NCBI RefSeq assembly: GCF_027257175.1 | Contig: NZ_JAPFGD010000008.1 | Span: 62,001-126,000 of the forward strand | Direction of reading: 5' to 3' | Length of the DNA stretch: 64,000 nucleotides | Source: Castellaniella sp. S9 | GTDB lineage: Bacteria > Pseudomonadota > Gammaproteobacteria > Burkholderiales > Burkholderiaceae_B | Shown here: piece after piece, positions 1 through 64,000 of the stretch | How the letters are laid out: every line of letters begins with the position of its first letter | Position numbering within the stretch: the first letter of the stretch is position 1 | Made by a program: the position numbers and the translations under genes | Notes under the pieces: model-generated | What the model saw: only the letters and a program-made list of their open reading frames with translations | Databases searched by the model: none | What the model was told of the DNA's origin: nothing

Positions 1-1
1 G

Positions 2-1192
2 CTCAGAGGATTGGTGGTCGTCGATGTGACGCGCGTGGTGGCGGGGCCTTATTGCACGATGATGCTGGCCGACCTCGGGGCGACGGTGATCAAGGTCGAG
101 AACCCCGCGGAGCCCGACTACGTGAGGACTTTCCCGCCATTCGTGCAGGGGGAAAAGGGCAGGGCGAGCGCTTTTTTCGCTCAGTACAACCGGCATAAGC
201 TCGGCGTCAGCCTGAACCTGAAAACCAGCCGGGGCCAGGCATTGCTGCGCAAGCTGATCGGCAAGGCCGACATGCTCGTCGAGAACTTCCGCCCCGGAAC
301 GATGGCGAAATTGGGTCTGGACTACGAGGCGCTGAAAAGCGAAAACCCGCGCCTCGTCTATGTCTCAATCAGCGGATTCGGCCAGACGGGCCCTCATTCG
401 CTGCGCCCCGCCTACGACAACAGCGCGCAGGCGACCGGCGGATTGTGGTCTTTCAACGGGGAAAAGGATCGTCCGCCCGTCCGGGTCGGCACGATCATCG
501 GGGACCTGTCGGCCTCCTTCTATGGGGCGATCGCGGCCCTGGCGGCCGTCATGCACGCCCGGCAGACCGGGGAAGGGCAGCTGGTGGATGTCGCGCAGCA
601 GGATTCCGTGGTGACGCTGACCGAGCACGCCGTGGTCAATTTCACCGTCGATGGCGTCGTTGCGCAGCCTCTGGGAAATGACCATCCCTTCGTGCGCCCC
701 TATGGCCAGCTCGCCTGCAAGGACGGATTCGTATTCTTCGGCGCCTATACGGACAAGTTCTGGCGGGAGGCCTGCAGGATATTCGGCGAGCCCGACCTGG
801 TCGACGATCCGGAGATCGACACCATGGAAAAGCGGTTCGATCCGCAGATATACGAACGCCGCGTCGCGCCGATCGTCCGGCGCTGGTGTGCAGGCCGAAC
901 CAAGGCCGAACTCGAGGAAATGGCCGGAGACGCCATTCCTCTGACGCCCATCAAGACCATCGATGAAGTGGTGGGGGATCCGCATCTCCAGGTGCGGGAC
1001 ATGTTCGTTCCCGTGGACATGGACGGCGTGGCGGTGAAGGTCTTCGGCAGCCCGATGAAGCTGTCGAAGACGCCCGTCCGGGCGACGGGGGCGGCGCCGT
1101 CCTTCGGCGAACACAATGCGCTGGTGTTCAGCCGCTGGGCGGGCCTGAGCGCCGCGGACCTGGAAAGCCTGTGCGCGGAGGGCGTGATCTGA
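2..1192 (+). CDS. CaiB/BaiF family (family III) CoA-transferase, 5' end outside window
   Basis: This family moves CoA between acyl-CoA thioesters and free carboxylic acids through an aspartyl-CoA intermediate in the cytoplasm. The opening VVDVTRVVAGPYCTMMLADL followed by GATVIKVENP is the classical family N-terminus, and GLDYEALKSENPRLVYVSISGFG comes soon after. The reading frame is open to the left edge and the domain starts at once, so the true start and a few residues lie upstream; a TTG at 11 is only the first start-like codon. The stop overlaps the ATG of the enoyl-CoA hydratase by one base (TGATG), so the two are translationally coupled. The acid used is unknown; the HMG-CoA reductase downstream suggests a branched C5/C6 acid such as mevalonate or a related compound, which is inference. 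Confidence 0.9.
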   Translation, partial: LRGLVVVDVTRVVAGPYCTMMLADLGATVIKVENPAEPDYVRTFPPFVQGEKGRASAFFAQYNRHKLGVSLNLKTSRGQALLRKLIGKADMLVENFRPGTMAKLGLDYEALKSENPRLVYVSISGFGQTGPHSLRPAYDNSAQATGGLWSFNGEKDRPPVRVGTIIGDLSASFYGAIAALAAVMHARQTGEGQLVDVAQQDSVVTLTEHAVVNFTVDGVVAQPLGNDHPFVRPYGQLACKDGFVFFGAYTDKFWREACRIFGEPDLVDDPEIDTMEKRFDPQIYERRVAPIVRRWCAGRTKAELEEMAGDAIPLTPIKTIDEVVGDPHLQVRDMFVPVDMDGVAVKVFGSPMKLSKTPVRATGAAPSFGEHNALVFSRWAGLSAADLESLCAEGVI

Positions 1193-1938
1193 TGAACATC
1201 GACTATGAAGTGCGCGAGGGGATTGCGCATGTCCGCTTCAACCGCCCCGAGAAACTCAATGCCCTGACGCTGGCGATGTACGACCAGCTCGCGCACGCTT
1301 TTGCGCGGGCCAACGAGGATCCCGAGGTGCGGGTCGTGCTGCTGACCGGCGCGGGGGATCGCGCGTTCTGCGTGGGTGCGGACCTCACGGAATCCATACC
1401 GGCGTTGGCCGAGGGGCGATTCGACATTTCGGAATGGGACGGTGCGCATATCAAGCAGCCTGGTTTCTACAAGCCCGTCGTGGCGGCGATCAATGGTTTG
1501 TGCATGGGCGGCGGCTTCGAAATCATGCTGGCGGCCGACATCCGGGTCGCCGCCGACACCGCGGTCTTTGCCCTTCCGGAGGCCACGCTGGGCATCGTGC
1601 CCGCGGGCGGCACGCTGGTGCGCCTGACGCGCCAGATTCCCTATGCCTATGCCATGGAGCTGATGATGACGGCCGAGCGCTTTTCGGCACGCCGGCTGGC
1701 GGACATGGGCTTGCTGAACCGGGTCGTTCCAGCAGCCGAGCTGGCGCGGGCCGCGCTGGCGTATGCCGAAGGTATCGCCCGGAAGGGCAGGGTCGCCCTG
1801 TCGGTCATCAAAGAGGCGGCTTCGACGCTGGGGCACCTTTCCCTCCAGGATGCATTCGCGCGCGAGGCGCAATTGGGCCAGCGCGCATTCACCTGCGATG
1901 AAGCCAAAGCGGGCCTGCGGCGTTTTCTTGCACGTTGA
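1192..1938 (+). CDS. enoyl-CoA hydratase/isomerase family protein
   Basis: A 248-residue crotonase-fold enzyme that hydrates or isomerises a 2-enoyl-CoA. The sequence shows VRFNRPEKLNALT, the oxyanion-hole stretch GAGDRAFCVGADL, and the second hallmark AAINGLCMGGGFEIMLAADI followed by FALPEATLGIVPAGG. The Glu of PEATLGI sits where the catalytic glutamate lies in the family. The length is typical. The ATG at 1192 overlaps the CoA-transferase stop, which fixes the start. The substrate cannot be read from sequence; with the CoA-transferase before it and HMG-CoA reductase after it, a branched-chain or terpenoid acyl-CoA is likely (inference). Confidence 0.88.
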   Translation: MNIDYEVREGIAHVRFNRPEKLNALTLAMYDQLAHAFARANEDPEVRVVLLTGAGDRAFCVGADLTESIPALAEGRFDISEWDGAHIKQPGFYKPVVAAINGLCMGGGFEIMLAADIRVAADTAVFALPEATLGIVPAGGTLVRLTRQIPYAYAMELMMTAERFSARRLADMGLLNRVVPAAELARAALAYAEGIARKGRVALSVIKEAASTLGHLSLQDAFAREAQLGQRAFTCDEAKAGLRRFLAR

Positions 1939-2006
1939 TTCGAGGGCGCTTCCCGCAGGCCGTTCAGATGGGCCCCGGCACGAACCATTTTTTATAAAGG
2001 ACAAGC

Positions 2007-3299
2007 ATGACTACCCATTCACGGCTTCCCAATTTTCGCAATCTGGCGCCTGCGCAGCGACTGGCGCACGTGGCGCAGGCCTGCGGCCTGGGCGAAGGCG
2101 ACGTCGCGCTGCTCGAGAAGCCGGGGGCGCTGGAACTGCCGCGGGCCGACGGCATGATCGAGAACGTCATCGCCACCTTCGAACTGCCCATGGGCGTGGC
2201 GGGAAACTTCACCGTCAACGGCAAGGACGTGCTCGTGCCCATGGTGGTCGAGGAGCCTTCGATCGTCGCCGCCGCTTCGTTCATGGCCAAGCTGGCCCGC
2301 GACTGCGGCGGCTTCGAGACATCCAGCACCGGCCCCATCATGCGGGCGCAGGTGCAGATCCTGGGTGTTGCCGATCCCCATGGGGCCAGGCTGGCCTTGC
2401 TCAAGCATCGCGACGAGGTCGTCGCCCTAGCCAATGGCCGCGACAAAGTACTGAACGATCTGGGCGGGGGATGCCGGGACATCGAGGTCCACGTGTTTCC
2501 CGATACGCCTCGCGGCCCGATGGTGGTCATGCATCTGATCGTGGACGTGCGCGACGCCATGGGCGCCAATACCGTGAACACCATGGCCGAGTCCGTCTCG
2601 CCCCTGGTGGAAAAGCTGACCGGCGGGCAGGTGCGCCTGCGCATTCTCTCCAATCTGGCGGATCTGCGCCTGGCGCGTGCGCGTGTGCGCTTGACGCCCG
2701 AGGTTCTCGAGACCCGGGAACGCAGCGGGTCCGAGGTCATCGAAGGGGTGATCGACGCCTATACCTTCGCCGCGGTGGATCCCTACCGGGCCGCTACGCA
2801 CAACAAGGGCATCATGAACGGCATCGACCCGATCATCGTGGCGACCGGCAATGATTGGCGTGCGGTCGAAGCCGGGGCGCATGCCTGGGCATGCCGGAAT
2901 GGGCGCTACACCTCACTGAGCACATGGGAAAAGGATATCGGCGGCGCCCTGGTCGGGACCCTCGAGATGCCGATGCCCGTGGGCCTGGTCGGCGGCGCCA
3001 CCAAGACGCACCCCCTGGCCCGCATTGCCCTGAAGATCATGGGGGTGGACACGGCGCAGGAACTGGGCGAGGTGGCGGTCGCGGTCGGCCTGGCTCAGAA
3101 TCTGGGCGCCTTGCGCGCCCTGGCCACCGAAGGCATACAGCGCGGACACATGGCCTTGCATGCCCGCAACATCGCCATGGGCGCCGGTGCGGTGGGGGGC
3201 GAGATCGACGCTATCGCGAGGCAGCTGGCCGCCGACCACGACGTGCGCACCGACCGTGCCGTGGAGCTGCTGCAAGCGCTGCGCGCGGCAGGCGGCTAG
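2007..3299 (+). CDS. mvaA: class II (degradative) hydroxymethylglutaryl-CoA reductase
   Basis: A 430-residue NAD(P)-dependent enzyme interconverting mevalonate plus CoA and HMG-CoA. The catalytic residues fall at the same numbers as in the Pseudomonas mevalonii enzyme: Glu83 in [11 protein letters not shown], Lys267 in THNKGIMNG, Asp283 in GNDWRA and His381 in [26 protein letters not shown] is the substrate-binding segment. An AAAGGAC ribosome site precedes the ATG. It is 68 bp behind the enoyl-CoA hydratase, probably one operon, so it most likely acts in mevalonate or isoprenoid catabolism. No HMG-CoA lyase is present here. The stop overlaps the convergent pirin stop in a shared CTAG. Confidence 0.93.
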
Positions 3300-4006
3300 T
3301 CGGCCGGCGCCGCATCCACCAGGACCAGTTCGGCGTCCTCGAGGGCGGTGACCCGTATGGCGTCCTCGCCATGAATGGCGGCGCCGTCGCGTGCCTGCAG
3401 GGCCAGGCCGTTGACCTCGACGCGACCCGTGGCCGGCACTAGATAGCCATAGCGCCGAGGGTCCGAGAATCGATACTCGACGGTTTCCCCGGCCTCGAGC
3501 GTGGCGCCCAGTACCCGCGCATCCGTCCGGATGGGCAGCGCGTCCCCATCGCCCTCGATGCCGCTGGCCAGGGTGACGAACTTGCCGGAGCGCCCATGCT
3601 TGGGAAAGGGCTTGGAACCCCAGGACGGCGGCTGGCCCCCGCGGTCCGGCATGATCCAGATCTGAAAGATGCGGGTCGAGCCGGGCTCGAGGTTGTACTC
3701 GGAATGCCGGATGCCCGTCCCGGCGCTCATGACCTGGACGTCGCCGGCCACCGTGCGCCCCCTGTTGCCGAGATTGTCCTCATGGGTGATGGCTCCCTCG
3801 CGGACATAGGTGATGATTTCCATGTCGGCGTGGGGATGGGGCGGAAAGCCCGAGCCGGCCTGGATGGTGTCGTCGTTCCAGACGCGCAGCGTGCCCCACT
3901 GCATGCGCCGGGGGTCGAAGTATCCGGCGAAGGAAAAATGATGCTTCGCGTCGAGCCAGCCGTGGTTGGCGCCTCCAAGCGAGTTGAATGGGCGGTGTTC
4001 GATCAT
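3296..4006 (-). CDS. pirin family protein (YhhW/quercetinase-like bicupin)
   Basis: A two-cupin protein of 236 residues. The opening [20 protein letters not shown] and the metal ligands PHPHADME and GIRHSEYN (two His, then His and Glu) match the pirin iron site. Some relatives oxidise quercetin; others are transcription cofactors or stress proteins, so the role is open. I chose the ATG at 4006 over an in-frame ATG at 4033 because a GAGGA ribosome site lies just before it and family members start at MIE. It is divergent from the LysR gene, a common pairing in which the regulator controls the pirin gene. It shares its stop with mvaA through a CTAG at 3296-3299. Confidence 0.88.
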
Positions 4007-4139
4007 GACATCCTCATCAGCGTCGAATTGCAATGGCTTCAGTCTATGCCCCCTGGCCCTGGGTGAGAATGGCAGAAATGGAATGTCTTGGTTTCCGTTT
4101 TGCGGCTGGCCGCCGGGCGACCCCGATTCGGCTAGACAG

Positions 4140-4151
4140 TTGAAGCTTCAA
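4140..4151. promoter_or_regulatory. candidate operator palindrome between pirin and LysR genes
   Basis: TTGAAGCTTCAA is a perfect 12-bp palindrome in the divergent intergenic space, followed by a direct repeat of TTGAA. LysR regulators often bind such T/A-bounded dyads beside their own gene. There is no direct proof; the site is inferred from symmetry and position. Confidence 0.35.
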
Positions 4152-4212
4152 AAATTGAAACGCATCGACTGTGCCCCTATGATGTCGATATCCACACCCT
4201 CTGTCGCATCCG

Positions 4213-5154
4213 ATGAAAAAACTGCCGGACTTCGAAGCCTGGGCCATCTTCGCCAAAGTGGCTGAAACAGGTTCTTTCGCACGCGCCGCGGCAGAGGTCT
4301 CGTTGTCCCAGGCCACGGTGTCCAAGGCGATCGGACGCTTGGAGGCCCGCCTGAACACCACGCTTTTCCAGCGCACCTCGCGCAGCATGTCCTTGACCGA
4401 AAGCGGCCACCTGGCGCTTGAACGCGCCACACGCATTCTGGAGGACGGGGAGGCCGTCGAGGCCGAGATCACCGAGCAATCCAGCAGCCTGCGCGGCATC
4501 ATCCGCGTGTCGGCGCCGATGTCGTTCGGGTTGAGCCGCCTCGCGCCCATCGTGCCCGGCTTCCTGGCCCTGCATCCCGAGGTGGAACTGGACCTGCAGT
4601 TCGACGACAAGCAGGCCGACCTGATCGCGGAACGCTACGACCTGGCCTTGCGCATCGCCAACCTCGTGGACTCGTCCCTGCTGGCCCGCCGTTTGTGCGG
4701 GGTGCGGATCCTGCTGGTCGGTTCGCCGGCCTATTTCCAGAAATACGGGAAACCGCGCCATCCCCGTGAACTCGCCAATCACAAGGCCTTGAAATACGCC
4801 TACTCGCGCGCAGGCGCGAGCTGGCGGTTTCGCCACAAGAAAGAGGGCGAGTTCACACAGGTCATGCCGGCCCAGATGCATTCCAATAACGCCGAGGCGC
4901 TGACGCCGGCCTTGCTGGCGGGCCTGGGCCTGGCGCTCCAACCGGAATTCCTGGTCTGGGAACATCTGCGCGCGGGCGTATTGGAGACGGCGATGGAGGC
5001 CTGGGAGGTCGAACCCATCGCGCTGCACATCGTGACGCCGCCGGGCCGCCGGCGGCCCGCCCGCGTGCAGGCCTTCATGGACTACGTCGCGGACAGCCTG
5101 GCAGGGGAGCCGTGGGCGGGCAGTGCAGACGCCGAATTTAAGCATGAGTATTAA
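4213..5154 (+). CDS. LysR family transcriptional regulator
   Basis: A 313-residue DNA-binding protein. Residues 1-60 form the winged helix-turn-helix (FAKVAETGSFARAAAEVSLS then ATVSKAIGRLEARL, LFQRTSRSMSLTESG). The rest is the effector-binding domain beginning near GIIRVSAPMSFG. It belongs to the CrgA/YhjC-like group that often governs a divergently placed oxidoreductase or pirin. The start is the first ATG, which gives the normal family N-terminus MKKLPDFEAWAIF. The effector is unknown. Its most likely target is the divergent pirin gene. Confidence 0.93.
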   Translation: MKKLPDFEAWAIFAKVAETGSFARAAAEVSLSQATVSKAIGRLEARLNTTLFQRTSRSMSLTESGHLALERATRILEDGEAVEAEITEQSSSLRGIIRVSAPMSFGLSRLAPIVPGFLALHPEVELDLQFDDKQADLIAERYDLALRIANLVDSSLLARRLCGVRILLVGSPAYFQKYGKPRHPRELANHKALKYAYSRAGASWRFRHKKEGEFTQVMPAQMHSNNAEALTPALLAGLGLALQPEFLVWEHLRAGVLETAMEAWEVEPIALHIVTPPGRRRPARVQAFMDYVADSLAGEPWAGSADAEFKHEY

Positions 5155-5455
5155 GCAAACAGGGCACTAGTATTCCACAATGATTTGTCGGCCGGCGAGC
5201 GGGACGCTTCGCGGCCGGTGTGCAATTTTCATAAAAAGTTCCTCAGGGATATCCTTGATCGAAAAATTGTAAGCATGGCGCTTTTGCCTGAAATGCGCTC
5301 TGTACAATAAATCAGCCCCTTTTAAAAGGAACACCAGAACGGCATTGTTTGAATATCGATGGTCACGGTTTTTTCACTTAGTGAATTGACGGGTCATACA
5401 GATTACTGTCGTCAGTTTCATATAAGGGCAATTCAGCACCATAAGGAGGAAAAAC
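5155..5455 (+). other. AT-richer intergenic region, no gene seen
   Basis: About 300 bp with clearly lower GC than the flanks. It holds a strong AAGGAGGA ribosome site just before the next ATG. A TTGACG at 5386-5391 could be a -35 element, but I see no convincing -10 at the right distance. No ORF with family-like sequence was found. Confidence 0.5.
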
Positions 5456-5857
5456 ATGTCCAACGAAATGATGAACAGTTGGGGCCAATATCGACCCACG
5501 AAAACAGTGTGGTTTTGGTCTTGCGTGGGCGCGGCGGCCTTGACGATGGCGGTCGGGTTCGGCGCAGGCGGGTGGGTCACTGGGGCAACGGCGGCTGAAC
5601 AGGTCGCGTCTTCCACCGATCAGGCGGTCGCCACCCTGGCCGCTAATATCTGCGCAAATCGATTTCTGGCCGCGCCGGATTCACAGTATCAATTGACTCA
5701 GCTCAAAGAGGTCGACACCTGGAAACAGGACACCTTCATCGAGGAAGGCGGCTGGGTGACGTTTGCCAATATGGAGGAACCCGTCGATGGCGCCGCCGAC
5801 CTGTGCGTCGACAAGATTCTGGCAGGCAACACGGCCACCGTAGATAATGGCGCATAA
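5456..5857 (+). CDS. small conserved hypothetical protein with one N-terminal membrane segment
   Basis: A 133-residue protein of unknown function. The N-terminus carries a short cytoplasmic stretch ending YRPTKTVWFWSC and then a hydrophobic span at about residues 19-44 (VGAAALTMAVGFGAGGWVTG). The remainder is hydrophilic, with two cysteines (AANICANRF and ADLCVDKIL) and a SFIEE/GGWVTF-type segment (here TFIEEGGWVTFANMEEP). It should be anchored in the inner membrane with the C-terminus outside. The AAGGAGGA ribosome site six bases upstream is the strongest in this area. I recall similar uncharacterised proteins in rhizobia and Alcaligenaceae, but no function. It stands alone beside a degraded toxin-antitoxin locus. 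Confidence 0.7.
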   Translation: MSNEMMNSWGQYRPTKTVWFWSCVGAAALTMAVGFGAGGWVTGATAAEQVASSTDQAVATLAANICANRFLAAPDSQYQLTQLKEVDTWKQDTFIEEGGWVTFANMEEPVDGAADLCVDKILAGNTATVDNGA

Positions 5858-5999
5858 GGCAGGCGGGTTTGCTTCCGCATTCCGCAAGCCATCTCGCGCT
5901 GGGCCAAGCGCTGCGCACGCGGAACCTTGCATCACGCTTGCCCACATGACAGTGGGCTGATGCAGCCGCGCGTTCAAGGATTTTTCGGGGTGCCCGGCG

Positions 6000-6077
6000 T
6001 CAGGCCAATGCGTCGATGACGGCTTGCGGGTTGCGCTCGATCACGTTGAGCAGCACCAGCGCCGGCGCTTTGGGGTC
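6000..6077 (-). pseudogene. orphaned C-terminal end of an XRE/HigA-type antitoxin
   Basis: Read on the minus strand in a different frame from the antitoxin just upstream, this stretch encodes PALVLLNVIERNPQAVIDAL followed by a stop. That is the usual ending of XRE/HigA-like antitoxins (PxGPAxxLLxVxERNPxAVxxAL). It has no start or helix-turn-helix of its own. It looks like the old 3' end of the antitoxin gene, left behind when a different C-terminal module replaced the middle. Family assignment is from memory of the motif. Confidence 0.6.
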
Positions 6078-6408
6078 AGCCGGCCGGGTGGGCCTTAATC
6101 TTGCCGCCCAGGGCCAGCGAAGCCCGCAAGGTGTCGTTGATACGAGTCTGCCAGCCGTCGCCACTGGCGCGCAGCGCGGCCAGCACGTCGGCATCCAGGC
6201 GCAGCTTCACCGCTTCTTTCGTCACGGCCTGGGTGCTGCCCACGGGGCGCCCCCGGCGCTTGGCGATCTGCTCCGGCGTATGCACCTGGGCGAACTTGCC
6301 CGCCTTGGCCTCGGCTAGCGATTCGCGCAGCCCAGGTAGCGCCTGGCCGGCATCGGCCTCGATGGCCTTTGCCACCTTGTCCATGTCCAGTTTCTTCAGG
6401 GTCTTCAT
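6076..6408 (-). CDS. antitoxin with HigA-like N-terminus and BrnA-like C-terminus
   Basis: A 110-residue protein. Residues 1-50 (DMDKVAKAIEADAGQALPGL, then RESLAEAKAGK) resemble the N-terminal arm of XRE/HigA antitoxins. Residues 60-105 (RGRPVGSTQAVTKEAVKLRL, then ADVLAALRASGDGWQTRIND) match the ribbon-helix-helix of BrnA antitoxins, where (W/Y)QTRIN is the hallmark. No XRE helix-turn-helix remains, and a typical XRE C-terminus lies out of frame just downstream. The ORF is intact, so a DNA-binding protein may still be made. It follows the toxin remnant after two bases. It is probably a relic of a type II toxin-antitoxin pair; whether it is functional is unknown. Confidence 0.7.
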   Translation of the reverse strand: MKTLKKLDMDKVAKAIEADAGQALPGLRESLAEAKAGKFAQVHTPEQIAKRRGRPVGSTQAVTKEAVKLRLDADVLAALRASGDGWQTRINDTLRASLALGGKIKAHPAG

Positions 6409-6410
6409 GG

Positions 6411-6601
6411 TCAGCTCCGCTTGATGTCCTTGGTCTTCACGTTGGTGCGCACAGCCTTGGCATACACCATCACCAGTCGGGGATTACGTCACCGGCCTCT
6501 GGGTTCTCGGCGATCCAGTCGATGAAAGCGTGGCGCTCGCTTTCACCCCAAACTTCGTTGGCTTGCTTTTGGAAGATGAGGGTTTCAACGACGGTTCGCA
6601 T
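6411..6601 (-). pseudogene. RelE/HigB-type toxin remnant with internal deletion and frameshift
   Basis: From the ATG at 6601 the minus strand reads MRTVVETLIFQKQANEVW then ERHAFIDWIAENPEAGDVIP and stops at 6470 after 43 residues. This is the N-terminal third of a RelE/HigB-like mRNA interferase. The family's C-terminal motif, here LVMVYAKAVRTNVKTKDIKR, follows directly in another frame and ends at 6411. The middle part (usually the GGxRKxRW and RVIYY segments, about 40 residues) is missing. The toxin should therefore be inactive. The antitoxin frame begins two bases after the remnant's last stop, as in an intact pair. Confidence 0.72.
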
Positions 6602-6691
6602 GATTAAATGTACCCCCAATTAAATTGCTTTTCAAGGGGCTTTACAGGGAGGTGGCCGTCTTTATGGAACGTCCCGAACCGTCCTGAACCA

Positions 6692-7615
6692 CTACTCAAT
6701 ATTCTGCGCCTGCTCGCGCATCTGCTCGATCAGCAGCTTCAGGTCGATGGCCGCCTGGGTGACCGACAGCGCCGCGGATTTCGAGCCCAGCGTATTGGCC
6801 TCGCGGTTCATTTCCTGGAACAGGAAGTCGAGGCGCTTGCCGCGGCTGCCCTTGGGCGGCGGTTGCCGCTTGCCGGCGGCGCCCGGGTCGCCCAGGATGT
6901 GCTGCAGCTCGGCCAGGTGCGAGCGCAGGCGGGCGATTTCCTCGGCCACGTCCACGCGCAGGCCGAACAGCCCCGCCTCCTGGGCGATGCGCGCCGAGAG
7001 CTCGGCGCCGCCGATCTGGGCGAAGCCCTCGGGGCTGGCGGCCTCGAGCGCCTCGCGCAGGCGCTGGGCCACGCGGGCCTGCTGGCTGTCGATCAAGGCG
7101 GGCAGGTCGGCTTCGACCTGCTCCACGATGACGGCGATCTCGCGTGCCGTCTGCAGCATGGCGTCGGCCAGGCGCCCGCCCTCGCGTGCGCGCGCCGCGG
7201 TAAATTCGTCGAGCGCCTGCGTCATCGCGCGTTCGCACAGCGGCAGCCAGGTCTCGGCATCCAGCGCCGTGCGTTCGCCGCCGCCCAGCAGCTCGGCCAG
7301 CGTCGGCGCCGGGACGTCTGGGATGAGGGCGCGCGCCGCATGCAGTTGCGCGGCCAGGGCGCGCAGGGCGTCGGGGTCGATGCTGCGCGGCGCATCGCCG
7401 GCGGCCATCGCGTAGCTGACGCGAACCTCGATCTTGCCGCGCTGCGCATACCGGCCCACCAGCTCCCGGAGGCGGGACTCGGCGAAGCGCAAGTCGTCGG
7501 GCAGGCGCAGATTGAGGTCCAGGTAGCGGTTGTTGACGCTGCGGATCTCGATGCCGATGGCGCCGGGCTCGGATTCCAGGCGTGCCGCGCCGAAGGCCGT
7601 CATGCTGCGGATCAT
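6692..7615 (-). CDS. yicC: YicC family endoribonuclease
   Basis: A 307-residue cytoplasmic protein. It opens with the family signature MIRSMTAFGAARLE and the segment SVNNRYLDLNLRLPDDLR. It ends with FLFQEMNREANTLGSKS, the conserved DUF1732 tail. E. coli YicC has endoribonuclease activity and takes part in small-RNA turnover, and it is often found beside gmk or rph. Here it is divergent from rph across an 85-bp gap containing an 8-bp inverted repeat. The length is slightly above the E. coli protein. Confidence 0.93.
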   Translation of the reverse strand: MIRSMTAFGAARLESEPGAIGIEIRSVNNRYLDLNLRLPDDLRFAESRLRELVGRYAQRGKIEVRVSYAMAAGDAPRSIDPDALRALAAQLHAARALIPDVPAPTLAELLGGGERTALDAETWLPLCERAMTQALDEFTAARAREGGRLADAMLQTAREIAVIVEQVEADLPALIDSQQARVAQRLREALEAASPEGFAQIGGAELSARIAQEAGLFGLRVDVAEEIARLRSHLAELQHILGDPGAAGKRQPPPKGSRGKRLDFLFQEMNREANTLGSKSAALSVTQAAIDLKLLIEQMREQAQNIE

Positions 7616-7633
7616 GGGACGTTCCGTGTTTAT

Positions 7634-7655
7634 CTACAATATGGGCGTATTGTAG
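7634..7655. promoter_or_regulatory. 8-bp inverted repeat in the yicC-rph divergent promoter region
   Basis: CTACAATA and TATTGTAG form perfect arms around a 6-base spacer. Each arm contains TACAAT or its complement, so the repeat offers a -10-like hexamer in both directions. It may be a symmetrical divergent promoter core or a regulator site. No good -35 box could be matched to either arm. Confidence 0.4.
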
Positions 7656-7700
7656 TCTCGAACATCGGCAAGCCCGCTTGCCTCACCCACGGAATCTTTG

Positions 7701-8450
7701 ATGACTCAACATCCATCCGCCGGCGCGCGCCCGTCCGGCCGCGCCCCCGACGAACTGCGCAAGGTGCGCCTGCTGACCGGGTATACCCGATACGCCGAGG
7801 GTTCGGTGCTGGCTTGCATGGGCGACACCCAGGTCTTGTGCAACGCCAGTGTGCTGGACAAGGTCCCGCCCTTCCTCAAGGGCGCAGGGCGCGGCTGGGT
7901 TACGGCCGAGTACGGCATGCTGCCGCGGGCCACACACACGCGCGGCGAGCGCGAGGCCGCGCGCGGCAAGCAAAGCGGCCGCACCCAGGAGATCCAGCGC
8001 CTCATCGGCCGCAGCCTGCGCGCCGTCTTCGACCTGCATGCCCTGGGCGAGCGCACCATCCACCTGGATTGCGACGTGCTGCAGGCCGACGGCGGCACGC
8101 GCTGCGCCGGCATCACCGGCGCCTGGGTCGCCGCCGCCCTGGCGGTGCGCGGCCTGCAGCGCCGCGGCCTGCTGGCGGGCGATCCGCTGCTCGGGCAGGT
8201 GGCCGCCGTTTCGGTCGGCATCGTCGGCGGCCGCCCGGTGCTGGATCTGGACTATCCCGAGGATTCGGCCTGCGACACCGACATGAACGTGGTCATGACC
8301 GATGCCGGCCGCTATGTCGAGGTGCAGGGTACGGCCGAGGGCGGCAGTTTCGGCCGTCCGGAGCTGGATGCCTTGCTGGATCTGGCCGGCGCGGGGATCG
8401 CCCGCCTGGGCGCCCTGCAGGCCCGTGCCCTCGAGGAGGCGACAGTATGA
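7701..8450 (+). CDS. rph: ribonuclease PH
   Basis: A phosphorolytic 3'-5' exoribonuclease that trims tRNA 3' ends, normally a hexamer. The 249-residue protein shows [47 protein letters not shown] (the phosphate-site region), RSLRAVFDL and the C-terminal [17 protein letters not shown]. The ATG at 7701 is preferred to a TTG directly in front of it. Its TGA overlaps the rdgB ATG (ATGA), and the order rph-rdgB-hemW is common in betaproteobacteria. Confidence 0.97.
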
Positions 8451-9052
8451 CGATGCGGGTCGTGCTGGCCTCGAACAATCCCGGCAAGCTGAAGGAATTT
8501 TCCGCGATCCTGGGCGCGGCGGGCATCGAAATGGTGCCGCAGGGCGACCTGGGGGTGCCCGAGGCGGACGAGCCCCACGGCACCTTCATCGAAAACGCAC
8601 TGGCCAAGGCGCGCCACGCCAGCCGTCTGACCGGCCTGCCGGCCTTGGCCGACGACTCGGGGTTGTGCGTGCGCGCGCTGGGCGGCGCGCCCGGTGTGTA
8701 TTCGGCGCGCTATGCCAGTCGGCGGGGCGGTCCGCGCGGCGACCAGGCCAACAACGCGCAGCTGGTCGCGGACATGGCGGGACGCGAGGATCGGCGGGCC
8801 TGCTATGTGGCGGTACTGGCCTATTTGCGCTCGGCCGAGGATCCGCGTCCTGTGGTGGTCGAAGGCGCCTGGGACGGCGAGGTGCTGGATCAGCCGCGAG
8901 GCGCCAATGGTTTTGGCTACGACCCGTATTTTTATCTGCCAGACTTGGGCCTGACGGCGGCCGAGCTGCCGCCGGCCCGCAAGAACACCCTCAGCCACCG
9001 CGCCCGCGCCCTGCGCGGCCTGCTCCAGGCCCTGCAGGGCGCGGTGCGCTGA
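8447..9052 (+). CDS. rdgB: RdgB/HAM1 family non-canonical purine NTP pyrophosphatase
   Basis: Hydrolyses dITP, XTP and ITP to the monophosphate, keeping deaminated purines out of DNA and RNA. The 201-residue protein contains [31 protein letters not shown], the catalytic [20 protein letters not shown] and [14 protein letters not shown]. The ATG overlaps the rph stop, so translation is coupled; a second ATG six bases on could also serve. It is followed by hemW after 19 bases. Confidence 0.96.
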
Positions 9053-9071
9053 AACCAAGCGAACGACACCC

Positions 9072-10292
9072 TTGAAGAAACTCGTCCCAGTCCCGATGCC
9101 CGAGCGCGATGACGGTCGCCCGGGCGTACGCGGCAAGCCCGGGCTTGTCGCCCTCCCACCCCTGTCGCTGTACGTGCACGTGCCGTGGTGCGTACGCAAA
9201 TGCCCGTATTGCGACTTCAATTCGCACGAGCGCACCGAAGGGGCCCCCGAGGAGGATTACCTGGCCGCCCTGGCGGCGGATCTCGAGCAGGCCGTCCCCT
9301 CGGTCTGGGGACGGACCGTGTCCACGGTGTTCATCGGCGGCGGCACGCCCAGCCTGCTGTCCGCCGAGACGGTGGACCGGATGATGGCCTTGTTTCGCGC
9401 ATGCCTGAACCTGGCGCCGGATGCGGAAGTGACCCTGGAGGCCAATCCGGGCACCGCCGAGGCGGACCGTTTCGAGGGCTATGCGCGCGCCGGCGTCAAC
9501 CGGATCTCGCTCGGGATCCAGAGCTTCGATGATCGCGCGCTCGAGGCCTTGGGCCGCATCCACGACGGCGCGCAGGCGCGGCGCGCCATCGGGATGGCCC
9601 AGCATGCGGTCGAGCGCGTGAACCTGGACCTGATGTATGCGCTGCCGGGGCAGACTCTGGAGGCGTGCGAGCGCGACCTGCGCGAGGCCATGTCCTACGG
9701 CACCGGCCATCTGTCGCTCTATCACCTGACCATGGAGCCCAACACCGTCTTTGCAAAGTACCCGCCCAAGGTGCCCGACGATGACGCCAGCGCCGCCATG
9801 CAGGACCGCATCGTCGAGCTGACCGCGGCCGCCGGCTGGGAGCGCTACGAAGTCTCGGCCTATGCCCGCCCGGGGCAGGCCTGCCAGCACAACCTGAATT
9901 ACTGGCGTTTCGGGGATTACCTGGGCATCGGCCCCGGCGCGCATTCCAAGCTGTCGTTCCAGGATCGCATCCTGCGCCAGGCGCGTTCGCGCATGCCCGA
10001 CTCCTGGATGCGCCAGGCCTTGGCGCGCGACGGCAGCCACATCGCCGAGGAAAGAGTCCTCGGGGCAGCCGACCTGGGGTTCGAATTCATGCTCAATGCG
10101 CTGCGCCTCAGGGACGGTGTCGAGGGCGGCCTGTTCATCGAACGCACGGGCTTGTCCTTGATGTCGATCCTGCCGGCGATGCGGCACGCCGCCGAGCGCG
10201 GCCTGCTGGAACCGGGGCTCGAGCAGATCCGCGCCACCCCGCTGGGCTGGCGATTCCTGAATGAGTTGCAGATGGAGTTCCTGGCGGAATAG
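9072..10292 (+). CDS. hemW: radical SAM heme chaperone HemW
   Basis: A 406-residue radical-SAM protein related to the oxygen-independent coproporphyrinogen oxidase HemN, but a heme chaperone in the studied members. The iron-sulfur cluster motif CVRKCPYC (Cys40, Cys44, Cys47) follows LYVHVPWC, then FIGGGTPSLL binds SAM. Later motifs are GVNRISLGIQSFDDRALEAL and NLDLMYALPGQT. The C-terminal HemN-like domain is present. The track start is TTG at 9072; an ATG at 9096 is an alternative. It is the last gene of the rph-rdgB-hemW run. Confidence 0.93.
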   Translation: MKKLVPVPMPERDDGRPGVRGKPGLVALPPLSLYVHVPWCVRKCPYCDFNSHERTEGAPEEDYLAALAADLEQAVPSVWGRTVSTVFIGGGTPSLLSAETVDRMMALFRACLNLAPDAEVTLEANPGTAEADRFEGYARAGVNRISLGIQSFDDRALEALGRIHDGAQARRAIGMAQHAVERVNLDLMYALPGQTLEACERDLREAMSYGTGHLSLYHLTMEPNTVFAKYPPKVPDDDASAAMQDRIVELTAAAGWERYEVSAYARPGQACQHNLNYWRFGDYLGIGPGAHSKLSFQDRILRQARSRMPDSWMRQALARDGSHIAEERVLGAADLGFEFMLNALRLRDGVEGGLFIERTGLSLMSILPAMRHAAERGLLEPGLEQIRATPLGWRFLNELQMEFLAE

Positions 10293-10311
10293 ATGTTTTT
10301 CCTGTCCGGAG

Positions 10312-10328
10312 TGCACTGAAATAGGGCA
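10312..10328 (+). promoter_or_regulatory. upstream NtrC (GlnG) binding site, degenerate
   Basis: This 17-bp dyad starts with a perfect TGCACT half-site; its second half GGGCA is imperfect against the GGTGCA consensus. Its centre is 33 bp from that of the downstream NtrC box, three helical turns, as in the enteric glnA enhancer. Confidence 0.6.
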
Positions 10329-10337
10329 TGCACGCCC

Positions 10338-10343
10338 TATAAT
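10338..10343 (+). promoter_or_regulatory. sigma-70 -10 box between the NtrC sites
   Basis: A perfect TATAAT lies between the two NtrC boxes. A weak -35 (CTGAAA) sits 16 bp upstream and overlaps the first NtrC box. This resembles E. coli glnAp1, a basal promoter blocked when NtrC binds. Confidence 0.5.
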
Positions 10344-10344
10344 T

Positions 10345-10361
10345 TGCACTCTTATGGTGCG
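10345..10361 (+). promoter_or_regulatory. NtrC (GlnG) binding site
   Basis: TGCACT, five bases, then GGTGC: almost identical to the strong NtrC enhancer sites in front of enteric glnA. It lies about 75 bp upstream of the sigma-54 promoter. Since glnG is in the same operon, this predicts autoregulation. Confidence 0.85.
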
Positions 10362-10419
10362 ACATGGCGTCAGGTTCGCCGATGGGTCGTTTTGCCGCCC
10401 TCCAGCACGCCCAAAAACT

Positions 10420-10435
10420 TGGCACGCTTGTTGCT
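10420..10435 (+). promoter_or_regulatory. sigma-54 (RpoN) promoter of glnA
   Basis: TGGCACG, four bases, then TTGCT: the -24 GG and -12 GC are separated by exactly ten bases, a full match to the RpoN consensus. Transcription would start about 12 bp beyond, leaving a leader of roughly 50 bases before glnA. Confidence 0.92.
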
Positions 10436-10494
10436 TTACGCGTTGTAAGCCATCGGCTTTTCCCTCAATCGAACTGTGCTAGACAGGAGCTCTC

Positions 10495-11907
10495 ATGTCC
10501 ACCAACGAAGAAGTCATCAAGATGATCGCGGAGCGCGAAGTGGCTTTCGTCGATTTTCGCTATACCGACACGCTGGGCCGCGAACATCACCTGACCACCC
10601 CGGCGCACGTCGTGGACGAGGACAAGATGGAGGCCGGCGTGGCCTTCGACGGCTCGTCGCTGCCGGGCTGGAAGGGCATCGAAGCTTCGGACATGCTGCT
10701 GATCCCGGACCCGACCACGGCCCGCATGGACCCGTTTCGGGAGGAGGCTACGCTGATCCTGACCTGCGACGTGGTCGAGCCGTCCGACCTCAAGGGCTAT
10801 GACCGCGATCCGCGCTCGCTCGCCCGGCGCGCCGAGGCCTATCTGAAGTCCAGCGGCCTGGGCGACACCGCGTATTTCGGTCCGGAGCCCGAGTTCTTCG
10901 TGTTCGACAGCATCAGCTGGAATGCCGACATGTCGGGCTGCTTCGTCAAGATCCGCTCCGAGGAGGGCGCCTGGTCCAGCGCGGACGACGCCAACGGCAC
11001 CAATCTGGGGCATCGGCCCGGCATCAAGGGCGGCTACGTGCCGGTGCCCCCGGTCGATTCCTTCCACGACATGCGCTCGGAAATGTGCCTGCTGATGGAG
11101 CAGCTCGGCGTGCCGGTCGAGGTCCATCACCACGAGGTGGCGACGGCCGGGCAGCTCGAGATCGGCACGCGCTTCAGCACCCTGGTGCAGCGCGCCGACT
11201 GGAACCAGGTCATGAAGTACGTCATCCACAATGTGGCCCACGTCTATGGCAAGACCGCGACCTTCATGCCCAAGCCCATCGTGGGCGACAACGGCTCGGG
11301 CATGCACGTGCACCAGTCGATCTGGAAGGACGGCCAGAACCTGTTCGCCGGCAACGGCTATGGCGGCCTGTCGGAGTTCGCGCTGTACTACATCGGCGGC
11401 ATCATCAAGCACGCGCGCGCCCTGAACGCCATCACCAATCCCTCGACGAATTCCTACAAGCGCCTGGTGCCGCACTACGAGGCGCCGGTCAAGCTCGCGT
11501 ACTCGGCGCGCAACCGCTCGGCCTCCATCCGCATTCCGTACGTCGGCAATCCCAAGGCCCGCCGCGTCGAGGCGCGCTTCCCCGATCCCCTGGCCAACCC
11601 CTACCTGGCCTTTTCGGCCCTGATGATGGCCGGCCTGGACGGCGTGCAGAACAAAATCCATCCGGGCGATCCGGCGGACAAGAACCTGTACGACCTGCCG
11701 CCCGAGGAGGATGCCAAGATCCCCACGGTCTGCGCCTCGCTGGAACAGGCCCTCGAGGCCCTGGACGGCGATCGCGAGTTCCTGACGCGCGGCGGCGTGT
11801 TCAGCAATGACCTGATCGACGCCTACCTTGGCCTGAAGGCCAACGAGCTGGACCGCCTGCGCGTGACGCCGCATCCCGTGGAGTTCGACATGTACTACAG
11901 CCTGTAG
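10495..11907 (+). CDS. glnA: glutamine synthetase type I
   Basis: Makes glutamine from glutamate, ammonia and ATP; a cytoplasmic dodecamer. The 470-residue protein has the N-terminal beta-grasp ([19 protein letters not shown]), the metal and ATP motifs [10 protein letters not shown] and the [19 protein letters not shown] block. It also has the glutamate flap region [21 protein letters not shown] places the adenylylation tyrosine at residue 399, so GlnE control is expected. An AGGAG ribosome site precedes the ATG. It heads glnA-glnL-glnG and is driven by the sigma-54 promoter and NtrC boxes just upstream. Confidence 0.98.
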
Positions 11908-11922
11908 CCGGCGGGCTGCGCC

Positions 11923-12869
11923 ATGGACCCCGCCGGCTACGACCTGCTGAAGACCGCGGTCCTGCTGCTGGACGGGGACCGGCGGGTCCGCCATGCCAAC
12001 ACGGCCGCGGAGGAATATTTCGGCCTGTCGCGCCGTCAGCTCGAAGGCATGGACGCCGACCCGCTCATCGGCATGGTCCAGAGCGTCGTCAAGGTGCCGC
12101 TGCGCGCGGCGCCGTGGGCCTGGCTGTACGAGATCCCCGTGCGGGCGACCTTGCTGGACGACCGGCAGCACGCCCATGCCGAGCAGACCGCGCAGCGCGA
12201 ATCGCTGCGCAATCTTGCGCACGAGATCCGCAATCCGCTCAGCGGCCTGCGCGCCGCGGCGCAATTGCTCGAGGGCGAACTCGAGGATCCGGGGCTGCGG
12301 GACTATACCGGCGTCATCATCGCCGAGGCCGACCGCCTGGTGGACCTGGTCGAGCGCCTGGTGTCCTCGCAGCGGCAGGGGCTGGAGATCCGGTGCTTCA
12401 ATATTCACGAGGTCTGCGAGCGGGTCTACACGCTGCTGGCCGCCGAGTATGGCCGGCGAATCGAGATCGTGCGCGACTACGACGCCTCGGCGCCCGAGTT
12501 GCGGGGCGATTTCTCGCGCATCCTTCAGGCCTTGTTGAACGTGGCGCGCAACGCGGGCCAGGCCTTGACCGAGAACCCCGGGCTCCAGGCCCCACGGTTG
12601 ATCCTGCGCACGCGCGTCGGCCACCAGTTGGTGCTGCTGCGCCGACAGGTGCGCATGGGCCTGGTGCTGTCCGTCATCGACAACGGCCCCGGCGTGCCCG
12701 ATGCGCTGCGCGACAAGATCTTCCATCCCCTGTTGACGGGGCGGGCCCAGGGCTCGGGACTGGGCCTGAGCCTCGCCCAGGAATTCATGCAGCAGCACGG
12801 CGGCCTGGTCGAGTTCGACTCGCGGCCCGGCCATACCGAGTTCCGCCTCATCCTGCCCATGGAGCCGCT

Positions 12870-12873
<4 letters not shown>
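11923..12873 (+). CDS. glnL: nitrogen regulation sensor histidine kinase NtrB
   Basis: A soluble kinase that phosphorylates NtrC when nitrogen is short and, with PII bound, dephosphorylates it. Residues 1-80 form a PAS domain (LLKTAVLLLDGDRRVRHANT). The H-box NLAHEIRNPLSGLRAAAQLL has the phosphorylated His at residue 100. The N-box (ALLNVARNAGQAL), G1 (VIDNGPGVP) and G2 (GSGLGLSLAQEF) follow. At 316 residues it is shorter than the usual 350, mostly in the PAS part. It lies 15 bp after glnA and overlaps glnG by an ATGA. Confidence 0.95.
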
Positions 12874-14324
<1,451 letters not shown>

Positions 14325-14367
14325 GGACCAGGCACCAGGCGTCTGCACGGGTTGCCCGAACAGGCCC

Positions 14368-15156
14368 CTAGGCCGCCGCGGGCGCGCCCGGTCTGCCGCG
14401 CAGGCAGGCCTGCGCGCGCTGGGCCAGCAGGGCTTCACGGCGGATGAAGGCCGCGATCTCGGGTGTCGCCGGATGGTGGTGCAGGCCATAGGGGGAGTCC
14501 CATTGCGCCAGTGTGCGCTCCTGCATCACCCCGATCCGGTCGGCGATGGCAAAGGCCTCCGCCTGGTTGTGGGTGACCAGCAGGGCGGTGCGGCCGGCCG
14601 CCTTGAGGATGTCGCGCAGCTCGAAGGCGAGTTTCTCGCGGGCGTCGATGTCCAGGTTGGAGAACGGTTCGTCCAGCAGCAGCAGCTGGGGCTCGGGCGC
14701 CAGGGCGCGGGCCAGCGCCACGCGCTGCTGCTGTCCGCCCGAGAGCTGGTGCGGATAGCGGTTGCCCAGGCCATCGAGATCGGTGAGGGCGAGCATCTCG
14801 CGCACCGTCTGCGCACGCGCCTTGGCCGACAGGCGGCGCAGGCCGAAGGCGACGTTCTGCGCGACCGTCAGGTGGGGAAAGAGGGCGTAGTCCTGGAACA
14901 TCATGCCGACCCGCCGGTGTTCGGGCTCGACCTGGCCGCCGACCGTCGAGAGCACGCGCCCCGCCAGGCGGATCTCGCCCTCGTCCAGGGGCTCGAACCC
15001 CGCAATGGCCCGCAGCACGGTTGTCTTGCCGCAGCCCGAGGCGCCCAGCAGGCAGGCGATCTGGCCGCCCTCGAGAGACAGGCTGAGGTCGCTGACGGCC
15101 TGCAGGCGGCCGCCGGCGGCGGGATAGCTCAGGTGAATGTGATCCAGTTCCAGCAT
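14368..15156 (-). CDS. fbpC: ferric-iron ABC transporter ATP-binding protein
   Basis: A 262-residue ATPase on the cytoplasmic face of an importer. Walker A is GASGCGKTT, the Q-loop MMFQDYALFPHLTVAQNVAF, the signature LSGGQQQRVALARAL and Walker B LLLLDEPFSNLD, with the switch histidine in LLVTHNQ. It resembles the CysA/FbpC group but lacks most of the C-terminal regulatory extension of full-length FbpC (about 350 residues). It is the last gene of fbpA-fbpB-fbpC, 7 bp after the permease gene. Iron as substrate is inferred from the binding protein and the Fur box. Confidence 0.9.
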   Translation of the reverse strand: MLELDHIHLSYPAAGGRLQAVSDLSLSLEGGQIACLLGASGCGKTTVLRAIAGFEPLDEGEIRLAGRVLSTVGGQVEPEHRRVGMMFQDYALFPHLTVAQNVAFGLRRLSAKARAQTVREMLALTDLDGLGNRYPHQLSGGQQQRVALARALAPEPQLLLLDEPFSNLDIDAREKLAFELRDILKAAGRTALLVTHNQAEAFAIADRIGVMQERTLAQWDSPYGLHHHPATPEIAAFIRREALLAQRAQACLRGRPGAPAAA

Positions 15157-15163
15157 CGGCGCC

Positions 15164-16825
15164 TCAGGCGGTTTTCCGGTTGTGCATGCGGGCCAGCAGG
15201 ATGACGGGAATCAGGCCGGCGAGCACGATGCCCAGCGCGGCGATCGCACCTTCCTCGTAGGACCCGCGGGCGGCCTCGCCGTACAGCCATGTCGCGAGGG
15301 TATCAAAATTCATGGGCCGCAGCAGCAGCGTGGCGGGCAGCTCCTTCATGCTGTCGACGAACACCAGCAGCGCGGCCGTGGCCAGCGCTGGCCGCAGCAA
15401 GGGCAGGTGGATGCGGCGCAGGGTGCCGTTGACGTTTTCGCCCAGCAGGCGCGCCGCCTGTTCGATCGAGGACGGAATGCGGGTGAGGCCGGCCTCGATG
15501 CTGCCGACCGAGATCGCCAGGAAGCGGATGGTGTAGGCCGCCGCCAGGGCGATCGGCGTGCCCATGAGGATCAGTTCGCCGGGCGCCATGCCCAGGGCCT
15601 CGCGCGCCAGCGCGGCGCCGCGCTCCAGGCCCATGACGGGAAAGAGCAGCCCGATCGCCAGCACGGTGCCGGGCAGGGCGTAGCCCAGGGTGGCGAGGCG
15701 GGGCAGGGCGCGCAGCCAGCGGGGAGGGCGCTGCATGATGCGCGCGCTCCAGGCCACCACCAGGCCCAGGCCCACCGTGACGGCGGTGGCCGCCAGGGAC
15801 ACGGATACCGTGTTGGCGCCGGCGCGCAGCAGCCGGGGCGAGGGCGGGCCGCTGATCAGCAGCCATTCGCCGGTCTGAACCAGCAGGTAGGCCGCCGGCG
15901 CGCCAAAGCCCACGAGCACCGGCCAGGCGGCCAGTCCCGTGGCCGCCCAGGCGGCCGCGCCGCGCAGCCGCCGCGCCTGGACGGGATGGGTGCGCCGCGA
16001 TCCCGTGTAGCGCAGTCTGCGCCGCCCATGGCGTTCGGCCGCGATCAGCAGCATGGCGAGCAGCAGCATGACCAGGGCGATCTGCGCGGCGCCGGCCAGG
16101 TCGGAGCGGCTGACCCAGGTGGAGTAGACCGACACGGTCAGGGTCTGGATGCCCAGGAATTCAGAGGCGCCAATGTCGTTGAGGGTCTCCAGCAGGACCA
16201 GGCTCAGGCCGACGGCGACCGCCGGCCGCGCCATGGGCACGGCGACGCGAAAGAACGTGCTCCAGGGCCCATGGCCCAGCAGGCGGGCCGCCTCGAGCAG
16301 GCTCGCCGCCTGGGTGGCGAACATGCTGCGCGTGGTCAGGTAGACGTAGGGATAGAGCACGAATCCCAGCAGGACGATCGCGCCGGGCATGTTGCGCAGG
16401 TCGGGCAGGCGGAAGTCGCGCGGGCTGTCGTAGCCCAGCACGGCGCGCAGCGCGCTTTGCACCGGGCCGATGGGATGCAGGATGTCGAGATAGGCGTAGG
16501 CCACGATGTAGGTCGGCACCGCCAGCGGCAGCAGCATGGCCCAGGACAGCGTGCGCCGGAACGGAAAATCGTAGGCGGTCACCAGCCAGGCGCCGCCCAC
16601 GCCCAGCCCGGCGCTGAGGACGCCGACGCCGGCCAGCAGCAGCAAAGTCTGTCCGACGGCGTCCGGCAGCACGTAATCCAGCAGGTGCGCCCAGTGTTCG
16701 ACCGAACCCTGGGCGGCCAGGCCCAGCAGGGAGGCAATGGGCGCCAGCACGCTGATCCCCGCGAGGATCATGCCGAAATGCCAGGCGCGCGCCTGGGCGC
16801 GCGACCCCGAGGGAAAGCCGGTCAA
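15164..16825 (-). CDS. fbpB: ferric-iron ABC transporter permease (fused double unit)
   Basis: A 553-residue inner-membrane protein with about 12 membrane spans. It has two binding-protein-dependent permease domains in one chain, the normal arrangement for FbpB/ThiP-type permeases. EAA loops are recognisable in each half (EAARLLGHGPWSTFFRVAVP and EQAARLLGENVNGTLRRIHL). The start is taken as TTG at 16825, behind a G-rich ribosome site, because no in-frame ATG precedes the first membrane span; this start is uncertain. It lies 17 bp downstream of fbpA. Confidence 0.9.
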   Translation of the reverse strand: MTGFPSGSRAQARAWHFGMILAGISVLAPIASLLGLAAQGSVEHWAHLLDYVLPDAVGQTLLLLAGVGVLSAGLGVGGAWLVTAYDFPFRRTLSWAMLLPLAVPTYIVAYAYLDILHPIGPVQSALRAVLGYDSPRDFRLPDLRNMPGAIVLLGFVLYPYVYLTTRSMFATQAASLLEAARLLGHGPWSTFFRVAVPMARPAVAVGLSLVLLETLNDIGASEFLGIQTLTVSVYSTWVSRSDLAGAAQIALVMLLLAMLLIAAERHGRRRLRYTGSRRTHPVQARRLRGAAAWAATGLAAWPVLVGFGAPAAYLLVQTGEWLLISGPPSPRLLRAGANTVSVSLAATAVTVGLGLVVAWSARIMQRPPRWLRALPRLATLGYALPGTVLAIGLLFPVMGLERGAALAREALGMAPGELILMGTPIALAAAYTIRFLAISVGSIEAGLTRIPSSIEQAARLLGENVNGTLRRIHLPLLRPALATAALLVFVDSMKELPATLLLRPMNFDTLATWLYGEAARGSYEEGAIAALGIVLAGLIPVILLARMHNRKTA

Positions 16826-16842
16826 GCCCCCACCATCCTGCC

Positions 16843-17889
16843 CTAGCGGTTCAGGCCGACTTTATCGACCAGTTCGCTGGCCAGCTTGCGGTGCCGGGCG
16901 ATCTCGGTCAGCGGCAGCTCGTCCACCTGCAGGGCGCCGAAGCTCGCGACCACCGGGTCGAGTTCGACACCGGCCTTGACGGGATATTCGTAGTTGGCCT
17001 TGGCGTACAGGCTCTGCGCCTCGTCCGAGACCAGGTATTCCAGCAACTGGATCGCCTCGGCCTGGTGGGGCGCATGCTTGGCGACCGCCGCGCCCGAGAT
17101 GTTCACGTGCGTGCCCTTGGAGTCCTTGAAGGTCGGCCGGATCACCTTGATCGCTTCGCCCCATTTGTAGCTGTCCGAGTCCTGCGGGGCGTTCTTCATC
17201 CGGCCCACGTAGTAGGCGTTGGCGATGCCGATGTCGCAGATGCCGCCCAGGATGTCGCGGGCCACGTCGCGGTCGCCGCCGGTCGCCGGCCGTCCCAGGT
17301 TGGCCTTGACGCCGCGCAGCCATTGCTCGGTCGCTTCGGCGCCGTCATGGGCGATCAGCGCCGCGATCAGGGCGGTGTTGTAGGGGTGTTGTCCCGAGCG
17401 GATGCAGACCTTGCCTTTCCACTTCGGATCGGCGAAATCCTCATAGTGCAGCGCCTGGATGTCGAGGTCTTTGGCGACGTAGGCGACGCGGTCGCGCAGC
17501 GACAAGGTATACCACTGGCCGTCGGCGCCGCGCAGATTCGCGGGGATGACCGCATTCAGGGCCTCGGACTGGATGGGCTGGGTGACCCCGCCGTCGACCA
17601 GGTCGAGCAGATTGCCGATGTCCACGGTCATCAGCACGTCGGCCGGCGACTGGGCGCCTTCGGCCTTGACACGCTCCAGCAGCCCGTCCTTGACGAACAC
17701 GGTGTTGACCTTCACGCCCGACTGCTGGGTGTAGGCGTTCAGCAGCGGTTCGATCAGTTTGGGCTCGCGGGTGGTGTACAGGTTGACCTCGGCGGCCATG
17801 GCGGCCGAGGCGGCCAGCAGCGGCAGGCCGATCGCCAGCGTGGCCAGCCGGCGGGCGAGTCGGGACGTGGGCGGAAAGGGCGAGGTCAT
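16843..17889 (-). CDS. fbpA: ferric-iron ABC transporter periplasmic binding protein
   Basis: Residues 1-33 are a Sec signal peptide (LARRLATLAIGLPLLAASAA, cut after AMA). The mature part begins EVNLYTTREPKLIEPLL, typical of FutA/IdiA/FbpA proteins. IANAYYVGRM contains the paired tyrosines that bind Fe3+ in this family, and NISGAAVAKHAP is conserved. Length is 348 residues. The ATG at 17889 is chosen because GGGAG lies 8 bases before it and it gives a normal signal peptide; a longer frame to 17982 would add 31 unlikely residues. A strong Fur box lies about 57 bp upstream, so low iron should induce fbpABC. Confidence 0.93.
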   Translation of the reverse strand: MTSPFPPTSRLARRLATLAIGLPLLAASAAMAAEVNLYTTREPKLIEPLLNAYTQQSGVKVNTVFVKDGLLERVKAEGAQSPADVLMTVDIGNLLDLVDGGVTQPIQSEALNAVIPANLRGADGQWYTLSLRDRVAYVAKDLDIQALHYEDFADPKWKGKVCIRSGQHPYNTALIAALIAHDGAEATEQWLRGVKANLGRPATGGDRDVARDILGGICDIGIANAYYVGRMKNAPQDSDSYKWGEAIKVIRPTFKDSKGTHVNISGAAVAKHAPHQAEAIQLLEYLVSDEAQSLYAKANYEYPVKAGVELDPVVASFGALQVDELPLTEIARHRKLASELVDKVGLNR

Positions 17890-17945
17890 ACGAGTGGCTC
17901 CCGTGGCAAGGTACGCTGAAAATAGGATGTCGGGGGGAATGAGGC

Positions 17946-17964
17946 GAGAATGATAATGATTATT
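17946..17964 (-). promoter_or_regulatory. Fur box in front of fbpABC
   Basis: The 19-bp site agrees with the Fur consensus at 16 positions (core AATGATAATGATTATT on the plus strand). It lies 57 bp upstream of the fbpA start, where a promoter is expected. Iron-loaded Fur should repress the operon. Confidence 0.85.
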
Positions 17965-18027
17965 AAAACTACCGCAGGGCAAAGATTACCCGAGCACGAT
18001 CTGAAAGTAAACTGAACGCCTGGGCCG

Positions 18028-18077
18028 GCATGCGGCGGCCGTCCTGGGCGCCTCAACCCAGGGCGGCCGCCGCATGC
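18028..18077 (-). terminator. 21-bp stem hairpin after the tct operon
   Basis: Arms at 18028-18048 and 18057-18077 pair over 21 positions with one G-U type mismatch around an 8-base loop. It lies 46 bp beyond the tctC stop. There is no U tract on either strand, so it may act as an RNA-stabilising 3' end or a factor-assisted terminator rather than a classical intrinsic one. Confidence 0.6.
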
Positions 18078-18123
18078 GGATCGGGACGGCGCCCGCGTCG
18101 GCGGCGAGCTGACGCCTTCGCCT

Positions 18124-19092
18124 TTATTGCAGCCGGATGTTCTGCGAGCGGATGATGTTGCCCAGCAGCTCGGTTTCCTGTTCGACGCGGGTTTTCATGC
18201 CCTCGGGCGTGGTTCCCACGGCCTTCCAGCCTTGGGCGAGCAGTTTTTCCTGCACGGCGGGTGTTTGCAGGACCTCCATGATGCTGGACGAGAGCTTCTG
18301 CTGGGCGGCCGCCGGCAGGCTGGCCGGACCGACGAGCGCGGTCCAGACCTCGAGGGTGAAGTCCTCGACCCCGGCCTCGGACAGCGAGGGCACGTTCGGC
18401 ACGAGCGGGCTCGGGCCGGTGGTGGTCACGCCGATCGCCTTGAGCTTGCCCGCCTCGACCTGCGGCATGGCCACGCCCGGCGGCATCAGGGCCATCTGCA
18501 CCTGACCGCCGATCAGCGCGGTCACGACGGCCGGATTGCCGCCGGTGTAGGGCACCAGCATGGGCTCGAGGCCCGGCACTTCGCTCTTGAGCAGTTCCAT
18601 GCCCAGATGCGAGACCGAACCGACACCCACCGAGCCGTAGTTCCAGCGATCGCCTTCCTGCCTGGCCTTGTCGAAAAACGCGGCGCCGCCGGGCTCGCTC
18701 GCCGGCGCGACCAGAATCAGCGGCGCGGTCGTCAGCAGGCTGATGGCGCTGAAATCCTTGACGGGGTCATAGGGCAGGCTCGGGTACAGCATCTTGGACG
18801 AGGTCAGGTTGCCGTTGATGACGATGCCCAAGGTATGCCCGTCGGTCGACTTGGCGACGTTGTCGGCCGCGATGTTGCCGCTGGCGCCCGGCTTGTTTTC
18901 GACGACGACCGGCTGGCCCAGCAGTTTCGAGAGCGGCTCGGAGACGGTCCGCGCGACCATGTCGGGCGTCGATCCGCCCGGGAATCCGACGACCAGCTTG
19001 ACCGGCCGCGTCGGCCAGTCCTGGGCGTGCGCGCCCAGCGACACGGTGAGGGCCGCCGCGGCTGCGGCCATGACGAATGTGCGACGTTGCAT
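18124..19092 (-). CDS. tctC: Bug family (TctC-like) periplasmic substrate-binding protein
   Basis: A 322-residue solute receptor. Residues 1-23 form a signal peptide (RRTFVMAAAAAALTVSLGAH, cut after AHA). The mature start DWPTRPVKLVVGFPGGSTPD is the hallmark of the Bug family, very numerous in Bordetella and relatives. The pattern PGASGNIAADNVAKS is also typical. It delivers a carboxylate to the TctAB membrane pair encoded upstream in the same operon. Which carboxylate is not visible in the sequence. Confidence 0.95.
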   Translation of the reverse strand: MQRRTFVMAAAAAALTVSLGAHAQDWPTRPVKLVVGFPGGSTPDMVARTVSEPLSKLLGQPVVVENKPGASGNIAADNVAKSTDGHTLGIVINGNLTSSKMLYPSLPYDPVKDFSAISLLTTAPLILVAPASEPGGAAFFDKARQEGDRWNYGSVGVGSVSHLGMELLKSEVPGLEPMLVPYTGGNPAVVTALIGGQVQMALMPPGVAMPQVEAGKLKAIGVTTTGPSPLVPNVPSLSEAGVEDFTLEVWTALVGPASLPAAAQQKLSSSIMEVLQTPAVQEKLLAQGWKAVGTTPEGMKTRVEQETELLGNIIRSQNIRLQ

Positions 19093-19125
19093 GGAGGGTC
19101 TCCGTGAAAGGTGGTGCTTGGGTGA

Positions 19126-20526
19126 TCAGATGGGCGCGGGCAGGGGATCGCCGTCCAGGCCGAGCCATGCGCCCGCGCGGCGCAGTTCGTCCTGCAGATC
19201 GCCGGCCGGCAGCCGCCGGGGCGGGATGGCGCGGCGCAAGGCCAGGGCGCTGCCGGTGCCGGCGGCCTGGCCCATGACGAAGCAGGCGCCGGATACGCGC
19301 GCGGCCGATTGTCCGCCGTGCGTCATGCTCGCGCAACGGCCGGCCACCAGCAGGTTGTCCATGCCCCGGGGCAGCAGCATGCGCCATGGCAGGTGGTTGT
19401 ATCCGCGGCTGGCGGCCCGTCCGGCCGCGTCCTGCGTGCCGTGCGGCCAGCGCCACTCGACCCGTCCGGCCGCGTGCTCCTCGACGGGCCAGCCATTGAC
19501 GCCCACCGTGTCGTCGAAGCTGGCGCACTGCAGGACGTCGTCCTCGCTCAGGACGTAGTCGCCCACGATCCGCCGCGTTTCCCGGATGCCGAGCTGCGGC
19601 GGCAGATCCAGCAGATAGGCATCCTCGAAGCCGGGCATGTCGCGGCGCAGGAAACCCAGGAAATGCGCCGCCTGGCGCCGGCCTTCGCCTTCGGCGGCGG
19701 ACAGCTGCCAGGCGTCGGTGCCGTCCACCGGCCCGCCGTCGGCGCGCGCCAGCTGCGTCACGTTGGCGCGCCACTCCGTCGGATTCTTTTGCGGCCGCAG
19801 GATCGGTCCCTGGCGCGTGAATGTCTCGCCGCGGGCCTGGGCGGCCTGCATGCGCCCGGCCACGTGTCGCCAGGCCTCGCCCGCGCGCACGGGGTCGACG
19901 CCACCGATGCGCATCATCGTGCTGGGATACATCATGGCCTCGCCATCGGCGCCTTTCTCGTAGGGAACGCCCGCGAAGGCCGCGACGTCGCCGTCGCCGG
20001 TGCAATCGATGAAATATTGCGCGCGGATCGCCGCGCGCCCCGACTTGGTCTCGACCACGATGGCGTCGAGGCGTTCCGTGTCCCGCATCAGGACGCCCGC
20101 CACCCAGGCGTGCAGCAGCACCCGCGCGCCACTGGCCGCCAACAGCTCGTCGGCCGCCACCTTGTAGGCCGCGGTATCGTAGGCCTGCGCCGCCATGCGC
20201 GCGCCAAAGAGCAGGTGCGGCGCATTGAGGCCGCCGAGCGCGTCGATGCGCTCCAGCAGTTCCGCGCCGACACCCTGCACCACCCGGCGGATGACGCCAT
20301 GCACATTGGCGTGCAGGCCGCAGAAATTGGTGACGCCCGCCGCCGTGCCCATGCCGCCCAGGAAACCGTAGCGCTCGACCAGCAGGGTGCGCGCCCCGCA
20401 GCGGGCGGCGCTGGCAGCCGCCGCCAGCCCGGCCGGTCCGCCGCCCAGCACCAGCACGTCGACCTCGTCGATGACCGGTGTCTGCCGCGCGGGCTCGGTG
20501 ATGGAGGGTTGGGGGGTGGGATTCAT
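19126..20526 (-). CDS. FAD-dependent oxidoreductase (FAD_oxidored family)
   Basis: A 466-residue flavoprotein with no signal peptide. The dinucleotide-binding motif VDVLVLGGGPAGLAAAASAA is followed by RTLLVERYGFLGGMGTAAGV, typical of the fumarate-reductase-like FAD_oxidored group. YFIDCTGDGDVAAFAGVPYE marks the second FAD contact, and the C-terminal GRCASMTHGGQSAARVSGAC closes the site. The reaction is unknown. It sits between tctA and tctC with short gaps (34 and 33 bp), so it is probably co-transcribed and oxidises or reduces the imported carboxylate, which is inference. Confidence 0.88.
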   Translation of the reverse strand: MNPTPQPSITEPARQTPVIDEVDVLVLGGGPAGLAAAASAARCGARTLLVERYGFLGGMGTAAGVTNFCGLHANVHGVIRRVVQGVGAELLERIDALGGLNAPHLLFGARMAAQAYDTAAYKVAADELLAASGARVLLHAWVAGVLMRDTERLDAIVVETKSGRAAIRAQYFIDCTGDGDVAAFAGVPYEKGADGEAMMYPSTMMRIGGVDPVRAGEAWRHVAGRMQAAQARGETFTRQGPILRPQKNPTEWRANVTQLARADGGPVDGTDAWQLSAAEGEGRRQAAHFLGFLRRDMPGFEDAYLLDLPPQLGIRETRRIVGDYVLSEDDVLQCASFDDTVGVNGWPVEEHAAGRVEWRWPHGTQDAAGRAASRGYNHLPWRMLLPRGMDNLLVAGRCASMTHGGQSAARVSGACFVMGQAAGTGSALALRRAIPPRRLPAGDLQDELRRAGAWLGLDGDPLPAPI

Positions 20527-20560
20527 GGTGTGTTTGAAATATAACAGACCGGATCGCCCT

Positions 20561-22072
20561 TCATTCCTCGACGAAAGCCGCCTGGCGGCGCTTGCGGATG
20601 GCGGGCAGCACCATCGCCGCGAGCAGCGCGGCGGCCAGCACCAGCAGCGTCGCCGAGATCGGCCGGGTCACGAGTATGCTCCAGTCGCCGCGGGACAGCA
20701 GCAGGGCGCGGCGCAGGTTTTCTTCCATCATCGGCCCCAGGATCAGGGCCAGCAGCAGTGGCGCCGGTTCCAGGCCGAGCTTGATGAAGACATAGCCGAG
20801 GATGCCGAACCAGCCCAGCATCCAGATGTCCCAGGTGCTGTTGCTCAGGGAATAGGCCCCGATGGCGCAAAACAGCACGATGGCCGGGAACAGCCAGCGA
20901 TAGGGCAGCGTCAGCAGCTTCACCCAGAGGCCGACCAGCGGCAGGTTGAGGATCACCAGGAAGGCGTTGCCGATCCACATCGAGGCGATCAAGCCCCAGA
21001 ACAGCTCGGGATTGCTCGTCATGACCTGGGGGCCGGGCTGTATGTTGTGGATGATCATGGCACCCACCATCAGCGCCATCACGCTGTTGGGCGGCAGGCC
21101 CAGCGTCAGCAGGGGAATGAAGGCGGTCTGCGAACCCGAGTTGTTGGCGGCCTCGGGGGCGGCCACGCCGCGGATATTGCCCTCGCCCAGGGGCGCCTCG
21201 CCGGGCCGCAGGCGGATCTTCTTTTCCGCCGTATAGGCGGCGAAGGACGAGAGCACGGCGCCGCCGCCGGGCAGCACGCCGAGGACGGCGCCGATCAGGG
21301 TGCCGCGAAAAATGGCGGGCGTCATGCGCCGCCACTCCTTGCGGCCGGGATACAGCTTGGAAATCCCGACCTTGAACACCTGCCGCTTTTCGTCGCCGCG
21401 CGACAGGTTGGCGATGATTTCGCCGTAGCCGAACAAGCCCATCGCAATGACCACGAAATCGATGCCGTTGGACAGCTCGGGGACGTCGAAGGCATAGCGC
21501 TGCACGCCCGAATTGACATCGGCGCCCATCATGCCCAGCAACAGGCCCAGCACGATCATGCCCAGCGCCTTCAGCACCGAGCCCGAGGCCAGAATCACGG
21601 ACCCGATCAGTCCGAGAACGATCAGGGAAAAATACTCCGCGGGGCCGAACTTGAATGCCAGCGCGGTCAAGGGAATCGCGAAGGCGGCGATCACCACAGT
21701 GCCGAAGCAGCCCGCCACGAAGGAGCCCACGGCCGCGGCCGTCAGGGCGTGGCCCGCCCGGCCCTGGCGGGCCATCTGGTAGCCGTCCAGCGTCGTGACC
21801 ACCGACGAGATCTCGCCTGGCAGGTTGACCAGGATGGATGTCGTCGAGCCGCCGTAGGCCGCGCCGTAGTAGATGCCCGCGAGCATGATCAGCGCCGAGG
21901 TCGGATCCAGCGCATAGGTGCTGGGCAGCAATATGGCGATGGTGGCGGTGGGCCCCAGCCCGGGTAGGATGCCGATCATCGTGCCCAGGAGGCAGCCCGC
22001 GAAGGCATAGGCCAGGTTATGGAGCGTAAAGGCAACGCTGAATCCCAGGGCCAGGTGCTGTAGGACGTCCAT
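20561..22072 (-). CDS. tctA: tripartite tricarboxylate transporter, large permease TctA
   Basis: A 503-residue inner-membrane protein with about 11-12 spans. Family signatures are GTMIGILPGLGPTATIAILL near the start and the inverted partner GTLIGAVLGVLPGGGAVLSS in the second half; both form the substrate pocket. The segment YYGAAYGGSTTSILVNLPGE is also invariant. It works with TctB and the Bug receptor. It starts 17 bp after the tctB stop. Confidence 0.96.
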   Translation of the reverse strand: MDVLQHLALGFSVAFTLHNLAYAFAGCLLGTMIGILPGLGPTATIAILLPSTYALDPTSALIMLAGIYYGAAYGGSTTSILVNLPGEISSVVTTLDGYQMARQGRAGHALTAAAVGSFVAGCFGTVVIAAFAIPLTALAFKFGPAEYFSLIVLGLIGSVILASGSVLKALGMIVLGLLLGMMGADVNSGVQRYAFDVPELSNGIDFVVIAMGLFGYGEIIANLSRGDEKRQVFKVGISKLYPGRKEWRRMTPAIFRGTLIGAVLGVLPGGGAVLSSFAAYTAEKKIRLRPGEAPLGEGNIRGVAAPEAANNSGSQTAFIPLLTLGLPPNSVMALMVGAMIIHNIQPGPQVMTSNPELFWGLIASMWIGNAFLVILNLPLVGLWVKLLTLPYRWLFPAIVLFCAIGAYSLSNSTWDIWMLGWFGILGYVFIKLGLEPAPLLLALILGPMMEENLRRALLLSRGDWSILVTRPISATLLVLAAALLAAMVLPAIRKRRQAAFVEE

Positions 22073-22089
22073 GCGTGGGGTCCTCCGCC

Positions 22090-22578
22090 TCAGCCGGCCA
22101 TGAAGTCCGGCCAGCTCTGCAGCTGCATGCCCAGGCCCTGCACGAACACCAGCCAGCTGCCCAGCGCCAGCACGGTCGCCAGGACGGTGGCTTCGCGCAC
22201 CCGGAACCGGGGCCCCGCGCCGGCGGCTACGAGGATGGTGGCCACGGTGGCCGGCACGAATCCGAACGCCGGGATGCCGAGCGCCGGCCAGCCGCCCAGC
22301 AGGATGCCGAACACCATGTTGGCGAGGACGATGAAGACGAGCGGCCGGGGCGCCCAGCGGCCGATCCGCTCGCCGTCCGCGGTGTCGACAGCCAGGGATT
22401 TGATGCAGACGGCCAGGCCGATGAGGGCGAGGATCAGGCTGCAGAGCAGGGGGAAATAACCCGGGCCCATGTGCGCGCTGGTCCCCAGCCGGTAATCGGT
22501 GGCGCCCCAGCCGAAGGCGGTGCCGGCGGCCATGAAGAGCAGGCCGGAGAAAAAGTCCTTCTGGCTTTTGATGCGCAT
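22090..22578 (-). CDS. tctB: tripartite tricarboxylate transporter, small permease TctB
   Basis: A 162-residue membrane protein with four predicted spans. It begins KSQKDFFSGLLFMAAGTAFG and has GPGYFPLLCSLILALIGLAV, both typical of TctB. It is the first gene of the tctB-tctA-FAD oxidoreductase-tctC operon on the minus strand. The ATG at 22578 is the only good start; the 242 bp upstream, shared with the divergent fpr gene, should hold both promoters. Confidence 0.9.
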   Translation of the reverse strand: MRIKSQKDFFSGLLFMAAGTAFGWGATDYRLGTSAHMGPGYFPLLCSLILALIGLAVCIKSLAVDTADGERIGRWAPRPLVFIVLANMVFGILLGGWPALGIPAFGFVPATVATILVAAGAGPRFRVREATVLATVLALGSWLVFVQGLGMQLQSWPDFMAG

Positions 22579-22820
22579 GGGATCCTATCCTTTTCGACGG
22601 GCGGGTCGACGGCCGCCGCCCGCGGTTGAGGCCGATACCGCGAGCCGGCCATGGGCGGATTGTATTGCAGCCGCCCTGCCGGGCACCGGCGCCGGGCGCC
22701 GGGAACCACCGCCGCCCGGTGTAAAATGGGGGCGGCCAGCTTGGCTACACGCCCCCGCGGCTTGCAATTCGCGGTTCCGCCCTTACCATTCCCATACGAC
22801 GGTTTCTATTCGCGATCATC

Positions 22821-23597
22821 ATGGCAGCCTTCAATTCCGAACAGGTCCTCAGCGTGCGTCACTGGAACGACACGCTGTTCTCTTTCAAAACCACGCGGGA
22901 CCCGGGGCTGCGCTTCCACAACGGCCACTTCGTCATGCTGGGCCTCGAGGTCGACGGCAAACCGCTGATGCGCGCCTACAGCATCGCCAGCGCCAACCAC
23001 GAGGACAACCTCGAGTTCTTCAGCATCAAGGTGCCCAACGGCCCGCTGACCTCGCGCCTGCAGCATCTCAAGGCGGGCGATTCGATCCTGGTCAGCCGCA
23101 AGCCGGTCGGCACCCTCGTGGCCGACGACCTCAAGCCCGGCCGTCGCCTGTACCTGTTCGCCACCGGCACCGGCCTGGCGCCCTTCCTCAGCATCATCAA
23201 GGACCCCGAGGTCTACGAGCGCTTTGAAAAGATCGTGCTGGTGCACGGGGTGCGCTTCGTCAGCGAGCTCGCCTATGCGGACTACCTCCGGCGGGACTTG
23301 CCCCAGGATGAATACCTGGGGGACGTGGTGCGCGACAAGCTCATCTATTACCCCACCGTCACGCGCGAGCCCTTCGAGCACCAGGGACGGATCACCGCGC
23401 TGGTCGACAGCGGCCGGCTGTTCGACGACATCGGCCTGCCGCCGCTCGACCCGGCGCTCGACCGCGCCATGATCTGCGGCAGCCCCGCGATGCTGACGGA
23501 CGTGCGCCGGATGCTCGACGATCGTGGCTTCGTGGTATCGCCCGGCGTGGGCGAGCCGGGCGACTACGTCTACGAGCGCGCCTTCGCCGAAAAATAG
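22821..23597 (+). CDS. fpr: ferredoxin/flavodoxin-NADP+ reductase
   Basis: A 258-residue FAD enzyme passing electrons between NADPH and ferredoxin or flavodoxin. RAYSIASANHEDNLEFFSIK is the FAD-binding RxYS motif, LFATGTGLAPFLSIIKDP the NADP phosphate site, and MICGSPAMLTDVRRML the late NADP segment. The ending VYERAFAEK fits subclass-I bacterial FPRs. The first ATG is used. A hairpin terminator lies just downstream. FPR activity is often linked to oxidative-stress responses, in line with the oxyR-dps block further on. Confidence 0.95.
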   Translation: MAAFNSEQVLSVRHWNDTLFSFKTTRDPGLRFHNGHFVMLGLEVDGKPLMRAYSIASANHEDNLEFFSIKVPNGPLTSRLQHLKAGDSILVSRKPVGTLVADDLKPGRRLYLFATGTGLAPFLSIIKDPEVYERFEKIVLVHGVRFVSELAYADYLRRDLPQDEYLGDVVRDKLIYYPTVTREPFEHQGRITALVDSGRLFDDIGLPPLDPALDRAMICGSPAMLTDVRRMLDDRGFVVSPGVGEPGDYVYERAFAEK

Positions 23598-23620
23598 CGG
23601 CGGCCTTGCCATGCCTGCAG

Positions 23621-23652
23621 GCCCTCCGGCGGCTGTCCGCTCGAGGGCTTTT
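23621..23652 (+). terminator. intrinsic terminator after fpr
   Basis: GCCCTC and GAGGGC pair around a loop that itself contains a GGCGG/CCGC stem, followed by TTTT and further T-rich sequence. Confidence 0.6.
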
Positions 23653-23712
23653 ACTTTTGTCTATTGATCTGTAAACTCCGATAGTCATTCAACACGAGAC
23701 CGGAACATCATC

Positions 23713-24099
23713 ATGAGCAAGGCAATCATCCATACCGACACCGCGCCGGCCGCGGTGGGCCCGTATTCCCAGGCCGTCAGCGCCCAGGCGGGCCGGCTGG
23801 TCTTCCTGTCCGGCCAGATCGGCCTGGAGCCGGGCACCGGCGAGCTCGTCTCCGAGAATTTCGAGGGTCAGGTGCGCCAGTCCTTCGCCAATATGCAGGC
23901 GGTCATCGCCGCCGCCGGCGGCACCCTGGACAACATCGTCAAGCTCACCCTGTTCCTGACCGACCTCAGCAAGTTCGCCAGCGCCAACGCGATCATGGCC
24001 GAGATCATCCCGGAACCCTATCCCGCGCGCTCGACGATCGGCGTGGCCAGCCTGCCCAAGGGCGCGCAGTTCGAGGTCGAGGCCATCCTCGCCCTCTAG
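23713..24099 (+). CDS. ridA: RidA family enamine/imine deaminase
   Basis: A 128-residue trimeric protein that hydrolyses reactive 2-aminoacrylate and other enamines from PLP enzymes. The sequence shows TAPAAVGPYSQAVSA, FLSGQIGLEPGTGEL and the C-terminal RSTIGVASLPKGAQFEVEAI, including the conserved Arg and Glu of the active site. It has its own upstream gap with a terminator from fpr, and recG begins 6 bp after its stop. Confidence 0.96.
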   Translation: MSKAIIHTDTAPAAVGPYSQAVSAQAGRLVFLSGQIGLEPGTGELVSENFEGQVRQSFANMQAVIAAAGGTLDNIVKLTLFLTDLSKFASANAIMAEIIPEPYPARSTIGVASLPKGAQFEVEAILAL

Positions 24100-24105
24100 G
24101 GCACC

Positions 24106-26172
24106 TTGAACACCGCCACGTCCCGCAAGGCCGGCACCGCCCGCGGCCCGGTCCCGGCGGAGTCTGCCTCGGAGCGCAAGTTCCGCAAGCTCGGCTTATG
24201 CCGGCCGGCGGACTTCATCGTCCACCTGCCGCTGCGCTACGAGGACGAGACCCGCATCACGCCCGTCGGGCAGGCGCGCACGGGCCGGCATGCGGTCCTC
24301 GAGGGCGAGATCATCCATAGCGAGGTCCAGCACCGTCCGCGGCGCCAGCTGCTGGCCGTGCTCGAGGACGGCAGCGGGCGCATCACCCTGCGCTGGCTGC
24401 ACGTCTACCCCGGGCAGCACGAACGGGTGCGTGCCGGGCGGCGGCTGCGGGCGCGCGGCGAAGTGCGCGCGGGCTTCGGCGGCCCCGAGATCGTGCACCC
24501 CCTGATTTCCGAGGCCGGCACCGAGTTGCCGCGCACCCTGACGCCGATCTATCCCACGACCCAGGGCCTGAGCCAGCCCAGCCTGCGCAAGGCGATCGAC
24601 GAGGCGCTGGCGCGGGCCGACCTGGACGATACCCTGCCACCGCAGATTCTCCAGGCCTATGACCTCGCGCCCTTCGAGGCCTCCTTGCGGATGTTGCACC
24701 GCCCAACGCCCGACGTGTCTCTGGACGACCTGGCCGGGCATCGCCATCCCGCCTGGCGGCGCATCAAATTCGACGAGCTGCTGGCGCAGCAGCTCGCCCT
24801 GGCGGCCGCCCGCGCGGCCAGGCTGGCCCAGCGCGCCCGGGCGCTCGTGCCCGGCGACGACCTGCTCGACCGCCTGCGGGCCAGCCTGCCGTTCGCCCTG
24901 ACGGCGGCCCAGCAGCGCGCCATCGACCAGATTGCCGCGGATCTGGCCCAGGGCCACCCCATGCACCGTCTGCTGCAGGGCGACGTGGGCAGCGGCAAGA
25001 CCATCGTCGCGGCCTGCGCCGCCGCGCAGGCGATCTCGGCGGGGGCCCAGGTGGCGATCATGGCGCCGACCGAGATCCTCGCCGAGCAGCATCTGCGCAA
25101 GTTTTCGGAATGGCTCGAGCCCCTGGGCGTGCAGGTGGCCTGGCTCACCGGGACCTTGAGCGCGGCGGCCCGCCGCGCCGCGCTGGCGGCGATCGCCTCG
25201 GGCGAGGCCCGGCTGGCGGTCGGCACGCAGGCGCTGATCCAGGACAAGGTCGTCTTCCGCGACCTGGGCCTGGTGATCACCGACGAGCAGCATCGCTTCG
25301 GCGTGGGACAGCGCCTGGACCTCAACCGCAAGGGCGAGGCCGAAGGCGTCCAGCCGCATCAGCTCAGCATGAGCGCCACCCCCATCCCGCGCACCCTGGC
25401 GATGGCGTTTTTCGCCGACATGGAGGTCTCCGTGATCGACGAGCTGCCGCCGGGGCGTACGCCGGTGCTGACCAAGCTGTTTGCCGACACCCGGCGCGAC
25501 GAGATCCTGACGCGGATCGGCGACGAGGTGAGGGCGGGGCGGCAGGCGTACTGGGTCTGCCCCCTGGTCGAGGAAAGCGAAGCCCTGCAGCTGCAGACCG
25601 CCGTGGACACCTGGGAACGCCTGCGCGGCATGCTGCCGGACTTGCGGGTCGGCCTCATGCACGGACGCCTGCCGGCGCAGGACAAGGCCGAGGTCATGGG
25701 GGCGTTTCGCGACGGCCGCATCGATCTGTTGGTCAGCACCACTGTGATCGAGGTCGGGGTCGACGTGCCCAATGCCACCCTCATGGTGATCGAGCACGCC
25801 GAGCGCTTCGGCCTGGCCCAGTTGCACCAGTTGCGCGGCCGCGTCGGGCGCGGCGCGGGCGAATCCGCCTGCGTGCTGCTCTACCAGCCTCCCTTGTCCG
25901 GCGTGGCGCGCGAGCGCCTGCGGGCCATGTACGAGACCAGCGACGGCTTCGAGATCGCCCGGCGCGATCTCGCCCAGCGCGGGCCGGGCGAGTTGCTGGG
26001 CATCCGTCAGTCGGGACAGGCGCTGCTGCGCTTTGCCGACCTGTCGGCCGACGAGGATCTGCTGGAGCAGGCCCGCGAGGCGGCGGCGCGGCTGGCGGCG
26101 GATTTTCCGAAGCATGCGCTGGCGCATCAGCGGCGCTGGATGCAGGGCAGGGCGCAGTACCTGCGCAGTTGA
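24106..26172 (+). CDS. recG: ATP-dependent DNA helicase RecG
   Basis: Reverses stalled replication forks and branch-migrates recombination intermediates. The 688-residue protein has an N-terminal wedge/OB domain (RYEDETRITPVG, GRITLRWLHVYPGQ). It then has helicase motifs: AQQRAIDQI, Walker A LLQGDVGSGKT, MAPTEILAEQH, the DExH-type DEQHRFGVGQR, SATPIPRT and the C-terminal TTVIEVGVDVPNA and QLRGRVGRG. The start is TTG at 24106, 6 bp after ridA; no ATG fits the family N-terminus. Confidence 0.97.
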   Translation: MNTATSRKAGTARGPVPAESASERKFRKLGLCRPADFIVHLPLRYEDETRITPVGQARTGRHAVLEGEIIHSEVQHRPRRQLLAVLEDGSGRITLRWLHVYPGQHERVRAGRRLRARGEVRAGFGGPEIVHPLISEAGTELPRTLTPIYPTTQGLSQPSLRKAIDEALARADLDDTLPPQILQAYDLAPFEASLRMLHRPTPDVSLDDLAGHRHPAWRRIKFDELLAQQLALAAARAARLAQRARALVPGDDLLDRLRASLPFALTAAQQRAIDQIAADLAQGHPMHRLLQGDVGSGKTIVAACAAAQAISAGAQVAIMAPTEILAEQHLRKFSEWLEPLGVQVAWLTGTLSAAARRAALAAIASGEARLAVGTQALIQDKVVFRDLGLVITDEQHRFGVGQRLDLNRKGEAEGVQPHQLSMSATPIPRTLAMAFFADMEVSVIDELPPGRTPVLTKLFADTRRDEILTRIGDEVRAGRQAYWVCPLVEESEALQLQTAVDTWERLRGMLPDLRVGLMHGRLPAQDKAEVMGAFRDGRIDLLVSTTVIEVGVDVPNATLMVIEHAERFGLAQLHQLRGRVGRGAGESACVLLYQPPLSGVARERLRAMYETSDGFEIARRDLAQRGPGELLGIRQSGQALLRFADLSADEDLLEQAREAAARLAADFPKHALAHQRRWMQGRAQYLRS

Positions 26173-26217
26173 ATTTTTTGGACCCCTCAGCATATCGCGA
26201 GTCAGCAGGCAATCATC

Positions 26218-27174
26218 ATGACCTTGACCGAACTGAAGTACATCGTGGCCGTGGCGCGGGAGCGCCACTTCGGGCGCGCCGCCGAGGCCTGCTTCGTCAG
26301 CCAGCCCACCCTGTCCGTGGCCATCCGCAAGCTCGAGGAAGAACTCGGCGTGGTGCTGTTCGAGCGCGGCGGCGCCGAGGTGGGCATCACGCCGATCGGC
26401 TTGCGGGTGGTGGCCCAGGCCCAGCGCGTCCTCGAAGAAGGCGCCAATCTGCGCGAGATCGCCCGCCAGGGCCACGACCCCCTCGAGGGGCCCCTGCGCG
26501 TGGGCGTGATCTATACCGTCGGACCTTATCTGTTGCCGCATCTGGTGCCGGCCCAGATCCGCGCCACGCCGCAGATGCCGCTGCTGCTTCAGGAAAACTA
26601 CACGGCGCGCCTGCTCGAGCTGCTGCGCCAGGGCGAGATCGACTGCGCCATCCTCGCGCTGCCCCTGCCGGACACCGGGCTGGCGCAGTGCGCCCTGTAC
26701 GACGAACCGTTTTACGTGGCCCTGCCGCACAACCATCCCTGGGCGGCCAGCAGACAGATCGATTCGGCCAAGCTCAAAGAGGAAACCATGCTGCTGCTGG
26801 GCGCGGGGCATTGTTTCCGCGACCAGGTGCTCGAAGTGTGCCCCGAGCTGTCCCGCTTCTCGGCCTCCAGCGAGGGCATCCAGCGGACCTTCGAGGGTTC
26901 GTCGCTCGAGACCATACGCCACATGGTGGCCGCCGGCATCGGCATCACGGTGATGCCGGCCAGCGCCCTGGGCATGCGCGGCGAGGAAAATCAATTCCTG
27001 GCCTTCGTGCCGTTCAAGCCTCCGGTGCCGGATCGTCGCGTGGTCCTGGTCTGGCGCAAGAGCTTCCCGCGGCTCGCGGCCATCGAGGCGCTGGTACAGG
27101 CCGTGCGCTATTGCGGGATCCCCGGCGTGACCATGCTCGAGGACGCGGCCGCCCTGGCGGGCGAGGCGGGCTGA
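26218..27174 (+). CDS. oxyR: hydrogen peroxide sensor OxyR (LysR family)
   Basis: A 318-residue regulator. The winged helix is at residues 1-60 (LTELKYIVAVARERHFGRAA, FVSQPTLSVAIRKLEEELG). The peroxide-sensing pair is present at exactly Cys199 and Cys208 (GAGHCFRDQVLEVC), so the disulfide switch should work. It follows recG at 45 bp, a widespread arrangement in betaproteobacteria, and is followed by dps, a classical OxyR target. Confidence 0.96.
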   Translation: MTLTELKYIVAVARERHFGRAAEACFVSQPTLSVAIRKLEEELGVVLFERGGAEVGITPIGLRVVAQAQRVLEEGANLREIARQGHDPLEGPLRVGVIYTVGPYLLPHLVPAQIRATPQMPLLLQENYTARLLELLRQGEIDCAILALPLPDTGLAQCALYDEPFYVALPHNHPWAASRQIDSAKLKEETMLLLGAGHCFRDQVLEVCPELSRFSASSEGIQRTFEGSSLETIRHMVAAGIGITVMPASALGMRGEENQFLAFVPFKPPVPDRRVVLVWRKSFPRLAAIEALVQAVRYCGIPGVTMLEDAAALAGEAG

Positions 27175-27214
27175 ACGGCGCCGTGGACCCCTTTGGCGAG
27201 GCAGCGCGGCGCCT

Positions 27215-27244
27215 CTGACGAGGCAGGCCCATGCGTGCTATTCT
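27215..27244 (+). promoter_or_regulatory. candidate dps promoter
   Basis: CTGACG at 27215-27220 and TATTCT at 27239-27244 are 18 bp apart in the 99-bp gap before dps. The match is moderate. OxyR binding here is likely from context, but I could not resolve a clear OxyR box. Confidence 0.4.
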
Positions 27245-27273
27245 GGTTCGGTCCGCATTCCAAGGAGTCTGAA

Positions 27274-27786
27274 ATGGCAAAGGCCTCAAAGCGCACCCCC
27301 AAAGCCTCGAACGCCGATCTGGCAATTGACATCGGCATCTCGGAAAAGGACCGCGCCGCGGTTGTCGACGAGCTCTCCAAAACGCTCGCCGATGCATACA
27401 CGCTGTATCTCATGACCCATAACTTCCACTGGAACGTGACCGGGCCGATGTTCAGCACCCTGCATCAACTGTTCATGACCCAGTACACCGAGATGTGGCA
27501 GGCGCTCGACGCCATCGCCGAGCGCATCCGCGCCCTGGGACATTACGCGCCCGGCACGTATGCCGAATATGCGCGCCTGTCCTCGATCGCGGAACCCACC
27601 TCGGTGCCGTCCGCCGAGGACATGATCCGCATGCTGGTGGCGGGCAACGAGGCTGTCGCCAAGACCGCCCGCAGCGCCTTCCAGCGCGCCGACAAGGCCA
27701 ACGACCAGCCCACCGCCGACCTGCTGACCCAGCGCCTGGACGTGCACGAAAAGAACGCCTGGATGCTGCGCAGCCTGCTCGCCTGA
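27274..27786 (+). CDS. dps: Dps family DNA-binding ferritin
   Basis: A 170-residue mini-ferritin that forms a 12-mer, stores iron, consumes H2O2 and coats DNA. The ferroxidase site residues are in [17 protein letters not shown] and [19 protein letters not shown] (His, His, Asp, Glu). The N-terminus [11 protein letters not shown] is lysine-rich, as in DNA-binding Dps. The ATG at 27274 is chosen for the AAGGAG eight bases before it, over an in-frame start at 27193. It is probably induced by the adjacent oxyR. Confidence 0.94.
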
Positions 27787-27875
27787 TTGACGTACGCGTA
27801 AACCCTCAGGCAGCCGCCACCCACGCTCTGTAACTTTCGATGTATCCTCTTTCGGTATTTTCAAAGGAGGTTGAT

Positions 27876-28997
27876 ATGAAGATCCGTGTAACCCCGGTGG
27901 CGGCGGCGCTAGGTCTGGCGGCTGGCATGCTGATATCCTCGGTTGCCAGCGCCGACACCATCAAGATCGCTATCGCGGGCCCCTTCACCGGTGCCCTTAC
28001 CCAGTACGGCGACATGGTCAAAGAGGGGGTCGATACCGCAATCGAAACCATCAATGCGTCGGGCGGCGTGCTCGGCAACCAGCTCGAGGCCGTCGTCATG
28101 GATGACGCCTGCGAGCCCAAGCAAGGGCCCGTGGTCGCCAACCGCGTGGTCAACGAGGAAATCCACTACGTGGTCGGCCACGTGTGCTCGGGCGCCACCA
28201 TCGCCGCCGCACCGGTCTACAACACCGAAGGCGTGGTCATGGTGTCGCCCTCGGCGACTTCGCCGCTCGTGACCGACGGCAAGAACTTCGACATGATCTT
28301 CCGGACCATCGGCCGTGACGACCAGCAGGGCCCCGCGGCCGCCAAGTTCATCGCCGAAAAGATCAAGCCCGCGTCGGTGGCCGTCCTGCACGACAAGCAA
28401 TCCTACGGTCAGGGCATCGCCACCGCGGTCAAGAACGACCTCGAAAAAGCCGGCATCAAGGTCGTGCTGTTCGAGGGCATCAACGCCGGCGACAGCGACT
28501 ATTCGGCCGTCATCACCAAGCTCAAGTCCTCGGGCGCCGATTTCGTGTATTACGGCGGCTACCATCCGGAAATGGGCCTGCTGCTGCGCCAGGGCGCCGA
28601 GCAAGGCCTCAATGCCAAGTTCATGGGCCCGGAGGGCGTCGGCAATCCCGACATCAACGCCATCGCCGGCCCGGCCGTCGAGGGCATGCTGGTCACCCTG
28701 CCGGCGGACTTCACCCAGAACCCGGACAACGCCGCCATCGTCAAGGCGTTCAAGGACAAGAACCGCAATCCGGGCGGCGCCTTCCAGCTCACGGCCTACG
28801 CGGCGCTGCAGTCCATCGCCGCCGGGATCAAGGGCGTCGGCGCGGACGACCCGGTCAAGGTCGCGGCCTGGCTGCACGCCAACACGGTCAAGACCCCGAT
28901 CGGCGACATCGCCTGGAACCAGCAGGGCGACTTGAAGGACTTCAAGTTCGACATCTTCACCTGGCACGCCGACGGCAACAAGACCGTCTTCAAGTAA
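27876..28997 (+). CDS. livK: branched-chain amino acid ABC transporter binding protein, copy 1
   Basis: A 373-residue periplasmic receptor. A signal peptide (residues 1-25, ending SVASA) precedes DTIKIAIAGPFTGALTQYGD, the usual LivK mature start. The pocket motif is HVCSGATIAAAPVYNTEGVV; DFVYYGGYHPEMGLLLRQGA is also typical. The AAAGGAGG ribosome site fixes the ATG at 27876. It has no permease genes of its own; it probably feeds the LivHMGF complex encoded 3 kb downstream. A second copy lies beyond proC. A hairpin follows its stop. Confidence 0.94.
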   Translation: MKIRVTPVAAALGLAAGMLISSVASADTIKIAIAGPFTGALTQYGDMVKEGVDTAIETINASGGVLGNQLEAVVMDDACEPKQGPVVANRVVNEEIHYVVGHVCSGATIAAAPVYNTEGVVMVSPSATSPLVTDGKNFDMIFRTIGRDDQQGPAAAKFIAEKIKPASVAVLHDKQSYGQGIATAVKNDLEKAGIKVVLFEGINAGDSDYSAVITKLKSSGADFVYYGGYHPEMGLLLRQGAEQGLNAKFMGPEGVGNPDINAIAGPAVEGMLVTLPADFTQNPDNAAIVKAFKDKNRNPGGAFQLTAYAALQSIAAGIKGVGADDPVKVAAWLHANTVKTPIGDIAWNQQGDLKDFKFDIFTWHADGNKTVFK

Positions 28998-29051
28998 TCC
29001 CCGCCGCGCCGGCGCCCCTTGCGGGGCGTACCGGCCGATCGGGCACACCCA

Positions 29052-29077
29052 AAGGGCGCGGCAGGTTCCGCGCCCTT
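29052..29077 (+). terminator. GC-rich hairpin after livK copy 1
   Basis: AAGGGCGCGG and CCGCGCCCTT form a perfect 10-bp stem with a 6-base loop, 54 bp after the livK stop and 20 bp before proC. The run of T is poor (TTCGTC), so termination may be partial. Confidence 0.55.
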
Positions 29078-29097
29078 CGTCATACAATGGCCACCCT

Positions 29098-29940
29098 ATG
29101 ACACAAGAACTCACTCTCGCATTGATCGGCGGCGGCAATATGGCCAACGCCCTGGCAACCGGACTCATCGGGCGGCGCTGCGCCGCGGCCGACGTCCACG
29201 TCATCGATCCGAACGAGGCGCTGCGCGCGCGTTGGACCGAGCAGGGCTCCACCGCGGCGGCCACGCCCGATGAACGCCTGTCCGCCTGCCGCGTCTGGTT
29301 CTTTGCCGTCAAGCCCCAGGTCATGCGCGAGGTCGTCCAGCAATGCCGACCCTTCCTGCGGCCCGATACCCTGGTGATCAGCATCGCCGCCGGCATCCCG
29401 GGCGAGGCGATCGGCCGTTGGCTGGGCGGCGAGGGCGCCCCGCACGCGAAGCTCGTGCGCTGCATGCCCAACACGCCCGCCCTGATCGCCAGCGGCATCA
29501 CCGGCATGTATGCCATGCAAGGGGTCGAGGCGGACGACCGCGCCCTGGCCGAAAACCTCCTGCGTGCGGTCGGGGAGATCGTGTGGGTCGACCGCGACGA
29601 GTCGATCGACGCCGTGACCGCTGTCTCCGGCAGCGGGCCGGCCTATGTCTTCCTGTTCCTCGAAGCCCTCATCCAGGCGGGGACCGAGCAGGGCCTGACG
29701 GCGGGGCAGGCGCGCCAGCTGGCGCTGGCGACCTTCCACGGGGCGACGCAGCTCGCCACGCTGTCGCCGGATTCGCCGGCCGTCCTGCGCGACCGGGTCA
29801 CCTCGAAGGGCGGCACCACCGCGGCGGCGCTGGCCGTATTCCAGGAGGCCGGCTTCGAGCGGATCGTGGGCCAGGCGGTCCGCGCGGCCGCCGAGCGCGC
29901 GGCCGAACTCGCGCGCGAATTGGCCGGGGATCGGGAATAA
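29098..29940 (+). CDS. proC: pyrroline-5-carboxylate reductase
   Basis: Last step of proline synthesis, reducing P5C with NAD(P)H in the cytoplasm. The 280-residue protein has the Rossmann motif LALIGGGNMANALATGLIG, FFAVKPQVM, KLVRCMPNTPALI and the dimer/active-site helix TAVSGSGPAYVFLFLEALIQ with SKGGTTAAALAVF. It is placed between two LivK-type genes; no functional link is known. A CGCCCTG/CAGGGCG hairpin (30040-30058) lies after it. Confidence 0.96.
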   Translation: MTQELTLALIGGGNMANALATGLIGRRCAAADVHVIDPNEALRARWTEQGSTAAATPDERLSACRVWFFAVKPQVMREVVQQCRPFLRPDTLVISIAAGIPGEAIGRWLGGEGAPHAKLVRCMPNTPALIASGITGMYAMQGVEADDRALAENLLRAVGEIVWVDRDESIDAVTAVSGSGPAYVFLFLEALIQAGTEQGLTAGQARQLALATFHGATQLATLSPDSPAVLRDRVTSKGGTTAAALAVFQEAGFERIVGQAVRAAAERAAELARELAGDRE

Positions 29941-30147
29941 GGACGCCGCCGGTGGCTCCGTCGCCCAGCCAGCTGACGATTGCAAACGGATGTAAGGGAT
30001 TAACCGTAGTGACACCCCGTAGGCAACTCGTCAGAATACGCCCTGCCGCTCAGGGCGGAAAGCTGAAAACCCCGGCTTGCCGTTGAATGGCTGTCGCTCC
30101 AATAGGGCGCAGATGTTTGGCGGTGGGCTCTACCGGAGACTATTCGA

Positions 30148-31266
30148 ATGAATTTCAAGAAGCGTGTCACACCCCTCATGTTGGCGATCGGCGCCATGAC
30201 ACTGGCTGTCGGCGCCCAGGCTGATACCCTCAAGATCGGGATTCCCCAGCCCATGACGGGTCCGGCGACCCAATACGGGGATCAGATCCAGGCCGGCGCG
30301 CTGACTGCGATCGACGCACTCAATGCCGCGGGCGGCATCAAGGGCATGAAGATCGAGCCGCTGCTGATCGACGACGGTTGCGAGCCCAAGCAGGCCGTTC
30401 CCGCCGCCAATCGCGTGATCAACGCCGGCGCCAAGTTCGCGGTCGCGCACGCATGTTCCGGGACCACCGTCCCGGCCGTCAACGTCTACGAGCAGGAAGG
30501 CATCGTCGCGATCACTCCGGGTGCGACCTCCCCCCTGGTCACCGACACGATCAAGCCGCATTTCTTCTTCCGCACCATCGGCCGCGACGACCAGCAAGGC
30601 CCCTTCGCCGCCGACTACATCGCCCGCCAGCTCAAGCCCACCAAGGTCGCCATCCTGCACGACAAGCAGACCTATGGCTCGGGCGTGGCCACCCAGGTGC
30701 AGACCGCCCTGGAAAAGAGCAAGGTCAACGTCGCCATGTTCGAGGGGATCAACGTGGGTGACAGCGACTACTCGGCCGTGATTTCCAAGCTCAAGGCCCT
30801 GGGTCCCGACCTGATCTATTTCGGCGGCTATCACGCCGAACTCGGCCTGCTGCTGCGCCAGGCGCGCGAACAAGGCCTCGACACCCAGTTCATGGGTCCC
30901 GAGGGCGTGGCCAACAAGGACCTGGTCGCCATCGCCGGCCCCGCCGTCGACAAGCTCCTCGTGACACTGCCGGCGGACTTCACGAAAATGAAGGGCAACG
31001 AGCAGATCCTCGAGAACTTCAAGAAGTACAATCGCAGTCCCGACGGCGCCTTCACCATGACCGCCTACGCCGCCGTCCAGATCCTGGCCGACAGCATCAA
31101 CGCGGTGGGCGCGGACCCCGACAAGGTCGCCGACTACATGCACGGCAACAGCTTCAACACGGCCATCGGCAAGGTGGACTACGATGCCAAGGGCGACCTG
31201 AAGCACTTCGAGTTCGCGGTGTTCCGGTGGGATGGCCAAGGCAATATGACCCAGATCCAGCCCTGA
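30148..31266 (+). CDS. livK: branched-chain amino acid ABC transporter binding protein, copy 2
   Basis: A 372-residue periplasmic receptor clearly paralogous to the one at 27876, sharing AVLHDKQ/AILHDKQ-type segments, DQQGP and GDSDYSAVI. The signal peptide ends GAQA, then DTLKIGIPQPMTGPATQYGD. The pocket region is AHACSGTTVPAVNVYEQEG. A CGGAG site precedes the ATG. This copy heads the livHMGF operon, separated from livH by 94 bp that contain two strong hairpins. Confidence 0.94.
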   Translation: MNFKKRVTPLMLAIGAMTLAVGAQADTLKIGIPQPMTGPATQYGDQIQAGALTAIDALNAAGGIKGMKIEPLLIDDGCEPKQAVPAANRVINAGAKFAVAHACSGTTVPAVNVYEQEGIVAITPGATSPLVTDTIKPHFFFRTIGRDDQQGPFAADYIARQLKPTKVAILHDKQTYGSGVATQVQTALEKSKVNVAMFEGINVGDSDYSAVISKLKALGPDLIYFGGYHAELGLLLRQAREQGLDTQFMGPEGVANKDLVAIAGPAVDKLLVTLPADFTKMKGNEQILENFKKYNRSPDGAFTMTAYAAVQILADSINAVGADPDKVADYMHGNSFNTAIGKVDYDAKGDLKHFEFAVFRWDGQGNMTQIQP

Positions 31267-31277
31267 TCGGGTCCGGC

Positions 31278-31332
31278 GGCCCGGGCGTGCGCCCGGGCCT
31301 CTCCAGCAGCGCCGCGGGCGGTCGCCCGCGGC
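31278..31332 (+). repeat. two tandem perfect hairpins between livK and livH
   Basis: First stem: nine-base arms 31278-31286 and 31291-31299 with loop GTGC. Second stem: ten-base arms GCCGCGGGCG (31311-31320) and CGCCCGCGGC (31323-31332). No U tracts follow. Such structures commonly protect the abundant binding-protein mRNA and lower permease expression. Confidence 0.65.
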
Positions 31333-31360
31333 CGGCGTCTTCCCCGGAAATTCCCTCTTT

Positions 31361-32290
31361 ATGTCTGATCTGCTTCCCATCCTCACGCAACAGCTCTTCA
31401 ACGGGCTGTCGCTTGGCGCGATCTATGCCTTGATCGCCATCGGCTACACCATGGTCTACGGCATCATCGGAATGATCAACTTCGCGCACGGCGAAATCTA
31501 CATGATCGGCGCCTACGTCGGCCTGGTGACGCTTTCTGCCATCGGCGTCAACAGCGGGCTGCCGCTGCCGGTCATCATCCTGCTCATGCTCCTGGTGGCG
31601 ATCCTGGTGACCGCGGTCTATGGCTTTGCGGTGGAAAAGGTCGCCTATGCGCCCCTGCGCGGCAGCCCCCGGCTGGTGCCGCTGATTTCCGCGATCGGGA
31701 TGTCGATCTTCCTGCAGAACTGGGTGGCCACGGGACAGGGCGCCCGCGACATGGCGGTCCCCTCGCTGATCAGCGGCTCGGTGGAGTTCACGGTGGGCAC
31801 CGGCGACTTCATGGTGACCGCGCCTTACTCGCGCATCATGATCATCGTGGTGACGGTGCTGCTGATGATCGGGCTGTCGCTGTTCATCAAGTACTCGCGC
31901 ACGGGACAGGCCTCGCGCGCCTGCTCGCAGGACCTGCACATGGCCAACCTGCTGGGCATCGACACCAACCGCATCATTTCCTTCACCTTCGTGATCGGCG
32001 CCATGCTGGCCGCGGTGGGCGGCGTGCTGATCGCCCTGGCCATCGGCAAGCTCAATCCCTTCATCGGTTTCATCGCCGGCATCAAGGCCTTCACCGCGGC
32101 CGTGCTGGGCGGCATCGGCAGCATACCCGGGGCCATGCTGGGCGGCGTGCTGCTGGGCTTGGCCGAGACTTTCGCGGCCGCCTTCATTTCCTCTCAGTAC
32201 AAGGACATCGTCGCCTTCCTGTTGCTGGTGTTCATCCTGCTGTTCCGTCCCACGGGCCTGCTGGGCAAACCCGAAGTGGAAAAAGTCTAA
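31361..32290 (+). CDS. livH: branched-chain amino acid ABC transporter permease LivH
   Basis: A 309-residue inner-membrane permease with about eight spans. It begins [20 protein letters not shown] then [20 protein letters not shown], the defining LivH motif. Near the end are [20 protein letters not shown] and [14 protein letters not shown]. It pairs with LivM as the translocation channel. The stop overlaps the livM start by one base (TAATG). Confidence 0.96.
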
Positions 32291-33519
32291 TGTTTCAGAA
32301 CTTCAAAAACGCGGTGATCGCGGCCATCGTGGCCGGCGTCATCATCGCCCCGGTGTTCGGCCTGCAGATCCTGCGCCGCGGGATGGAGACCTACCTCCAG
32401 CCGGAATGGGACTATATCTTTGGCGGCATGGCGATCATCTTCGTGTTCCAGCTGCTGCGGCCGCTGTTCGCGCGCAAGGGCAAGGCGCGCGCGGAATCGC
32501 GCTGGCGACTGCCGGCGCTCTCCGACAAGGGCCGCCAGCGCGCCATCCTGGTGCTGGTGCTGTTCGCCCTGGTCTGGCCGTTCTTCACGGGGCGCGCCCA
32601 GGTGGACATCGCCACGCTGGTGCTGATCTACGTCATGCTGGGCCTGGGGCTGAACATCGTGGTCGGTTTCGCCGGCCTGCTGGACCTCGGCTTCGTCGGC
32701 TTCTATGCGGTGGGCGCCTATACCTACGCCTTGCTCTATCACTGGGCGGGCTGGGGCTTCTGGGAGGCGCTGCCGCTGGCCGGCCTGATGTCGGCGTTCT
32801 TCGGCTTCATCCTGGGTTTTCCGGTGCTGCGGCTGCGCGGCGACTACCTGGCCATCGTCACGCTGGGCTTTGGCGAGATCATCCGCCTGATGCTCATCAA
32901 CCTCTACGGCCTGACCGGCGGCCCCGACGGGATCTCCGGCATACCCAAGCCCTCGTTCTTCGGCTACCAGATGACGCGGCGCTCGACCGACGGGCATCCG
33001 ACCTTCCATGAAATGATGGGCTGGTCCTTCGACAGCCAGGACGTGGTGATCTACCTGTACCTGATGGCGCTGTGCCTGGCGCTGGTGACCTTGTTCGTCT
33101 CCAGCCGGGTGATCCGCATGCCGATCGGCCGCGCCTGGGAGGCCTTGCGCGAGGACGAGATCGCCTGCCGTTCGCTGGGCCTGAACCCGACCACCATCAA
33201 GCTGTCCGCCTTCACCATGGGGGCGATGTTCGCCGGCTTCGGCGGCGCGTTCTTCGCGGCCCGCCAGGGTCTGGTCAATCCCGAATCCTTCACCTTCATC
33301 GAGTCGGCGCTGATCCTGGCCATCGTCGTGCTGGGCGGCATGGGCTCGCAGGTCGGCGTCATCCTGGCGGCGATCCTGCTGACCGTGGTCCCCGAGATCG
33401 CCCGCGAATTCGCCGAGTACCGAATGCTGATCTTCGGTCTGGTGATGGTGGTGATGATGGTCTGGCGCCCGCAAGGCCTCTTGCCGGTCAAGCGTCCGCA
33501 TGTGGAATTGGAATCATGA
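32290..33519 (+). CDS. livM: branched-chain amino acid ABC transporter permease LivM
   Basis: A 409-residue permease with an extended N-terminal hydrophobic part as usual for LivM. The core motifs are [20 protein letters not shown], then [36 protein letters not shown]; and [20 protein letters not shown], then [20 protein letters not shown]. It overlaps livH by one base and livG by four (ATGA), so the whole operon is translationally coupled. Confidence 0.96.
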
Positions 33520-34280
33520 GCGAAGCACTTCTGAAGGTCAGCGGACTGACCATGCGATTCGGCGGCCTGCTGGCCGTCGACCAGGTGGAATTCGAGGTGC
33601 GCAGGGACGAGGTGTTCGCCATCATCGGCCCCAATGGCGCGGGCAAGACCACGGTGTTCAACTGCGTGGGCGGCTTCTACAAGCCCACCACCGGCGACAT
33701 CCTGATGGACGGCCAGCCCATCACGGGCCAGCCCAGCCACAAGGTGGCGCGCCATGGCCTGGTGCGCACCTTCCAGAACGTGCGCCTGTTCAAGAGCCTC
33801 ACCGTGCTGGAAAACCTGCTGGTGGCCCAGCACACCCAGATGCAGACCGGCCTGGTGCGCGGGCTGTTCAAGGCGCCGTCCTTCCGTAAATCCGAGTCCG
33901 AGGCCAAGCGCCGCGCGGCGGAATGGCTGGATTTCATGGACATCCGCCAGTACGCCAACCGCGAGGCCGGCACCCTGGCCTACGGCCACCAGCGCCGCCT
34001 CGAGATCGCGCGCTGCATGATCACCAAGCCGCGCCTGCTCATGCTCGACGAGCCGGCCGCCGGCCTCAATCCCCAGGAAAAACGCGATCTGCAAGCCCTC
34101 ATCGATCAGCTGCGCCGCGAGTTCGGCGTGGCCGTCCTGCTGATCGAGCACGACATGAGCCTGGTCATGGGGGTGTCGGACCGCATCCTGGTCATGGAAC
34201 ACGGCAAGCCCATCACCACCGGCCTGCCCGAGGAGGTCCGCACGGATCCCCGCGTCATCAAAGCCTATCTCGGGGAATGA
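33516..34280 (+). CDS. livG: branched-chain amino acid ABC transporter ATP-binding protein LivG
   Basis: A 254-residue ATPase. Walker A is [11 protein letters not shown], the LivG-type segment is [20 protein letters not shown], the signature [18 protein letters not shown] (a degenerate LSGGQ, normal for LivG) and Walker [16 protein letters not shown], with the switch histidine in [11 protein letters not shown]. Its ATG overlaps the livM stop. Confidence 0.96.
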
Positions 34281-34283
34281 ACC

Positions 34284-34985
34284 GTGCTCAAGCTTGAAAA
34301 CGTCAACACTTTCTATGGCGCCATCCAGGCGCTCAACGACGTCTCGGTCGAGGTGAACCAGGGTGAGATCGTCACCCTGATCGGCGCCAACGGCGCAGGC
34401 AAGACCACCTTGCTGATGACCGTCTGCGGCAATCCCCGGGCACGCTCTGGCGGCATCCATTTCATGGGCGAGGACATCACCCAGCTGCCCACGCACACCG
34501 TCATGCAGCGCGGCATCGCCATTTCACCCGAGGGCCGGCGTGTGTTCCCCGACCTGACGGTCTCCGAAAACCTCAACATGGGGGGCTTTTTCCTCGACCG
34601 CCGCCAGACCGAGGAAAGCCTGGAGCATGTCTTCGAGCTGTTTCCGCGCCTCAAGGAACGCGCCGGCCAGCGCGCCGGCACCATGTCGGGCGGTGAACAG
34701 CAGATGCTGGCCATCGGCCGCGCGCTGATGACACGGCCCAAGCTGCTGCTGCTGGACGAACCGACACTGGGCCTGGCGCCCCTGATCATCGCCCAGATCT
34801 TCGACATCATCCGCACCATCCGCGAGGAGGGCGTGACGGTGTTCCTGGTCGAGCAGAACGCCAACAAGGCCCTGCAGGTCGCCGATCGAGGCTATGTGCT
34901 GGAAACCGGCAAGGTCGTGCTGCACGACACGGGCGCAAACCTGCTGATCAACGACGAGGTCCGCAAGGCCTATCTGGGCGCCTGA
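34284..34985 (+). CDS. livF: branched-chain amino acid ABC transporter ATP-binding protein LivF
   Basis: A 233-residue ATPase, the second of the LivGF pair. It begins at GTG (34284), 3 bp after livG, with KLENVNTFYGAIQALNDVSV. Walker A is LIGANGAGKTT, then GIAISPEGRRVFPDLTVSEN, the signature MSGGEQQMLAIGRALM and Walker B LLLLDEPTLGLAP. It ends the operon; the convergent glutathione transferase gene follows after 47 bp. Confidence 0.96.
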   Translation: MLKLENVNTFYGAIQALNDVSVEVNQGEIVTLIGANGAGKTTLLMTVCGNPRARSGGIHFMGEDITQLPTHTVMQRGIAISPEGRRVFPDLTVSENLNMGGFFLDRRQTEESLEHVFELFPRLKERAGQRAGTMSGGEQQMLAIGRALMTRPKLLLLDEPTLGLAPLIIAQIFDIIRTIREEGVTVFLVEQNANKALQVADRGYVLETGKVVLHDTGANLLINDEVRKAYLGA

Positions 34986-35032
34986 GGCCGCAGGGCGCCC
35001 GCCGCAGCGGTCCGCCCCCGCCAGCCTGGCAG

Positions 35033-35644
35033 CTACGAAAGCCCTTGGGCGGCCAGGGCCGCCTGGACGCCGGCGTCGGCCTGCATGCGGGCCTGGAACC
35101 GCCGCAGCGCATCCATGCCGGGCAGGTCGATGCCCAGCAGGTCGGCCCAGCGCAGCACGGTGTACAGGTAGGGATCGGCCAGCGAGCGCCGGCCGGTCAG
35201 CCAGTCGCGGCCTTCGAGCCGGCGCTCGGCGATGGTGAACAGGTCCAGCAGTTTTTGGGTCGCTTGCGCCTTGAGGACGCCGGTCGCCTTGTCGTCGCCG
35301 CCGCTGTAGAAGGACGCGCCAAACACCAGTGCGAACGTGCGGTGCAGGTCGGCATTGCACAGCGCCAGCCAGCGGCGGGTTTCCGCGCGCTCGCGAGGCG
35401 AATCCCCCAGCAGGCCGGCCTCGGGATTGAGCTCTGCCAGGTATTCCAGGATCGCCGAGCTCTGGGTCAGCACGAAGTCCCCGTCGACCAGCGTCGGCAC
35501 CGCGCCGGCGGGATTGAGCGCCAGATATTCGGCCTGCTTGGTCTGCTCGCGCGTGATCCGGACGGCCTCGTAGGGCTTGCCGATCCATTCGAGCACAATG
35601 TGCGTGGCGAGCGGGCAGGCGCCCGGGAAGTAATAGAGTTTCAT
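35033..35644 (-). CDS. glutathione S-transferase family protein
   Basis: A 203-residue cytoplasmic protein. The thioredoxin-like N-domain begins KLYYFPGACPLATHIVLEWI, with the cis-proline NPAGAVPTLVDGD and the glutathione-binding LTQSSAILEYLAEL. The helical C-domain carries SLADPYLYTVLRWA. It resembles the beta-class enzymes, where a cysteine (here in FPGACPLA) contacts glutathione. The ATG at 35644 gives the family start; the longer frame upstream is unlikely. The substrate is unknown. Confidence 0.9.
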   Translation of the reverse strand: MKLYYFPGACPLATHIVLEWIGKPYEAVRITREQTKQAEYLALNPAGAVPTLVDGDFVLTQSSAILEYLAELNPEAGLLGDSPRERAETRRWLALCNADLHRTFALVFGASFYSGGDDKATGVLKAQATQKLLDLFTIAERRLEGRDWLTGRRSLADPYLYTVLRWADLLGIDLPGMDALRRFQARMQADAGVQAALAAQGLS

Positions 35645-35777
35645 GGCAAAGCTCGGCCTCCAGGGATGAACGTAAGCCTTGTTTATACCACCGCGCACCG
35701 GCGGCGGGGCCCAGCGGCCCAGGCCGCCCTTGGGTTAGACTATCGATGCCGTCTTCGCGTCTCGCAGGAGTTCCTTC

Positions 35778-36758
35778 ATGGCTGATTCGCCCTTGCGCAT
35801 TGTTTTCCTGGATCGGGACTCACTGCCCGCGGACGTTGATTTTCCCGGCCCTTCGGTGCCTCACGAGCTGATCCTGCATGCCCGAACGACCCCGGCGCAG
35901 GTCATCGAGCGCATCCGCGACGCCGACATCGTGGTGGTCAACAAGGTTCCGCTGCGGGCGAATCACCTGCAGCATGCCGGCCGCCTGCGCCTGATCGCCG
36001 TGGCCGCCACGGGCACCGACAACATCGATCTGGATGCCTGCGACCAGCGCGGCATCGTCGTCTCGAACGTGCGCGACTATGCCACCCATTCGGTGCCCGA
36101 GCACACCATGGCGCTCATGCTGGCCCTGCGCCGCAGCCTGGTGGCCTATCGCCAGTCGGTGATCGACGGCCGCTGGCAGGCGGCGGGGGCCTTCTGTTAT
36201 TTCGACTACCCGATACACGACCTGGCGCGCTCGACGCTGGGCATCATCGGCCGCGGGGCGCTGGGCGAGGCGGTGGCCGAGCTGGCCCGCGCCTTCGGCA
36301 TGAAGGTCCAGTTCGCGGCGCGCAAGGAAATCGACGCGCCCGCCGAGGACTACACCTCGTTTCAGCATGTGCTGCGTTCCAGCGACGTGATCAGCCTGCA
36401 TTGCCCCCTGAATGCCCAGACGCGCGGCATGATCGGGGATGCCGAGTTCGCCCTCATGGAGCGCCGGCCGCTGCTCATCAATACCGCGCGCGGCGGTCTG
36501 GTCGACGAGCACGCGCTGGTGCGCGCGATGCGCGAGGGCCGCCTGTCGGGGGCGGCCTTCGACGTCGCCAGCGAGGAACCTCCCGCGCCCGACCATCCCC
36601 TCATGGCCCTGGCCGACATGCCGAATTTCATCCTGACGCCCCATGTGGCCTGGGCCAGCGCCGAGGCCATCGCGACGCTCATCCAGCAGGTCCGCGATAA
36701 TATCGAGGCGTTCTGCCGCGACGAGCCGCGCAACATGGTGACCGCCTTCAATCGCTGA
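35778..36758 (+). CDS. D-2-hydroxyacid dehydrogenase (glycerate dehydrogenase-like)
   Basis: A 326-residue NAD-dependent dehydrogenase. The NAD motif is STLGIIGRGALGEAVAELAR; the catalytic Arg lies in LLINTARGGLVDEHAL, the Glu in VASEEPPAPDHPL and the His in NFILTPHVAWAS. VAATGTDNIDLDAC and SVPEHTMALMLALRR are usual for the HprA/SerA branch. A CAGGAG ribosome site precedes the ATG. It is followed after 35 bp by the Epd/GAPDH-like gene. It most resembles hydroxypyruvate reductase; a PdxB-like role on 4-phosphoerythronate is possible, but the PdxB C-terminal dimer domain is absent. Confidence 0.9.
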   Translation: MADSPLRIVFLDRDSLPADVDFPGPSVPHELILHARTTPAQVIERIRDADIVVVNKVPLRANHLQHAGRLRLIAVAATGTDNIDLDACDQRGIVVSNVRDYATHSVPEHTMALMLALRRSLVAYRQSVIDGRWQAAGAFCYFDYPIHDLARSTLGIIGRGALGEAVAELARAFGMKVQFAARKEIDAPAEDYTSFQHVLRSSDVISLHCPLNAQTRGMIGDAEFALMERRPLLINTARGGLVDEHALVRAMREGRLSGAAFDVASEEPPAPDHPLMALADMPNFILTPHVAWASAEAIATLIQQVRDNIEAFCRDEPRNMVTAFNR

Positions 36759-36793
36759 GGCGCCGGCCACCGTTCTTTTCCTCGAGACCGTTC

Positions 36794-37876
36794 ATGAACC
36801 ACCCCCTTCGCGTCGCCATCAATGGCTACGGCCGTATCGGCCGTTGCGTACTGCGTGCGCTGATCGAGTCAGGCCGGGACCGGGCCATCGAGCTCGTCGC
36901 CATCAACGAACCCGCGGATCTCGCGTCCATGGCCTACCTGACGCGCTTCGATTCCACTCATGGGGTGTTCCCGGGCACGGTCGAGGAGGCCGCCGATGGC
37001 CTGCGGATCAACGGACGGCTGGTCCGCGTCCACCATGGGCGCGCGCCCGGCGACTGTCCCTGGCGCGAGCTCGGCATCGACCTGCTGCTCGAATGCTCGG
37101 GCGCGTACGGGACGCGCGACGCCCTGACGGCATTCCTCGAGGCGGGCTGCCCGCGCGTGCTGGTGTCGCAGCCCGCGCGCAGCGCCGCCGACGTGGACTT
37201 CACCGTGGTCCACGGCATCAACGACGACGGGCTGGACGCCGGCCAGCGCCTCGTATCGGCGGCCTCGTGCACGACCAATGCGATCGTGCCGGTGCTGGAC
37301 CTGCTCGAGCGCGGGCCCGGCGTGCGCAACGCCTACCTGACCACCTTGCACTCGGTCATGAACGACCAGCCCATGATCGACGGCTACCACCACGCCGATC
37401 TGCGCCGCACCCGTTCGGCCATGCAATCCATCGTGCCGGTGGCCACGGGGCTGGCGCAGGGCGTCGAGCGCCTGCTGCCCGGCCTGGCCGGGCGGATCCA
37501 GGCCAAGGCCGTGCGGGTGCCCATCCTGAATGTCTCGGCCATCGACCTGATGGTCAACCTGGGCCGCGCCACCGACGTCGAGTCCCTCAACGGCCTGTTC
37601 CAGCAGGCGGCGCGCGAACGGCCCGGGCTGCTCGCCTGCACCGGCCATCCGCACGCCTCCATCGATTTCAACCACGATCCGCGCTCGGCGATCATCGACC
37701 TGGGCCATACGCGGGTGAACGGCGGCGATTTTGCAAATCTGCTGGTCTGGTTCGACAATGAATGGGGGTTTGCCAACCGCATGCTGGACGTCGCCCAGGC
37801 CTGGGCGGCGCTGTTCATGGGCGCGACGCCCGCCGATACCGCCGAACGGCAAGGTAATTTTCCACAAGGAGCTTGA
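36794..37876 (+). CDS. epd: erythrose-4-phosphate/glyceraldehyde-3-phosphate dehydrogenase family
   Basis: A 360-residue NAD-dependent aldehyde-phosphate dehydrogenase. The NAD site is [20 protein letters not shown]. The catalytic cysteine is Cys159 in [13 protein letters not shown], with His186 in [10 protein letters not shown]. The segments [20 protein letters not shown] and [20 protein letters not shown], and [11 protein letters not shown], favour the E4PDH (Epd) side over glycolytic GAPDH. E4PDH makes 4-phosphoerythronate for pyridoxal phosphate. Assignment between the two activities is not certain. fumC begins 4 bp after its stop. Confidence 0.8.
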
Positions 37877-37880
37877 AATC

Positions 37881-39278
37881 ATGGCCGAAAGCCGTACCGA
37901 AACCGATTCCATGGGCCCCATCGAGGTGCCCGCCGCACGCTATTGGGGCGCGCAGACCCAGCGCTCGATCCAGAATTTCCCCATCGGCGTGGATCGCTTC
38001 CGGTGGCAGCCCCCGGTGATCCGTGCCCTGGGCATCCTCAAGAAGGCCGCGGCTCAGGCCAATGCCGAACTGGGCGAACTGCCCGCCGACATCGGCGAAC
38101 TCATCGTGCGTGCGGCCGACGAGGTCATCGCCGGCCGGCTCAACGCCGAGTTTCCACTGGTGGTGTTCCAGACCGGATCGGGGACGCAATCCAACATGAA
38201 CGCCAACGAGGTCATCGCCAACCGCGCCATCGAACTGGCCGGCGGCACGATCGGATCCAAGGCGCCCGTGCATCCCAACGATCACGTCAACCGCGGGCAG
38301 TCCTCCAACGACACGTTCCCGACGGCCATGCACATCGCCGTGGCCCAGGAACTCGCGGGGCGGTTTTTCCCGGCCGTGGGCAAGCTGCGTGAAACCCTCG
38401 ATGCCAAGGCCCGCGCCTACCAGGACATCGTCAAGACCGGCCGCACCCACCTGCAGGATGCCACGCCCATCACGCTGGGCCAGGAAATCAGCGCCTGGGT
38501 GGCGCAGATCGACTTCGGCCTGGACGCGGTGCAGGCGGCTCTGCCGGGCATCTACGACCTCGCCATCGGCGGCACGGCCGTGGGCACGGGCCTCAACGCC
38601 CATCCGCGCTTCGGCGATCTGGCGGCGGCGCGCATCGCCGACATCACCGGCCTGCCGTTTCGCAGCGCCGACAATAAATTCTTCGCATTGTCCGCGCACG
38701 ATGCCCTGGTCAACCTGTCGGCGGCGCTGCGCACCCTCGCGGGTGCGCTGATGAAGGTCGCCAACGACGTGCGCTGGCTCGCCAGCGGCCCGCGCTGCGG
38801 CATCGGCGAACTGCTGATTCCGGAAAACGAGCCGGGCTCCTCGATCATGCCGGGCAAGGTCAACCCCACCCAGTGCGAGGCCATGACCATGGTGTGCGTC
38901 CAGGTGTTCGGCAACGATGCCGCGACCGCCTTTGCCGGGTCCCAGGGCAATTTCCAGCTGAACGTCTACAAGCCCGTCATGGTGCACAACGTCCTCGAGA
39001 GCATCGAGCTGCTGGCCGACGCCTGCCTGTCGTTCGACGAGCATTGCGCCGCGGGCATCGAGCCCAATCGTGCGCGCATCGACGAGAACCTGGAAAAGAA
39101 CCTGATGCTGGTGACCGCGCTGAATCGCCACATCGGCTACGACAAGGCGGCCGCCATCGCCAAGAAGGCCCACAAAGAGCACAGCACGCTGCGCGAGGCC
39201 GCCCTCGCGCTGGGATTCCTCAGCGATGCGCAGTACGATGAATGGATCGTCCCCCTGGACATGACCCACCCTAGCTGA
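37881..39278 (+). CDS. fumC: class II fumarate hydratase
   Basis: Iron-free, oxygen-stable fumarase of the TCA cycle. The 465-residue protein has [69 protein letters not shown] and the signature [17 protein letters not shown], whose Ser is the catalytic base. The ATG at 37881 is preceded by AAGGAG. The next gene follows after 7 bp. Confidence 0.97.
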
Positions 39279-39285
39279 GGCCCGC

Positions 39286-39666
39286 ATGAAAACCCCGCCG
39301 GTACGCATCAAGCGCGTTTATGAGGAAGCCGCCGAGGCCGACGGCTTCCGCGTCTTCGTCGACCGCCTGTGGCCGCGCGGGGTCTCCAAGGATGCCTTCC
39401 ACTACGACCTGTGGTGCAAGGACCTCGCCCCCAGTCCGGCGTTGCGCACCTGGTTCGGGCACAAACCCGAGCACTGGGACGGTTTCCGCGAAGGTTACGC
39501 CTCCGAACTCCATGAGGCGGCATGCCAGCGCGCGATGGGCGAGGTGTTTGCCGCGGCCAAGGGACGCCCGATCACGCTGGTCTACGGGGCGCGCGACCCC
39601 GAGCACAACCACGCCTTGATCCTGGCCGAGGAAATGAGCGCCTATGCCAGGCGCCACAAGACCTGA
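39286..39666 (+). CDS. DUF488 family protein (YeaO-like)
   Basis: A 126-residue cytoplasmic protein. RIKRVYEEAAEADGFRVFVD, then RLWPRGVSKD, W.K.LAPS, and LVYGARDPEHNHALILAE are the DUF488/YeaO pattern. The conserved RLWPRG arginines and the late Asp/His suggest a small catalytic or ligand pocket, but no reaction is established. It lies 7 bp after fumC and 13 bp before the NfeD gene. Confidence 0.88.
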   Translation: MKTPPVRIKRVYEEAAEADGFRVFVDRLWPRGVSKDAFHYDLWCKDLAPSPALRTWFGHKPEHWDGFREGYASELHEAACQRAMGEVFAAAKGRPITLVYGARDPEHNHALILAEEMSAYARRHKT

Positions 39667-39679
39667 AGGGGAGGGCGCC

Positions 39680-40033
39680 ATGGTGCTGCTGTATTGGGGG
39701 GCCGACACGATGTGGGTCCTGATTGCCGTCGGGCTGATCCTGCTGCTGGCGGTGGTCCTGGGGATCCAGGCACATCGCATGCGGGTGCTGGGCGGCAACG
39801 AGGAACTGCCCGGCATGCGTGGCGAGGTGACGCAGGCTTCCGATTCGCGGGGCCGCGCCTATGCCTTGGTGCGCGGTGAAATCTGGCGCGTGCATACGCG
39901 CGAGCCCCTCGCCGAGGGCGACGTCGTGCGCGTGCGCGCGGCGCGCGGCCTCACGCTCGAGGTCGAGCGCCTGGGCGAACCTTCCGCGCGGGGCGTCGAC
40001 GAATCTTCCACGAATCAAGGGGGTGGATCATGA
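39680..40033 (+). CDS. NfeD family membrane protein (short form)
   Basis: A 117-residue protein. One hydrophobic span at about residues 10-30 ([18 protein letters not shown]) is followed by an OB-fold NfeD domain ([38 protein letters not shown]). The ATG at 39680 has GGGAGGG in front. It overlaps the slipin ATG by four bases, the classical NfeD-slipin pair, in which NfeD binds and positions the SPFH protein. Confidence 0.85.
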
Positions 40034-40836
40034 TTTTTCTGGACATGGACGTGGGCCTGAGCATCCTGGTCCTGGTCATCCTGGTGGTGATGCTCTTCAA
40101 GCTGTTCCGGATCCTGCGCGAATATGAACGGGCGGTGATTTTCACGCTGGGCCGCTATACCGCCACCCGCGGGCCCGGCCTGGTCATCGTGATCCCGTTC
40201 CTGCAGCAGATGGTGCGGGTCGACCTGCGGGTGGTGACCATGGATATCCCGCCGCAGGACGTGATCTCGCGCGACAACGTCTCGGTGCAGGTCAGCGCGG
40301 TGGTGTATTTCCGGGTCGTGGCGCCGGAAAAGGCGATCATCCAGGTCGAACATTACCTCGAGGCGACCAGCCAGCTCGCGCAGACCACGCTGCGCGCGGT
40401 GCTGGGCAAGCACGAGCTCGACGAGATGCTGAGCGAGCGCGAAAAACTCAACCACGACGTGCAGGCCATCCTCGACGCCCAGACCGACGGTTGGGGCATC
40501 AAGGTCACGACGGTCGAGATCAAGCACATCGACCTGAACGAAACCATGGTGCGGGCAATGGCGCGGCAGGCGGAGGCGGAACGCGACCGGCGTGCCAAGA
40601 TCATCCACGCCGAGGGCGAGCGCCAGGCCGCGCAGGCCTTGCAGGACGCCGCCCGCACTTTGGCGCAGGAGCCCTCCGCCATGCAGCTGCGCTATCTGCA
40701 GACGCTCACCCAGGTGGCGGGCGACAAGTCCTCGACGCTGGTCTTTCCGGTGCCCATCGACCTGCTGGCGGGCTTCCTCGGCAAGGTCGCGCCGCCGGCC
40801 GGCGGCGAGGATCCATTGGGTACGCCGCGCAATTGA
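40030..40836 (+). CDS. slipin (SPFH/stomatin family) membrane protein
   Basis: A 268-residue inner-membrane scaffold. A hydrophobic N-terminal hairpin ([20 protein letters not shown]) is followed by the SPFH domain: [40 protein letters not shown] and [15 protein letters not shown] coiled coil rich in Ala/Glu/Arg comes next ([20 protein letters not shown]). Slipins form ring oligomers in membrane microdomains and work with NfeD. It is the last gene of the run starting at 36.8 kb or earlier. Confidence 0.93.
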
Positions 40837-40853
40837 TCCGGCCGCGGGCGCGG

Positions 40854-41342
40854 TCAGTCGGCGGCCGCGGGCTCCTCGCCCAGCAGCTGGCCGATCGCCG
40901 CGCCCACCCGCAGGTCATCGAGCGAGCCGAAGTGGTGCAGGCGGATGTCGCCCGCCTGGTCCAGCACGATGAGGCTGGGGGTGCCCTGCAGCCGGTAGGC
41001 CTGCATGGTGAGCGGTATGGGGTTGCCCTTGGGATCGGTCATGTCGATACCGACCGGGAAGGTGATCCGGTATTCGTGCAGGAAGGCCTTCAGGGCGACC
41101 TCGCCCATGGCCTCGTGGTGCTCGAAGACCGTATGCAGGCCGATCACGCGCACGCGTCCCCGCGGAAACGCGTTGTGGATCGCCTTGGCCTGCGGGATGC
41201 CGTGGGATACGCATCCGGGGCACAGCATCTGGAAGGCATGCAGCACGACGACCGAGCCTTTCAGGCTTTCGAGGTCCAGGGGCTCGTCGGTGTTCAGCCA
41301 CCGGCCGACCTGCAGGGCGGGCGCATGTTCGTAGTAGGGCAT
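40854..41342 (-). CDS. redoxin domain protein (TlpA/peroxiredoxin-like)
   Basis: A 162-residue thioredoxin-fold protein with no signal peptide. The redox motif is CPGC in VVVLHAFQMLCPGCVSHGIP, and the cis-proline segment QGTPSLIVLDQAGDIRLHH is typical of TlpA-like reductases. The unusual CPGC pair allows a dithiol-disulfide cycle. It is convergent with the slipin gene and divergent from the cytochrome c gene. The partner is unknown. Confidence 0.82.
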   Translation of the reverse strand: MPYYEHAPALQVGRWLNTDEPLDLESLKGSVVVLHAFQMLCPGCVSHGIPQAKAIHNAFPRGRVRVIGLHTVFEHHEAMGEVALKAFLHEYRITFPVGIDMTDPKGNPIPLTMQAYRLQGTPSLIVLDQAGDIRLHHFGSLDDLRVGAAIGQLLGEEPAAAD

Positions 41343-41566
41343 GAAGAACTCCGTGAAAGCGGCTGTCCGGACCCGGGGGCCGTGGACCTCATGCTTATCA
41401 TAAGTCCCGCGCCGTGTCAGGGAAAGCTTACGCTCAGTACTGATATTTTGCCTCCCGCCCCGACCGGCATGGTGTAATGACCGAAGCGCCCGACGCCCTG
41501 CTGCGGACGGGTGGCTTATACTGATTCGAACCTTTCCAAGAACGACTTCATTCCCGGAGATTCACA

Positions 41567-41899
41567 ATGAAGCTACCCGCGATCGCCCTGTGCGCATCCC
41601 TCCTGGCGATGGGCGGTGCCGCACACGCGGCGCCCGATTACGCCCAGGTCAAGGACATCCTCACCAAGAACGCCTGTCTGGCCTGTCACGCCGTCGACAA
41701 GAAGGTCATCGGTCCCGCCTACCAAGACGTCGCGGCCAAGCGCAAGGGCGAGGCCGATGCCGCCGAGGTCTTGACCAAGCACATCCGCTCGGGCAGTTCG
41801 GGGGTCTATGGGCCGATCCCGATGCCCCCCAATGCGGGCATTTCGGACGCCGATATCCAGACTGTCGTCGAATGGCTGATCGCGGGCGCGCCCCACTAA
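41567..41899 (+). CDS. class I cytochrome c (c551/c-552 type)
   Basis: A 110-residue periplasmic electron carrier. The signal peptide KLPAIALCASLLAMGGAAHA is cut before APDYAQVKDIL. CLACH binds heme covalently, and the axial Met is in YGPIPMPPN, as in Pseudomonas-type c551. The CGGAG ribosome site precedes the ATG. An intrinsic terminator follows at once, so it is a single-gene unit. It likely donates electrons to a terminal oxidase or peroxidase. Confidence 0.94.
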   Translation: MKLPAIALCASLLAMGGAAHAAPDYAQVKDILTKNACLACHAVDKKVIGPAYQDVAAKRKGEADAAEVLTKHIRSGSSGVYGPIPMPPNAGISDADIQTVVEWLIAGAPH

Positions 41900-41916
41900 A
41901 GGCGGCGCCGTGGACG

Positions 41917-41960
41917 ACCCTGTGCCGGCCGTGTGTCCCAGGGCCCGCACAGGGTTTTTC
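41917..41960 (+). terminator. intrinsic terminator after cytochrome c
   Basis: ACCCTGTGC pairs with GCACAGGGT across a GC-rich loop, and the stem runs directly into TTTTTCATTTT. A full Rho-independent terminator. Confidence 0.85.
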
Positions 41961-41992
41961 ATTTTGACATCAATGACATATTCAGGCGCACC

Positions 41993-44860
41993 ATGAAGAG
42001 AGCACACCCCATCGCCGGGCTGGAGCCCCAGTCCATTTCCATCGAGGTCCTCCAGGAAAAGTACGCCAAGGGCACGGAATCCAGCATCACCGAGATCCAG
42101 CAGCGCGTGGCGCGCGCGCTGGCGGCGGTGGAAAAGCCCTCCCGCCGCAAGCACTTCCAGGCCCTGTTCCTCGAGGCCCAGCAACGGGGATTCATTCCGG
42201 CGGGGCGGATCAATTCGGCGGCGGGCACCGACCTGTCGGCCACCCTCATCAATTGCTTCGTCCAGCCGGTGGGCGATTCGGTGTCGGCCGCGGTGGACGG
42301 CCGCCCGGGCATTTACGATGCCCTGCAGAAGGCCGCCGAGACCATGCGCCGCGGTGGCGGCGTCGGCTATGATTTCAGCCACATCCGGCCGGCGGGCGCG
42401 GCGGTCAAGGGCACGGCCTCCAAGGCTTCCGGGCCGGTCTCGTACATGCGCGTCTTCGACCGCTCCTGCGAGACCGTCGAGTCGGCGGGCGCCCGGCGCG
42501 GCGCGCAGATGGGCGTGCTCAGCGTCACCCATCCCGACATCGAGGCCTTCGTGCGCGCCAAGCAGACCAGCGGCGAGCTCACCAATTTCAACGTCTCGGT
42601 CAGCGTCACCGACGCGTTCATGCGCGCCGTCGAGGCCGATGCCGCCTTTCCCCTCACGCATCCGGCCGAACCGGGCACGGACCTGCTGGCGGCCGGCGCC
42701 CGAAGGCGCGAGGACGGCCTGTGGGTCTACAAGGAAATCCGCGCGCGCGACCTGTGGGACGAGATCATGCGCTCGACCTACGACTATGCCGAACCCGGCG
42801 TGCTGTTCCACGACCAGATCAACCGCGAAAACAATCTGCACTATATCGAGGTGCTGGAGGCCACCAATCCCTGCGGCGAGCAGCCCCTGCCGGGGTATGG
42901 CTGCTGCTGCCTGGGTTCGATCGACCTGACGCGCTTCGTGCGCAATCCCTTCGGCTTCGACGGCGATCCCGAGGTCGACTGGGAGGGCCTCGCCGAGGTC
43001 ACGGGCCTGGCCGTACGGATGCTGGACAACGTCCTGGACGCCACGGTGTGGCCGCTGCCCGAGCAGGCCGCCGAGGCCGCCAACAAGCGCCGGGTGGGCC
43101 TGGGCGTGACCGGCCTGGGCGATGCCTTGATCATGCTGCGCCTGGCCTATGACAGCGACGAGGCCCGTCGGCTGGCGGGCCGCTTCGCGCGCGAGGTGGC
43201 CGAGGCCGCCTACCGGGCCTCGGTGGCCCTCGCCCAGGAACGCGGCGCCTTTCCGCTCTTCGAGGCCGAGCCCTACCTGGCCAGCGGCTTTGCCCAACGC
43301 CTGCCCGAGGATATCCGGCAGGCGATCCGCGACCATGGGATCCGCAACAGCCACCTGACGTCCATCGCGCCGACCGGCACGATTTCGCTGGCTTTCGCCG
43401 ACAATGCCTCCAACGGCATCGAGCCGCCGTTTTCCTGGACCTACACCCGCACCAAGCGCATGGCCGATGGCGGCAAACAGGACTATGTGGTCGAGGACCA
43501 TGCCTATCGCCTGTACCGCCTGATGGGCGGCGACGTGTCCGCGGGCCTGCCGCCGTATTTCCGCACCGCGCTCGAGATCTCGGCGCAGGATCACGCCATG
43601 ATGGTGGCGGCCGTCAAGGACCACGTCGATGCGGCGATCTCCAAGACCGTCAACGTCGCGGTCGACTATCCCTACGAGGATTTCAAGGACCTCTACCTGC
43701 AGGCCTGGAAGCTCGGCCTGAAAGGCATCACCACCTACCGTCCCAGCGGCAAGCGCGCCGCCGTCCTGTCGGTCGCGCCCGTCGTCGAGGCGCCCCAGCC
43801 CGAGGCGATCCTGCTGTCCGAGGCCGACCGCCGCCTGGTGCTCAAGCGCACCATCGAGCCGGTGTTGAACAGCCTGCGCTGGCCCAGCCGCCCGCGCCTG
43901 CCGCGCGGCGCCTCGGCATGGGCGTCGGACACGATCGAAACCCCCGACGGCAGTTTTGTGGTGTTCGTCTCGGACCTGACCCGGCGGCCCTTCGAGGTCT
44001 GGGTCAACGGCGCGCGCCCGCCGCGCGGCCTGGGGTCGGTCGCCAAGATGCTCAGCCTGGACATGTACACCGACGACACGCCGTGGCTCAACCGCAAGCT
44101 CGAGGTCCTGGCGCGCACCAACGGCGGCTCGCCCTTCCAGATCACCGACCCTGAAACGGGCGAACCCGTGTGGATGCCCTCGACGGTGGCCGCGCTGGCG
44201 CGCCTGGTGGGTTTCCGCCACCGCAGCCTGGGCATCGACCACGATGGCGGCGGGGACTCGGCCATGATGGACGCCCTGATCGCCCCGCGCGAACCCAAGA
44301 CCGGCACCGACGGCACCATGGGCTGGATCTGCGACGTGCTCAATCCGGTGACGGGCGACGACTTCGTGTTGATGATGAAGGAATTGCGGATGCCCGACGG
44401 CTCGACGCGCCCGTACTCCGTGTGGGGGGCGGGCAAGTTCCCGCGCGCCTTCGAGGGCTTGTTCAAGCTGCTCAGCCTGGACATGCGCATCGTCGATCCC
44501 GCCTGGATCGCCATGAAACTGCGCAAGCTCCTGAAATATGCCGAACCTCAAGGCGACTTCCTGGCGCGCGTGCCGGGCAGCGACAAGTCCGCCTCCTTCC
44601 CCTCCACCGAGGCCTACATCGCCCGCCTGGTCATCCACCGCTACGCGATGCTGGGCATCCTGGACGAGCAGGGCGAACCCCTGGAACAGATGGGCGTCGT
44701 GCAGGCCGAAACCGACGAGGGTGCGCCGCGTGCCCCGCAGTCCGAGGCCCTGGTCGCCATGGTCGGCGCCGAATGCCCCGAATGCCACCTGCACCGCGTC
44801 ATCAAGAAAGACGGCTGCCAGTTCTGCACCCATTGCGGGTATCAGGGGGTGTGTGGATGA
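41993..44860 (+). CDS. nrdJ: adenosylcobalamin-dependent (class II) ribonucleotide reductase
   Basis: Reduces ribonucleotides to deoxyribonucleotides with coenzyme B12, independent of oxygen. The 955-residue protein shows [20 protein letters not shown] (first redox Cys), [50 protein letters not shown] (radical Cys) and [18 protein letters not shown]. The C-terminal third has two TSCPD-like repeats (near [20 protein letters not shown] and [20 protein letters not shown]) and a zinc ribbon with the thiol pair at the very end ([22 protein letters not shown]). The ATG at 41993 is chosen over an upstream frame lying inside the terminator. A perfect hairpin overlaps its stop. Confidence 0.95.
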
Positions 44861-44908
44861 AACAGGCACGGAATGGTCCCTGCGGACCATTCCGTGCCTG
44901 TTTCATCC
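44855..44908. repeat. perfect 25-bp inverted repeat over the nrdJ stop codon
   Basis: Arms 44855-44879 and 44884-44908 are exact reverse complements with a four-base CTGC loop. The nrdJ TGA lies in the left arm. Neither side ends in a U tract (UUUCAUCC on the plus strand). It is probably a 3' end or transcription barrier between nrdJ and nadB. Confidence 0.8.
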
Positions 44909-44910
44909 GA

Positions 44911-44926
44911 GCGGCCTGCAGGCCGC
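44911..44926. repeat. 16-bp perfect palindrome
   Basis: GCGGCCTGCAGGCCGC lies two bases after the large nrdJ hairpin. It may extend the termination structure or bind a dimeric protein. No function is known. Confidence 0.45.
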
Positions 44927-45020
44927 GAGGTGGACAGCCGCTTCGGCTTGAGACCTCCCGCACCAACACTCACCCCAGAGGTGTCATAATCCGGTCACCA
45001 TTCCGAACGCACACCCCACG

Positions 45021-46661
45021 ATGAACCACGCATACGATGTATTGATCGTCGGCAGCGGCCTGGCGGGCCTGACTGTCGCCCTGCATCTGGCCGCCGACAA
45101 GAAAGTCGCGGTCCTGTCCAAGAAGGCCCTGCTCGACGGCGCCAGCAACTGGGCGCAGGGCGGAATTGCCGCGGTGCTCGATTCCCAGGACAGCCATGAC
45201 GACCACATTGCCGACACGCTGGTGGCCGGCGCGGGCCTGTGCGACGAGGCCGCCACCCGCGCCATCGTCGAGGGCGGACGTTCGGCGATCGACTGGCTCA
45301 TCGACCTCGGGGTGCCGTTCACGCCCGACCAGGGCGCCGAACTGGGCTTTCACCTGACCCGCGAGGGCGGCCACAGCCAGCGCCGCATCATCCACGCCGC
45401 CGACGAGACCGGCCACCTCGTGCAACTCACCCTCGAGCAGCAGGTGCGCGCGCACCGCAACATCACGCTGCTCGAGCGCCATTCCGCCGTGGAGCTCATC
45501 ACCAGCCGGATCCTGGGCGGCAGCAAAACGCCCGGCGAGGCCTGCGCGCCCGCGCGCTGCCTGGGCGCCTACGTGTACGACGAGGACCGCGACATCGTGC
45601 ACACCATTCTGGCCTCGCAGGTGGTCCTCGCCACGGGCGGCGCGGGCAAGGTCTACCTGCATACCAGCAACCCCGACACCTCCACCGGCGACGGCATCGC
45701 CATGGCGTGGCGCGCGGGCTGCCGGGTGGCCAATATGGAGTTCATGCAATTCCATCCCACCTGCATGTACCACCCCAAGGCGAAATCGTTCCTGATTTCC
45801 GAGGCGCTGCGGGGCGAGGGCGGGGTGCTGCGGCTGCCCGCCGGGGCGGGCGCCGAGGCGGGCAAGCGCTTCATGCAGTGGCACGACGAGCGTCTGGAGC
45901 TCGCGCCGCGCGACGTGGTGGCGCGCGCCATCGATTTCGAAATCAAGAAGCACGGCCTCACCCATGTCGAGCTCGACATCAGCCACCGTCCGCCCGAGTT
46001 CATCCGCGAGCATTTCCCCACGATCCACGCGCGCTGCCTGGAGTTCGGCATCGACATGACGCGCGAACCCATCCCGGTGGTGCCCGCCATGCATTTCACC
46101 TGCGGGGGCGTGGTCATCGATCTGAACGGGTGCACCGATATCCCGGGCCTGTATGCCGTCGGTGAAACGGGTTACACCGGGCTGCATGGCGCCAATCGCC
46201 TGGCCAGCAATTCCCTGCTCGAATGCCTGGTGATCGGGCGCAACGTGGCGCACGACATCGATCGCCGCGAGGACGCGCCGCCCCATGCGCCCAGCGAGGT
46301 GCCGGCCTGGGACGACAGCCGCGCGCGGGACTCCTCCGAGGCGGTCTTGGTGACGCATGCCTGGGACGAGGTGCGGCGCCTCATGTGGAACTACGTCGGC
46401 ATCGTGCGCAGCCAGAAACGCCTGGGTCGTGCACGCCAGCGCATCGCGATGCTGGAGCAGGAGATCGAGGATTACTACCAGGCCCACCGCGTGACCAGCG
46501 ACCTGCTGGAATGCCGCAACCTGGTCCAGGTGGCGGCCCTGGTGGTGGGCAGCGCACTGCTGCGCAAGGAAAGCCGGGGCCTGCACTATTGCATGGATTT
46601 TCCCTGGATGCTGCCCAAGGCCTTGCCCACCGTCCTCACGCCCGAGGAAGGCTTCCGCTAG
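45021..46661 (+). CDS. nadB: L-aspartate oxidase
   Basis: First step of NAD synthesis: oxidises aspartate to iminoaspartate with FAD. The 546-residue protein has YDVLIVGSGLAGLTVALHLA, the family segment SNWAQGGIAAVL, GGHSQRRIIHAADETGHLV, ATGGAGKVYLHTSNPDTSTG and YAVGETGYTGLHGANRLASN. The C-terminal helical domain, with RVTSDLLECRNLVQVA, is present. It converges on nadC with a six-base gap. NadA supplies the next step. Confidence 0.97.
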   Translation: MNHAYDVLIVGSGLAGLTVALHLAADKKVAVLSKKALLDGASNWAQGGIAAVLDSQDSHDDHIADTLVAGAGLCDEAATRAIVEGGRSAIDWLIDLGVPFTPDQGAELGFHLTREGGHSQRRIIHAADETGHLVQLTLEQQVRAHRNITLLERHSAVELITSRILGGSKTPGEACAPARCLGAYVYDEDRDIVHTILASQVVLATGGAGKVYLHTSNPDTSTGDGIAMAWRAGCRVANMEFMQFHPTCMYHPKAKSFLISEALRGEGGVLRLPAGAGAEAGKRFMQWHDERLELAPRDVVARAIDFEIKKHGLTHVELDISHRPPEFIREHFPTIHARCLEFGIDMTREPIPVVPAMHFTCGGVVIDLNGCTDIPGLYAVGETGYTGLHGANRLASNSLLECLVIGRNVAHDIDRREDAPPHAPSEVPAWDDSRARDSSEAVLVTHAWDEVRRLMWNYVGIVRSQKRLGRARQRIAMLEQEIEDYYQAHRVTSDLLECRNLVQVAALVVGSALLRKESRGLHYCMDFPWMLPKALPTVLTPEEGFR

Positions 46662-46667
46662 GGATCC

Positions 46668-47570
46668 TCAGACGATGCGCATGGAATAGTCGATGGCCTT
46701 GAGGTCCTTGGTCAGGCTGCCGATCGAGATGCGATCCACGCCGGTCAGGGCGATGGCGCGTATGGTGTCGTGGGTGATGCCGCCCGAGGCTTCGAGCAGG
46801 GCGCGCCCGCGGTTGACGCGCACGGCGTCGGCGAGATCCGCCAGGCTGAAGTTGTCCAGCAGGACAGAAACCGCACCCGCCTCGAGCGCCTGATTCAATT
46901 CATCGAGCGTTTCCACCTCGATCTGGATCGGCACGTCGTGCGGCAAGGCCATGGCGGCGCGCAGGACGGGCCCGATGCCGCCGGCTGCGGCGATGTGGTT
47001 TTCCTTGATCAGCACCCCGTCATACAGCGCCAGGCGCTGGTTGCGTCCGCCGCCGACCCGGACTGCGTATTTCTGGCCCAGCCGCAGGCCCGGCAGGGTC
47101 TTGCGGGTATCGAGGACGGCGGCGCGCGTGCCGGCGATCAGGTCCACGTAGCGCCGGGTGGCCGTGGCCACGCCGGAGAACATCTGCAGGAAGTTGAGCG
47201 CGGTGCGCTCGGCGGTCAGCAATGCGCGCGCCGGGCCGCGCAGCCGGCACACCGTCGAACCGGGCGCCATGAGGTCGCCCTCGGCATGATCCCAGTCGAT
47301 GCGTATGCCGTCGTCGACGCGGCGCATGACGGCCTCGAACCAGGGCGCGCCGCACAGCACCGCCGCCTCGCGCACGATGACCCGGGCGTCGTCGATCCGG
47401 CCGGCGGGAATCAGCAGGCCCGTGACGTCGCCCTCGCCGACGTCCTCGGCCAGCGCGCGGTCGACGTTGGCGTCGAAGGCGGCCTGGAGATCGGGCGGGA
47501 AGGGGGCGTAGGGGTTGCGCAGCGTGGAGCCCGGCGCGTGCGCCGGGGCGCCTTCGTGTGGCGCGTTCAT
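46668..47570 (-). CDS. nadC: quinolinate phosphoribosyltransferase (decarboxylating)
   Basis: Converts quinolinate and PRPP to nicotinate mononucleotide. The 300-residue protein has [64 protein letters not shown]-type [20 protein letters not shown] and the late [20 protein letters not shown]. The ATG at 47570 overlaps the nadA stop by four bases, giving a coupled nadA-nadC pair on the minus strand. Confidence 0.97.
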
Positions 47571-48703
47571 GCGGGGCCGACGCCTGAGAACAGCGCCTGC
47601 TCGCGGGCCAGGTCGGGGCCGGGCAGCACCTTGCGGCCGCGCTGCGCCGCAAAATCCAGCATGCGGTCGATGCAGACCTTGGCCTGCCGGCCCAGGGCCG
47701 GATCCAGCTGGACCTCGTTGTGGCCGAATTCCAGCGAATCGGCCAGGCCCTTGAGCGAATTCATGGCCATCCACGGGCAGTGCGCGCAGCTCTTGCAGGT
47801 GGCCGACTCGCCGGCCGTGGGGGCGGCGAGGAAGACCTTGTCCGGGGCGGCCTGGCGCATCTTGTGCAGCAGGCCCTGGTCGGTCGCGACGATGAAGGTC
47901 GACGCCGAGGATTCCTGGACGGCGGCCAGCAGGCGCGACGTCGATCCGACCACGTCGGCCTGGGCGACGACCGATGCGGGCGATTCCGGATGCACGAGGA
48001 CCAGCGCGTCGGGGTGTTCCTCGCGCAGCAGATCGAGTTCGACGCCCTTGAATTCGTCGTGCACCAGACAGGATCCCTGCCACAGGACCATGTCGGCACC
48101 CGTCTGGCGCTGGATGTAGCCCCCCAGGTGGCGGTCCGGCGCCCACAGGATCTTGTGTCCCTGGCGATGGAGTTCGGCGACGATGTCCAGGCCGATCGAC
48201 GAGGTCACCATCCAGTCGGCCTGCGCCTTGACCGCGGCGCTGGTGTTGGCATAGACCACCACGATGCGATCGGGATGCTGGGCGCGGAACTGCCTGAAAG
48301 CGATAGGGTCGCAGCCGAGGTCCAGCGAACAGGTCGCATCCAGGTCGGGCATGAGGATGCGTTTTTCCGGGCTGAGGATCTTGGCGGTCTCGCCCATGAA
48401 GCGCACGCCGGCCACGACCAGGGTCCGTGCCGGATGGTCGCGCCCGAAGCGCGCCATTTCAAGTGAATCCGATACGCAGCCGCCGGTTTCCTCGGCCAGA
48501 TCCTGGATATCGGAATCCACGTAGTAGTGCGCGACCAGCACGGCATCGCGGGCCTCGAGCAACGCGCGGATGCGGTTTTTCTGGAACTCGCGCTCGTCTG
48601 CGGACAGCGGCGGATTGACCCGGGCCCAGGCCTCGGCCACGGTGATGGCGCCCGAGGCCATGTCGGGCTGGTCGAATTCGATGATCTTGTTGCGGGACGA
48701 CAT
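47567..48703 (-). CDS. nadA: quinolinate synthase
   Basis: Condenses iminoaspartate with dihydroxyacetone phosphate to quinolinate using a [4Fe-4S] cluster. The 378-residue protein has [20 protein letters not shown], the cysteine segments [14 protein letters not shown] and [11 protein letters not shown], and the late [13 protein letters not shown]. The ATG at 48703 gives [13 protein letters not shown]; an in-frame ATG pair at 48742 would add 13 residues, and neither start has a clear ribosome site. It is divergent from the riboswitch-controlled exporter gene. Confidence 0.96.
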
Positions 48704-48806
48704 GATGTGCAAAGAAATTGACGCGGGGGTAACACCCATCATACGTCAAAAGAGGGAGTCAGCGCCGCGCGGACGCCATCGGCCGTAGGGATATCGCCGG
48801 ACGCGC

Positions 48807-48812
48807 TATAAT
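48807..48812 (+). promoter_or_regulatory. -10 box upstream of the manganese riboswitch
   Basis: A perfect TATAAT lies about 20 bp before the riboswitch core. I found no good -35 hexamer at 16-18 bp, so the promoter may be weak or activated. Confidence 0.5.
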
Positions 48813-48825
48813 CCGCCCGCACCCG

Positions 48826-48983
48826 TCATCGGGGAGTAGCCGCTGCGCGTACGCGCGCAGGCATGCGTCAACACACTTGGCCGTCCGGCCGTGGCGCATG
48901 CAGCCCAGTGCCTGGCAAGACCTTTGACTGCGCCTTTCCGCCGCATGGGGCCGGGGAGAGCGTAGTCGCGCCAGCCCCGATTT
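48826..48983 (+). ncRNA. yybP-ykoY manganese riboswitch
   Basis: The leader contains the conserved elements in order: GGGGAGTAGCC at 48831-48841 (loop L1), CGTCAACACACTTGGCC (48866-48882) and GGCAAGACCTTTGACTGCGC (48914-48933; loop L3 region). ATCGGGG at 48828-48834 can pair with CCCCGAT at 48977-48983 to close the basal stem. The closing arm ends seven bases before the ATG of a TMEM165/GDT1-type exporter, so the switch likely controls translation. Mn2+ binding is known for this class and typically turns expression on. Confidence 0.88.
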
Positions 48984-48989
48984 CACGAC

Positions 48990-49565
48990 ATGGATGCATT
49001 CCTGATTTCCACCGGCATCGTCGCCCTGAGCGAAATGGGCGACAAGACGCAGTTGCTGGCCATCGTGCTGGCCGCCCGCTTCAAGCGCCCATGGACCATT
49101 TGCTTCGGCATCCTCATCGCCACCCTGGTCAACCACGCGGTGGCCGGCCTGCTGGGCGTCGGCGTGGCTTATCTGCTGGACCCCCACGTCCTGCGCTGGG
49201 CGGTCGGCCTGTCCTTCCTGGCGATGGCGGGGTGGCTGCTGGTGCCCGACAGGCTCGAGGCCGAAGCCACGGCGCGGCCGACGAACGGCCTGGGGGTGCT
49301 GGGTGCGACCCTGGTGATGTTCTTCCTGGCCGAGATGGGCGACAAGACCCAGGTGGCAACCATCGCGTTGGCGGCCCGTTACCATGACTTGGCGGCGGTC
49401 GTCGGCGGCACCACGGCGGGCATGATGCTGGCCAACGCGCCCGCGGTATTCCTGGGCGAAGCCATCGCCCGGCGGGTGCGGATGAATCTGGTGCACGGGA
49501 TCGCCGCCGCCGTCTTCGCCGCGCTCGGTGTGCTCACGCTGTTGAACGTGGGTCAATTCTTCTAG
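48990..49565 (+). CDS. TMEM165/GDT1 family (UPF0016) putative Mn2+ exporter
   Basis: A 191-residue inner-membrane protein with six spans in two repeats. Each repeat starts with the family motif E-x-G-D-K-T: ALSEMGDKTQLLAIVLAARF and FLAEMGDKTQVATIALAARY. The acidic residues form the cation path. Members export Mn2+ (or Ca2+) in exchange for protons. The yybP-ykoY riboswitch directly upstream supports manganese as the signal and substrate. Confidence 0.92.
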   Translation: MDAFLISTGIVALSEMGDKTQLLAIVLAARFKRPWTICFGILIATLVNHAVAGLLGVGVAYLLDPHVLRWAVGLSFLAMAGWLLVPDRLEAEATARPTNGLGVLGATLVMFFLAEMGDKTQVATIALAARYHDLAAVVGGTTAGMMLANAPAVFLGEAIARRVRMNLVHGIAAAVFAALGVLTLLNVGQFF

Positions 49566-49641
49566 CTTCCTCTATACTGGCGCCTTTCGTTTCCCCGCCC
49601 GGCGCGCGCCGGGCGACCGACTCGCCGCCGGAACCTCACCC

Positions 49642-50580
49642 ATGCTCGATATCCTCGCCATCATCGGGCCGCTGTTCGTGGCCATCGCCGTGGGGTTCGC
49701 CGCCGTCAGGCTGGGGGCGCTCGACAAGGCCGACGTCCGCGTCCTCGGCAAGTTCGTCATCTATTTCGCACTGCCGGCCCTGCTGTTCAAGGCCTTGTCC
49801 GAACGGGCCTTCGGCGAGATCATCAATCTCGATTACCTGGCCGCCTATGCGTTGGGATCCCTGGTCACCTTGGGGGTGTGCGCCGCGGGGGTGCATGTCC
49901 TGCTGGGCGCCTCGCGGGCCACCACCGGGATGATGGCCATGGGGGCGGCGCTGTCCAACAGCGGCTTCATCGGCTTTCCGGTGATCACGCAATTCCTGGG
50001 GGCGGACGCCACCATTGCGCTCGCCCTCAGCATGCTGGTCGAGAACCTGCTGGTCCTGCCCATCGCCCTGGTCATCGCCGAGCCCGCCGGCGGCCAGGGC
50101 CGGGGCAGGGCGCGCGCGCTGGCCGGCGTCCTGTCGGGCCTGCTGAGGAATCCGCTGGTCCTGGCGATACTGGCGGGTTTCGCCTGTTCGCTGTTGCAGG
50201 TCCGGCTGCCGGCGCCCCTGGGGCGGGTGGTGGACATGTTCGCGGCCGCATCGGGCGCCGTGGCCCTGTTCGTGATCGGCGGCACGCTGGTGGGGCTGCG
50301 CCCCGGCGGGGATCTGCCGCGGATCGCCTGGGTCACCATCGGCAAGCTCGTGCTCCATCCGGTGGCCGTGGCGCTGGCCTTCCTGGTGTTCACGCCCGCC
50401 GATCCGATCCTGCGCATGGCCGGCGTCATCGCCGCCTCCGTGCCGATGTTCAGCGTCTTTCCGATCATCGGGCAGCGCTATGGCGAGCAATCATGGTGCG
50501 CCTCGGCGCTGCTGGTGGCGACCGTGGCCTCGTTCGTGACCATGGCTGCGGCGATGTGGCTGGTGGGCCAGCCGGGCTAG
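49642..50580 (+). CDS. AEC (auxin efflux carrier) family transporter
   Basis: A 312-residue inner-membrane protein with about ten spans. The sequence fits the AEC family of anion and amino-acid exporters: PLFVAIAVGFAAVRLGALDK, FVIYFALPALLFKALS, GAALSNSGFIGFPVITQFLG and the late NxxxxP-like VIAASVPMFSVFPIIGQRYG. The substrate is unknown; malonate, malate and amino acids are known for relatives. Its end overlaps the convergent c-di-GMP gene by four bases (CTAG). Confidence 0.88.
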   Translation: MLDILAIIGPLFVAIAVGFAAVRLGALDKADVRVLGKFVIYFALPALLFKALSERAFGEIINLDYLAAYALGSLVTLGVCAAGVHVLLGASRATTGMMAMGAALSNSGFIGFPVITQFLGADATIALALSMLVENLLVLPIALVIAEPAGGQGRGRARALAGVLSGLLRNPLVLAILAGFACSLLQVRLPAPLGRVVDMFAAASGAVALFVIGGTLVGLRPGGDLPRIAWVTIGKLVLHPVAVALAFLVFTPADPILRMAGVIAASVPMFSVFPIIGQRYGEQSWCASALLVATVASFVTMAAAMWLVGQPG

Positions 50581-53500
50581 GGCGCGCGTCCGGCACCGGG
50601 CGGCGCCTGGCGGCGGCTCGCGCCGTCCGCGCGTGCCTCGAGGAAATTCCGGCTCAGCAGCTGCGTGGCCGCCTCGGCTGGCACGGGACGGCTGAAATGA
50701 TAGCCCTGCAGCCGCATACAGCCGTACAGGCTCAGGCGGCGGACCTGCTCGGCGTTCTCGGCGCCCTCGGCGATCACGTCCAGCTGCAGGGCTTGGGCCA
50801 GCTGGATGATGGCGCGCACGATGGCGGCGCTCTCGGCATTGGTCAGCAGGTCGCTCACGAAGGAATGATCGATCTTCACCCGGTCGACCGCCAGGCGCTT
50901 GAGGTAGGTCAGGCTGGAATAGCCGGTGCCGAAATCGTCGATGGACAGCTTCACGCCCATGCGCTTGAGGCCCTGCAAGGTGTCCTCGACGGCTTTCACG
51001 TCGCGCAGCAGCATGGACTCCGTCAGTTCGAGGTCCAGCAGCCGGGCCGGCAGGCCGGCGTCGGCCAGGGCGGATGTGACGCTTTGCAGCAGCGTGCCGC
51101 GGCGCAGTTGCAAGGCCGATAGATTGACCGCGATCATCACCGGATGGCCGTGCATGAGCCAGACGCCCGCCTGCCGGCAGGCCTCGCGCAGCACCCATTC
51201 GCCGATGGGTATGATCAGGCCGCTGCTCTCGGCCAGCGGGATGAATGTCGCGGGCGGAATCATGCCCAATTCGGGGTGGTTCCAGCGCAGCAGGGCCTCG
51301 AACCCGAACAGGCCGCCATGGCGGATATCGACCTGCGGCTGGTAGTGCAGCGACAGCTCGCCATTGTCCAGCGCATGCCGCAGCAGCCCTTGCAGGCGCA
51401 ATTGCTCGAGGGCGTGGTCGCTCATCCCGCCGGTGCAGAACTGGAACGCGTTGCGTCCCTTGTCCTTGGCGTGGTACATGGCCGCGTCGGCTTTCTTCAG
51501 CAGCAGGTCGAAGATCTCGCCGTCCTCGGGAAACACGCTGATCCCGATGCTGAAACTGATCGGCACCACATGCCCGTCGATCCGGAAGGGCGCCTCGAAC
51601 GCATCGATGACCGCCTGCGCCCGTTCCTCGATCCGGCCGCGCTCGCGCGTCTCCTCGAGCAGGGCCACGAACTGGTCGCCGCCGTAGCGCCCGATCATCG
51701 CGACGCCGGCCACGCGCCGGCGCAGGCGCTCGACGGCGCGGACCATCAAGCGGTCGCCCAGGTCGTGACCCAGCGTGTCGTTGATCTGCTTGAAATTGTC
51801 CAGGCCGAGGAACAGCAGGCCGATCATGGCGCCCCGGGCCCGCGCGGCGCGGCCGGCGTCCTCGAAGCGCCGGGCCAGCAAGAGGCGGTTGGGCAGTTGT
51901 GTGAGGGGATCGTGGTAGGCCAGGAAACTGAGCTGTTCGGCCGCGGCGTCGTGCTTGGCGCGCGTGCGCAGCGTCTCGATGCCGAAGGCGAGGTCCGCCG
52001 CCAAGTCGCGCAGCAGGCTCACCTCCTCTTCGTTGAACGCCCGTGGCCGGGTGGAATAGATGGACAGGGCGCCGCAGACGCCGGCCTGACCGATCAGGGG
52101 CAGGGCGATGCTCGAACCGAGTCCCCGCGCGCGGGCGAAGGCCTCCCAGGGCGCCGGCCCCGAGCCTTGCCGATAATCCTGGATCAGCACGGTTTCGCCG
52201 GTGCGGATGGCGGTCCCGCAAGGGCCCTGGCCTTCGGGCGTGTCGGCCCAGGATATTCGGCTGAACCCGGTATATCCACGGGTCAGCCCTTCCTGGGCCA
52301 CCAGGCGCACGCTGCGCGTCGCGTCCATTTGGGCATAGCCGACCCAGGCGAAGCTGTAGTCCCCCCGCCGTACGAGCAGGCGGCAGATTTCGTTGAGCAG
52401 GCGACGCTCGTCCTTTGCGCGAAACAGCGCCACGTTGCAGGCACTGAGCAGTTTCAGCGCGCGATTCAGGCGGCGGGCCTGGGCTTCCTCGGTCCGATAC
52501 CGGCCGGCCAGTTCGCGTGCCAGACGATGGGCGCGTTCGCGGCCGGAGGCCAGCAGCCAGGCGATGATGGCCGAGAGCAGGCTGGTGGCGACGCCGGCCA
52601 CCGTGATGAGGCGCGCGTTCGAGCCCGCCAGCAGCGCCTCGAACCCGGGCAGCGAGCGCGCGGCCACGGTCCACGGCTGTCCGATGGCGTCGATGCGGGC
52701 ATTGGCCCGGAACGCGGCCTGCTCCAGGGGTGCTGTCGTCAGGCCGGCCAGCGAGTCGTAGAGCAGGGCGTCGGCTGTGGCGGGATCTCCATCGTATATC
52801 TTGAAGCCGAGGGCGGCGCCGGTCTCGCCGAACTGCTGCTCGAAGATGCCGCTCATGAAGGCGGGCATGCGGAAGGTGGCGTGGATCCAGCCCTCCAGGT
52901 TGGCGCGCCGCTCGGCGGTCGACTCATGCGCGCGGCCATTGGCGTAGATCGGCAGGAACCACAGGAATCCGGCATCGGCATTCGCCCCGGGAGCCAGGGC
53001 GGTGATGCGGGGGGTCTCGGCCAGCCTATCCTCGTCGCGGGCGCGCTCCATGGCCGGCCGCAGCCGGGGATCGGCGAGCATGTCCAATCCCAGCCGGCGG
53101 CGGTTGCCGTCGTTCATGGGTTCGAGGTAGAGCGTGGCGGAATAGGCATCGCGTTCACCCGCCGGATGTACGGTATACCTTGTATATCCCTCGGCGCGGA
53201 CGCCGTGCTCGTGTTCCCGCAGCGCCGCGGGGGCCAGCGCGATCGAATAGCCCAGCGACTGGAGGCCCGGATAACGCTCGGACAGGCGCATCTGGTTCGC
53301 GTATTCATGAAACTCGTCGCGCCTGACGGTGTCCGAGGCCGCCCACAAGGCCTTGGCGCCGCGCAGCACCTGCTCGTAGCCGCGCAGGCGCGCCTCGATA
53401 TCGCCGACCAGCGCGTCGATGCGCGATTGGAAATGCGCGGCGGCTTCGGCGCGGTTGGTGGCTTGCACACTGTGGCGCAGGCCATAGGTGATCCCCAGGC

Positions 53501-53582
53501 CGGCGATCAGGACGAGACAGGCAACCCGCCATGGCGCTCGCAGGAGCATCGGTGTCGAAAGCGGTCTGGCGACGGAATCCAC
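50577..53582 (-). CDS. CHASE-GAF-GGDEF-EAL c-di-GMP phosphodiesterase-type protein
   Basis: A 1001-residue sensor in the inner membrane. The first span is at about 19-36; a periplasmic CHASE domain follows (YPGLQSLGYSIALAPAALRE). The second span is near 330-345 (ITVAGVATSLLSAIIAWLLA), then a GAF domain (LLSACNVALFRAKDERRLLN to FNEEEVSLLRDLAADLAFGI). The GGDEF domain has the signature GGDQF, so cyclase activity is doubtful. The EAL domain keeps FGFEALLRWNHPE, LELTESMLL, IDDFGTGYSSL and DHSFV, so it should hydrolyse c-di-GMP. The start is GTG at 53582; an ATG at 53549 is possible. Confidence 0.92.
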   Translation of the reverse strand: MDSVARPLSTPMLLRAPWRVACLVLIAGLGITYGLRHSVQATNRAEAAAHFQSRIDALVGDIEARLRGYEQVLRGAKALWAASDTVRRDEFHEYANQMRLSERYPGLQSLGYSIALAPAALREHEHGVRAEGYTRYTVHPAGERDAYSATLYLEPMNDGNRRRLGLDMLADPRLRPAMERARDEDRLAETPRITALAPGANADAGFLWFLPIYANGRAHESTAERRANLEGWIHATFRMPAFMSGIFEQQFGETGAALGFKIYDGDPATADALLYDSLAGLTTAPLEQAAFRANARIDAIGQPWTVAARSLPGFEALLAGSNARLITVAGVATSLLSAIIAWLLASGRERAHRLARELAGRYRTEEAQARRLNRALKLLSACNVALFRAKDERRLLNEICRLLVRRGDYSFAWVGYAQMDATRSVRLVAQEGLTRGYTGFSRISWADTPEGQGPCGTAIRTGETVLIQDYRQGSGPAPWEAFARARGLGSSIALPLIGQAGVCGALSIYSTRPRAFNEEEVSLLRDLAADLAFGIETLRTRAKHDAAAEQLSFLAYHDPLTQLPNRLLLARRFEDAGRAARARGAMIGLLFLGLDNFKQINDTLGHDLGDRLMVRAVERLRRRVAGVAMIGRYGGDQFVALLEETRERGRIEERAQAVIDAFEAPFRIDGHVVPISFSIGISVFPEDGEIFDLLLKKADAAMYHAKDKGRNAFQFCTGGMSDHALEQLRLQGLLRHALDNGELSLHYQPQVDIRHGGLFGFEALLRWNHPELGMIPPATFIPLAESSGLIIPIGEWVLREACRQAGVWLMHGHPVMIAVNLSALQLRRGTLLQSVTSALADAGLPARLLDLELTESMLLRDVKAVEDTLQGLKRMGVKLSIDDFGTGYSSLTYLKRLAVDRVKIDHSFVSDLLTNAESAAIVRAIIQLAQALQLDVIAEGAENAEQVRRLSLYGCMRLQGYHFSRPVPAEAATQLLSRNFLEARADGASRRQAPPGAGRAP

Positions 53583-53810
53583 CTCGCGACGGTCCTCCTG
53601 TAGATGCGGGCCCCCTGTTGATTATAGAGGCCGGCGGCCGGCTGCGGAGGCACAGCGATAATTGATGCTTCAAATGGGAAAATCGGTTACGATTTTTTTC
53701 GTCCATGCGGACTCGACGATAAAACAACGACGCGGCGCGCACGCGATGTACGCCGTTCGCAGGGCACGGTTTCTTGCGCGGACCGGGCCTTGCAGCGCCC
53801 GGAGAATGCC

Positions 53811-56054
53811 TTGAAGACAAAGAGAAGCGCGGTCCTGCTGGCCGTATCGACGACGCTGATCCTGGCCGCATGCGACGGCGGCGGAACCGGCGGACAACAG
53901 CAGCAGGCCCAGAACCAGCCGCCGAACATTCTCTTTGTCATCATGGACGACGTCGGCATCGACCAGATGGCGTCCTTCGGCTATGGCGGCCTGACGGCGC
54001 CCAAGCTGCCCAATATGGACGCGGTGGCCAAGGCCGGCGTGCGCTTCCGCAATACCTGGTCCATGCCGGAATGCTCGCCGGGGCGCGCGGCGTTCTTTGT
54101 CGGCCGCTATCCGATCCGCACCAACATCTACCAGGCCATCGGCCCGGCCGACCTGGCCAATTCGCAGTTGTCGCCCTACGACATGACCGCGCCCAAGATG
54201 CTCAAGCAGGCCGACTACGAAAGCGCGATGTTCGGCAAGTTCCACCTGGCCGGACCCGAGAATAACGAGGCGGAAAACGCCACGCCCAGCGTCCTGGGCT
54301 GGGATCATTTCTATGGCTGGATCGGCGGATTACCGGGCTCGATCGATACCCAGGCGGGAAATGATGCCAACGCCCTGAAAACCTATCAGTGCGGCTTCGT
54401 GCCGGGCAACGGGGGCGTCGCAGGTCCCGGCATCGGCGTCGGCGACGTCAATTACGGGGCCTGCCGCTATGCCGACAACACCTGCTCGATGGTCCGGCGC
54501 ACCGATCTGCGGCAGGACCCGGCCGGATTGCAGTGCCTGGACTCCGGAGGCATCTTCGTGCCCGGCACGACTTGCGCCGATCCCGCACCCGGCACGCTGG
54601 CCTTCAACCGCCAGAACGGCTATTACGTCTCGCCCCTGGTCATCATCGACGGCGACACGGTTGAGGCGGTTCCGCTGACCGATCCGCGGGCGCGGGGCTA
54701 CCGCACGCGCATCGAGACCGACGCGGCGATCGACTGGATCAAGTCGCGCCCGGCGACCCGGCCCTGGATGGCGACGGTCAGCTACAGCGCCCCCCATACC
54801 CCCTGGCAGCAGCCGCCCGGGGATCTGCTGGCCGGGAAGCTGTCGATCAGTGGCGGCCTGGACTGCACGGACATGGGGGCCGGCCGCATCATCCAGAACG
54901 AGATGACCGAGGCCATGGACACCGAGTTCGGGCGCCTGCTGGTCGAAACCGGCCTGGCGAGCCGCGCCGCCGACGGCAGCCTGCTCTATGACCCCAAGGC
55001 CGGCAACACCGTCATCGTGATCGTCGGCGACAACGGCACCCTGGGCTCGGCGGTCAAGTCGCCGTTCCAGCAGGACCGCGCCAAGGGCACCGCCTACCAG
55101 ACCGGGGTCTGGGACCCGCTGATCATCGCCGGCCCGCAGGTCGCGCAGCCCGACCGCGACGTCGAGCACATGGTCAACACCGTCGACCTGTTCCAGTTCT
55201 TTGGCGAGGTGGCCGGCATCGACGCGCACCAGGCGGTGCCGCGCACCATCGATTCGGTCGGCATCCTGCCCTACCTCAAGGATCCTGGGCAGGGCAGCCT
55301 GCGCACCATCAACTTCACCATCGGCGGCTACAACACCCAGGCCGACGGCGCGCGCAATGGCCCTTGCGTGGTGTCGCTTGCGGGCGGCGCCAGCTGCACC
55401 CAGATCCCGGTGTCCAAGAGCGTCTGCGAGGACAATATGGGGGTCTGGTGGGGGCCGGGATATGACGATGGCTCAGTTGTTGACACTACGCCGGTGGGGG
55501 CCGGCTATCTCAGTTGCGCGGCCGTGAATGAGGCACTGGACGGCGACGGCCAGCCCATGATCACCATCCTGCCCGAGATCTCCGCCGCGATCCGCAACGA
55601 CAAATACAAGCTGGTCGAGAACACGGTCCAGACCTACGTTCCGGGCACCGGGATTATCGACCCGGTAGTGACCAAGGAATTCTATGCGGTCGACCAGGCC
55701 GTGCCGACGCCCAAGCTCGACAACGACGACGTCATCTTGTGGAAGACCGGGGACCCTGACTTGCCGGCAGGGGAGGCCAAGTCCGCGTTCGACGCGCTGA
55801 GCGCCAAGTACGACGAGATCATGGCCTCCAACCCGCCGTGCCCGGGGGACGGCAACTGGGACGGCGTGGTCGACAGCCGCGACATGGTCAACTGGGCGCG
55901 GATCGCCAAGGACTGGGGATTGTCCAGCGTCTATGATTTCGTGTTCGCGCCCGCGGACGCCACCAAGCTCGACGGGGTGACCGATACCGCCGACCAGGCG
56001 GTCATCGACGCCAATATGAACGTCACCTGCGACCGTAGCCATGGCGTCTATTGA
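53811..56054 (+). CDS. lipoprotein sulfatase with C-terminal dockerin-like repeats
   Basis: A 747-residue secreted sulfatase. The lipoprotein signal ends TTLILAAC, with Cys21 as the lipid anchor, followed by a Gly/Gln-rich linker. The catalytic motif CSPGRAAFFVGRYPIRT holds Cys88, which must become formylglycine (type I C-x-P-x-R). Metal ligands are in FVIMDDVGIDQM and VGDNGTLGSAV, and GKFHLAG carries the Lys and His. The last 70 residues contain GDGNWDGVVDSRDMVNWARI and LDGVTDTADQAVIDANM, two calcium-loop repeats like type I dockerins. Start: TTG with GGAG seven bases upstream; a TTG at 53790 is less likely. It overlaps its formylglycine enzyme gene. The substrate is unknown. Confidence 0.88.
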   Translation: MKTKRSAVLLAVSTTLILAACDGGGTGGQQQQAQNQPPNILFVIMDDVGIDQMASFGYGGLTAPKLPNMDAVAKAGVRFRNTWSMPECSPGRAAFFVGRYPIRTNIYQAIGPADLANSQLSPYDMTAPKMLKQADYESAMFGKFHLAGPENNEAENATPSVLGWDHFYGWIGGLPGSIDTQAGNDANALKTYQCGFVPGNGGVAGPGIGVGDVNYGACRYADNTCSMVRRTDLRQDPAGLQCLDSGGIFVPGTTCADPAPGTLAFNRQNGYYVSPLVIIDGDTVEAVPLTDPRARGYRTRIETDAAIDWIKSRPATRPWMATVSYSAPHTPWQQPPGDLLAGKLSISGGLDCTDMGAGRIIQNEMTEAMDTEFGRLLVETGLASRAADGSLLYDPKAGNTVIVIVGDNGTLGSAVKSPFQQDRAKGTAYQTGVWDPLIIAGPQVAQPDRDVEHMVNTVDLFQFFGEVAGIDAHQAVPRTIDSVGILPYLKDPGQGSLRTINFTIGGYNTQADGARNGPCVVSLAGGASCTQIPVSKSVCEDNMGVWWGPGYDDGSVVDTTPVGAGYLSCAAVNEALDGDGQPMITILPEISAAIRNDKYKLVENTVQTYVPGTGIIDPVVTKEFYAVDQAVPTPKLDNDDVILWKTGDPDLPAGEAKSAFDALSAKYDEIMASNPPCPGDGNWDGVVDSRDMVNWARIAKDWGLSSVYDFVFAPADATKLDGVTDTADQAVIDANMNVTCDRSHGVY

Positions 56055-57165
56055 CCGACGCCGCCGCCTGCTGGCCGCGGGCGGCGTGGTGCTCGCGGCG
56101 GCGCTGGCGGCCGGCGCCGCGGCCTGGTCCGCCCGGCCCGCACCTGCGCCCGCCGCGCCGGTGGCGGTCCTCGGCGACGGTGTCTCGACACCCGCCGGCA
56201 TGGCCTGGATCCCGCCTGGCGAATTCCTCATGGGCAGCGACAGCAAGCTCGCCCAGCGCAACGAGCGGCCCTCGCATCGGGTCGCGCTGCAGGGTTTCTG
56301 GATCGACGTCACCCACGTCACCAATGACCAGTTCGCCGAGTTCGTGCGCGAGACCGGCTATGTCACCACGGCCGAGCGCAAGCCCGATTGGGACACCATC
56401 CGCGTGCAATTGCCGCCCGGCACGCCGCGCCCGCCCGACGAGGTGCTGGTGCCCGGGGGCATGGTCTTCGTTGGCACGCAGGTGCCGGTCAATCTGCGCG
56501 ACTACACCCAATGGTGGCGCTACGTGCCGGGGGCCGACTGGCGCCATCCGCAAGGGCCGGGCAGCTCGATCGAGGGCAAGGGCGACCATCCCGTGGTCCA
56601 GGTCACGTACGCGGACGCGCTTGCCTACGCGCAATGGGCCGGCAAGCGCCTGCCGACCGAGGCGGAATGGGAATACGCCGCGCGCGGCGGCCTGGAGCAG
56701 ACCGACTTCGCCTGGGGCGACGAACCCCTGCCGGACGGCCGGATGCAGGCCAACTACTGGGACGTGCGCCAGCGCAGCTTCCCGGTGGTGGACGACGCGC
56801 CGGCCGGCGCGCCCGGAACCTCGCCCGTGGGCTCGTTCGCCCCCAACGGCTACGGCCTGCTGGACACCACCGGCAATGCCTGGCAGTGGGTGGCCGACTG
56901 GTACCGGGCGGATTACTTCGCCCTGCAGGCCAAGTCGGGGCAGCCGATCGAGGATCCCCGCGGGCCGCGGGACTCCTTCGATCCCTCGGTGCCCGGCATG
57001 CCGGCGGACGCGCCCAAACGCGTCATCCGTGGCGGCTCGTTCCTGTGCAACGAATCCTATTGCCTGTCCTACCGGCCCAGCGCCCGGCGTGGTTCGGACC
57101 CGTACACGCCCATGTCGCACCTGGGCTTTCGCCTGGCCAAGGACGCGCCGCCGCCCGCATCCTGA
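56041..57165 (+). CDS. exported formylglycine-generating enzyme (SUMF1/FGE family)
   Basis: Oxidises the sulfatase active-site cysteine to formylglycine with O2 and copper. The 374-residue protein has MAWIPPGEFLMGS, FWIDVTHVTNDQFAEFV, LPTEAEWEYAARGGLEQ, GLLDTTGNAWQWVADWY and GGSFLCNESYCLSYRPSARR with the active cysteine pair Cys336/Cys341. Unusually for bacteria, it begins with an export signal: RRRRLLAAGG and a hydrophobic run to about residue 30, Tat-like. Its ATG lies 14 bp inside the sulfatase gene. It is therefore the dedicated partner of that sulfatase and probably acts in the periplasm. Confidence 0.9.
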   Translation: MASIDRRRRLLAAGGVVLAAALAAGAAAWSARPAPAPAAPVAVLGDGVSTPAGMAWIPPGEFLMGSDSKLAQRNERPSHRVALQGFWIDVTHVTNDQFAEFVRETGYVTTAERKPDWDTIRVQLPPGTPRPPDEVLVPGGMVFVGTQVPVNLRDYTQWWRYVPGADWRHPQGPGSSIEGKGDHPVVQVTYADALAYAQWAGKRLPTEAEWEYAARGGLEQTDFAWGDEPLPDGRMQANYWDVRQRSFPVVDDAPAGAPGTSPVGSFAPNGYGLLDTTGNAWQWVADWYRADYFALQAKSGQPIEDPRGPRDSFDPSVPGMPADAPKRVIRGGSFLCNESYCLSYRPSARRGSDPYTPMSHLGFRLAKDAPPPAS

Positions 57166-57328
57166 GCGGGCGCGACGCGCGGATCGGGGAGGGCGCGCGT
57201 CCGTCCCGAAACCCGGCCCTACCGTTTGAAGGAGGGCGGCAACGTCTATGCGGCTCTTGCTGATGGTGATATCTTCGAGCAGCGCGGCATCGGTCGCCGG
57301 GGCATGATTCACACTAAGGAGTGAGACC

Positions 57329-58507
57329 ATGAAATTCAGAACAATATTCGGAGCCGCGGCCTTGGCCATCGGTACGGCGGCCCTCGCGGCGGGACCGGCC
57401 CAGGCCAAGGACCTGAAAATCGGCCTGGTGCTGTCGATGTCGGGCCCGTTCTCAGACTACGGCAAGCAGATCCAGAACGGCATCGACCTGTTCATGGCCG
57501 AGCACGGAGACACCGTGGCCGGCCGCAAGATCCAGCTCATCGTCAAGGACGACACGGGCATGGCGCCGGCGGTGGCCAAGCGCCAGGCGCAGGAACTGCT
57601 GATCAAGGACAAGGTCGACATCCTGGCCGGCTTCGACCTGACGCCCAACGCGATGTCGGTGGCGCCCCTGGCCACCGAGGCCAAGGTGCCGATGATCATC
57701 ATGAACGCGGCCACGTCCTCGATCACGGAAAAATCGCCGTACATCGCGCGCGTGTCCATGACCCTGCCGCAGGGCTCCTGGGCGATCGCCCAGTGGGCCC
57801 GAAAGAACGACATCCAGTCGGCCTACATCCTGGTGGCGGACTATGGCCCGGGGCACGACGCCCAGGACCAGTTCAAGAAAACCTTCACCGAGCTGGGCGG
57901 CAAGATCGTCGGCGAGGTGCGCACGCCCGTCAGCACGCCGGACTACAAACCCTTCCTCGAGCGCGTCAAGGATTCCAAGCCCGATGCGCTGTTCTTCTTC
58001 GTGCCGCCGGGCGCCTCCATGGTCGCGCTGGCCAAGGAATTCAAGAACATGGGCCTGGACAAGCAGGGGATCCGCGTGATGGGCCCCGGCGACATGACCG
58101 ACGAGAACTCCCTGCCGGCGCTGGGCGATGCGGCGCTGGGCATGATCACCGCCTTTCACTATTCCGCCGCGCATGATTCGCCCGAGAACAAGGCGTTCGT
58201 GGCGGCGTATGCCAAGGCCTATCCCGACGGGCACCCGAACTTCATGTCCATCGGCGGCTACGACGGCATGCAGCTGATCTACAAGGTGCTGGAGGCGACC
58301 AAGGGCGACGCCGGTGGCGATGCCTTCATCGCCGCCGCCAAGGGCATGAAGTGGGAAAGCCCGCGCGGACCCATCCAGATCGATCCGGAAACGCGCGACA
58401 TCATCCAGAACGAGTACATCCGCCGGATCGAACGCGTCGACGGCCAGCTGCAGAACGTCGAGTTCTTCACCTTCGAGGCCGTCAAGGATCCGGGCAAGCA
58501 ACAATAA
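57329..58507 (+). CDS. LivK-type ABC transporter substrate-binding protein, orphan
   Basis: A 392-residue periplasmic receptor. The signal peptide (to AGPAQA) precedes KDLKIGLVLSMSGPFSDYGK. Later motifs are AKRQAQELLIKDKVDILAGF, TEAKVPMIIMNAATSSI and YGPGHDAQDQFKKTFTELGG. It belongs to the peripheral-binding type 1 group but differs from the two LivK genes at 28-31 kb, so a non-amino-acid ligand such as an aromatic or other organic compound is possible. AAGGAG precedes the ATG. No permease genes accompany it here; the arsenic operon cuts in downstream. Confidence 0.9.
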   Translation: MKFRTIFGAAALAIGTAALAAGPAQAKDLKIGLVLSMSGPFSDYGKQIQNGIDLFMAEHGDTVAGRKIQLIVKDDTGMAPAVAKRQAQELLIKDKVDILAGFDLTPNAMSVAPLATEAKVPMIIMNAATSSITEKSPYIARVSMTLPQGSWAIAQWARKNDIQSAYILVADYGPGHDAQDQFKKTFTELGGKIVGEVRTPVSTPDYKPFLERVKDSKPDALFFFVPPGASMVALAKEFKNMGLDKQGIRVMGPGDMTDENSLPALGDAALGMITAFHYSAAHDSPENKAFVAAYAKAYPDGHPNFMSIGGYDGMQLIYKVLEATKGDAGGDAFIAAAKGMKWESPRGPIQIDPETRDIIQNEYIRRIERVDGQLQNVEFFTFEAVKDPGKQQ

Positions 58508-58572
58508 GACTCGCGGCCCGCGCCCGAGGCGCGGCCTGACGCCGACGGCGCACGGCCAGGTTCTGATCGCGC

Positions 58573-58683
58573 ATGCCCGGCCTGCGGATCGACCTGGTCG
58601 AAGGCACCATGGGACTGCTCATGGACATGCTCGGCCAGGGCGACCTGGACATCGTCATGGGGCGGACGGTCGACGAGTTCCGT
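58573..58683 (+). pseudogene. internal fragment of a LysR-type regulator
   Basis: The frame reads PGLRIDLVEGTMGLLMDMLG then QGDLDIVMGRTVDEF, the start of a LysR effector domain. Everything before and after it is missing: an in-frame stop lies nine bases upstream and the match ends near 58683. The same frame runs on into arsR without a stop, so annotation software may wrongly fuse the two. It is probably a leftover from insertion or deletion when the arsenic genes arrived. Confidence 0.7.
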
Positions 58684-58749
58684 CATCGCCATCCGCGAAG
58701 AGGGAATGCCAGTCCAGAGAGAAGATTTTTTGTGTTCCAGAGGCTTTAC

Positions 58750-58755
58750 TATAAT
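58750..58755 (+). promoter_or_regulatory. -10 box of the ars promoter
   Basis: A perfect TATAAT sits in an AT-rich stretch 25 bp before the arsR ATG. A T-run at about 58726-58731 could serve as a weak -35. Transcription would start inside the ArsR operator. Confidence 0.6.
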
Positions 58756-58757
58756 AA

Positions 58758-58781
58758 ATTATTCGACTATTATCGAATAAT
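58758..58781. promoter_or_regulatory. ArsR operator, 9-bp inverted repeat overlapping the arsR start
   Basis: ATTATTCGA and TCGAATAAT are exact reverse complements around CTATTA. The right arm includes the first bases of the arsR ATG. The AT-rich dyad just after the -10 box is where ArsR repressors bind and leave on As(III) or Sb(III). Confidence 0.75.
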
Positions 58782-59163
58782 GGAAATAAAAGAAGCCGTA
58801 AAAACGCTCGCCGCGATCGGGCACGAATCCCGTCTCGTCGTCTATCGATTGTTGGTGCAAGCCGGCCCGGCAGGATTGGCCGCGGGTGAAATCGCGCAAA
58901 AGGCTGGCATGGCACCGTCGTCGCTGTCCTTTCATCTGAAAGAGCTCGTGCATGCGGGATTGCTGACATCTCGCCAAGAAGGACGCTTTGTCATCTATGC
59001 GGCGCAGTTTGACACCATGGCGGCTTTGCTTGCTTACCTGACCGAAAACTGTTGCGAGGGCGAGCCTTGCCTGCCGGCGCTGCAAGCTGCCCAGTGCGCG
59101 CCCAACAAGCTCGAGCGCAAGCGGGAACACTCTTCCTCTCAGCGAGTCGCACACCATGACTGA
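58780..59163 (+). CDS. arsR: arsenic-responsive repressor ArsR (ArsR/SmtB family)
   Basis: A 127-residue winged-helix repressor. KTLAAIGHESRLVVYRLLVQ and the recognition helix AGMAPSSLSFHLKELVHAGL are typical. The metalloid site is at the C-terminus: Cys91, Cys92 and Cys97 (ENCCEGEPC), as in the Acidithiobacillus-type ArsR rather than the CxC of plasmid R773. A further Cys106 is nearby. The start at 58780 is set by the family length and the operator; the same frame continues upstream into a LysR fragment. It overlaps arsC by eight bases. Confidence 0.92.
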   Translation: MEIKEAVKTLAAIGHESRLVVYRLLVQAGPAGLAAGEIAQKAGMAPSSLSFHLKELVHAGLLTSRQEGRFVIYAAQFDTMAALLAYLTENCCEGEPCLPALQAAQCAPNKLERKREHSSSQRVAHHD

Positions 59164-59671
59164 CAAGATTTACAACGTACTTTTCCTGTGCACGGGCAAT
59201 TCTGCACGCAGCATTATGGCCGAGGCCTTATTGAACAGCCTGGGTAACGGACGATTCCGCGCCTATAGTGCCGGCAGCCACCCTGGTGGGGCGGTTAACC
59301 CGTTTGCCATCGAGAAAGTCCGATTGCTCGGCTATCCACTTGAAAATCTGCGCAGCAAGAGTTGGGATGAATTTGCGCTGCCCGGCGCACCGCAGATGGA
59401 TTTCATCATTACGGTGTGCGATAGCGCAGCCGGCGAAGTCTGTCCTATTTGGCCGGGTCAGCCCATTTCGGCGCACTGGGGCTTCGAAGACCCCGCCGCG
59501 GCCCAAGGCAGCGACGAAGAAAAGCGGCGCGTGTTTGAAAAGGTGTTCCGACAAATCTCGACCCGGATCCATGTGTTCATCAGCCTGCCTCTGGCCGTGC
59601 TGGATAAGGCGGCAATTCATCGCGAATTGAAGGATATCGGTGCCACCGCTGTCGAGCCGCAACAATCGTAA
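59156..59671 (+). CDS. arsC: arsenate reductase, low-molecular-weight phosphatase type
   Basis: Reduces As(V) to As(III) for export. The 171-residue protein has the P-loop CTGNSARS (C-x5-R) in YNVLFLCTGNSARSIMAEAL. The middle of the chain carries FIITVCDSAAGEVCPIWPG with two more cysteines, and HWGFEDPAA holds the Asp acid. It is the LMW-PTPase-like ArsC. It overlaps arsR and precedes arsB by 24 bp. Confidence 0.93.
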   Translation: MTDKIYNVLFLCTGNSARSIMAEALLNSLGNGRFRAYSAGSHPGGAVNPFAIEKVRLLGYPLENLRSKSWDEFALPGAPQMDFIITVCDSAAGEVCPIWPGQPISAHWGFEDPAAAQGSDEEKRRVFEKVFRQISTRIHVFISLPLAVLDKAAIHRELKDIGATAVEPQQS

Positions 59672-59695
59672 TCTGATAGCCGCAACGCCTCTACG

Positions 59696-60979
59696 ATGTT
59701 TGCAGCCGCCGCAATTTTTATTCTCACCCTGACACTCGTCATCTGGCAACCGAAAGGGCTCGGCATAGGTTGGAGCGCCAGCCTGGGCGCCGTGCTGGCC
59801 CTTCTCGTTGGTGTCGTGAACTGGTCCGATATCCCGATTGTATGGGGCATCGTCTGGAACGCCACGGCGACCTTCATTGCTGTGATCATCATCAGCCTGC
59901 TGCTGGATGCCGCAGGTTTCTTCGAGTGGGCGGCCTTACATGTGGCGCAGTGGGGGAAAGGTCGCGGCCGTGCGCTTTTCGCACTGATCGTACTATTAGG
60001 TGCTTGTGTCGCGGCCGTGTTTGCCAATGATGGCGCCGCGTTAATCCTGACCCCGATCGTGATGGCCATGCTGCTGGCGTTGGGGTTCGGTCCGGCCGCA
60101 ACGCTCGCCTTTGTGATGGCCGCTGGCTTTATTGCCGATACGGCCAGCCTGCCTCTGATCGTGTCCAATCTGGTCAACATCGTATCGGCCGATTTTTTCG
60201 ATATCAGTTTCAGCCGCTATGCGGCTGTCATGGTGCCGGTCAATATGGTGTCCGTGGCGGCAACCCTGCTGGTTTTGTATTTGTATTTTCGCAAAGACAT
60301 CCCGGCCCAGTATGCGGCCACCCGACTGAAAGCGCCAAAATCGGCCATCCGGGATCCGAGAACGTTTCGGGCTGGATGGGTCGTGCTGATACTGGTACTG
60401 ATCGGTTTTTTTGGGCTGGAGCCCCTGGGTGTGCCCGTCAGCGCGGTCGCCGCAGTGGCGGCGCTCATCTTGTTGGTGGTGGCAGGGCAGGGGCGCGTCA
60501 TCAGTACGCACCGGGTCATTCGCGAAGCGCCCTGGCAAATCGTGATTTTCTCGCTGGGCATGTATTTGGTCGTTTATGGCCTGCGTAACGCCGGCTTGAC
60601 GCAATACCTGGCGGATATGCTGACGCGATGTGCGGAGCAGGGACTGTGGGCCGCCACGCTGGGAACGGGTTTGATTGCCGCTTTTCTGTCGTCGATCATG
60701 AACAACATGCCCACCGTGCTTGTAGTCGCTCTATCGATCGACGCTAGTCAGGCGGGCGGCATCATCAAAGAAGCGATGGTCTACGCCAATGTGATCGGCA
60801 GCGATCTGGGGCCCAAGATCACACCCATCGGCAGCCTGGCCACTTTGCTGTGGCTGCATGTGCTCGAACGCAAAGGCATGCGGATTTCCTGGGGCTATTA
60901 CTTCAAGGTTGGCACTGTATTGACGTTGCCCGTACTGCTCGCGACTCTGGCCGCGCTTGTATTCAGGCTCGGAGGGTAA
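59696..60979 (+). CDS. arsB: arsenite efflux permease ArsB
   Basis: A 427-residue inner-membrane As(III)/Sb(III)-proton antiporter with about 12 spans. The sequence shows [60 protein letters not shown] and [18 protein letters not shown] then [20 protein letters not shown]. These are typical of the ArsB (R773) type rather than Acr3. No arsA or arsD is nearby, so it should work alone. It ends the operon; the dif site lies 85 bp downstream. Confidence 0.95.
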
Positions 60980-61063
60980 GTACGACATTGTCCCGTCACC
61001 AACGCCGCTGCGAGAGCCGGGCAGACGTCAGAGGCGCCGGCCCTTTAGGGACATCCATTCTTG

Positions 61064-61091
61064 ACTTTACATAATATACATTATGCGTATT
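61064..61091 (-). other. dif: dif site (XerCD chromosome dimer resolution)
   Basis: On the minus strand the 28 bp are: XerC arm AATACGCATAA, centre TGTATA, XerD arm TTATGTAAAGT. From memory of the E. coli dif (arms GGTGCGCATAA and TTATGTTAAAT, same centre), 23 of 28 bases agree, including the whole inner 19. The site is intergenic, between arsB and the polysaccharide gene. dif marks the replication terminus, where XerC and XerD resolve chromosome dimers under FtsK control. Confidence 0.9.
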
Positions 61092-61101
61092 AAGTCCGGG
61101 A

Positions 61102-62097
61102 TCAAGTCACCGGCGCCGAGGCCCGCCCGACCCCTGTCGCTCGCCGCGCCGCGAAATCGTCGATCGTCCGTCGCAGGCCGTCCTCCATGCCGATGACGGG
61201 CTGCCAGTCCAGGTGGCGCCGCGCCAGCGTGATATCGGGACAGCGGCGCTTGGGATCATCCGCGGGCAGCGGCAGGAAGCGGAACGGCGCCTCCGTGCCG
61301 ATCAGGTCGCCGATGCAGCGGGCGATGTCCAGCACCGTGGCCTCGCGGGGATTGCCCAGGTTCACCGGCCCATGAAACGTGGAGCCGCTGGCCATCAGGC
61401 GCATCAGGCCTTCGATCAGATCGTCCACATAGCACAGCGAGCGTGTCTGGCTGCCGTCGCCATGGATGGTCAACGGCCGTTCCCCCAGCCCCTGGACGAT
61501 GAGGTTCGACACCAGCCTGCCGTCGCCCGCCGACATGCCCGGCCCGTACGTATTGAAGATCCGCGCGATCTTGGTGTCCAGGCCGTGGTGGGCGCCGTAA
61601 TCGGAAAACAGGGTTTCGGCGCAGCGCTTGCCCTCGTCGTAGCACGAGCGCAAGCCCACGATATTCACGTGGCCGCGGTAGGATTCGTGCTGGGGATGGG
61701 TCCTGGGATCCCCGTAGACTTCGCTGGTCGACGCCTGCAGGATACGCGCGCCGGCCTCGCGGGCCAGGTCCAGGAGGTTGCGGGCGCCATAGACGCAGCT
61801 GAGCAGCGTATGGACGGGATCCGCCTGGTAATGCGTGGGCGAGGCCGGACACGCCAGGTTGTAGATTTCCGCCACCGGCGGATCGATCGGGATCGGCTCG
61901 ACCACGTCGTGGATCAACAGGAAAAACCGGGGATGACCCGACAGATCCTCGAGGTTCTCGCGGGATCCGGTTTGCAAATTGTCCAGGCAGACGACCGTGC
62001 GGCCCTCCGCCACCAGGCGCCTGCACAGGTGCGCACCCAGAAAGCCCGCGCCGCCGGCCACCAGCACCGGTCCGGACTGAGTCGAATGTCTATTCAT
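61102..62097 (-). CDS. NAD-dependent epimerase/dehydratase, UDP-glucuronate decarboxylase-like
   Basis: A 331-residue short-chain dehydrogenase. The NAD motif is LVAGGAGFLGAHLCRRLVAE. The UXS hallmarks are YNLACPASPTHYQADPVHTL, the catalytic Ser/Tyr/Lys region (ASTSEVYGDP; CYDEGKRCAETLF), KIARIFNTYGPGMSAGDGRL and the ending CPDITLARRHLDWQPVIGME. These fit conversion of UDP-glucuronate to UDP-xylose. It overlaps the glycosyltransferase gene upstream by eight bases and ends 10 bp before dif. It probably supplies a sugar to lipopolysaccharide or capsule. Confidence 0.88.
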   Translation of the reverse strand: MNRHSTQSGPVLVAGGAGFLGAHLCRRLVAEGRTVVCLDNLQTGSRENLEDLSGHPRFFLLIHDVVEPIPIDPPVAEIYNLACPASPTHYQADPVHTLLSCVYGARNLLDLAREAGARILQASTSEVYGDPRTHPQHESYRGHVNIVGLRSCYDEGKRCAETLFSDYGAHHGLDTKIARIFNTYGPGMSAGDGRLVSNLIVQGLGERPLTIHGDGSQTRSLCYVDDLIEGLMRLMASGSTFHGPVNLGNPREATVLDIARCIGDLIGTEAPFRFLPLPADDPKRRCPDITLARRHLDWQPVIGMEDGLRRTIDDFAARRATGVGRASAPVT

Positions 62098-63115
62098 GCC
62101 ATGCTCCTTCCTGTCGTACCCCGGTCAGCAGCGCCAGGACGCCGTTCCAATCGTCGACGAAACGCTCGATGGAAAAGCGCCGCAGCGCCGTATTCCTGGC
62201 GGCGAGGCCCCACTGCCGGGCCAATGCCGGATCGTCGATGAGCTGGCGCATGCAATCCACCAGCCGATCGCGGCGACTGTCGACATAGCCCTCCACGCCG
62301 TTGTCGATCACGTTCGGCAACTCGGTGGCGGCGATCCCGACGATGGGCATGCCCGCCATCATGGCCTCGACCAGGGACAAGCCGAGGCTGGCGTAGCGGA
62401 TGGGCGAAAAGAAAAACCGGTACTGGGCCATATACGCCGGCACCTGCATGTTGGATATTTCCCCCAGGCCGCCCATGGCTTCCGACTGCATGCCGATCAG
62501 GTCCAGCGGCACTCGCCGCGCGGCCCACTCGTAGAGGTCGGCGCCCACCCTTCTGCCCCGCCGCTGCAGGTGGTTGATGGCGGTGATGCCCCGCGCCAGT
62601 TCGCCGGTGTAGAGGACGCCCGGCGGCGCGACGATGCCGTGCTCGATGACGCGCGTGCACACGCCGGGTGCCTGCCACATCAGCGCGTTGTGATGGGTGA
62701 CGTGCACCAGGACGCCGTGCTCGTGCCGGAAAAAGTGCATGGTGTCGGTGGGGTGCGGCTCCGGCGGATTGTGTTCGATATAGGCGCAGGGCAGCGCCTG
62801 CTGCTCCGGTGTCAGCAAGAGCAGCCGGTCCCGTTCGAAAGCGGCGCGCGATTGGTAGATCACGCAATCCAGCGCCTCGTGCCGCAGCTCGCACGCCGGT
62901 ACCTGGCGCACATTGAGGCCCCAGGGTATTTTCGTGCCCAACGCGCCGTAGCCGGACGGATCGTCCGGCAGCCGCGGCACCACGAAGTCATGCGGCAGGC
63001 GGGTCAGGGAATAGAGATAATTGCCGTGCACGTGCCAGGTGAGGATCCGCAGGCGGCCGCTCGCGCCGGCTGCGCGCGGCGCGGGATCCGCCGGGGTGCA
63101 TGCCGGATCATGCAT
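62090..63115 (-). CDS. glycosyltransferase family 1-like protein
   Basis: A 341-residue cytoplasmic enzyme. It starts with GRLRILTWHVHGNYLYSLTR and carries the GT-B C-terminal donor-site pattern FSPIRYASLGLSLVEAMMAG followed by MPIVGIAATELPNVIDNG (the E-x7-E type segment). The ATG at 63115 has GAGGG five bases upstream; a longer frame to 63307 lacks family support. It overlaps the GT9 gene and the epimerase gene by eight bases each, so the three are co-transcribed. Donor and acceptor are unknown. Confidence 0.82.
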   Translation of the reverse strand: MHDPACTPADPAPRAAGASGRLRILTWHVHGNYLYSLTRLPHDFVVPRLPDDPSGYGALGTKIPWGLNVRQVPACELRHEALDCVIYQSRAAFERDRLLLLTPEQQALPCAYIEHNPPEPHPTDTMHFFRHEHGVLVHVTHHNALMWQAPGVCTRVIEHGIVAPPGVLYTGELARGITAINHLQRRGRRVGADLYEWAARRVPLDLIGMQSEAMGGLGEISNMQVPAYMAQYRFFFSPIRYASLGLSLVEAMMAGMPIVGIAATELPNVIDNGVEGYVDSRRDRLVDCMRQLIDDPALARQWGLAARNTALRRFSIERFVDDWNGVLALLTGVRQEGAWHE

Positions 63116-64000
63116 GGCCGCCCTCTTTCGCCAGTTGGATCTGCGCCGCGCGCAGGACTTGCTCGGCATCGACGCGCGTGGCGCAGGGATGCCCGAGGAC
63201 CGGGCAACGGTCATGGGCGCAAGGTCGGCACGGCATGTCGGCATGGAGGACGGTATGCCGGGCGGTGTCCAGCGGTGCCCAGCGGCCCACGTCGCTGCCC
63301 GAGGCAATGACCACGCTGCGGGCGCGCACCGCGGCGGCGACGTGCGAGATGCCGGTGTCGTTGCAGATCAGCAGGGGTGCGCGCCCCAGCAGGCTGGCCA
63401 GGGTGCCGAGCTCGGTCATGCCGCCGAGATCCAGCGCCTGACGGCCGATCCCCGCGACCACCTCCGCGGTCAGCGGGCGTTCCGCGCGGCTGCCGGTGAC
63501 GGCGATCCGCCAGCCCTGGCCGGCCAGGCGCCGGCCGACCGCCGCGAAACGCGCCGGCGGCCAGCGGCGCGAGGCCAGGCGCGCGCCCGGATGCATGAAG
63601 ACCGTGCGGGCGGGATCGAAGCCGGTGCGCACCGCCAGGTCGTCGGCCTGCGCGTGATCCTCGGCATCGACGGGAAACTCCAGGCGTGCGTCCTCCCCTG
63701 CCGGCAAGCCCAGGTACTCCAGTAGCGCCAGATAACGCATGACTTCGGGCTGCCGGTCGGGCCAGGCCATCAGCAGCGGTGTGCGGCGCAGGCGGTCGGG
63801 CACGAAGCCCGCCCATTGCAAGGCCCCCAGGGCCTGGACGATGGCGTTGGATCGAGTGCCGCTGCCGTGCATCTGCAGGGCCAGGTCGAAGTGGCGGGCG
63901 CGCATCTCCCGGTAGAAATCGGGCAGCGCCGACAGGCGCGCCGCCTGTTCGGGAAAGCCGGGATCCCCAGGAAAATCCACCAGTTCATCGACGTAGCGGC
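63108..64000 (-). CDS. glycosyltransferase family 9 (heptosyltransferase-like), 5' end outside window
   Basis: The C-terminal 297 residues are visible. Motifs are FDLALQMHGSGTRSNAIVQA, TVFMHPGARLASRRWPPARF, RIAVTGSRAERPLTAEVVAG and the GT9 donor site ASLLGRAPLLICNDTGISHV. The frame is open to the right edge, and RYVDELVDFPGDPGFP there is interior sequence. GT9 enzymes add heptose or related sugars to LPS core or other glycans. It is the first visible gene of the minus-strand polysaccharide run. Confidence 0.9.
   Translation of the reverse strand, partial: RYVDELVDFPGDPGFPEQAARLSALPDFYREMRARHFDLALQMHGSGTRSNAIVQALGALQWAGFVPDRLRRTPLLMAWPDRQPEVMRYLALLEYLGLPAGEDARLEFPVDAEDHAQADDLAVRTGFDPARTVFMHPGARLASRRWPPARFAAVGRRLAGQGWRIAVTGSRAERPLTAEVVAGIGRQALDLGGMTELGTLASLLGRAPLLICNDTGISHVAAAVRARSVVIASGSDVGRWAPLDTARHTVLHADMPCRPCAHDRCPVLGHPCATRVDAEQVLRAAQIQLAKEGGHA

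Follow-up and report, generated by a model that had tools for sequence, protein, structure and literature searches.

A chromosomal dif site adjoining an ars operon in Castellaniella sp. S9, and arsenite pumps near dif across its family

The window analyzed here, a stretch of 64,000 nucleotides from the draft genome of Castellaniella sp. S9 (G000), covers positions 62001 to 126000 of a contig of 255,379 bases (C32) and holds, close to its right end, an arsR-arsC-arsB block followed by a complete 28-bp dif site on the minus strand (window 61064-61091; C32:123064). Dif is the short sequence at which bacteria separate fused sister chromosomes ahead of division. The site reads in the 11-6-11 layout with a GC content of 0.214 and occupies the intergenic gap 60980-61101, between the end of arsB at 60979 and the end of the next gene, on the minus strand, at 61102. 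The features that the argument draws on are as follows.

58573..58719, plus strand: possible remnant of a LysR-type regulator, a weak match (PF03466, E 0.0047, below the Pfam cut-off)
58780..59163, plus strand: arsR-like regulator (NF033788 with the longer frame, 60.9 bits, above cut-off; PF12840, PF01022)
59156..59671, plus strand: arsenate-reductase-like protein of the low-molecular-weight phosphatase family (PF01451, above cut-off); GC 0.566
59696..60979, plus strand: arsB, arsenite efflux pump (NF011980, 702 bits; PF02040); GC 0.585
60485..60492, plus strand: nearest KOPS, GGGCAGGG, aimed at dif, the last of 15 in the window
61064..61074, minus strand: XerD-side arm, TTATGTAAAGT
61075..61080, minus strand: central hexamer, TGTATA
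61081..61091, minus strand: XerC-side arm, AATACGCATAA (arm layout as in the available text of PMC2731167)
61102..62097, minus strand: NAD-dependent sugar epimerase/dehydratase (PF01370), first gene right of dif

An earlier note on this DNA had described an intergenic site with both Xer arms and an exact TGTATA center, and all of this is borne out at exactly 61064-61091; its statement that the inner 19 bases equal the E. coli core is likewise correct, CGCATAATGTATATTATGT being identical to the E. coli K12 dif printed in the available text of PMC2731167. The uniqueness search that it proposed returned the 28-mer as the sole match with up to three mismatches in the draft genome (3,807,583 bases in 33 contigs, 99.99% completeness, in which a copy in an assembly gap is possible), and the 21-base core has one further match there, with 3 mismatches, on a different contig. 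No match with up to three mismatches was observed in 100 shuffles of the window, and with a weight matrix dif scores 60.4, while no other place on the contig exceeds 10.7 and five shuffles reach no more than 6.4. Among 151 family genomes, the S9 genome included, 133 contain the core with at most one mismatch, as a single copy in 132 and as three copies in G036, while a degenerate core with up to three mismatches is present in 51 of 61 genus, family, and order genomes. The center among relatives is mainly TGTATA or TGTGTA, and both forms occur in the genus of the window. Two copies were found in G009, one of them within DNA that is 97.5% identical to G002 over 10 kb; the assemblies of G009 and G036 are both fragmented and are assumed to be mixed, and G036 was excluded from all counts of distance to dif.

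The cognate machinery is encoded in the same genome, with an XerD protein at 373.9 bits (cut-off 329.6), an XerC-like protein at 332.1 bits, 3 below the cut-off of 335.15, whose best family is nevertheless XerC (249.1 with the XerD model), and two FtsK gamma domains, one of 93.2 bits within a 793-residue frame and one of 63.9 bits (cut-off 30.6 for both). We conclude that 61064-61091 is almost certainly the chromosomal dif site of an XerCD/FtsK system, and as such it is an ordinary fresh instance of a well-known kind. By analogy with known systems, converging KOPS would guide FtsK from the septum to dif, where it would activate XerD, upon which XerD and XerC on the two arms would exchange strands around the 6-bp center and so resolve chromosome dimers. 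We infer binding of XerC and XerD, recombination, and an FtsK requirement at this site on the same analogy.

KOPS, which in E. coli are oriented from the origin to the terminus (PMC2680272, available text), reverse polarity on the contig: GGGNAGGG occurs 31 times on the plus and 6 times on the minus strand left of dif, and 3 and 22 times, respectively, right of it (Fisher P 1.6e-8), with 31/37 on the left and 22/25 on the right aimed at dif. The best switch interval, C32:122485-129180, contains dif, and within the window all 15 copies lie on the plus strand and aim at dif, with none on the minus strand. Part of this polarity is general strand composition, since GGGNAGGG ranks 4th among the 33 permuted patterns that have at least 20 copies. 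Similar reversals are seen in two single-contig genomes, namely, the same-genus G002 (44/1 and 5/33; switch interval 850255-852035, dif at 850704) and G014 (50/4 and 4/42; switch interval 2333983-2339852, dif at 2335418), in which the skew, taken over 400 kb of sequence, peaks 2.2 kb and 53 kb from dif, respectively. The gene directions that the earlier note had taken as expected at a terminus do hold in the window, where only about 2.9 kb lies to the right of the site, and hold statistically on the contig (38 plus and 15 minus genes on the left, 16 plus and 42 minus on the right within 60 kb of dif, by a simple gene caller). We regard the KOPS reversal as strong evidence, and gene direction within one window as weak evidence.

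GC skew on the contig is positive over roughly the first 80 kb and negative beyond 220 kb, and in between it is weak and mixed. The cumulative curve forms a noisy plateau around dif with no sharp peak there; its maximum lies at C32:197441, 74 kb right of dif, and the least-squares change point at C32:81415, 42 kb left of it. GC skew was discarded as a terminus locator on this contig as too noisy. The earlier note had asked for agreement between dif and the skew flip: dif lies inside the neutral zone, so that the refutation named there does not take effect, but a sharp switch at dif itself is not seen either.

The dif identification agrees with all computational tests made other than those for a sharp GC-skew switch and for an XerC score above cut-off. 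The earlier reading is supported, with the refinement that dif marks the terminus of segregation and dimer resolution, while a replication terminus inside the window is likely. In Pseudomonas aeruginosa PAO1-UW, according to the available text of PMC6199493, replication ends far from dif: the skew switch is no more than 15 kb away from dif, yet 682 kb separate it from the replication end, and dif is therefore best named the segregation terminus. A genuine dif with forks meeting elsewhere, on unequal arms, so that only segregation ends at dif, has accordingly been demonstrated in that strain; it would also fit the flat skew over about 140 kb of our contig and a draft assembly in which the arms are not measurable. 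We nonetheless judge this unlikely for S9, given that the shorter arm between dnaA and dif makes up 0.486 to 0.500 of the chromosome in 7/7 single-contig relatives measured (seven genomes of exact length, leaving out G032 and the drafts G000, G018, and G035; dnaA is present in 11/11 genomes searched). Replication forks likely meet near the window dif. The segregation terminus of the host chromosome is in this way fixed to the base, which orients arguments about replication direction in the window.

On the XerD side of dif, the arsB gene stops 84 bp short of the site and is oriented toward it. Together with the arsR-like gene, whose likely start is 58780 within a longer frame from 58573, and the reductase-like gene, whose product also matches TIGR02691 at 86.5 bits, below cut-off, it forms a block (58780-60979) with a gene GC of 0.57 to 0.585, compared with 0.64 to 0.72 in neighboring genes; the GC drop sets in at about 58.6 to 58.8 kb and is over by about 61.2 kb. 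The earlier note is silent on the arsenic genes next to dif. The truncated LysR-type trace lies just upstream of this low-GC block and could be an insertion scar. On the other side of dif, the first three minus-strand genes encode the sugar epimerase/dehydratase, a group-1 glycosyltransferase, and a heptosyltransferase-family protein. Here, the first DNA match of more than 250 bp in several same-genus loci is reached only at about C32:133.8 to 134.3 kb, whereas in G002 the block matching this region starts 2.7 kb from dif, so that both flanks of the window dif look like insertions. A plasmid origin of the ars block was considered and rejected: none of the 34 plasmid records that match covers 80% of the query, the best place reaches 80 to 90% identity in 3 and 60 to 80% in 31 of them, and the six matches listed show approximately 72 to 74% identity over the pump gene. 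Elsewhere in the S9 genome, outside the window, an integron integrase is encoded (NF011946, 799 bits; locus L048, contig C27 at about 249 to 250 kb).

Arsenite pumps also lie close to dif in other members of the family. In the survey of the 151 family genomes, distances were taken only where a genome has one dif match, and a locus on another contig counted as not near. Taken together, arsB and acr3 provide 198 usable loci, 8 of which are no more than 1.5 kb away from dif, compared with 0.15 expected from uniform spread. For arsB (TIGR00935; 120 loci in 103 genomes, 111 usable), 11 loci lie within 10 kb and 28 within 50 kb of dif by nearest edge (8 and 28 by start coordinate), where uniform spread over 4-Mb genomes gives about 2.8 within 50 kb; these 28 loci span 14 of 31 genera. 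For acr3 (TIGR00832; 91 loci in 68 genomes, 87 usable), the counts are 5 within 1.5 kb, 8 within 10 kb, and 9 within 50 kb. Among the other families counted, chrA (TIGR00937, 106 usable) has 4 loci within 10 kb and 16 within 50 kb, and adjoins arsB in some genomes (G011 and G135); nadA (TIGR00550, 40 usable) has none within 10 kb and 6 within 50 kb, five of these in the genus of the window; and kdpA (TIGR00680) has none of its 44 usable loci within either distance. Related genomes are not independent and shared descent is only partly removed, so these counts serve as yardsticks rather than tests.

The eight closest pumps come from three genera and are arranged in four different ways. In S9 and G007 (0.67 kb from dif in the latter), ArsB is placed on the XerD side and oriented toward dif; in G098 it is placed on the XerC side and oriented away from dif. 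The acr3 gene is oriented away from dif on the XerD side in G001 and on the XerC side in four genomes of one genus (G028, G087, G113, and G134). In G028, an arsR-like frame adjoining acr3 terminates within the dif site itself (locus L071, 10016-10342).

Within the genus of the window, ten flank loci from nine genomes were aligned with our contig, taking dif as the origin. Six pairs have in common a block that touches dif and is at least 89% identical, and in five of the six the block ends within 70 bp of dif. These five cases are not independent, as some genomes recur in more than one pair and the G009 assembly may be mixed. The match ends at +70 in G002/G009 (97.5% over 10 kb) and in G008 paired with the second G009 contig, and at +33 in G004/G008; it starts at -1 in G001/G008 and at 0 in G005/G009; and it runs past dif to the contig end in G004 paired with the second G009 contig. 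In G001 (L056, 10000-12908) and G008 (L063, 9669-12575), dif and an adjoining 2.9 kb are 96.9% identical, compared with 76 to 90% in the other blocks that the two share, which indicates a younger common history of this piece than of its surroundings; in G001 it encodes an arsR-type regulator, a glyoxalase-family protein, an ACR3-type pump, and an ArsC-family reductase. In G005 (L060, 10239-11566) and G009 (L065, 7711-9038), a 1.3-kb piece on the XerD side of dif is 99.85% identical and forms part of a Tn3-type transposon region with a KfrA-like protein. Genes noted in this region are a Tn3-type transposase in G005, the KfrA-like protein in both, and an integrase-family protein in G009. No second dif-like site was found at the far ends of the aligned same-genus pieces.

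In this family, dif has the look of a place at which arsenic operons dock. The full form of this reading, in which such operons preferentially land on the flanks of dif, unrelated pumps having arrived there repeatedly and been swapped between species, possibly with the help of XerCD cutting, stands at about an even chance. Repeated arrival is supported by the two pump families, on both sides and in both directions, and by the junctions at dif. Apart from the identification of dif itself, and less firmly than that, we propose that the flanks of dif in the family are places of insertion or exchange of foreign DNA, arsenic operons included. The main competitor, somewhat less probable, is a single inherited neighborhood of the terminus region that was reshuffled locally, without repeated arrival. 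The ArsB tree, built from 43 of the 120 loci, largely follows genera, and near and far labels are strongly clustered on it (none of 500 shuffles gave so low a value), although no fewer than four changes between near and far are forced; catalase and azurin-type genes, moreover, recur beside near-dif arsB in several genera. These clusters occur in five genomes each, and most gene clusters around arsB are not common to different genera, as judged with a caller that had been trained on the high-GC contig of the window and missed many genes in low-GC relatives. The clustering on the tree and the recurrent catalase and azurin-type neighbors mean that part of the pattern is inheritance. Inheritance accommodates less well that the pumps within 1.5 kb represent two families of no common origin and vary in both side and direction, that two distant ArsB lineages in the genus of the window are both near dif, and that the ACR3 operon shared by G001 and G008 is more alike than the other blocks of these genomes.

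Much less probable still, and in our view very unlikely, is that the window dif forms one end of an intact mobile element that uses Xer, with two dif-like ends and arsRCB as cargo, on the model of dif-integrated phages and islands or of the Acinetobacter pdif modules. A 2.3-kb block of lower GC does end at dif, ArsB of the same-genus G007 is placed and aimed in the same way, and matches between close pairs in the genus often end at dif, which is a known integration site (PMC2731167, available text), just as modules bounded by pdif are known (PMC9501444, available text). Yet the 16-base core, with up to three mismatches, has no match in the window other than dif and the same site read in reverse, the weight matrix does not exceed 2.6 in the 5 kb left of dif, and no second dif-like junction for the far end of such an element was found in the window or on the contig. 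Seven scanned genes beside dif gave no match to a recombinase or phage family, and only one of the 10 same-genus loci, in G003, has a second site of note, with a score of 9.6. About 2.1 kb from dif on the XerC side, the G003 locus (L058, 1363-1390) shows a near-perfect palindrome that looks like a pair of XerD arms and could be the junction of an element integrated at dif.

For the reading of repeated landing, Xer recombination, homologous exchange across dif, and transposons are the candidate routes of arrival. If the pattern survives correction for shared descent, Xer delivery, an insertion-tolerant terminus, and a place suited to expression become testable against each other. We treat arsenic operons at dif as a lead of moderate interest. 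A literature search for genes of arsenic or metal resistance located at dif or in the terminus region, including the available parts of PMC9501444 and PMC10011098, yielded no report of the pattern; foreign DNA beside dif is known, while recurrent arsenic cargo there was not found in print.

The site itself compares closely with printed dif sequences. The dif of Bordetella pertussis Tohama I, AATTCGCATAATGTATATTATGTAAAGT, as given in the available text of PMC2731167, has 27 of its 28 bases in common with the window dif, including the same center and the same GC of 0.214, and differs by one base in the outer XerC arm, which answers the comparison with relatives that the earlier note had suggested; in B. 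pertussis the site lies 1,345 bp from the GC-skew maximum of the chromosome. The E. coli K12 dif of the same source shares the inner 19 bases and the 11-6-11 layout, whereas the outer bases of both its arms are unlike those of the window dif. Adaptive genes adjoin Xer sites in the Acinetobacter plasmid pdif modules as they do in the window, but these modules lie between two plasmid pdif sites (PMC9501444, available text), whereas the window has one chromosomal dif, and no second was found. The available text of PMC2731167 places mobility genes beside approximately one-quarter of 161 surveyed dif sites and describes filamentous phages that integrate at dif, and the Proteobacterial mobile DNA that it describes resembles the situation here in that foreign-looking DNA adjoins dif. 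The same text has no mention of “arsen,” whereas in the family of the window the recurring neighbors of dif are arsenite pumps.
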